Source of the DNA: Rickettsia typhi
GTDB lineage: Bacteria > Pseudomonadota > Alphaproteobacteria > Rickettsiales > UBA1997
Length of the DNA stretch: 29,554 bases
Direction of reading: 5' to 3'
Assembly (NCBI GenBank): GCA_945906835.1
Contig: CAMDRL010000001.1
Location: 1 to 29,554, forward strand
The position numbers and the translations under genes were made by a program. Numbering within the stretch: the first letter of the stretch is position 1; each line of letters begins with the position of its first letter. The notes below the pieces were generated by a model. That model worked only from the letters and a program-made list of their open reading frames with translations, was not told the DNA's origin and did no database searches. Below are positions 1 to 29,554 of the stretch, piece by piece.

Positions 1-1
1 T

Positions 2-664
2 ATGAATTTTTTACAACACTTTATGGGAAATTTAAGTTATGAAGGGGAAAGGATAGCTTTAGGTCCTTTAAAAGCTCCAGAATCAAGTGTTAGGCTAGGG
101 GATGATGATCTTTATTTTGATGGTATTTATTATAATGAATATAATGAGCCATTTACTGGAACTAATCCTATTTATAATGAATATAATGAGCCATTTACTG
201 GAACTAGTGATGAAAGAGAAAAACCTAAAACTCCAAACGCAAAAGAACAAAAGGATGGTCTTGATTATGGTATACCTTCTGATCAATGTTTTGATTATGA
301 TACACATCATGCTGAAGAGTTATTTACTGGAACTAATCCTGATAATGAAGTGAAAAGAACAGGTACCGAGAAACCAGAAAAAGAAGTGCCAAGAACAGCA
401 TCATCAGCCGCTAGTGAAGAGGGTAGACCAGAAGCATCTGAGGAATTTAGGAAAAGTATTGCTAAATATTATAAACGTAATACAGCATTTAATAAAAGTG
501 CTTCTCCTAAAAAGAAACAAGAAAAAGTGTTAAGATCAGAATCACCCGGTACCAAGAAACCAGAAGTGCCAAGCCCAGTAGTATCACCCGGTAGTAAAGA
601 GGGTGGACCAGAAAAAGCATCAAAAATAACAACTGATACAATAACAATTCATAGAAAGCTATGA
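2..664 (+). CDS. Hypothetical low-complexity repeat protein (5' end may lie outside the window)
   Basis: I do not recognise this protein. The frame is open from an ATG at base 2 to TGA at 662-664 (220 aa). Only one base precedes the ATG, so the true start could lie upstream. The protein is hydrophilic, with no signal peptide or membrane segment. Residues about 44-71 hold two tandem 14-residue units of the type YNEYNEPFTGTNPI, and the motif FTGTNP returns near residue 108. The C-terminal half is rich in Lys, Glu, Pro and Ser and contains two imperfect copies of a segment beginning GTEKPE or GTKKPE. The composition suggests a disordered protein. Such repeat proteins in intracellular bacteria are sometimes secreted effectors, but nothing here shows that. 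The antisense and +1 frames over the same stretch look like shadows. Confidence 0.6.
   Translation: MNFLQHFMGNLSYEGERIALGPLKAPESSVRLGDDDLYFDGIYYNEYNEPFTGTNPIYNEYNEPFTGTSDEREKPKTPNAKEQKDGLDYGIPSDQCFDYDTHHAEELFTGTNPDNEVKRTGTEKPEKEVPRTASSAASEEGRPEASEEFRKSIAKYYKRNTAFNKSASPKKKQEKVLRSESPGTKKPEVPSPVVSPGSKEGGPEKASKITTDTITIHRKL
131..206. repeat. Two tandem 42-bp in-frame repeats
   Basis: A 34-base match starts at 131 and again at 173, giving a period of 42 bp (14 codons). A shorter third match (ATTTACTGGAACTAATCCT) lies at 322-340. Because the period is a multiple of three, unit gain or loss keeps the reading frame of the surrounding hypothetical gene. Confidence 0.85.
361..621. repeat. Pair of imperfect ~75-bp direct repeats in the same hypothetical gene
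   Basis: The stretch at about 361-438 (starting AGGTACCGAGAAACCAGAA) recurs with small indels at about 547-621 (starting CGGTACCAAGAAACCAGAAG). Both end in a GGT-AGA/GGA-CCAGAA-GCATC segment. Both encode Lys/Pro/Glu/Ser-rich peptide in the same frame, so this gene has grown by internal duplication at two scales. Confidence 0.65.
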
Positions 665-700
665 TAGTATTAATAAGGATTGAAACCAAGGGGCTTTATT

Positions 701-1387
701 GTGATAGGTAATTTTACGATATTAAATTTTAATCAAGTTGAAAGCACCAATGATTTAGCTTTTGAGTTGGTTAAACAAAATAAAGCCTTCAACCATTTTA
801 TTATTTCTGCTAATTCGCAAAGTAAGGGTCGGGGAAGGCTTGATCGGAGTTGGGAATCTCCTTTAGGCAATCTTTATTTTTCTTTGATTTTACAGCCCAA
901 AAATTCTGATGCTGTTGCAAATTATTCTTTTCTTACTGCTTGCGCAATTGGTGATGTTTTAAGGCTTTATGGCATTGAAACCAAATATAAATGGCCTAAT
1001 GATATAATTTTGAATCAAAAAAAATTAGCAGGAATTTTATTGCAGTTTCAGAAAATTAATAATGTGAATAATTTGGTGATTGGGGTTGGGGTGAATTTAG
1101 TTTCTTGCCCTGAATATGCGGTTTCTTTGGTTGATTATGGAATTTTGAAGGAAGATTTTTTGCAGAAGTTTGAGAATGTTTTTTTGGCTTATGAAGAGCA
1201 ATATAGGCAGTTTGGATTTTCTGTGATTAGGCAGAAATGGAAAAATAATGCTTATAAAATTGGTGAGGAGGTTAAGTTGTCAAGTGGTGAGGTTGGGGTG
1301 TTTCAGGATATTGATGGAGATGGGAATTTGTTGCTTTTGGATGATGCTGCGAAAGTTCATAGAATTGCGGTGGCAGAGATTTTGTAG
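701..1387 (+). CDS. birA: Biotin--[acetyl-CoA-carboxylase] ligase, monofunctional type
   Basis: The enzyme activates biotin with ATP and transfers it to the biotinyl lysine of acetyl-CoA carboxylase (and other biotin enzymes) in the cytoplasm. Family motifs are visible: VESTNDLA near the start, the ATP/biotin loop GRGRLDRSWESP, KWPNDI, and KKLAGILL, which carries the conserved biotin-contacting lysine. A short C-terminal SH3-like domain follows. No N-terminal winged helix is present, so it should be a ligase only, not the BirA repressor. I chose GTG at 701 (228 aa) because AAGGGG at 688-693 lies 7 bases upstream. An in-frame TTG at 680 would add 7 residues but has its AAGGA directly against the codon. 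It faces the efflux operon convergently across a long palindrome. Confidence 0.92.
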   Translation: MIGNFTILNFNQVESTNDLAFELVKQNKAFNHFIISANSQSKGRGRLDRSWESPLGNLYFSLILQPKNSDAVANYSFLTACAIGDVLRLYGIETKYKWPNDIILNQKKLAGILLQFQKINNVNNLVIGVGVNLVSCPEYAVSLVDYGILKEDFLQKFENVFLAYEEQYRQFGFSVIRQKWKNNAYKIGEEVKLSSGEVGVFQDIDGDGNLLLLDDAAKVHRIAVAEIL

Positions 1388-1410
1388 ATAATTTTTAGTA
1401 TGAATGTGCG

Positions 1411-1556
1411 TTATCTACCGCCCCTAACCCCTCCTTATCAAGGAGGGGAAATGCTCCGAGTTCGTTTTAATCACCATCCTTATCAAGGAGAGAAGTTATT
1501 TATGAGTTCGGTTTAGTTCCCCTCCTTGATAAGGAGGGGTTAGGGGCGGTAGATAA
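1411..1556. repeat. Long palindromic repeat, CCCCTCC family, copy 1
   Basis: Perfect 40-bp inverted arms at 1411-1450 and 1517-1556 flank a 66-base centre. Each arm also contains its own hairpin (CCCTCCTTATCAAGGAGGG type). The centre holds a degenerate CCATCCTTATCAAGGAGAG unit. It lies between the convergent birA and efflux genes, where the structure could stop transcription from both sides. A second member is at 12832-12974. It is REP/MITE-like; no transposase is attached. Confidence 0.9.
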
Positions 1557-1576
1557 CACAAATTCTGACTTACACT

Positions 1577-2956
1577 TTACTCCACAACCTCACTACCACC
1601 ACCCAAAACCTTGTACAAGTTTATCAAATTCGCAATATACTCTTTTCTAATATCTGTAAAATCCTGCTGCGCTGACAGTAGCAACAAATTATCATTTAAC
1701 ATATTATCAGCAGCACTGGTTCCAACTTCATATTTCAATTTTGACAGCTTGTAATAATTTTCCTGAGTCTTAAAAATATTTTCAGATGACTTAAGGTTAT
1801 TTTCTATTATTTGTCTGGTGGCAAGCTGATCTAGTACTTCTTTAAAAGCGGTTTGAATGGCTTTTTCATAATTGGCAATTTCAATTTTTTTTCTGATATG
1901 AGAAATATTTAAATTAGCAAAACCTCTGCCACCACTAAAGATTGGTAAGTTAATTTGTGGAGTGAAAGACCAAGTTTTTGAATTAAATAAATTTGAGAAA
2001 TCTTGTGAGCCATAACCATAACTTCCAGTTAAAGTAATGGAGGGAAAAAATGCTGCTCTTGCTGCGCCAATATTGGCATTGGCACCTTTTAATTTATGTT
2101 CAGCTTGCTTGATATCTGGTCTTGAAAGCAAGGTGTCTGAGGGTAAAAATTCCAGTAAATTTTCGTTTATTTCAATATCATCAAGAGAAGCTTGAAGTGG
2201 TAATAATTTTTCATCAAAAACTCCCGTCAAAAGCATCAAAGTGCTTTTATCCTTACTAACAATTTTTTCGTAATTTGCTTTGTTCATTTTGGCTTTTTCA
2301 AGCAAAGTTTTTGCATAAAGAAAATCAAGCTTTGAAGCAACGCCATTATTATATTTAGAATTTGTAAAATTATATTTTTGCTGATGAGCTTCAACGGCTA
2401 AAGCAGCAATTTCTAAAATTTTACTATCTGATAAAAATTGCGCATAAGTGTTAGCAGTTTCAGCGATAAGAGAAATTTCAGTAATATTTTTAGCTTCTTT
2501 AGTGGCTAAAAAATCTTCCAGAGCAGATTTTTTTAAACTTCTTAAACGACCAAAAAAATCAAGCTCATAAGAGGCAAGAGAAAGGTTGGCTCTGTATTGA
2601 GTTTTAGGTGTGAAGGCAGCAAAGGCACTGGGAACGCCCTGTTGAGTTTTTGACCCTATGGCGCTAATATTTGGCAATAAATTTGCTCGAGTAACATTGT
2701 GAGTTTCTTGAGCTGCTTCAATTTTCAAATTTGCAATTTTTAAATCGCGATTATTATCAAGGGCAAGTTGAATGATGTTTTGTAATTCTGGTGATTTAAA
2801 AAATTCTTTCCAGGGAATGGTGGTTATTTTTGTTTTGCTTGGGTTGGCACTTGTTTGAAGTGTAACTGGTGTTGTTGGTGTTTTATATTTTGGCACTAAT
2901 GTGCAAGAGGCTAAAAGAATGATTGATAATGTGGTTAGTAAATTTCTTATTTTCAT
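1577..2956 (-). CDS. RND efflux outer-membrane lipoprotein (TolC/OprM/NodT type)
   Basis: This is the outer-membrane channel of the tripartite pump encoded just upstream. Residues 1-18 form a lipoprotein signal ending in the lipobox LLASC, so the mature protein starts at a lipidated Cys. Two outer membrane efflux repeats follow. Typical OprM-like segments include the stretch around [30 protein letters not shown] and [14 protein letters not shown]. The length (459 aa) is normal for the family. The ATG overlaps the TGA of the pump gene by 4 bases (2953-2956), which indicates translational coupling. The substrate cannot be read from the sequence. Confidence 0.93.
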
Positions 2957-5900
2957 GATTTTTTTTCATCTTTCTTAAATAATCTCTGCACCAACACAAA
3001 AAACATTGGTACAAATAAAGTGGCAATAAATGTTGCAGCAAACATTCCGCCCATCACGCTAATTCCAATTGCTCTTTGACTTGCTGATCCTGCGCCAGAT
3101 GCTAAAGCCAATGGAGTAATTCCAAGCATGAATGCCATAGAAGTCATTAAAATTGGTCTGAATCGTTGTTTAGTGGCAATTAATGTTGATTCAACAATAT
3201 CATGTCCGTCGTCATAAAGTCTTTTAGCAAATTCAACAATCAAAATGGCATTTTTAGCAGAAAGACCAATGGTGGTTAAAAGACCAACTTGAAAATATAC
3301 ATCGTTGCTCATGCCGAATAAAGTTGAAAAAGACAGGGCTCCGAAGATACCAAAAGGCACTACTAAAATTACTGAAAATGGAATTGACCAACTTTCATAA
3401 AGTGCTGCCAAAGATAAAAATACCACAATTAGCGACAAAGCATAAAGCGTCAAAGTTTGTGACCCTGATGATTTTTCTTCATAAGATAATCCTGACCAAG
3501 CATAATCAATTCCCGCTGGTAATTTTTTAATCATCTGTTCCATTTCTCTAATTGCGTCACCAGAGCTTACGCCTTGAATTGGTGAGCCTTGAATATTTGC
3601 CGAAGAAATACCATTAAATCTTTCTAATTTAGGTGAGCCGTAAGTCCAGTGACCTGCGGCAAAGCTGTCAAAAGACACCATTTTTCCATCTTTATTTCTG
3701 ACATACCATTTTCCTAAATCATCTGGCGACATGCGATATTTATCTTCTGCTTGCAAATAAACTTTTTTAATTCTGCCCTGATCTAAAAAATCATTCACAT
3801 AAGTTGAGCCCCAAGAAGTTTGCAAAGTTTGATTAATATCTGAAATTGAAACGCCAAGTGCGCTGGCTTTTTCATAATTTACATCAACTTTATATTGTGC
3901 CACATCTTCCAAACCATTTGGTCTAACGCCAATTAGTAAGGGGTTTTTAGCAGACATTCCAAGCAATTGATTACGAGCCAACATTAAAGCATCATGCCCC
4001 AAACCAGCGCGATCAAGAAGCTGTAAATCAAAACCTGAGGCATTGCCAAGTTCACGAATTGGTGGCGGAAAAAAAGTAAATACAAAAGCATCTTTAATTT
4101 GGCTAAGAGCTCCCATGGCGCGACCAGAAATGGCTTGTACGCTTTGATCAGCGCGCTTTCTTTCATCCCAATCTTTTAATCCAACAAAACCAAATCCAGA
4201 ATTTTGCGCGCTGCCAGCAAAACTAAAGCCAGCAACTGTAAATAAATGTTCAACATTTTTAGATTCTGCCTCTAAAAAATAATCCTCCACTTTTTTCAAA
4301 CTTTCAGAAGTTCTTTCAAGTGTTGATCCGCTTGGAGTGTTAACCATTAAGTACATGGTACCTTGATCTTCAGTTGGTAAAAATGAAGTTGGCATTCTGA
4401 CGAATAAAAAGACAAGTCCGCCAATCATCACAATGTAAATCATAAAAAATCTTACCAAACTTTTGATAATTTTATTGATGCTGTTGGTATAAAAGTTGCG
4501 GGCTTTTTCTAAATTGCTGTTGAAGAGAGCTAAATATTTATGGTTAGATAAAGAATTTTCTTCTTCTTTTCCTTTAAGAATTGTGGCGCATAAAGATGGC
4601 GATAAAATCAAGGCAACCAAAACTGAAAGCACCATTGCTGATACTATTGTGATGGAAAATTGGCGATAAATTGCCCCAGCTGATCCACCAAAAAAAGCCA
4701 TTGGCACGAATACTGCCGAAAGAACTAAAGCGATACCAACTAACGCCCCTGTAATTTGTTTCATTGATTTGCGGGTTGCATCAATGGGTGACAAACCTTC
4801 TTCATGAATAATTCTTTCAACATTTTCTACCACAACAATGGCATCATCAACCAGCAAGCCAATTGCCAAAACCATGGCAAACATTGTTAGAGTGTTGATG
4901 GTGAAGCCAAAAGAAAATAAAATTGCAAAAGTTCCAAGCAATACAACAGGTACGGCAATGGTTGGAATTAAAGTGGCGCGGAAGTTTTGTAAAAATAACA
5001 GCATCACTAAAAACACTAAGAAAATTGCTTCAAATAATGTGATTACAACACCTTTAATGGAAAGTTTTATGAATGGTGTGGAATCAAGTGGATAAATAAC
5101 TTCAACACCTTTTGGTAAAAATTGTTTAAGCTCTTCAACTTTTTCTTTTACTGATTTTGCAGTGTCTAAAGCATTAGCGCCACTTGCTAAAATTACCGCC
5201 ATACCAGCAGCAGGGTGCCTTTTATAACGGGCAACAGTGCTGTAACTTTGTGATCCAAGCTCAACTTTGGCAACATTAGATAATCTAACTTGCGCACCAT
5301 TTTTATTAACTCGCAAAATTATTTTTTCAAAATCTTCAACAGTTTTTAATTTAGATTGAGAGGTAATTGTGGCGTTAATTTGTTGACCTTGAACTGCGGG
5401 CAAGCCACCAAGTTGACCTGCTGAAACATCGGCATTTTGTACTTTAATTGCTGCGATAACTTCTTGAGTTGTAAGGCTGTAGCCAAAAAGCTTGTCAGGA
5501 TTAATCCAAATTCTCATAGCACGGGGATTGCCAAATACCGTAACATTTCCCACGCCGTTAATTCTAGAAACCACATCTTTCATATTTGAAAGCAGAATAT
5601 CGCCTAATATTTCTTGGCTAACGCTGTTATCTTTTGAATAAAGCCCAATAACTAATAAAAAATTATTATTAGCTTTGTTAACTCTCACGCCTTGCTGTTG
5701 AACTTCTTGCGGCAAAAGCGGCATGGCAGATTGCAATTTATTTTGCACTTGCACTTGCGCAATATCAGGGTTGGTTTTTGGTTCAAAAGTAAGAGTGATA
5801 TTAACATTGCCGCTGGAATCACTGCTTGAAGAAAAGTAGCGCAAAGAATCAATACCAATAAGGCTTTGTTCAATTACTTGCGAAACACTATTTTCAAGAG

Positions 5901-6066
5901 TTTCAGCAGATGCGCCAGGAAGTGAAGTTGAAATTGAAACGGAAGGAGAAGCAATATTTGGATATTGTTCTACCGGCATTTTCAGCAATGACAAAGCACC
6001 AGCCAGCATTACAATAATAGCTAATACCCAAGAGAATATTGGGCGATTGATGAAGAAATTAGACAT
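2953..6066 (-). CDS. RND multidrug efflux permease, HAE1 (AcrB/MexB) family
   Basis: This inner-membrane proton antiporter forms the pump trimer with the adaptor and channel encoded beside it. It starts [20 protein letters not shown], the typical cytoplasmic helix followed by TM1. Near residues 405-415 it has the family motif [17 protein letters not shown] with the paired Asp of TM4 used in proton relay. The second half repeats the architecture, with large periplasmic loops and a final TM bundle that includes the stretch [17 protein letters not shown]. At 1037 aa it is full length with no visible lesion. Its ATG at 6066 lies 142 bases after the adaptor stop, and a palindromic repeat fills that gap. 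HAE1 pumps export hydrophobic drugs or detergents; the actual substrate is unknown. Confidence 0.96.
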
Positions 6067-6118
6067 GAATTATTTATTGGTTTTCGCTTTTTTCTTTGTT
6101 GATTTTGCTTTCTTTCTT

Positions 6119-6188
6119 GACAATCTGGTGAAGGCGGAAATCCAGAAGGTGTTATTAAAAATGGATTCCCACATTAGCTGGAATGACA
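6119..6188. repeat. Degenerate GGCGGGAATCCAG-type palindrome between efflux genes
   Basis: A decayed inverted repeat (AAGGCGGAAATCCAG at 6131-6145, then ATGGATTCCC at 6161-6170, with AGCTGGAATGAC at the right end). It matches the dispersed element also seen at 11390-11442, at 13647-13673 and in degenerate form at about 22247-22309. It separates the adaptor from the pump within a presumed operon. Confidence 0.65.
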
Positions 6189-6208
6189 AAGATGGTTTAA
6201 GCGTTTGG

Positions 6209-7315
6209 TTATTCAGCATCTTCTTTAGCCAATTCTAAGGGAACCATCTTAACTTTCATACCGTCCGATATTTTCTGAAACCCTTCATAAACCACTATTT
6301 CTCCATCTTCCAAACCTTCTGAAACTATCCAGTCACTTCCTAAAGCTTGACTAACTTTGATAGGTTTTGCTTTTACGATATTTTCTTGATCAACAGTCCA
6401 AACCATTAAATTCCCATCTGAACCACGATTAGTTGCTCTTTGCGGAACTTTTACAGACTGAGTTGGTTTTAAATGAAGCTTAACATTTACAAACATTCCC
6501 GGAAGTAATTTTTTACTACTATTTGCAAACTTGGCTCTTAAGCGCACAGAATCAGTAGATTCATCAGCAAAAACTTCTGAAAATTTTAACACACCATTAT
6601 TTTCATATTCCACTCCATCAACAATAATGCTGACAGGAATATCTTTTTGATCGCCAATTTTCATCAAGTCTCTGGTTGGTAAAGTTATATCAACAAATAT
6701 TGGATCAAGCTGAGCAATTGTGGTCAGAATTTGTGCTTGATTGGCAACCACTAAAGCACCTTCAGTAACATTTGATTTACCAACAAAACCTGAAATTGGT
6801 GCATGAATTTTGGCATAATCAAGATGAATATTAGCTTTTTTAACTTCAGATTGAGCCTGCGCAAAATCTGCTACCGCATCATCATAATCTTGTTTACTAA
6901 TGGCATTAACTTTTAGTAATTGTTCATAACGACTTTTTTTCAAACCAGCGGTTTTTAATTTAGCATGAGCACTTTCATATTCAGCTTGATAAAGCGAAGC
7001 ATCAACTTGATACAAAGCCTCTCCAGCCTTTATAAAACTGCCTTCTTCAAAAAGTTGTTTTCTAATAATTCCATCTGTTTGAGGGCGAACTTCTGAAATT
7101 TTGTAAGCTGAGACGCGCGCAGGTAATTCTTGAAATACTTGAACTTCTTGGTTCTTTACAGTGATAACAGTAACTTCTATTTCATGATTTACGGCGGCAT
7201 TTGCTAAGTTAGATTTTTTCTTTTGTGCATTAGCTAAAGAAAAATATCCAACTAAAAATACTGTTAAAACGCAGAAGAAAATTACTAATTTTATCTTAGA
7301 TTTGTTGTTAATCAT
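6209..7315 (-). CDS. RND efflux periplasmic adaptor (membrane fusion protein, AcrA/MexA type)
   Basis: This adaptor bridges the RND pump and the outer-membrane channel. It has one N-terminal hydrophobic anchor at about residues 8-28 (KLVIFFCVLTVFLVGYF) and no lipobox, so it should be anchored by a transmembrane helix or an uncleaved signal. The order is a biotinyl-lipoyl-like half (RPQTDGIIRKQLFEEGSFIK), an alpha-helical hairpin, the second lipoyl half (HAPISGFVGKSNVTEGALV) and beta-barrel domains ending near VVYEGFQKISDGMKV. I chose ATG at 7315 (368 aa). An in-frame TTG at 7324 adds three residues; neither has a clear ribosome-binding site. The gene begins 17 bases after the pyrB stop. Confidence 0.93.
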   Translation of the reverse strand: MINNKSKIKLVIFFCVLTVFLVGYFSLANAQKKKSNLANAAVNHEIEVTVITVKNQEVQVFQELPARVSAYKISEVRPQTDGIIRKQLFEEGSFIKAGEALYQVDASLYQAEYESAHAKLKTAGLKKSRYEQLLKVNAISKQDYDDAVADFAQAQSEVKKANIHLDYAKIHAPISGFVGKSNVTEGALVVANQAQILTTIAQLDPIFVDITLPTRDLMKIGDQKDIPVSIIVDGVEYENNGVLKFSEVFADESTDSVRLRAKFANSSKKLLPGMFVNVKLHLKPTQSVKVPQRATNRGSDGNLMVWTVDQENIVKAKPIKVSQALGSDWIVSEGLEDGEIVVYEGFQKISDGMKVKMVPLELAKEDAE

Positions 7316-7332
7316 AAATTGCAAATAGAGGT

Positions 7333-8265
7333 CTAGTTTTTTGTCATCAAAGTAAGTAAAGCCATACGAATATAAATTCCGTAATTAGCCTGTGCAAAAT
7401 ATTTAGCGCAAGGAAGATGATCAACTTCTTCATCAATTTCATTAATACGCGGAAGCGGATGCATTATAATCAAGTCTTTATTGGCTTTGGTTAAAGTTTT
7501 TTTATTAATGCGAAAAACATTTTTTACTTTTTCAAATTCTTTTTTATCAGTGAAGCGTTCTTGCTGAATGCGCGTTACATAAAGAATATCTAAGTCTTTA
7601 ATTGCCGATTCTAAGTTAGAATTTTCAACAATTTTACAGCCATTTTGTTCAAAAGCTTTTTTCTTTTTTGCATCAAGAGCTAAAGATGGATGTGAGATTA
7701 AGGTAAATTGATTTCCTGAATAATGGCTCATCAATTCCAGAAGCGAATGAACAGTGCGACTATATTTTAAATCTCCCAATATGCCAATTTTTAAATTATT
7801 TAATTTTTTCTTTTCACAAAAAATTGTGTAAATATCAACCAATGATTGAGTTGGATGTTGGTTGGCACCATCTCCAGCGTTGATTACAGGAACTGTGGCA
7901 TATTTTGCAAATTCAGCAGCAGAGTTAGCTTTGTCGTGACGAATGGTAATAATGTCAGCATAGTTGCTCATTACTCTGCCAGTGTCAGAAAGGCTTTCAC
8001 CTTTTTTTACTGAAGATGACTCCCCTTGTTCTAAAGCAATAACTTTACCACCAAGACGCAGCATTGCTGATTCAAAAGAAAATCTGGTTCGGGTGCTTGG
8101 CTCAAAAAATAATGTTGCTAAGATCAAGCCAGAGCAATCGGCATCTAAGAAAGTTTTTTTATAACCTTGTTTGCGAAATTTTTCTGCCAGAGTGATGAGT
8201 TTTTTAATATCACTTTCTTTGATTTGATTGGCTTCAAGAAGATGGTTAAATGAAAGTTTGCTCAT
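7333..8265 (-). CDS. pyrB: Aspartate carbamoyltransferase catalytic subunit
   Basis: The enzyme condenses carbamoyl phosphate with L-aspartate to N-carbamoyl-L-aspartate, the committed step of pyrimidine synthesis, in the cytoplasm. The carbamoyl-phosphate site reads FFEPSTRTRFSFESAM, followed by the flexible loop with GESSSVKKGESL. Further conserved segments are the NAGDGANQHPTQSL stretch and HPLPRINEID near the C-terminus. The length (310 aa) is normal. No pyrI or pyrC lies nearby. It is the first gene of a minus-strand run leading into the efflux genes, 8-17 bases from the next start, so co-transcription is likely even though the functions are unrelated. Confidence 0.96.
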   Translation of the reverse strand: MSKLSFNHLLEANQIKESDIKKLITLAEKFRKQGYKKTFLDADCSGLILATLFFEPSTRTRFSFESAMLRLGGKVIALEQGESSSVKKGESLSDTGRVMSNYADIITIRHDKANSAAEFAKYATVPVINAGDGANQHPTQSLVDIYTIFCEKKKLNNLKIGILGDLKYSRTVHSLLELMSHYSGNQFTLISHPSLALDAKKKKAFEQNGCKIVENSNLESAIKDLDILYVTRIQQERFTDKKEFEKVKNVFRINKKTLTKANKDLIIMHPLPRINEIDEEVDHLPCAKYFAQANYGIYIRMALLTLMTKN

Positions 8266-8370
8266 TTAGAATTGAATCGATTGTTTGTTTGATGGGGTTT
8301 TGTGGGAATTATTAAACAAATAATTTTTGTAGTTTCCAGCTTTAATTAAGTTATCTTAGCGACTCGTACC

Positions 8371-8519
8371 GTAACATCTTTAATCAACCATCGGTTGAGC
8401 GTAGTCGAAACAATCGGAAGGTTCTTGCTGTGGATTTGCGTCACAGAAGGAACCTTATGATGGTTTCGACTACGCTCAACCGGACGGGTTGGTGATTTAC
8501 TAAAAACTTAAGATGTTAC
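8371..8519. repeat. Long palindromic repeat, GGTTGAGCGTAGTCGAAAC family, copy 1
   Basis: The left arm at 8386-8430 contains GGTTGAGCGTAGTCGAAAC. The right arm, from about 8444 to 8490, contains GTTTCGACTACGCTCAACC. Outer complementary ends (GTAACATCTTTA at 8371 and TTAAGATGTTAC at 8508-8519) extend the palindrome. A second copy follows valS at 16033-16135. It lies upstream of pyrB and ends at the stop of the small ORF 8520-8711, for which it could act as a terminator. Confidence 0.88.
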
Positions 8520-8711
8520 TTATCTATCCCCACCGCTACCACCTTTAAATTTTGGCACATTGATTGATTTTATTTTCTGATTTCCAGAAACAACAGACCC
8601 ACCAGCGCCAGATTTACCGTTTCTATTATTATGAGGGTCACTATTGAATGGAGAAGATGGCTTTTTTACAAACGGTTTTATTTCTTTAGTTTTTGTTGGA
8701 GTAGAAGTCAT
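8520..8711 (-). CDS. Possible small hypothetical protein, Ser/Gly/Asn-rich
   Basis: A 63-residue frame begins MTSTPTKTKEIKPFVKKP and ends in a glycine-rich basic tail (KFKGGSGGDR). No domain, signal peptide or membrane helix is visible, and the A/T-rich upstream sequence has no clear ribosome-binding site. Its start and stop fit neatly between a palindrome (8371-8519) and the MITE-like element at 8817, so it could be a genuine small gene. The low complexity and lack of recognisable family keep this uncertain. Confidence 0.35.
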   Translation of the reverse strand: MTSTPTKTKEIKPFVKKPSSPFNSDPHNNRNGKSGAGGSVVSGNQKIKSINVPKFKGGSGGDR

Positions 8712-8816
8712 ATTATTTTTTTATGATATGTTTGAGAATTTCTAAGAAGGTACTTTTAGTATTAAAGATTATCAATTGTTTTATTTTGAAAATATTAAAA
8801 GTAATACATTTATATT

Positions 8817-8994
8817 TAGGCACTGTTAGCTAATTATTTTTAGCAAAAAATTTGACATGTTTTTAGCGCTTTTTTGACAAAATTACAATAAATACTTGGA
8901 TATATTTTGAATAATTTTGTCAAAAATAAGCAAAAACAGGTCTAAATATGTCAGGTCTAAATATGGGATAAAAATAATTAGCTAATAGTGTCTA
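8817..8994. mobile_element. MITE-like element with 26-bp terminal inverted repeats
   Basis: The ends at 8817-8842 and 8969-8994 are inverted repeats matching at 24 of 26 positions; both start with TA, then GGCACTGTTAGC on the left and GACACTATTAGC on the right (read inward). Further inverted matches continue inside (TTTTTTGACAAAATTA against TAATTTTGTCAAAAAT), so nearly the whole 178 bp folds on itself. No coding capacity. The TA at each end could be the target duplication of a Tc1/mariner-IS630-type transposase, which is inference. Confidence 0.75.
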
Positions 8995-9064
8995 ATGAGC
9001 CCGCTGCAAATCTAATTTCCCAAAAAATTCAGCATCAGAAAATTTAGTTTGCGACGGGCTCATT
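8994..9064. mobile_element. Short inverted-repeat element with GAGCCCG ends
   Basis: The arms AATGAGCCCGCTGCAAATCT at 8994-9013 and its imperfect complement at about 9045-9064 (ending GCGACGGGCTCATT) flank a 20-30 base centre. GAGCCCGT-GCAAA ends resemble the termini of IS5-related insertion sequences. It abuts the 178-bp element, suggesting nested or successive insertions or a solo remnant of an excised IS. Confidence 0.55.
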
Positions 9065-9084
9065 GGATATAAACTTGTGTCCAT

Positions 9085-9111
9085 AACTCAATTTATTGGT
9101 TAAATTGAGTT
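9085..9111. other. Perfect AT-rich hairpin
   Basis: AACTCAATTTA (9085-9095) and TAAATTGAGTT (9101-9111) form an 11-bp stem with a 5-base loop. It lies just past the stop of the transposase remnant on the minus strand. There is no GC-rich stem or strong T-run, so a terminator role is possible but weakly supported. Confidence 0.5.
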
Positions 9112-9127
9112 AAATTATATTGATTTG

Positions 9128-9334
9128 TTAAATTTGCAAAACTTTGTTAACAGTGCCTATTTTCTTTGAGCCAAAAGAAAGATCAGAAACATGATCTCTT
9201 TTTCTCCATTTTATCACAGTTTTGAAATTTATTCCAAGCTCCTTTGCCAACTCATGGGCGCCATTTTGAGATTGTTGAATTTTTTTTCGAATGGCAATCT
9301 TAGTTGTGGCGCGTGCATGTAAAACTTGAACCAT
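9128..9334 (-). pseudogene. IS481-family transposase, N-terminal remnant
   Basis: The frame from ATG at 9334 reads MVQVLHARATTKIAIRKKIQ, followed by a helix-turn-helix segment (LAKELGINFKTVIKWRKRD). This is the characteristic N-terminal DNA-binding part of IS481-type transposases. AGAGGA lies just upstream of that ATG at normal spacing, so this was the original start. The frame stops after about 68 residues, whereas the full proteins are roughly 300 residues or more. The catalytic DDE core is absent and I found no continuation in the flanking sequence. It is a dead remnant, probably cut by rearrangement in the repeat-rich gap between pyrB and folD. Confidence 0.75.
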
Positions 9335-9479
9335 AAATCCTCTTTGTTGATGTGGCAATATTGGATTTTAAACTGAGAAAAATCTAACTTTTTGAAGTTA
9401 GGTTTATTTGGATTAAAGTTTCCAGAATCAATTCCATTACTCAAAGGGACGATACAATTAGCGATTAAGGCAATGCGTG

Positions 9480-9540
9480 GTCATCCTGAGGGCAGGGCCT
9501 GAAGGATCTTATGAGATCTTTCGCTTCGCTCAAGATGACA
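9480..9540. repeat. GTCATCCTGAG-type palindromic repeat
   Basis: The ends GTCATCCTGAG and CTCAAGATGAC are near inverted repeats, with an inner pair GAAGGATCT / AGATCTTTC. Related GTCATCC...GGATCT elements lie at 26679-26784 and 27063-27139. This copy artificially lengthens the open frame ahead of folD; it is not part of the FolD protein. Confidence 0.7.
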
Positions 9541-9639
9541 CTGGTATTTAAGATAGAAAAAAATCTCAAAATCTTGTGGAATTATTCCTTAACGAATCTA
9601 AATTCTTTCATATCTAAATTCCTCAAATATCTCAATAAA

Positions 9640-10539
9640 ATGACCGCAAAAATTATTAATGGTAAAGAAATTGCCGCTTCCTTGAAGTTGGAAATTGCTA
9701 AGCAAGTTGACAAAATTAAAAAAGATTTACATGTTACCCCAAGTTTGGCGGTAATTTTGGTGGGTAATGACCCAGCAAGTGAAGTTTATGTGGGCAATAA
9801 AGAAAAGGCTGCTCACTTGGTGGGCATGAATTCTTTGCAATATAAATTGGCAGAAGATATTTCGCAGGAAGCCTTGATTGCTCAAATAGAGGAATTAAAT
9901 GCTGATAAAAAAATTCATGGAATTTTGGTGCAATTGCCTTTGCCTAAGCATATTGATGCTGCAACAGTGATTCGTGCGATTGATTATCGTAAAGATGTTG
10001 ATGGTTTTAATGTGATTAATGTTGGTAAACTTTCAGTTGGTGAAATTGATGGTGATGAAAAAGCCTTAATTCCATGCACTCCACTTGGCTGTATGCATTT
10101 AATAAAGTCAGATTTAGGGTATGATTTATCGGGGTTAAAGGCTGTAATTGTTGGTGCTTCTAACATTGTGGGAAGACCTTTAGCAAGGCTTTTAATGCTT
10201 GAAAAATGCACTGTTACAATTGCTAATAGTTCTACCAAAGATTTAAAAGCCGAATGTTTGCAAGCTGATATTTTGGTTTCTGCAACTGGAGTTGCGGGGT
10301 TGATAAAAGCTGATATGGTAAAGAAAGATGCAGTTGTGATTGATGTTGGAATTAATCGCATTACTTTAGAAGATGGCAAAACCAAATTGGTTGGTGATGT
10401 TGATTTTGAAAATGTTAAAAATGTTGCAAGCGCCATTACGCCAGTTCCTGGCGGAGTTGGACCTATGACCATTGCATATCTTTTGAAAAATACCTTAGAT
10501 TGTTGTGTAAGGTTAAGTTCTGCTGATAAAATTCTCTAA
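9640..10539 (+). CDS. folD: Bifunctional methylenetetrahydrofolate dehydrogenase / methenyltetrahydrofolate cyclohydrolase
   Basis: The enzyme interconverts 5,10-methylene-, 5,10-methenyl- and 10-formyl-tetrahydrofolate with NADP in the cytoplasm, supplying one-carbon units. Visible signatures are the early segment VGNDPASEVYVGNKEKA, GILVQLPLPKHID, DVDGFNVINVGKL, PCTPLGC, the nucleotide-binding GASNIVGRPLARLL and the terminal PVPGGVGPMTIAYLL. I start at ATG 9640 (MTAKIINGKEIAASL, 299 aa), where homology begins. The frame is open back to 9511, but that extension includes part of a palindromic repeat and no family sequence. It is followed after 25 bases by the YfgM-like gene. Confidence 0.96.
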   Translation: MTAKIINGKEIAASLKLEIAKQVDKIKKDLHVTPSLAVILVGNDPASEVYVGNKEKAAHLVGMNSLQYKLAEDISQEALIAQIEELNADKKIHGILVQLPLPKHIDAATVIRAIDYRKDVDGFNVINVGKLSVGEIDGDEKALIPCTPLGCMHLIKSDLGYDLSGLKAVIVGASNIVGRPLARLLMLEKCTVTIANSSTKDLKAECLQADILVSATGVAGLIKADMVKKDAVVIDVGINRITLEDGKTKLVGDVDFENVKNVASAITPVPGGVGPMTIAYLLKNTLDCCVRLSSADKIL

Positions 10540-10564
10540 TTCTTTAATCAAAATAATAATAAAC

Positions 10565-11308
10565 ATGTCAGAAAATAACGAAATAAATCAAATCATTAGC
10601 CAAGCTAAATCGGAAGTTAGAAGTGATAATTTAAAAAAATTAATAGCTAAAAATAGTAAAATTTTAGTTGTTATTGCTGGCTTAGTTGTGGTTGGCGCGA
10701 TTAGTTTTTTTATTTTTAATGCTTATCAAAAATCACAGGAAGCCAAATTTTCTGAAATTTTACAACAATCAATAGTTGATCAAAAATCAGGAGATTTAGA
10801 AAAAACCAAAGAAACCTTGAAGAAAATTGTTGAAACAAAATCTGCGCCAAAAAATATTAAAGCTTTAGCCACTTTGCGTTATGCGGCTTTACTTTTAGAT
10901 GAAGGTAAAAATTCAGAAGCAGTGGCATTGTATCAAGAAATTAATCAATGCAAAGGGTGCGATGCTTATATTAAAGATTTAGGCGGATTATTGGTGGTTA
11001 AAGTTTGGATTTCAGATGAAACCGAATTTCAAAAAGATGATCTTTTAGTTAGAATTGAAAAAATTGAAGCGGGTAGCAAAGAGCTTAAAAACCAAATTTC
11101 TGAGCAAAAAGCTTTAGTGCAAATGCATAAAAATAATTTGGATAAAGCTTATTTAACTTTTGAATCTTTAGCAAAAAATCCAGAAGCAGAAGAAGGTTTG
11201 AAAAAAAGAGCAGAAGAGGGTATGAAAATTGTAATTTCTAAAGGTTACAGCCCAAATGCTCCTGAGGCTTTAGAAGTTCAGTCAAAATCAGAAGAATCTA
11301 AAAAATAA
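10565..11308 (+). CDS. YfgM-like membrane-anchored tetratricopeptide protein
   Basis: The protein has a short cytoplasmic N-terminus, one transmembrane helix at about residues 34-51 (ILVVIAGLVVVGAISFF) and a helical periplasmic domain of the TPR_21 kind (for example NIKALATLRYAALLLDEGKN). In E. coli YfgM is an ancillary SecYEG partner that works with the periplasmic chaperone PpiD. The gene order yfgM-bamB known from gammaproteobacteria is kept here, as bamB follows almost immediately. Two Cys (CKGC) occur in the middle. The C-terminal tail is charged. Length 247 aa. The family assignment rests on topology and neighbourhood more than on strict motifs. Confidence 0.78.
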   Translation: MSENNEINQIISQAKSEVRSDNLKKLIAKNSKILVVIAGLVVVGAISFFIFNAYQKSQEAKFSEILQQSIVDQKSGDLEKTKETLKKIVETKSAPKNIKALATLRYAALLLDEGKNSEAVALYQEINQCKGCDAYIKDLGGLLVVKVWISDETEFQKDDLLVRIEKIEAGSKELKNQISEQKALVQMHKNNLDKAYLTFESLAKNPEAEEGLKKRAEEGMKIVISKGYSPNAPEALEVQSKSEESKK

Positions 11309-11313
11309 TAGTG

Positions 11314-12807
11314 ATGAATTTTAAGTTTATTTCGCTTTACAATCCTCACATTCCGTATTGTCGTCCTCTTACTTTAATTTGTAATCTATGCGAAGGCGGG
11401 AATCCAGAATTTTCGGGATTAAAACTGGATTCCTGCATTCGCGTGAATGACAATGTGTGTAGATTGTTTTTTCTTATAATTCTTTTGCCACTTTTTCTTT
11501 TTTCATGTTCTGACAATAATAAAAAATATGACAAAGAAAAAGCGGTTTCTGCTTTTTCTGTTATTGATACAATTAAAATTGATCCGCAATTAGAAAGTGT
11601 TAAAATTACCTTACCAAAACAGCAAAAAAATTACATTTGGAATGGTTCTAATAACGATCAAAATCAAAGAGTTGAAAATTTTTCCAAAGAATTTTTAACC
11701 AAGAAAAAATTTTGGAGCAACTCTTCAGAAATCGTCTTGAAAAATACTGCGCAAATCTGGTCTTCTTTTTCTTTCATATCTGATGATGATTTTGTTTTTT
11801 CCCCTGTAATTAAAGATGATAAAGCTTTTCTTCTGAGCTCCTCTGGGGTTCTTTCGCTTTATGATTTAAGCTCTAAGAAAAAAATCTGGAAAAGTAGAAT
11901 TTTTGAACGCAAATTTTTAAAAAATTATCAAAGTCCAAAAATTTCTTATAATGATGGTAAAATTTTTGCAGTTGCTGGAGTTAATAAAATAGTGGCTGCA
12001 AGTGCAGTTGATGGTAAAGTTTTATGGTCTAAAGATATTTCTTCAATTCCAATTTCTAAGCCAATTTCTGATGGAAAATTGGTTTTTGTTACCACTAATG
12101 ATAATAAAGTTTATGCTTTAAATGCTTTGAATGGTGAGTTGCAATGGGTGGTTTCGGCAATAATTCGCAACACTGCAATTATTGGTGCGGCAGATCCAAT
12201 TTTTTATCAAGATATTGTGATTGCTGGTTTTTCTTCAGGAGAAATTTATGCAGTTAGCAAAAAAACTGGTGAAGTCTTGTGGTCGCAAGATTTGAATTTA
12301 AGTAAGGCTAATAGTTCAGATTTTTATTTGAATGATATTGATGCAACACCTTTGGCTAAAGATGGCGTAGTTTATGCAATTGGTAATGGCGGCTTTATGA
12401 TGGCGATTGATGCTAACAAAGGTAATTATTTATGGAAAAGAGAAATTGCTGGAATCACTGATTTTTGGTTGGCTGGAGATTTTCTTTATGTGATTAATAA
12501 TGATAATAGATTGATTGCGGTTCATAAAAAAACTGGTGGCGTGAAATGGATTTCGCAATTACCAAATTTGGAAAAAGATAGTAAGCCGCAGACCAAAATT
12601 ATTTATGATGGTTTGGTGATGGTTGGTGATAAATTGTTGATTTCTAATATTGAAGGCAAGCTGTTAATTGCTTCACCTTTTGATGGTAAGGTTGAAAAGA
12701 CTTATGATGTTGGCGAAAGAACATATCATTCACCGATTATTGTTGGTGGCAAGATTTATCTTCATAGGCTTGGAAGATATGTGGTTGATTTGCTTGAAGT
12801 GAATTAA
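11314..12807 (+). CDS. bamB: Outer-membrane protein assembly factor BamB (lipoprotein beta-propeller)
   Basis: BamB is a periplasmic lipoprotein of the BAM complex that helps fold outer-membrane barrels. PQQ-type propeller blades repeat through the protein: VYALNALNGELQW, IYAVSKKTGEVLW, MAIDANKGNYLWKREI and LIAVHKKTGGVKW. The lipoprotein signal LFFLIILLPLFLFSCSD is clear, but it begins about 50 residues into the frame. The leading residues are largely translated from a palindromic repeat (11390-11442). ATG 11314 gives 497 aa. GTG at 11443 or 11455, or TTG at 11464, would place the signal peptide at the usual position. None has a convincing ribosome-binding site, so the true start is open. Confidence 0.88.
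   Translation: MNFKFISLYNPHIPYCRPLTLICNLCEGGNPEFSGLKLDSCIRVNDNVCRLFFLIILLPLFLFSCSDNNKKYDKEKAVSAFSVIDTIKIDPQLESVKITLPKQQKNYIWNGSNNDQNQRVENFSKEFLTKKKFWSNSSEIVLKNTAQIWSSFSFISDDDFVFSPVIKDDKAFLLSSSGVLSLYDLSSKKKIWKSRIFERKFLKNYQSPKISYNDGKIFAVAGVNKIVAASAVDGKVLWSKDISSIPISKPISDGKLVFVTTNDNKVYALNALNGELQWVVSAIIRNTAIIGAADPIFYQDIVIAGFSSGEIYAVSKKTGEVLWSQDLNLSKANSSDFYLNDIDATPLAKDGVVYAIGNGGFMMAIDANKGNYLWKREIAGITDFWLAGDFLYVINNDNRLIAVHKKTGGVKWISQLPNLEKDSKPQTKIIYDGLVMVGDKLLISNIEGKLLIASPFDGKVEKTYDVGERTYHSPIIVGGKIYLHRLGRYVVDLLEVN
11390..11442. repeat. GCGAAGGCGGGAATCCAG palindrome inside the bamB 5' region
   Basis: The arms GCGAAGGCGGGAATCCAG (11390-11407) and CTGGATTCCTGCATTCGC (11425-11442) pair at 16 of 18 positions around a 17-base centre. 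GTGAATGAC follows on the right, as in other members. The element resembles the widespread GTCATTCCCGCG-type repeats (for example the neisserial family) and has relatives at 6119-6188, 13647-13673 and about 22247-22309. Confidence 0.88.
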
Positions 12808-12831
12808 AAAAAACCGAGTGTGTGACGAACG

Positions 12832-12974
12832 CCTCCCCTAACCCCTCCTTATCAAGGAGGGGAACTAAAAGCATTATCCTCATTATCAAGGATGGGAGCT
12901 GAAAGCATTCCCCTCTTTATCAAGGAGGAGAACTAAAAGCATTCCCCTCCTTGATAAGGAGGGGTTAGGGGAGG
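12832..12974. repeat. Long palindromic repeat, CCCCTCC family, copy 2, with tandem core
   Basis: Perfect 33-bp inverted arms lie at 12832-12864 and 12942-12974. Between them two further degenerate units of about 34 bp continue the series (ATCAAGGA...CTAAAAGCATT type), so the element looks like a tandem expansion of one hairpin unit. It fills the gap between bamB and valS and could fold into several alternative hairpins. Copy 1 is at 1411-1556. Confidence 0.9.
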
Positions 12975-13012
12975 TAGAAAACGCAACTTCGATCTATTTA
13001 TAAAAAACAAAA

Positions 13013-16003
13013 ATGACAGAAATAAAATCCCTCCCTGATAAATACGATGCTAAAACTCGCGAAAAATTTTGGCAAAATCACTGGAAAGAACAAAAGATTT
13101 TTTCTTGGAAAAATGATTTACCAAAAGATCAAACTTTCGTAATCGACACTCCACCTCCAACAGTTTCAGGACTTCTTCACATGGGGCATGTTTTCTCTTA
13201 CACGCAAGCAGATTTCGTAGCGCGCTTTCAAAGAATGATTGGCAAAGATGTTTTTTATCCAATGGGTTTTGACGATAATGGACTTCCTACGGAACGCTTA
13301 GTTGAAAAAATTATTGGCAAAAAAGCTGGGGTTTATGAGGCGGAAAATGGTCATGGATCTTTTGTTATGAAATGTCGTGAAGTTGTTGAAGAAGCAGAAA
13401 AAGAATTTGAGATTTTATTCAATTCAATCGCTCTTTCAGTTGATTGGGATCAGAAATATCAAACAATTTCTTCTGAATCACAAAAAATTTCACAAGCTTC
13501 GTTTTTAGATTTACATAAAAAAGGTTTAGTTGAGAAAAAATTTGAACCTGTATTTTGGGATATTTCAGACCGCACGGCTTTGGCGCAGGCGGATTTGATT
13601 GATAAGGAAGTTGAGGGGGTGATGAATGAGATTGAGTTTTCTGTTTGTCATTCCCGCGAAGGCGTGAATCCAGACGATCTTGAGAAAATCATTATAATGA
13701 CAACTCGTCCAGAGCTTTTGCCCGCTTGCGTTGCGGTGATGGTTCATCCTGATGATGAAAGATATAAAAAATTTCATGGATCTTATGCGATTACTCCGCT
13801 TTTTGGTGTGAAGGTAAAAATTATTCCTGATGATTTGGTGCAGTTGGATAAAGGGACTGGCGCGGTGATGTGTTGTACTTTTGGGGATGAGACTGATATT
13901 CGTTGGTGGAAGAAGTATAGTTTACAGTTACGGGTAATTATTGGACAAGATGGTAAAATGTCTGAATTATCTGCCGCTCCAAAACCTGATAACAAAAACG
14001 ATCCAGATGATATTTTATTTTTTGGATTTAATGGACATATCAAAAGAGAAGAATGTCTTAACCTAGATAATCTTGGAGAGGTTTATAAGAATCTAGTGTT
14101 TGGTAAAAATATAAAACAAGCCAAAGATTCAATAATTGAAGCTTTAAAAAATACTCAATCTAATCACCAAAGCGGGAAGGGGTTTGTAAACCCTTCCCCA
14201 TGTTCATTAAATGGGCATGAACGGGAGGACGGGGTTGCAAACCCCGTCCTGAGCGAGGTCCTGCGCCAGAATGACAATGGGAGCGTTTTGTTGAAGCAAG
14301 AAACTATTAAGCGTGCTGTAAAATGTGCCGAGCGTTCAGGTGTGCCAATCGAAATTCTTGTTGTTCCACAATGGTTCATAAAAATTCTCGACAAAAAAGA
14401 TCAACTGAAAGCCAAAGCCGCAGAGTGCAATTGGTATCCTGAATATATGAAAGTGCGTATTGATCAATGGATTGATGGTTTGCAGTGGGATTGGTGTATA
14501 AGTCGTCAAAGATTTTTTGGTGTAAAATTTCCAGTGTGGGACTTGTATGTTAAAGATGAAAATATCTCAAGCTCTTGGTATGTGGGTGGTATTTTTAATC
14601 AGCTTAAAGCTGATGAGAATCCAATTCATAAAAAAATAGTAGCTTTACCAGAACAACTTCCAGTAGACCCAGAAATTGATTTACCTTTAGGATATAAACA
14701 AGTTGGTATTGATGAAAACAATAATAGAGTGGTAGTAGATGATAAAGGTTTAGAGTGGATAGTCGATCCAGAAACCGACATCATGGATACTTGGATGACT
14801 TCTTCGGTTTCTCCCCAGCTTTCATCTCGTGGAATTAGTGTGGAAATGGATCTTGGTAATTCAGAGCGTCATGAAAAACTTTTCCCAGCTGATCTTCGTC
14901 CGCAGGCTCATGAAATTATTCGTACTTGGGCGTTTTACACTTTGACCAAAGCGGTGTTGCATCAAAATTCTATTCCGTGGAAAAACCTGATGATCTCTGG
15001 TTGGTGTTTGGCGGCTGATAAAACTAAGATGAGTAAATCAAAAGGTAATGTGGTTACTCCAACTTCTTTGATTGAAGAAAAGGGTTCTGATATTGTGCGT
15101 TATTGGGCTTCAACTTCGCATTTGGGTGCTGACACTGCTTACAGCGAAGAGGTGTTTAAGATTGGGCAAAAGTTGATTACTAAGTTGTTTAATGCGGCGA
15201 AATTTGCTTCTATGAATTTTTCTATGCTGAATGTTGAGGGTGGTGTTGAAATTGCAAGCAGAAGCGGGAAGGGGTTTGTAAGTCCTTCCCCATGTTCATT
15301 AAATGGGCATGAACGGGAGGATGGGGTTACAAACCCCGTCCTGCTGCAAGTGCTGAAAGGAGGCGTTACTGAAGCTGCAGATTTGTGGATTTTATCTCGT
15401 TTACAACAAACTGTAAAACGCGCAACTGATGAGTTTGAAAAATTCGAATATGCCCGTGCCCGCGAAGCAATTGAAGAATTTTTTTGGAAAGATCTTTGTG
15501 ATAATTATTTAGAAATTTGTAAAGTTCGTTCTTACGGTTTAGTGGCTGAAAAGATTGCTGGCGTTGAATTAACTGAAGCCCAAAAATCAGAAGTTACAGC
15601 AAAACAGCAAAGTGCAATTGTAACTTTAAGAATTTGTCTAAATACAATTCTAAAACTTTTCTCACCTTTCATTCCGCATATTTGTGATGAAATTTATTCA
15701 ACAATTTTTGCTGAAGAATTTGCAAAAACTGGTTCAATAAATGCTCGTGGCAATTGGCCTAAAATTTCTGAAGAATATTTTAATCAGAAATTTTTTGATA
15801 TTGGTGAAGCTGCTTTAGCTATAATTTTTGAGGTAAGAAAGTTTAAATCAGAGCAAAATATTTCAATGAAAACTACGGTAAAAAAATTAGTTATTAATTG
15901 TGAAAAAGATTTGTCTGAAATTGCTGAAGATTTAAAGAATGTTTGTAATGCGGAAGAGTTGGAGTTTGTTAAAGTTGGGCAGTTGGTTGAGGTGGTATTG
16001 TAA
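13013..16003 (+). CDS. valS: Valyl-tRNA synthetase (archaeal-type, as in Rickettsia) with three in-frame repeat insertions
   Basis: A class I synthetase that charges tRNA-Val and edits mischarged threonine. The HIGH motif is HMGH (residues 56-59) and KMSKS is residues 672-676. The segments FYPMGFDDNGLPTERLVEK, TTRPELLPACVAVMVHP (editing domain), KCAERSG, DWCISRQRFFG and RPQAHEIIRTWAFYT closely follow my recollection of Rickettsia ValRS, known as an archaeal-genre enzyme. At 996 aa it is longer than the Rickettsia protein. Residues about 212-221 (CHSREGVNPD), 387-413 and 751-777 are translated from palindromic repeats. The last two are nearly identical to each other. Despite them the frame is intact and all catalytic motifs remain, so the enzyme is probably functional. 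Confidence 0.97.
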   Translation: MTEIKSLPDKYDAKTREKFWQNHWKEQKIFSWKNDLPKDQTFVIDTPPPTVSGLLHMGHVFSYTQADFVARFQRMIGKDVFYPMGFDDNGLPTERLVEKIIGKKAGVYEAENGHGSFVMKCREVVEEAEKEFEILFNSIALSVDWDQKYQTISSESQKISQASFLDLHKKGLVEKKFEPVFWDISDRTALAQADLIDKEVEGVMNEIEFSVCHSREGVNPDDLEKIIIMTTRPELLPACVAVMVHPDDERYKKFHGSYAITPLFGVKVKIIPDDLVQLDKGTGAVMCCTFGDETDIRWWKKYSLQLRVIIGQDGKMSELSAAPKPDNKNDPDDILFFGFNGHIKREECLNLDNLGEVYKNLVFGKNIKQAKDSIIEALKNTQSNHQSGKGFVNPSPCSLNGHEREDGVANPVLSEVLRQNDNGSVLLKQETIKRAVKCAERSGVPIEILVVPQWFIKILDKKDQLKAKAAECNWYPEYMKVRIDQWIDGLQWDWCISRQRFFGVKFPVWDLYVKDENISSSWYVGGIFNQLKADENPIHKKIVALPEQLPVDPEIDLPLGYKQVGIDENNNRVVVDDKGLEWIVDPETDIMDTWMTSSVSPQLSSRGISVEMDLGNSERHEKLFPADLRPQAHEIIRTWAFYTLTKAVLHQNSIPWKNLMISGWCLAADKTKMSKSKGNVVTPTSLIEEKGSDIVRYWASTSHLGADTAYSEEVFKIGQKLITKLFNAAKFASMNFSMLNVEGGVEIASRSGKGFVSPSPCSLNGHEREDGVTNPVLLQVLKGGVTEAADLWILSRLQQTVKRATDEFEKFEYARAREAIEEFFWKDLCDNYLEICKVRSYGLVAEKIAGVELTEAQKSEVTAKQQSAIVTLRICLNTILKLFSPFIPHICDEIYSTIFAEEFAKTGSINARGNWPKISEEYFNQKFFDIGEAALAIIFEVRKFKSEQNISMKTTVKKLVINCEKDLSEIAEDLKNVCNAEELEFVKVGQLVEVVL
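13647..13673. repeat. Half of a GTCATTCCCGCGAAGG repeat, in frame in valS
   Basis: GTCATTCCCGCGAAGGCGTG followed by AATCCAG is one half-palindrome of the family seen at 11390-11442. Here it encodes CHSREGVNPD immediately ahead of the conserved editing-domain segment IIIMTTRPELL. Only the left half is present. Confidence 0.85.
14170..14251. repeat. 82-bp multi-hairpin element in valS, copy 1
   Basis: Three hairpins follow one another: GGGAAGGGGTTT / AAACCCTTCCC, GTTCAT / ATGAAC, and AGGACGGGGTT / AACCCCGTCCT. The element is read as SGKGFVNPSPCSLNGHERED and onward (residues 387-413). The next ~28 bases, to AGAATGACAATGG at 14280, also look foreign to the enzyme. Confidence 0.93.
15262..15343. 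repeat. 82-bp multi-hairpin element in valS, copy 2
   Basis: It is identical to copy 1 (14170-14251) at 78 of 82 bases, in the same orientation and the same reading frame (residues 751-777; two amino-acid differences, N to S and A to T). It lies in the linker between the KMSKS-bearing catalytic part and the helical anticodon-binding domain. Similarity to copy 1 ends just after CCCCGTCCTG. Confidence 0.93.
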
Positions 16004-16032
16004 ACTTTTAACATCTTTAATAAATTTTCTAA

Positions 16033-16135
16033 AACCGTTGGTTGAGCCTATTCGAAACCATCGGAAGGTTATTGCTGCGGATTTAAATCACAGCAAGAAC
16101 CTTCCGATGGTTTCAAATACGCTCAACCGACGGTT
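16033..16135. repeat. Long palindromic repeat, GGTTGAGCGTAGTCGAAAC family, copy 2
   Basis: The 45-bp arms at 16033-16077 and 16091-16135 pair at 41 of 45 positions around a 13-base loop, forming a very strong hairpin 30 bases after the valS stop. It probably ends valS transcription, although no T-run follows. A short AACATCTTTAAT match at 16010-16021 is also shared with copy 1 (8371-8519). Confidence 0.92.
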
Positions 16136-16227
16136 AAGAATAAGAAGAAAGAATTCCAATTATTCCTGTAATTTCCCTTGCAATTTGCAGTCGCAAAATT
16201 ATCTTGCACCGCTCGTTTTCATTTTAC

Positions 16228-16315
16228 GCCTGCGTGATGGAATGGTAGACATAACGGACTTAAAATCCGTGGAGCCTCAACGCTCTTGCCGGTTCAAGTC
16301 CGGCCGCAGGTACCA
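16228..16315 (+). tRNA. tRNA-Leu (anticodon UAA)
   Basis: The acceptor stem GCCTGCG pairs with CGCAGGT, with discriminator A at 16312 and encoded CCA at 16313-16315. The anticodon stem is ACGGA/TCCGT, with loop CTTAAAA giving TAA at 16261-16263. A long variable arm follows, as expected for tRNA-Leu, and then a T-arm with GGTTCAAGTCC. It reads UUA, the favoured leucine codon in an AT-rich genome. Confidence 0.97.
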
Positions 16316-16349
16316 TTTTGATATACAAACCTTATCTTCCCCCTTAATA

Positions 16350-17150
16350 ATGAACTTGGCAAAAAAATTAGCTAAAATTTTTAGTTTGATTTTTCTCGCC
16401 TCTTTTCTTGCTTCCTGTGATGAAGGTTGCGTTGCTGCTGATGAATTTGATGGAAAAAGTGTTACTGTTAAATCAAATCCTGGTTCTGATAAAATCATAG
16501 GTACTTATAATGGTGATTATGATCCTGCAAATGATGATATTACTGGTGGTCAAAAAGTTGAATGGACTCAAACTGACTTAAGATCAAATGGTGAACAATT
16601 TTTAATTCAAGTTACTGGGCAATGGACGCCGTGGTTTGGAGATGAAACAAATTCTAGTCAACTTGATGAATTGCCAGTATGTAACTTCTGTACTAAAAAA
16701 AACGATGTGAACAATTGTATTTGTCACAGAGGTCAAGTTTCTGTTCCTGAAATTGGCACTAATGGCTATACGAAAGTTAATGTTAGTTGTAGTGGAGATC
16801 AACAAAATGATCCTGCAAAATGTACCTGTACCACCAATTATGGCCCAGCAACTGCTTATAGCGCATATCACACTCCCCTCAATTACCAAGATAAATATGG
16901 TAATGTAAAGTCAGCTAATGAGCAAGAGCCTTGTAAATATAATGCTGGAATGGGGCTTTATTTAGGATTGTTTGGTAGAAGCGGCAATGATACTCCATTT
17001 CGAGTTTATCATTTATTTACGGAAGAAGCGGTTTGCGATATTGGGCTTAATGGAAATGGTAAATGTTTGGATGAGAATGATAAAGATGTTACAAAATATC
17101 TTTTTAGAAGTGCGAATGACACGATTTTTGTTAAAAATGATAATTTATGA
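16350..17150 (+). CDS. VirB6-like protein, N-terminal lipoprotein-like part (frame ends early)
   Basis: This is the periplasmic front part of a Rickettsiales-type VirB6 (TrbL/VirB6 family) protein of a type IV secretion system. ATG 16350 gives MNLAKKLAKIFSLIFLASF ending in a lipobox (LASC, Cys at residue 23), then CVAADEFDGKSVTVKSNP. Many cysteines follow, clustered at about residues 111-130 and 148-158 (CNFCTKKNDVNNCICH). The segment GQWTPWFGDE is typical of these proteins. The frame stops at TGA 17148-17150 in the middle of conserved sequence, and the homologous text resumes in the +1 frame after the A-run at 17133-17137. A tRNA gene lies 34 bases upstream; earlier open frame back to 15939 runs through that tRNA and is not coding. 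Confidence 0.8.
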   Translation: MNLAKKLAKIFSLIFLASFLASCDEGCVAADEFDGKSVTVKSNPGSDKIIGTYNGDYDPANDDITGGQKVEWTQTDLRSNGEQFLIQVTGQWTPWFGDETNSSQLDELPVCNFCTKKNDVNNCICHRGQVSVPEIGTNGYTKVNVSCSGDQQNDPAKCTCTTNYGPATAYSAYHTPLNYQDKYGNVKSANEQEPCKYNAGMGLYLGLFGRSGNDTPFRVYHLFTEEAVCDIGLNGNGKCLDENDKDVTKYLFRSANDTIFVKNDNL

Positions 17151-20100
17151 CAGTTATTATTTGGATAATTCTGGCAGCTATAATATAAAATTTTTCAACG
17201 GCGTTGGAAGCACTAAAGGCAATGGTTTGTTAGAGTTTTTAGTGAGTTTGATTGAAGATACTGTAATGGGCAAAGAGTCTTGCGTCAGCAATCCTGACGC
17301 TGATAAGAAAAATTGCGTGAGAGAAGGTGGTGTTATTGAGTTTATGTATAAAGCCATCGTTATGGATTCTGATTTTATAAAAGCATTACATGTTATATTG
17401 TCTCTCTACATATCTTTCTTTGGTATTGCCACTTTAATTGGTGTTGCTGAAATCAATAAAAAAGAACTAACAAGTCGTATAATTAAAATTGGTTTGGTAA
17501 TATTATTTACCACAGCAAGCAGTTGGACTCTCTACAATGAAATTATCGTAAAATTCTTTGTCGATAGCATGAATTATGTTATTGGTATGTTTATGGACTT
17601 ATCAGATGGAAATCTTAACTCTCAAACTTCTTCAATTCTAATATCGCAAATTGATCGCGCCACTGATACCAGTAACTCTACACGCTTCTCTTTCATTGAT
17701 TTAACAATTACAAAACTTCTCTCTTCCGCTGCGGCGAAAAAAATCTTTGGTCTATTATTTGAGTCATTATTCGGATTATTATATATTTTCGTAATCTATT
17801 TTCTGATTGCGGCGTTTATTTATGTGATGTTACTTGCTGCAACATTCTATGTAGTCAATCTGATGAAGATGGTTGTAGTTTTGTCTTTAGGTCCAGTCTT
17901 TATGTGCTTCAGTCTCTTTAGTCAAACAAATCCAATATTTAAAAGGTGGATATCTTATTTAGGCTCAAGATCTCTGGAAATTATGATCATGTTCATAATT
18001 TTATATAATTTTGTAGTTCTAATTGATCAAAAATTTGTTGCGCTGCTTTACTATAAAACTTGTTATGAGCTTTTGGGATTTCCATCTTTAAAAATTGGAA
18101 TTTATAAAGCGGATATTAATCGATCACTAGTTGAATGGTGTAATGATTTTATTGCTCTTGGTGGTTTGATATTTATTACAAAACTTATTATTGATCAAAT
18201 ACCAAGTGTTGCAGGTTATTTGATTACTATTGGCGGCGATTCAAATAAAGATGCTAATAATGCAGGTAGAGGGCAATCTAGTATGAACTTGGCAGGTAGA
18301 ATTATGGGTGGTGGAAAAGATCCTAGTGGAGGAACTGAAGGAGGGGTTCTTGGTCTTGCCAAATTTGCCGCTGAAAAAGGTTTTGGTGTTGCTAAATTTG
18401 GCGCTGGTGCTTTAGTTCAGGGTGGTACACAAGTTTTAAGGGCAACAGGTGCGTCTGCTTTAATAGATAAGGTTTCAGCTCGACTGCCTAACAGTCCACT
18501 AACAATGTATCGTAATAAAATAATAGATACTGCAATTGATCAGGCAAAGAAGGATGCGACTGCAAAAGGATTAACTGGGGTAAAAGCTGATTTATTTGTT
18601 AGGCAGCAAACTGTGTCTGCTATGCAAACCAAGATGTATCGGGGTGAAAATCAACCAAATAAAGCAAAAACATTCGATCCTTCGGGAATGAAGCTTGCCG
18701 GTGTTAATATGACATCTGTTTTGGCAAGATTGGATGATAAATTAGTAAAAGAGCCTTTAAAAGAATTCATTAAAAAAGAAGCAGAAAATCAAAAAAGCGC
18801 TCCCTCATCTTTAACTGGTGATGCTTTGAAGAAAGAGTTAATAAGTAAAGCTAATGCTTGGGCTGAGAGTAATCTTTCAGGTGGAAAAAAGGCTATTGAA
18901 AAGCACCTAGGTAAATTTGAAGACCTGATCAAAAAACAATCTAGAATGACAACAAGCGAAGCAGCCAAAGCTTTTGCTGGTGACAAAGAAGGGCAAAATA
19001 AATATTTGCAACATCTAAAAGATAATGAATTTAAGAATCAGCAAAAAATGTCAGAAAGGCAAGAAAGGATGGCGGAAAAGAAAGGTAAGTTTGGAGAAAC
19101 TGCTTATAAAATTGGCGATGCTGCTAATAGGCTTGGTAGTTTTGTTTCTAAAGTTGTGAATAGAAATGAGTCTAATAATCCAACAAAGCAAAGAGAAATA
19201 TTTTTGCGTAAAGTTGAAAAAAATGAAAGAAAGGTAAAAGTTGCAGAAGAAAATGCAAAATTAACCAGATTACAATATTTTGATCCAAGAAGAATTTCTC
19301 CAAGTAATATTCGGGATAGAGCAACTGGGGATTTGGTTTTTGGCAGATGGTTTGAAAGAGATAAAGTTAATAAATTTAACAAAGAAACTGATGACAGAGT
19401 TTTAAGAGATAATTTAAGAGATGCTGATAAAAGATTTAAACAAGATAAAGATGAAACAAAAAAAAGATATAATGAAAAAATTAATAGCATAAAGCGCGAA
19501 GAGAGATTGCTTGCATCAAGAAAGGATGAGGTCAATAAGGAATATAAAGATAAAATTGCAGCATTGGCAAATTCTCAAGGTAAACAAAATGATCGCAAGA
19601 AAGCTTTTGAAGAAAAAGAAACAAAAGATGCTAAAATTGAAGAGAGAGCAAGAAAAATATCTAAAGAAAGGTTGGATCTTGAAGTGGAAAGGGAAAAATC
19701 TCTTAAAGAAATTGATGCAAAAGAGAAGGGGTTTTATTCTAAAAAAGAAGATTTTCTCAAAGAACAGCTAAAACAAAATGCTCAAAAAAATATTGAGGAT
19801 AAATTCAGAGAAATTGAGGCATTGCGTAATAGCGGGAATGAAGAAGGTAGGCTGAAAGCTGAAACAATGCAGCAAGAATTATTACAAAAAACCATTAGTG
19901 ATTATGAGAGGGCAAGAGAAGAGCAGGCTAAGGTAAGACGATCTGTTATTGAGACAGTAAATGATAAAGAAAGAGCTGATAAGCTAAGAAAATTAGGTGG
20001 CGAAGCATCAATAACAAAAGGTTTTAATCAAATTGAAATTGATGGAAGAAAAACAACCTTGTTAGAAGAAGCTTCAAGATTGCAGTATGTTAATGAAAGA

Positions 20101-22044
20101 ATTGAAAAGGATATAAAAGATAGGTTTGAAGTAAGTAGAAATTTGGAAGCTGGTGTGAAACAATTCAGGGAAAGCGGATCTATTTTTGGTAAGAAACATG
20201 CAGAAAAAAGATATGTGTCTGAAAGGGTTAATAACTTTCAAAAAGATTTTGAAAATATGAGAAAAGAACAAATAGCTCGTGAATATCAAGAGAGTTATGA
20301 AAGAAGAAAGGGTGCAGAAAATAAATCTGAAAGAGCGGCAATGACGGCTGAAAAAGCTCAAAGACAAGTTAAATTTTCTGAAGAAAAGATAAGTAAATTA
20401 GAAAAAGAAGCTCAAGAGAATGCAGAAAAAATTGTTGCTTTTGAAAAAATTGCTAAAGATTTTCAAAACATCCCAGTTGTTGGAAACACACCGCAAGAAA
20501 GAGAAAAGCAATTTGCAAAATTAATAGCTCAAGAGCAGGAAAATAAAAGAAATCTTGCCAATTCTCAACGCAAGGCGGAATCTTTGAAGAAAGATATTGA
20601 TTTAACCCAAAAGAAACTTTCTCAAGCTAAAAAGACGCAAAATTTGGAGAAAGATATTGGCAAGCTTAATGAAGAGATTTTAAAATCTGAAAAAGAACTT
20701 ACTTTAGTGCGCTCTGAGTTGGTTTCTGCAACAAATCAAAGAAAAATCGATCTTGAGCAGCAACAAAAAGATATTGAAGAAAGATCAGCTGAGTCTTACA
20801 AAGCGCTTTATCAATTAAGAAAAACAGTGGAGCTGGAAGATAGTATTGCTTTATTCCGTGAGGCAAAAATTAACTCTGAAAGAGAACTCAGTGATTTATT
20901 GGATTCATCCCGTCCAGATTCAGATTATGTGAATAGAAAACAAGAAATTCAAGAAGCTAAAAATAGAGAAGACGAAGCTAAAGAAGCAATTGCTGAGGCT
21001 GAAAAAGAACAAAAAAGATTGCAAGATGGTTTTGATATTAAAGAAGCTAGGGAAGGCTTAAAGAGAATGGATTTAGAAGATAAGATTTTTACTAAATCTA
21101 TAGAAAAGATTTCTTTAAATGAAGCGGTATTTGATTTGGATAGTGCAATTGCTGTAACTATTAGTTTGCAAGAAGAGCTTGCTAGTAGAAATAAAAAGGC
21201 ATTTGAATTGCAGACCAATATAAATCAGATTCAAGATAAAATAAGTGAGATAGAAGAGGATGCCGACTCTGCTACAATTAAAAGTAAACTTGTGCGTGAA
21301 GTTGTGGAAGCTCAAACAGAAATTAAAAAGATTGATAGCTCAAGAGCTGATATACAAAATGAGATTGATGAAGCTAAGAAGTTAGAATTTATTAAAGCTA
21401 TGCATTACAATATTTGTAAATCAGAGTCAAATCTTGATGACGCAAGAGATGATTACGCAAAATTCCAAAATGAGTCTAATGGAAAATATGAAACTCCAGA
21501 AGATATGTATGAAAGAGAAAGTTTGTTGTCTAATATTTATCAGTCAGAGCAAAGATTAAAATACGATCAATATGCATTCACCATAACTCAAGTAGATGTG
21601 GTTAATCATGTAAATCTAGAAATTGATGAAGCTGAAAAGTTTACAACTGATCCAGAAAGTTGGGATAATATTAGAAATAAAACGGAAGAGATAAATAGAG
21701 TTCTGGATGAAATTGATGAGAAGAAATCTTTAAGTGATTATCTAAAAGCTGCTTCTGATTATGCAAAATCTGAATCTCAAACTGCTGAATTCAAATTGTA
21801 TAGCCTATCAAGCGATAAAGCGCAAGTTTATACTAGAGTTAAATTAGCAAAATTAGATAGAGATGTTAGAAATAGCGAGTTGACTTCTTTAAAAGCTAAA
21901 GATGAGAATGGTTTAACTAATGCAGAAAAAATTAGAATTAGCGTATTAGAGAAAGAGATTGATGAGTATGATCAAGATGCTAAAAAATATGAATCGAAAG
22001 CTCAAGAAATTGATAGTCAAATTACTTCCTTAAAGGCTTCTTAA
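17137..22044 (+). CDS. VirB6-like protein, membrane domain plus very long coiled-coil tail
   Basis: This is the continuation of the preceding frame after a one-base shift. It starts around MIIYDSYYLDNSGSYNIKFF. It has several transmembrane helices between about 17386 and 18225, including the VirB6/TrbL core around VVVLSLGPVFMCFSLF. A glycine-rich stretch follows, then roughly 1,100 residues of charged Lys/Glu/Arg/Gln sequence with long helical coiled-coil character to the stop at 22044. As VirB6 it would form part of the inner-membrane channel of a type IV secretion system. No other virB gene lies in the window. A separate start at ATG 17137 is possible but overlaps the upstream frame and has no ribosome-binding site. 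Joined to the upstream part, the protein would be about 1,900 residues. Confidence 0.82.
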   Translation: MIIYDSYYLDNSGSYNIKFFNGVGSTKGNGLLEFLVSLIEDTVMGKESCVSNPDADKKNCVREGGVIEFMYKAIVMDSDFIKALHVILSLYISFFGIATLIGVAEINKKELTSRIIKIGLVILFTTASSWTLYNEIIVKFFVDSMNYVIGMFMDLSDGNLNSQTSSILISQIDRATDTSNSTRFSFIDLTITKLLSSAAAKKIFGLLFESLFGLLYIFVIYFLIAAFIYVMLLAATFYVVNLMKMVVVLSLGPVFMCFSLFSQTNPIFKRWISYLGSRSLEIMIMFIILYNFVVLIDQKFVALLYYKTCYELLGFPSLKIGIYKADINRSLVEWCNDFIALGGLIFITKLIIDQIPSVAGYLITIGGDSNKDANNAGRGQSSMNLAGRIMGGGKDPSGGTEGGVLGLAKFAAEKGFGVAKFGAGALVQGGTQVLRATGASALIDKVSARLPNSPLTMYRNKIIDTAIDQAKKDATAKGLTGVKADLFVRQQTVSAMQTKMYRGENQPNKAKTFDPSGMKLAGVNMTSVLARLDDKLVKEPLKEFIKKEAENQKSAPSSLTGDALKKELISKANAWAESNLSGGKKAIEKHLGKFEDLIKKQSRMTTSEAAKAFAGDKEGQNKYLQHLKDNEFKNQQKMSERQERMAEKKGKFGETAYKIGDAANRLGSFVSKVVNRNESNNPTKQREIFLRKVEKNERKVKVAEENAKLTRLQYFDPRRISPSNIRDRATGDLVFGRWFERDKVNKFNKETDDRVLRDNLRDADKRFKQDKDETKKRYNEKINSIKREERLLASRKDEVNKEYKDKIAALANSQGKQNDRKKAFEEKETKDAKIEERARKISKERLDLEVEREKSLKEIDAKEKGFYSKKEDFLKEQLKQNAQKNIEDKFREIEALRNSGNEEGRLKAETMQQELLQKTISDYERAREEQAKVRRSVIETVNDKERADKLRKLGGEASITKGFNQIEIDGRKTTLLEEASRLQYVNERIEKDIKDRFEVSRNLEAGVKQFRESGSIFGKKHAEKRYVSERVNNFQKDFENMRKEQIAREYQESYERRKGAENKSERAAMTAEKAQRQVKFSEEKISKLEKEAQENAEKIVAFEKIAKDFQNIPVVGNTPQEREKQFAKLIAQEQENKRNLANSQRKAESLKKDIDLTQKKLSQAKKTQNLEKDIGKLNEEILKSEKELTLVRSELVSATNQRKIDLEQQQKDIEERSAESYKALYQLRKTVELEDSIALFREAKINSERELSDLLDSSRPDSDYVNRKQEIQEAKNREDEAKEAIAEAEKEQKRLQDGFDIKEAREGLKRMDLEDKIFTKSIEKISLNEAVFDLDSAIAVTISLQEELASRNKKAFELQTNINQIQDKISEIEEDADSATIKSKLVREVVEAQTEIKKIDSSRADIQNEIDEAKKLEFIKAMHYNICKSESNLDDARDDYAKFQNESNGKYETPEDMYERESLLSNIYQSEQRLKYDQYAFTITQVDVVNHVNLEIDEAEKFTTDPESWDNIRNKTEEINRVLDEIDEKKSLSDYLKAASDYAKSESQTAEFKLYSLSSDKAQVYTRVKLAKLDRDVRNSELTSLKAKDENGLTNAEKIRISVLEKEIDEYDQDAKKYESKAQEIDSQITSLKAS

Positions 22045-22480
22045 TTTTTGGTTTCTTAACAATTTAGGGAAGCTTCTTGTTGATCTAAACAGCTCCTTTT
22101 GAGATTATTGAACAGGCAATTCATTTTGTATTAAATGGAGAAATAGTTCATTACCGATATGATTTGGAAAAAGAGGAGATTTCTGGAAATTAAAAAGTGA
22201 CTTCAGATTAGCATATACCAAATAAACTATTTATACTCCCGTTTTTATTCACGCGAAGGCTTTAATTCAGATTAATCAACGCTGGATTCCTCACCTTCGC
22301 GGGGATGAAGCTGAGAGTAAAATTTATCTTGTTACTTGTGTCATAAGCCTATATCAAATCTAAATTCTTTAAATTGAGGTTAAACTCCTGCGAGCCAAGG
22401 ATGACAAGAGCTTTGTGAGATTAGTGCTTTGTAATATTTCATGTATCATGAATAATTGCTGAATTTCCTCTTTTGATCTC
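22045..22480. other. Intergenic region with a decayed GCGAAGGC palindrome
   Basis: Between the virB6-like stop and tRNA-His I see no convincing gene. An imperfect inverted repeat at about 22247-22270 (ATTCACGCGAAGGC) and 22282-22309 (CTGGATTCCTCACCTTCGCG) belongs to the GCGAAGGCGGGAATCCAG family. AGCCAAGGATGACAAGAG near 22393 resembles an end of the GTCATCC family. A 34-codon open stretch ending at 22193 may be a gene remnant but matches nothing I know. Confidence 0.5.
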
Positions 22481-22509
22481 TTGACATTAAAGCCTTTAGA
22501 TTTTTAAAT
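22481..22509 (+). promoter_or_regulatory. Probable sigma-70 promoter of tRNA-His
   Basis: A perfect -35 TTGACA (22481-22486), a 17-base spacer and a -10-like TTAAAT (22504-22509, 4 of 6 matches to TATAAT) lie about 33 bases ahead of the tRNA. The spacing is ideal; the -10 is imperfect. Confidence 0.5.
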
Positions 22510-22541
22510 GCGACCTTCAATTTGTGGCAAATTATGATTAT

Positions 22542-22618
22542 GGCAGGCGTAGCTCAATTGGTAGAGCATCAGATTGTGGTTCTGAGGGTCGCGGGTTCGA
22601 TCCCCGTCGCTTGCCCCA
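22542..22618 (+). tRNA. tRNA-His (anticodon GUG)
   Basis: Stem GCAGGCG (22543-22549) pairs with CGCTTGC, and the extra G at 22542 faces C73 at 22615, the histidine identity pair. The anticodon stem TCAGA/TCTGA carries GTG. The T-arm has GGGTTCGATCCCC. CCA is encoded at 22616-22618. Confidence 0.97.
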
Positions 22619-22691
22619 TATTTTATATATCCAAGGCCGTTTCAAATCTAAATAGTTCGCTTTGGTATAAACATTTCTAAAATAACCCTCT

Positions 22692-23369
22692 ATGGATATT
22701 CTCTTTTTTGCAGCAATTGCTTTTTTTATTTTTTTTAAACTAAAAGCGCAGCTTGGCAAAATTGACGAAGGTGAAAAAAAGCAAATTCAAGATAAAATTT
22801 CTCAAAAAAAGCAATTGCTAGAAAGCTTGCAGAATCAGATGATGAGTGGTCAAAACAAGATGAAAGTGGTAAATGAAGAGCAAAATAAAATTGATGAAAA
22901 AATCACCAGGTCCCTTGATACAAATTCCAAAGATAAATTCTTTAAAGCCATAAAAGCCTGCAATATTTCAACAGAATTTTTCTTAAATGGTGCAAAATCT
23001 GCTTTTGAAATGGTTATTAAAGCCTTTGCGGGCGCAGATTTAGAAACTCTTAAATTTTTACTTTCTGAGAAAATTTATGCTGGTTTTGAAGGGTCAATTA
23101 ATCAAAGAAAAGCTGCTTCACAAACTTTGGTTAGCAATTTAATTTCAATTGAAAAATCAGAAATTATTTCAGCTTCTATGCTTGGAAATGAAGCTTTGGT
23201 AACTATTAAATTTGTTTCGCAACAAATTAATTATGTTATTGATAAAGATGGTCAAATTATTGAAGGAAGAAAAGATCAAATCGCTGAATTAACCGATATT
23301 TGGACATTCAAAAAAGATGTAACTATAAGCAATCCAAACTGGACAATCGTTTCAACAAACTCTAATTAA
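22692..23369 (+). CDS. Tim44-like domain membrane protein
   Basis: It begins MDILFFAAIAFFIFFKLKAQLGK, a single N-terminal membrane helix followed by the short FKLKAQLGK motif typical of alphaproteobacterial Tim44-like (TimA) proteins. A charged coiled linker follows (about residues 30-75), then a Tim44 domain (about 85-220) with features such as AFEMVIKAFAGADLETLKFLLS, EALVTIKFVSQQINYV and a final DIWTFKKDV. In mitochondria Tim44 tethers Hsp70 to the import channel; the bacterial role is less clear and concerns the inner membrane. The stop lies 4 bases before the acnA start, so the two are probably co-transcribed. Length 225 aa. Confidence 0.88.
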   Translation: MDILFFAAIAFFIFFKLKAQLGKIDEGEKKQIQDKISQKKQLLESLQNQMMSGQNKMKVVNEEQNKIDEKITRSLDTNSKDKFFKAIKACNISTEFFLNGAKSAFEMVIKAFAGADLETLKFLLSEKIYAGFEGSINQRKAASQTLVSNLISIEKSEIISASMLGNEALVTIKFVSQQINYVIDKDGQIIEGRKDQIAELTDIWTFKKDVTISNPNWTIVSTNSN

Positions 23370-23373
23370 ACTT

Positions 23374-26043
23374 ATGACTCAAGAATTTGTAAAAAAGTCT
23401 TCACTTAAAGTTGGTGAAAAAGAATATAAATTCTTCTCTCTTGAAGAAGTCGCTTCTAAGTTAGGAAAAGATATTTCAAAATTACCATTCAGTTTAAAAA
23501 TCCTTCTTGAAAATTTAATCAGAAATTTTGATGGTGATGTGGTTAATGAAAATCACATTTCTAGCTTGATTGATTCAGTAAAAGATCCTCAAAAAAGAAT
23601 AGAAATTGCTTACACCCCAGCGCGAGTTTTGATGCAAGATTTCACAGGCGTTCCTGCAGTTGTTGATTTAGCTGCAATGCGTGATGCGATGAAAAGAATG
23701 GGCAAAGATCCTAAAAAAATTAATCCTTTAGTGCCAGTTGATTTGGTTATCGATCATTCGGTGCAAGTTGATTTTGCTGGATCCAATCAAGCATTTGGTA
23801 AAAATGTTATTCTTGAAATGCAGCGCAATAATGAAAGATATGAGTTTTTAAAATGGGCGCAAAAATCATTTAATAATTTTCGAGTTGTGCCACCGGGAAC
23901 CGGAATTTGCCATCAGGTGAATTTAGAAAATTTAGCGCAAGTGGTTTGGAGTAAAGAAATTGAAGGTGAAACTATTATTTATCCTGACACCGTTGTGGGA
24001 ACTGACAGCCACACTACCATGATTAATGGCTTGGCAGTTTTAGGTTGGGGGGTTGGTGGAATTGAAGCTGAAGCAGCAATGCTTGGTCAGCCAATTTCAA
24101 TGTTAATTCCAGAAGTGATTGGTTTTAAACTTACAGGAAAATTAAATGAAGGAATAACTGCAACAGATCTGGTTTTAACAGTTACAAATATTCTTCGTAA
24201 AAAAGGTGTAGTTGGAAAATTTGTGGAATTTTTTGGCCCAGCTTTGGAATATCTTTCTTTGGCTGATCGTGCCACAATTGCTAATATGGCGCCTGAATAT
24301 GGCGCAACTTGCGGTATTTTCCCCATAGATCAAGAAACTATTAATTATTTAAATCTTACAGGCAGAAGCTACGAAAATATCGAGTTAGTGAAAGCATATG
24401 CTAAAGCTCAAAATATTTTTTGTGAAAACTATGCTTTAGAGCCTGAATTTAGTGAAGTGGTAGAGCTTAATATTTCTGGTGTTGAAGCAAGTTTAGCTGG
24501 TCCAAAAAGACCGCAAGATAGAGTTTCTTTGTCGCAAGTTGATGAATCTTTTGAAAAATTCTTATCTGAAATTGGTGGATCAAGCGATAAAAACCGCACT
24601 TTAATTTCTGAAATCAATTCCGACCTTGGAGATGGTGATGTGGCAATTGCCGCAATAACTTCTTGTACCAACACTTCTAATCCTTCGGTTTTAATTGCGG
24701 CAGGTTTATTGGCTAAAAATGCAGTTGCTAAGGGTTTAAAAGTAAAGAGTTTTGTCAAAACTTCTTTAGCTCCGGGGTCACAAGTTGTTAGTGAATATTT
24801 AGAAAAATCTGGCTTACAGGTTTACTTGGATGCGCTTGGATTTAATGTTGTTGGCTATGGCTGTACAACTTGTATTGGTAATTCTGGTCCACTTCATCCA
24901 AAAATTGAAGAAGCGATAAAAGAGAAAAATCTTTTAGTATCTTCGGTAATTTCAGGAAATCGTAATTTTGAAGGTCGAGTTCATCCTTTGGTAAAGGCTA
25001 ACTATTTAGCTTCTCCGCCTTTGGTTGTGGCTTATGCTTTAGCTGGAAATATCAGATCTAACCTTGTATCTGATCCAATTGGCTTAGATCATGAGGGGGA
25101 AAAAGTTTTTCTAAAAGATATTTGGCCAAGTAAAAAAGAGATTGATGATGTGATTAGAGAGAATATCAAAAGAGAAGTTTTTGAGAAAAAGTATTCTGAT
25201 TTATTCAAGGGTGATAAGACTTGGCAAGATATTTCTGTTGTTCAATCTGACACTTATGCTTGGAATTTAGATAGTACTTACATTCGTTTACCTAACTTTT
25301 TTGACAATTTGCATCGCTCTAATTCTGCAGAAATTAAATCAGCTAAAATTTTGGGTATATTTGGCGATTCAATTACCACAGATCATATTTCTCCGGCGGG
25401 AAATATCGCCTCTAATTCTCCTGCAGCTGACTACTTAAAAGATAAGTTGGTTAGTCGTGAAGATTTTAATTCTTATGGGGCAAGACGCGGTAATCATGAA
25501 GTTATGATGAGAGGAACTTTTGCTAATATTCGCATTAAAAATGAAGTTCTTGAAGGTAAAGAGGGTGGTTTTGCTAAAATTTTTGAAAAGAATTCTAAAG
25601 AAAATAAGATTACATCAATTTATGATGCAGCGATGTTTTACAAAGAGCAGCAAACTCCTTTAATAATTTTTGCTGGTAAAGAATATGGAACTGGATCTTC
25701 TCGTGATTGGGCGGCTAAAGGGACATTTTTACTTGGAGTTAAAGCGGTAATTGCTGAAAGTTTTGAAAGAATTCATCGCTCGAATCTTATTGGCATGGGT
25801 GTTATGCCTTTAATTTTCAAGCCTTTACAAGATCGCAAAACTTTAAAGCTAGTAGGAAATGAAACTGTTGATATCTTGGGAATTGACCCTAACATTAAGC
25901 CTAAACAAGATTTAAAATGTGTTATTACAAGATCTGATGGCTCTAAAGAAGAAGTCACATTGGTTTGTGGCCTTGATACCAGCAATGAGGCTGAATATTT
26001 CAATTGTGGCGGAATTTTACAATTTGTTATGAATCAAATTTAA
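23374..26043 (+). CDS. acnA: Aconitate hydratase A
   Basis: This TCA-cycle enzyme converts citrate to isocitrate through cis-aconitate in the cytoplasm, using a 4Fe-4S cluster. The cluster cysteines are visible: C431 in TSCTNTSNPSV, and C497 and C500 in GYGCTTCIGNSGPL. The substrate-binding segments DSHTTMINGLAVLGWGVGGI, SVISGNRNFEGRVHPL and KEYGTGSSRDWAAKG are intact. At 889 aa it has the AcnA/IRP arrangement with the swivel domain last. It follows the Tim44-like gene by 4 bases and precedes hpf by 9 bases, so a three-gene unit is likely. No lesion seen. Confidence 0.97.
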   Translation: MTQEFVKKSSLKVGEKEYKFFSLEEVASKLGKDISKLPFSLKILLENLIRNFDGDVVNENHISSLIDSVKDPQKRIEIAYTPARVLMQDFTGVPAVVDLAAMRDAMKRMGKDPKKINPLVPVDLVIDHSVQVDFAGSNQAFGKNVILEMQRNNERYEFLKWAQKSFNNFRVVPPGTGICHQVNLENLAQVVWSKEIEGETIIYPDTVVGTDSHTTMINGLAVLGWGVGGIEAEAAMLGQPISMLIPEVIGFKLTGKLNEGITATDLVLTVTNILRKKGVVGKFVEFFGPALEYLSLADRATIANMAPEYGATCGIFPIDQETINYLNLTGRSYENIELVKAYAKAQNIFCENYALEPEFSEVVELNISGVEASLAGPKRPQDRVSLSQVDESFEKFLSEIGGSSDKNRTLISEINSDLGDGDVAIAAITSCTNTSNPSVLIAAGLLAKNAVAKGLKVKSFVKTSLAPGSQVVSEYLEKSGLQVYLDALGFNVVGYGCTTCIGNSGPLHPKIEEAIKEKNLLVSSVISGNRNFEGRVHPLVKANYLASPPLVVAYALAGNIRSNLVSDPIGLDHEGEKVFLKDIWPSKKEIDDVIRENIKREVFEKKYSDLFKGDKTWQDISVVQSDTYAWNLDSTYIRLPNFFDNLHRSNSAEIKSAKILGIFGDSITTDHISPAGNIASNSPAADYLKDKLVSREDFNSYGARRGNHEVMMRGTFANIRIKNEVLEGKEGGFAKIFEKNSKENKITSIYDAAMFYKEQQTPLIIFAGKEYGTGSSRDWAAKGTFLLGVKAVIAESFERIHRSNLIGMGVMPLIFKPLQDRKTLKLVGNETVDILGIDPNIKPKQDLKCVITRSDGSKEEVTLVCGLDTSNEAEYFNCGGILQFVMNQI

Positions 26044-26052
26044 TTTTATTTT

Positions 26053-26436
26053 ATGGATATAAGAGTAATTGGGTCGAATATTGAAATTGGTGAGGCTTTG
26101 ACACAATATGTTGAAGAAAACCTTGCAAAATCAGTAAAAAAATATTTTGAAAAAGCAGTTAATGCTGTAGTTCATTTTTCAAAAAGTAATCAAACTTTTA
26201 AAGTGGTTATTACTGTTAATGAAGGTGTGAAAGGTGGTATTAATGTTAAAAGTGATGCTGAAGCAGGCGATGTTTACGGTTGTTTTAATGAGGCTGCCGA
26301 GAGATGTGCAAAACAACTTAGAAGATATAAAGCAAGAATTAAAAATTATCGTCATCATGGTGCTGGAATTAAGCAATCAGAGCCTGATTATAAAGCTATA
26401 GACGCTATGAAATATGTACTTCCTCCACTTGCTTAA
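26053..26436 (+). CDS. hpf: Ribosome hibernation promoting factor, N-terminal domain (long-form gene cut by an in-frame stop)
   Basis: The S30AE domain binds the small-subunit decoding region and stops translation in resting ribosomes. It reads MDIRVIGSNIEIGEALTQYV, then conserved strands and the basic helix (FNEAAERCAKQLRRYKARIK). Most alphaproteobacteria have a long HPF with a second, dimerising domain. Here TAA at 26434-26436 ends the frame at 127 aa, within the interdomain linker (VLPPLA-stop). The C-terminal domain continues in exactly the same frame for 75 codons. As written, the product is a short HPF-like protein. Nine bases after acnA. Confidence 0.9.
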   Translation: MDIRVIGSNIEIGEALTQYVEENLAKSVKKYFEKAVNAVVHFSKSNQTFKVVITVNEGVKGGINVKSDAEAGDVYGCFNEAAERCAKQLRRYKARIKNYRHHGAGIKQSEPDYKAIDAMKYVLPPLA

Positions 26437-26664
26437 AATGTTTTTGAAGAAATTGAAAGTGAAGAATCTGACGAGTTAGATTCAATGAAAGTTGTTGATG
26501 AAAAAACAACTAATATTGAAGAGTTAAGTGTTGAAGAGGCTATCATGCAAATGGATTTACAAAATCTTCCAGCCCTTGTTTTTATCAATAATAAAAACAA
26601 AAGATTGAATGTAGTTTATCACAGAAAAGACGGAAATATTTCTTGGATTGATCCAAATTTATAG
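26437..26664 (+). pseudogene. Detached C-terminal dimerisation domain of long HPF
   Basis: In the same frame as hpf and directly after its TAA, 75 codons are open to TAG at 26662-26664. An acidic linker (EEIESEESDELDSM) leads into the hallmark domain SVEEAIMQMDLQNLPALVFI, followed by RLNVVYHRKDGNISWIDPNL. In long HPF this domain joins two 70S ribosomes into a 100S dimer. It could be made separately from ATG 26485 (59 aa), but that codon has no clear ribosome-binding site. Options are a nonsense mutation (one change from CAA, GAA or AAA), a sequencing error, or real splitting into two polypeptides. Confidence 0.85.
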
Positions 26665-26678
26665 TTTTTTTGCACGCA

Positions 26679-26784
26679 TCGTCATCCTTGGTTTTACAAA
26701 GTAAAATCGAGGATCTTGTGAGACTTAGTTGCGAAGCTAAAAATCATTAGATCCTTGAGCCACAAGTGGCTCAAGGATGACGAT
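26679..26784. repeat. GTCATCC-type palindromic repeat after hpf
   Basis: Perfect 13-bp outer ends ATCGTCATCCTTG (26679-26691) and CAAGGATGACGAT (26772-26784) bound the element. On the right there is a perfect hairpin CCTTGAGCCAC / GTGGCTCAAGG (26753-26776). It sits between hpf and rpsU, where it could act as a transcription barrier. Related elements are at 9480-9540 and 27063-27139. Confidence 0.85.
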
Positions 26785-26838
26785 ATTTTATAAGTTAATT
26801 TTAGTAATTTTTTAGGACCAAAGGGGGTAAAATCAAAG

Positions 26839-27036
26839 ATGCAAGTTACAATAACCGGAAGAGGCAATTTAGAAATGGCCATCAGAACTTTCAGAAAGAA
26901 AACTCAGAAAGAGGGGATTATCAAAGAAGCCAGAAGAAGAAAAGCTTATGAAAAACCTTCTGAAGAGAAGAAAAGAAGAATCGAGGAAAACATTACTCGT
27001 AAGAAAAGAAGCAGAAAAGGTGAGTATGTAGCTTAG
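26839..27036 (+). CDS. rpsU: 30S ribosomal protein bS21
   Basis: A 65-residue, strongly basic protein starting MQVTITGRGNLEMAIRTFRK, with the bS21 pattern of a short strand, a helix containing FRKKTQKEGIIKEARRRKAY, and a second Lys/Arg-rich helix (EEKKRRIEENITRKKRSRK). bS21 sits near the platform and anti-Shine-Dalgarno end of 16S rRNA and supports initiation. A purine tract AAGGGGG (26821-26827) lies 11 bases before the ATG. Palindromic repeats flank the gene on both sides, so it is probably its own transcription unit. Confidence 0.93.
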   Translation: MQVTITGRGNLEMAIRTFRKKTQKEGIIKEARRRKAYEKPSEEKKRRIEENITRKKRSRKGEYVA

Positions 27037-27062
27037 TTTACATGTCAGCTACCTAGAGTTAA

Positions 27063-27139
27063 AGATCCTGAAACAAGTTCAGGATGACGGAAGTTGGGAT
27101 ATCCTTCTTGGCCGTCATCCTGAATTTGTTGCAGGATCT
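27063..27139. repeat. AGATCCTGAA...GTCATCCTGAA palindrome after rpsU
   Basis: The 28-bp arms at 27063-27090 and 27112-27139 pair at 26 of 28 positions around a 21-base loop. The arms share GTCATCC and AGGATCT with the elements at 9480 and 26679. Its place 27 bases after the rpsU stop suits a terminator role, but there is no T-run. Confidence 0.88.
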
Positions 27140-27230
27140 CTTTCAGGTCGTGTTGAATGGCCATAACCGATGTTCTAGAAACAAGTTTGCATAAGTACAA
27201 AATTATTTTTACCGCAAAATATCCTCACAA

Positions 27231-29201
27231 ATGAAACTCAATAAAAAAGATCAATCTTTTATTCTACTCATAATTGCCACTTTGATAACCTTTTATAGTA
27301 TTTATTCTTTATTCTCTTATCTTTTTTTTACTGCTACATTTCATAGATCTGATGTTAGTAAAGTAATTACTGAAAGCTCTTCCAAGGAAACTCAAGAATG
27401 GTTTAACACTACCCGTCCTTTAAAAACTGCTGATCTAAAAAATCGCGTCATTTTGTTGAATTTTTGGAGTTATGATTGCGTAGATTGTGAATCTACTATT
27501 TTAAAAATTAAAAAATTAGAACTGCAACATGGAAGCAAGCTCACAGTAATTGGGGTACATTCTGGCAATAAATCTAACAAGGGTGAATCTCAAGAAATTA
27601 TCAAATCTATTCTAAAAAATAATATTACTTATCCGGTGGTTAATGACATTAATCTTAAAATTGGCAATGATTTTGAGATAAAAAAATTACCATCTTTAGT
27701 TTTAATAAATGCTCATGGTGCGATTGAAAAAACCTATGTTACTGAAAAAGAAATTGCCGATATTGATACTGATGTAGAAGATCTTGTCTCAGAATTTAAA
27801 TATCAAATTAGCCATAAAGCTTTGCCAATTTTTCTTGAAGAAAATGCTGTCACAGCAAATGTTTTAAGCTTTCCAAGTAAGCTTGAATATGCCAAATTAT
27901 TTAATTATAAATCTCGTCAAGTTCCGGCAATCTTTATTGCCAATAGTGGTAAAAATAATATTGTAATTATCAATTTACTTGGAGAAATAATTCTCAAAAT
28001 TGGTGCTGAATCTGGTGGCTTTAAGGATGGTTCTTTTGATGAGGCTGCTTTTAATTATCCTAAAGGCTTGTTGTATAATGATGGAAAGCTTTATGTTGCA
28101 GATACTGGTAACAATGCTTTAAGAGAAATAAATTTTGAGACTGAAAAAGTTACCACTTTGATTGGATCTGGTGAAAGAGGTGATGTAATCAAAAAAACTA
28201 CTAATGCTGAAGACTTTAATTTAGCTGATCCAAGTGACATTGAATTTTCTTCTGATCATAAAAATATTATCATTGCTAATTCTGGAGCTCATCAATTATT
28301 AGCCTATAATCTTAAAGATAAGAAAGTTTCTATTTTAGCTGGAAATGGCTCTGATGGTAATGTGGATGGAGAATATCCCGATAATTCTTTGTCACAAATT
28401 TCAGATATAGCAGTATATGGTGAAAATATTTATCTGGTTGATTCAAAATTTTCATCTTTGCGAGTTCTTAAAGAATCTGGAAAGATTGAAACTTTAGCTA
28501 ATGGCAAAGAAACAGGTTCTTTATCTCGTCCTACTGGCTTGATGGTTGATGATACTGGTGCTTACATTACAGATGTTGCTAGTCAATCTGTTAAAAGATA
28601 CGAGTTCTCTTCTGGCAAAATTAACAACTTTATTGGCGCAAGAGAAAGAGGTGACAATATTGGTTCAGCATCTTCTACTCAATTTAATGAGCCAAGCGGA
28701 ATTATTGCTATATTGAATCAATTTTATATTTCTGACTCTAATAATAATCGCATCATATCGGTAAATAGAGGTGGTTTGGAAGTTGATCTTTTTGAGGTGA
28801 TGCCACCTTTAAAATTATCTAAAGAAGGGTTTTTGCAATATTTACCAAATTTACAAAAATCTGATAATTTAGTTGTGGCAGCAGATAAAGAAATTTCGGT
28901 AAAAATTAGCTTAGAAGGCGATTGGAAAATTAATGAAAAAGGGCCAAGTTTTATTAATTTATTAGAGCTTAAAAAAGATAAGCAAGCTGATCTGGTGGCA
29001 AGTTTTGATTGGAGTGCTATTAGAGATGAGAATGTTAAATTAAATAAATTAACTTCTGGTAAGAAGTACACTTTACAGGGCGTGATTTATTATTGTGAAG
29101 ATAAGAAAAATTCACTTTGTTATGTTAAGAGTTATGAGCAGAAAGTTGCTGCAGATGATGGTGAAAAGCAAGACACCATTACTATAAAGCTAGGCAAATA
29201 G
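27231..29201 (+). CDS. NHLRC2-like thioredoxin-fold / NHL-repeat protein
   Basis: It has an N-terminal membrane anchor (about residues 11-34, ILLIIATLITFYSIYSLFSY), then a thioredoxin-like domain (about 60-190) with VILLNFWSYDCVDCEST holding a CxxC pair, and TVIGVHSG and a cis-Pro-like KKLPSLVLIN segment. NHL propeller blades span about 215-520 (YPKGLLYNDGKLYVADTGNN, PTGLMVDDTGAYITD, EPSGIIAILNQFYISDSNNN), and a C-terminal beta domain ends in YYCEDKKNSLCYVKS. The order matches animal NHLRC2 and its bacterial relatives. It likely sits on the periplasmic face as a redox or scaffold protein; the substrate is unknown. Length 656 aa; no operon partner is visible. Confidence 0.85.
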   Translation: MKLNKKDQSFILLIIATLITFYSIYSLFSYLFFTATFHRSDVSKVITESSSKETQEWFNTTRPLKTADLKNRVILLNFWSYDCVDCESTILKIKKLELQHGSKLTVIGVHSGNKSNKGESQEIIKSILKNNITYPVVNDINLKIGNDFEIKKLPSLVLINAHGAIEKTYVTEKEIADIDTDVEDLVSEFKYQISHKALPIFLEENAVTANVLSFPSKLEYAKLFNYKSRQVPAIFIANSGKNNIVIINLLGEIILKIGAESGGFKDGSFDEAAFNYPKGLLYNDGKLYVADTGNNALREINFETEKVTTLIGSGERGDVIKKTTNAEDFNLADPSDIEFSSDHKNIIIANSGAHQLLAYNLKDKKVSILAGNGSDGNVDGEYPDNSLSQISDIAVYGENIYLVDSKFSSLRVLKESGKIETLANGKETGSLSRPTGLMVDDTGAYITDVASQSVKRYEFSSGKINNFIGARERGDNIGSASSTQFNEPSGIIAILNQFYISDSNNNRIISVNRGGLEVDLFEVMPPLKLSKEGFLQYLPNLQKSDNLVVAADKEISVKISLEGDWKINEKGPSFINLLELKKDKQADLVASFDWSAIRDENVKLNKLTSGKKYTLQGVIYYCEDKKNSLCYVKSYEQKVAADDGEKQDTITIKLGK

Positions 29202-29234
29202 CTTATCTTATTTAAGTTTAATGATATAAGCTTG

Positions 29235-29339
29235 GTGTTAAATTTAAAAAATAATAAAGCCTTAGCAATAATCATTATTACCGTTCTTATTGCCGCGTTA
29301 ATATCTGGCAGAAGCTTAGTTGGGGATGTTGAAAATTGA
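29235..29339 (+). CDS. Possible 34-aa single-helix membrane peptide
   Basis: From GTG 29235 (or TTG 29232) the frame reads MLNLKNNKALAIIIITVLIA and ends in SGRSLVGDVEN before TGA. It has one hydrophobic helix flanked by a basic N-terminus. There is no clear ribosome-binding site and I recognise no family. It fits the gap after the NHL gene, but an AT-rich frame of this length can occur by chance. Confidence 0.25.
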   Translation: MLNLKNNKALAIIIITVLIAALISGRSLVGDVEN

Positions 29340-29495
29340 GAGAATTGCAAAGGTTAAAAAACATAAAAAATCTCTTCTTTTTTAAGATTAGTTTTTTATG
29401 ATTCACCCACATTTCTAAGTTAGAGAAATAAAGCTTTTAAAGCTGATGCCAAGTGTTACTCTGGCTTGAGTTTCCAAATTCAAAAAATCAAAAAA

Positions 29496-29554
29496 ATGAC
29501 AAAGAACAAATCAGAACTTAAGCAACCTGTCGATCAAGTTATTAGCCAACCAGA
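29496..29554 (+). CDS. Start of a gene truncated by the window edge
   Basis: ATG 29496 opens a frame MTKNKSELKQPVDQVISQP that runs off the end. It is hydrophilic, and too short to identify. It follows an AT-rich stretch without a strong ribosome-binding site, so even the start is tentative. Confidence 0.4.
   Translation, partial: MTKNKSELKQPVDQVISQP

Follow-up and report, generated by a model that had tools for sequence, protein, structure and literature searches.

Two in-frame repeats of a valyl-tRNA synthetase gene as probable copies of a REPIN linked to RAYT transposases

The two repeats carried by the valyl-tRNA synthetase gene (valS) of the window, i.e., the whole 29,554-nucleotide stretch of DNA analyzed here, are probably copies of one REPIN that is moved by a RAYT and behaves like a Rickettsia palindromic element; they have the appearance of small parasitic mobile DNA. 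The element is best placed as a REPIN, and not as a kind of its own, because its relatives flank a RAYT gene. We propose a model based on the following: (i) the REPIN-type element, made of two inverted REP hairpins and a short variable center, would equal a RAYT element reduced to its two ends, with the transposase gene missing; (ii) a RAYT, i.e., a single-strand transposase of the HUH/tyrosine type, encoded at another locus would recognize the hairpins and copy or move the element; (iii) an insertion would survive if its length preserves the frame, if the target is a flexible exposed linker, and if the used frame is free of stops; and (iv) the surviving in-frame insert would be translated as a disordered peptide. 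The original prediction had described a coding palindromic element resembling those of Rickettsia and belonging to an unfamiliar family; such a family does exist, often in frame, and most of the 120 listed homologues of the host protein lack the sequence at these sites. The features of the window that bear on this model are the following:

13013..16003, + strand: valS, valyl-tRNA synthetase, host of the inserts; intact open frame of 996 codons without internal stop
13644..13672, + strand: third valS insert, encoding part of the peptide VCHSREGVNPDD (residues 211-222); unrelated hairpin repeat matching the reverse complement of 6162-6190
14150..14168, + strand: probably what remains of a different element (PPLEGGS/DUF559 type), namely of its left end; 19 bases, one difference from locus L142
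14170..14251, + strand: element copy 1, REPIN-like inverted hairpin pair at site 1; residues 387-413, in the low-confidence segment 383-413
14173..14199, + strand: copy 1, left end hairpin (left REP), -15.8 kcal/mol; alignable to the left end of elements that carry a RAYT
14198..14223, + strand: copy 1, middle hairpin (variable center), -8.6 kcal/mol
14225..14251, + strand: copy 1, right end hairpin (right REP, inverted), -20.2 kcal/mol; alignable to the right end of elements that carry a RAYT
15262..15343, + strand: element copy 2 at site 2; residues 751-777, in the low-confidence segment 742-779
15265..15291, + strand: copy 2, left end hairpin, -13.6 kcal/mol
15290..15315, + strand: copy 2, middle hairpin, -8.6 kcal/mol
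15317..15343, + strand: copy 2, right end hairpin, -18.4 kcal/mol

The coordinates, the identity and the shared frame predicted for the two 82-bp copies were all reproduced: 78 of 82 positions are identical (mismatches at 21, 22, 61, and 68; BLAST E-value of 2.6e-32), and both repeats lie in phase with the ORF 13013-16003, encoding SGKGFVNPSPCSLNGHEREDGVANPVL (387-413) and SGKGFVSPSPCSLNGHEREDGVTNPVL (751-777) in a frame free of stops, in agreement with the 27-residue peptide announced at both places. Peptides that span the predicted stretches GFVNPSPCSLNGHER or GFVSPSPCSLNGHER would speak for translation of the repeats. As had also been claimed, these are G/C-rich repeats in an AT-rich gene, with a GC content of 54.9% and 52.4% versus 36.5% in the remaining valS. 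The valS product scores 954.5 bits with the NCBIfam model of valine--tRNA ligase (NF009687, cut-off of 738). It is scarcely credible that the repeats reflect an assembly artefact or that valS is a decaying pseudogene; although the window is a single contig, the valS frame is open across its 996 codons with the conserved motifs present, and members of the family also sit at site 1, site 2, or both in the database entries P0002-P0006 and P0008. An intein or an intron was rejected: the 27-residue peptide is too short, and the 19 models that match the protein in NCBIfam include no intein. No third copy of the 82-bp repeat was found in the window (BLAST, E <= 1e-3), a search of plasmid records for the element gave 0 matches, and only two tRNAs reached gathering scores in an Rfam scan of the window.

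Three hairpins had been predicted per copy, and three predicted folds were indeed obtained in each of the two copies. None of 200 shuffles was as stable as the 121-base context of either copy (z of -3.5 for the first and -5.7 for the second), one long imperfect hairpin being preferred in the folding of the context of copy 2. The element consists of two inverted palindromic REPs, which form its end hairpins; inversion of one half gives a match to the other. Its center differs in length and sequence among relatives. The canonical GTAG head is not the general one: with element ends located through BLAST coordinates, a CTAG head was seen at a fixed position in 15 of the 86 ends of 43 full copies in the alphaproteobacterial MAG G010 (0.1 expected), the motif having been noticed on these same ends. 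By eye, the ends at locus L208 show one GTAG head and one CTAG head, and the two copies of the window have no clear tetranucleotide head.

The link to a transposase comes from relatives of the element. Comparison of predicted genes and repeats showed, together with the family itself, RAYT genes flanked by related hairpins and internally deleted RAYT copies. At L200, positions 1-45 of the element are found at 1276-1321, followed by a 178-aa Y1 frame (1351-1885) and then, at 1887-1932, by a weak match to the remaining half (E of 7e-4). The same hairpin-RAYT-hairpin order is found at L201 and nearly so at L168, and the RAYTs of L166 and L199 are flanked by more diverged hairpins (best E of 4e-6 and 0.008 against the element). 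This arrangement of a RAYT between inverted related hairpins was seen in relatives only, clearly at L200, L201, and L168 and in diverged form at L166 and L199; in the window itself, no RAYT was noticed. The NCBIfam model REP_Tyr_transpos (NF047646, cut-off of 80) gave 87.2 for L200, 87.1 for L201, and 79.5, just under the cut-off, for L168; with Pfam Y1_Tnp (cut-off of 23 bits), the RAYTs of the element stayed close to the threshold, at 24.0, 23.8, 23.3, 20.6, and 19.8. All five full-length loci retain the HxH and YxxNNP motifs. Moreover, genomes G061 (locus L211) and G019 (locus L210) contain internally deleted RAYT copies that retain the gene start and the tail and adjoin the right end; they are intermediates of the kind expected. 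We infer from these associations that RAYT moves copies in trans, by a single-strand mechanism.

RAYT-positive genomes (6 of 61) all fall within the 15 element-positive ones, with a hypergeometric probability of 9.0e-5. This test ignores shared ancestry; moreover, the hairpins flanking the RAYT themselves help to make a genome element-positive (mainly G061), and the RAYT of G019 is only a fragment. In G010 and G058, where copies are most numerous, no matching RAYT was found at E <= 1e-10, which may reflect MAG incompleteness or RAYT loss. The weak Y1 gene of G010 itself is of another type, with other flanking repeats. DUF559 was also considered as the mover of the repeat family and was rejected for now because the DUF559 loci inspected show, by eye, other terminal repeats.

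The family is made of paired inverted hairpins of about 80 to 100 bp, with a consensus of 88 bases. Relatives were detected in 15 of the 61 genomes related to G010 (E <= 1e-3) and in 9 of the 19 genomes of chosen valS loci. As a 23-base pattern (at most one mismatch, both strands), the end hairpin was found in 11 of the 61 genomes, with 74 occurrences in G010, and the reversed control of the pattern gave 0 matches. Of the 53 places matched in the retrieved portions of G010, 18 fall within open frames that extend 60 codons or more to either side (two of them being the ends of one element), and the other 35 lie outside long frames; the two copies of the window are intragenic. The in-frame hosts in G010 include ileS, leuS, hscA, and gpmI, and 9 of 10 host ORFs tested with NCBIfam could be named, 5 of them above cut-off. 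The family is spread over numerous unrelated genes, with several reading frames in use. The IleRS loop upstream of TTTPWT has received an insertion in two genomes, and the same loop of a BioF/ALAS-like gene was struck in two genomes in two reading frames. Judged from the sequences, in-frame presence in many genes is accompanied by recurrence in the same loops. G001 and G058 each contain only a single copy with the hairpin loop GTCTCTGAC, and co-variation of loop type and RAYT was uninformative.

The two valS copies are 95% identical to each other, versus 84% at best between the window repeat and near-full-length copies in other genomes. This could suggest that a single copy transposed into valS and was then duplicated within the gene, through gene conversion or template switching, with only one mobile event. 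We consider this unlikely, since a recent common master copy accounts equally for the similarity and since homologues carry the family at site 1 alone (P0007, P0009, and others) or at site 2 alone (P0015), P0003 even combining the family at site 1 with a different repeat at site 2. Two insertions of one REPIN are the reading that we favor, with gene conversion within valS kept as an alternative.

Alignment with ValRS relatives, which had been suggested as a check, showed that most of the 120 listed homologues (8000 scored) lack the sequence at these sites, with 81 of them empty at site 1 and 97 at site 2; unrelated sequences fill the sites in some others. The extra sequence had been predicted at domain boundaries. 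Alignment with Thermus ValRS (1gax) agrees, query residues 318-424 standing opposite 28 chain residues and 735-786 opposite 12, except that at site 1 the repeat represents only part of the extra sequence; remnants of other repeats likely flank copy 1. A structure model, the other check suggested, was obtained with AlphaFold2 from 74 diverse rows (mean pLDDT of 84.8), after discarding a run on 22 close-homologue rows (mean pLDDT of 42). Five segments fall under pLDDT 50, and two of these hold the inserts, both peptides thus lying in low-confidence linkers (383-413 and 742-779) of an otherwise confidently modeled enzyme and being predicted to be disordered. P0001-P0006 keep the family in phase at site 1, and the same proteins except P0003 do so at site 2, which would fit a selected functional addition to ValRS, such as tRNA or partner binding. 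This explanation appears highly improbable in view of the empty sites, the unrelated sequence held there by other homologues, the predicted disorder, and the spread of the same family over many unrelated genes and several frames. Rather, a REPIN insertion would yield a repeat peptide that is made and is neutral to the enzyme.

REPINs/REP-BIMEs and their RAYTs likewise consist of short inverted palindrome pairs present in many copies per genome, with an HUH/tyrosine transposase between inverted copies and non-autonomous copies elsewhere. In PMC2817692 and PMC3116915, the great majority of REPs are described as extragenic, with a GT(A/G)G head, whereas in G010 roughly one matched place in three sits within a long ORF, in frame, and the head resembles a degenerate CTAG. 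MITEs likewise have a repeat-only form, ends that flank a transposase, and internally deleted transposase copies, but the ends here are hairpins of the IS200/IS605-RAYT kind. According to PMC3733652, intragenic GTAG-/CGTC-REPs or REP dimers in ORFs encode 20 to 30 residues, their hosts include tRNA synthetase genes (three species) and Rickettsia conorii genes, and intragenic RPE-4 and RPE-6 are classed among REPs. The CGTC repeats, the type listed there for Rickettsia, are given without linked transposase genes; in contrast, the coding palindromic family described here has a RAYT partner. Rickettsia palindromic elements, described in a review (PMC10969869) as about 150 bp long, are likewise palindromic, in frame in unrelated genes, and tolerated by the protein. 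The same behavior and a 20- to 30-residue peptide, in a host whose ValRS relatives bear names that point to Rickettsiales, might indicate a Rickettsia palindromic element proper, of a family described in Rickettsia. We regard this as very unlikely: this family flanks a RAYT, unlike the CGTC repeats in PMC3733652, none of 23 genomes from the genus to which the R. tamurae locus belongs matched (E <= 0.01, without positive control), nor did any of 20 genomes reached via other valS loci (4 also among the 61, without positive control), and the family is set apart from these elements by description.

In-frame REPs have thus already been published, and we found no description of this family, its RAYT link, or the loop hot spots. 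How coding palindromic elements move in Rickettsiales appears open in the literature consulted. A coding family of related uncultured bacteria comes here with a candidate transposase, and the question of movement is therefore testable in a tube.

The ValRS repeat sites are hot spots common to unrelated repeats. Just upstream of copy 1, the last 16 of the 19 bases of the PPLEGGS/DUF559-type remnant open, at L142, the inverted repeat of a DUF559 cassette, and P0002 retains the opposite end of such an element; from these alignments, copy 1 probably interrupted or replaced it. We tentatively suggest, as a possibility that we do not favor outright, that class Ia synthetases offer linker loops, mainly those surrounding the editing domain, as shared landing sites in this lineage for several unrelated palindromic mobile elements of at least two mobility systems: RAYT-dependent REPINs and inverted-repeat cassettes with a DUF559 (Vsr-like) endonuclease in frame in ValRS, IleRS, or RecJ. 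The DUF559 cassette would be self-contained, needing an open frame only and no splicing, and short repeat-only forms would be its deletion derivatives. The recurrent use of loops in ValRS and IleRS, and of a comparable place in LeuRS, constitutes a natural record of foreign-peptide tolerance in essential enzymes. The third valS insert (13644..13672) is absent from P0006 in the alignment. The loop that receives the element also accommodates repeats unrelated to it, and six homologues have a DUF559 endonuclease there in frame.

The original prediction of two 82-base hairpin repeats within the valyl-tRNA synthetase (ValRS) gene held true, the two copies differing at 4 positions and sharing one reading frame:

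13013..16003, + strand: valS, 996 codons
14170-14251: element copy 1 (site 1), adding ValRS residues 387-413
15262-15343: element copy 2 (site 2), adding ValRS residues 751-777

The gene is intact with both repeats in its frame and encodes a PRK13208-type valine--tRNA ligase, and the added peptides read SGKGFV(N/S)PSPCSLNGHEREDGV(A/T)NPVL. Folding gave two strong end hairpins and one weaker middle hairpin per copy, and the 121-base contexts of both copies folded better than 200 of 200 shuffles. Both peptides had also been proposed to be extra sequence, which comparison with Thermus ValRS (1gax) supported: the site 1 stretch spans 107 residues against 28, and that of site 2 spans 52 against 12. 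Our AlphaFold2 model of the window's ValRS (74 alignment rows; mean pLDDT 84.8, pTM 0.84; TM 0.80 to 1gax by target length in Foldseek) has pLDDT below 50 at residues 321-341, 383-413, 420-422, 521-533, and 742-779. Since segments 383-413 and 742-779 cover the two repeat peptides, both are predicted to be disordered linkers of a folded enzyme.

Among ValRS homologues (the best 120 of 8000 scored, listed and aligned, with insert classes counted by regular expressions), site 1 is filled in 39 of 120 and site 2 in 23 of 120, counts that are rough because some segments were badly cut by the alignment. At site 1, 23 homologues have the window's family, 5 of which also show a trace of another one. 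Stand-alone repeats are of the CHPERSEGS type in 4 and of the PPLEGGS...LPQGEGD type in 5; a further 6 combine the PPLEGGS...LPQGEGD type with a complete DUF559 endonuclease domain, and 1 insert is unclassified. At site 2, where P0036 and P0119 are truncated and P0020 was missed despite an insert visible in the alignment, we counted the window's family in 8, CHPERSEGS-type repeats in 5, LRQAQGD/LSLSKHD-type repeats in 5, and unclassified inserts in 5, including P0117, whose insert resembles by eye the window's family read in a different frame. The site 2 repeat of P0003, one of the six closest sequences, differs from that of its sisters. A third site (window residues 211-222), compared in 43 of the 120 rows, holds CHSREG(V/G/W)NPDD in P0001-P0005 and lacks it in P0006. 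In P0008 this site is occupied by the window's family, which that homologue thus carries at each of the three sites, and in P0019, P0020, and P0026 by other repeats. This third insert lies outside all segments of the model with pLDDT below 50. Residues 511-545 (window 14543-14647) are wholly unlike the YSKRAGEEGKILVAD-like loop found in the remaining homologues of the same 43 of 120 rows, P0002 excepted, and are perhaps a decayed older insert. Window 13955-14098 (residues 315-362) is highly variable in length and sequence among close homologues, with no obvious repeat.

Genome contigs were scanned with the ValRS alignment, and the best 80 of 405 relative-encoding loci were kept. The element (E <= 1e-3) was found in 9 of 19 genomes chosen from valS loci and in 15 of 61 genomes of the family of G010, the genome behind locus L034, titled an uncultured Alphaproteobacteria MAG. 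It was found in 0 of 20 genomes behind other valS loci (4 of them also among the 61) and in 0 of 23 genomes from the genus to which the R. tamurae locus belongs, both searches running without a positive control of their own. The end-hairpin pattern (at most one mismatch, both strands) matched in 11 of the 61 genomes, with 74 matches in G010 and 34 in G058; its reversed control gave zero matches in the 61.

G010 was sampled as L034 and 31 stretches picked around copies, hence non-random. These sequences contain 53 matched places (43 at full length). An open frame extending 60 codons or more to either side surrounds 18 of them (15 full); these 18 represent 17 elements, two places being the two ends of one L140 element with a longer centre. 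The other 35 places are not in such frames, against 861 of 1500 random windows of the same stretches that are (binomial 0.0005 for 18 of 53). Thus, genes are avoided by the element yet far from closed to it. Full non-genic copies lack any open frame in 9 of 28 cases. NCBIfam, run on 10 of the 18 host ORFs, placed ileS, hscA, gpmI, acsA, and leuS above the curated cut-off, and mfd (795 of 800 bits), a Uup-like ABC-F protein, a BioF-like enzyme, and CobT clearly but under it; one ORF had no match at 1e-30. Copies point either way relative to the host frame and use several reading frames, examples being TGFVTPSS...REDGVTNPVL and DGVCNPVSTFSS...VRTGLQTPS.

Several genes were entered at like places. 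In IleRS of G010 and G019, the element lies in the same loop, ahead of the strand ending TTTPWT by ~9 and ~20 residues; LeuRS of G010 has it ~20 residues before TTRPDT, and the ValRS P0008 a few residues before TTRPE. We take these motifs to mark homologous places in the editing domain. In G008 and G010, a BioF/ALAS-like gene has the element in the loop preceding the GTFSK motif, with a different frame in each genome, a sign of independent insertions.

The most likely identity of the 82-base repeat is a REPIN (two inverted REP hairpins around a short centre), i.e., the ends of an element of the REP-associated tyrosine transposase (RAYT) without the gene. At locus L200, reached from weak Y1 matches near element copies, element positions 1-45 precede a 178-aa HUH/tyrosine frame, which is followed by the other element half. 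L201 and L168 have the same order, and at L166 and L199 the flanking hairpins are more diverged, L199 matching the element at E 0.008 only. NCBIfam identified the L200-type protein as a REP-associated tyrosine transposase (87.2, 87.1, and 79.5 bits at the three loci tested; cut-off 80), Pfam Y1_Tnp scored 19.8-24.0 bits on five loci, around its cut-off of 23, and in a PDB sequence search the match to TnpA-REP 4er8 was no more than weak (E 0.15). The L200 protein matches in 6 of the 61 family genomes at 1e-10, all 6 element-positive (co-occurrence 9.0e-5; 5.0e-4 with five full RAYTs). Moreover, G061 (L211) and G019 (L210) contain RAYT copies without their middle, in which the start of the frame joins the last gene codons and then the right end; internal deletions of this kind are required for a transposon to become a repeat-only element. 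Counting against the REPIN reading, G010 and G058, the richest genomes, have no match to the L200 protein at 1e-10. A CTAG tetranucleotide lies outside the element, at constant spacing, at 7 of 43 left ends and 8 of 43 right ends of full G010 copies (0.1 expected in total), a motif first spotted on those very ends; the head described in the literature for RAYT repeats is GT(A/G)G.

We propose that the RAYT would move element copies in trans by a single-strand route, and that the element would be translated as part of the host protein, its peptide probably being neutral to the enzyme. Through this in-frame habit, the element behaves like a Rickettsia palindromic element (RPE), as first suggested. 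A second, different Y1 transposase gene occurs in G010 (L164, contig C78), with adjacent frames containing GRPQGSPLQ-like repeat peptides.

Immediately left of copy 1 are 19 bases that recur with one difference in L142. There, the stretch runs into inverted repeats flanking a DUF559 gene, with everything in frame inside valS, and 16 of the 19 bases belong to the inverted repeat. In P0002, the right end of the PPLEGGS/DUF559-type element is still present behind that protein's copy of the window's family. This remnant and this right end suggest that copy 1 inserted into an older insert or took its place. DUF559 occurs 20 times in 25 genomes, and in 7 cases the endonuclease frame is continuous with the host protein: valS (L142, L144), ileS (L143, L146, L147), and recJ (L145, L202). 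The endonuclease is Vsr-like. NCBIfam confirmed the host for L142, L145, L146, L147, and L202 and for the G010 ileS of L143, L144 being left out; an eighth long frame, L154, has a weak match (25.5 bits). Inverted repeats surround 5 of the 7 in-frame genes (38-103 columns, 85-97% identity); the contig end leaves 24 columns at L146, and L147 was outside the evaluation. Among the other loci, they are clear at L150, L151, L156, L157, and L158 and weak or absent at L148, L149, L152, L153, L155, and L203, the comparison yielding no reading for L154 and L204. From the peptides, we infer that DUF559 cassettes gave rise by deletion to the repeat-only PPLEGGS inserts.

In the openly licensed literature, we found no paper on the window's element family, ValRS insertion hot spots, or DUF559 cassettes. 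RAYTs and REPINs are described in PMC2817692 and PMC3116915, and RPEs are summarised in PMC10969869. PMC3733652 already lists REPs inside ORFs, including tRNA synthetase genes of three species, equates the intragenic R. conorii repeats with RPE-4 and RPE-6, and gives CGTC repeats as having no association with transposase genes. At window 27063-27139, an inverted pair of a hairpin that starts with CCGTCATCCTGAA on one strand resembles by eye the CGTC-tagged REPs of that paper.

The window holds other repeats. A 97-base hairpin repeat has two copies, 84% identical, at window 8386-8482 and 16033-16129, the second just downstream of valS. CCCCTCCTTATCAAGGAGGGG-type inverted repeats occur at 1418-1549 and 12832-12974, the latter directly upstream of valS and 100% complementary over 33 bases. 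Finally, the valS genes of six environmental MAG contigs titled Rickettsia typhi (L003, L011, L028, L049, L051, L069) are 43-62% identical to that of the window, and these titles look doubtful.
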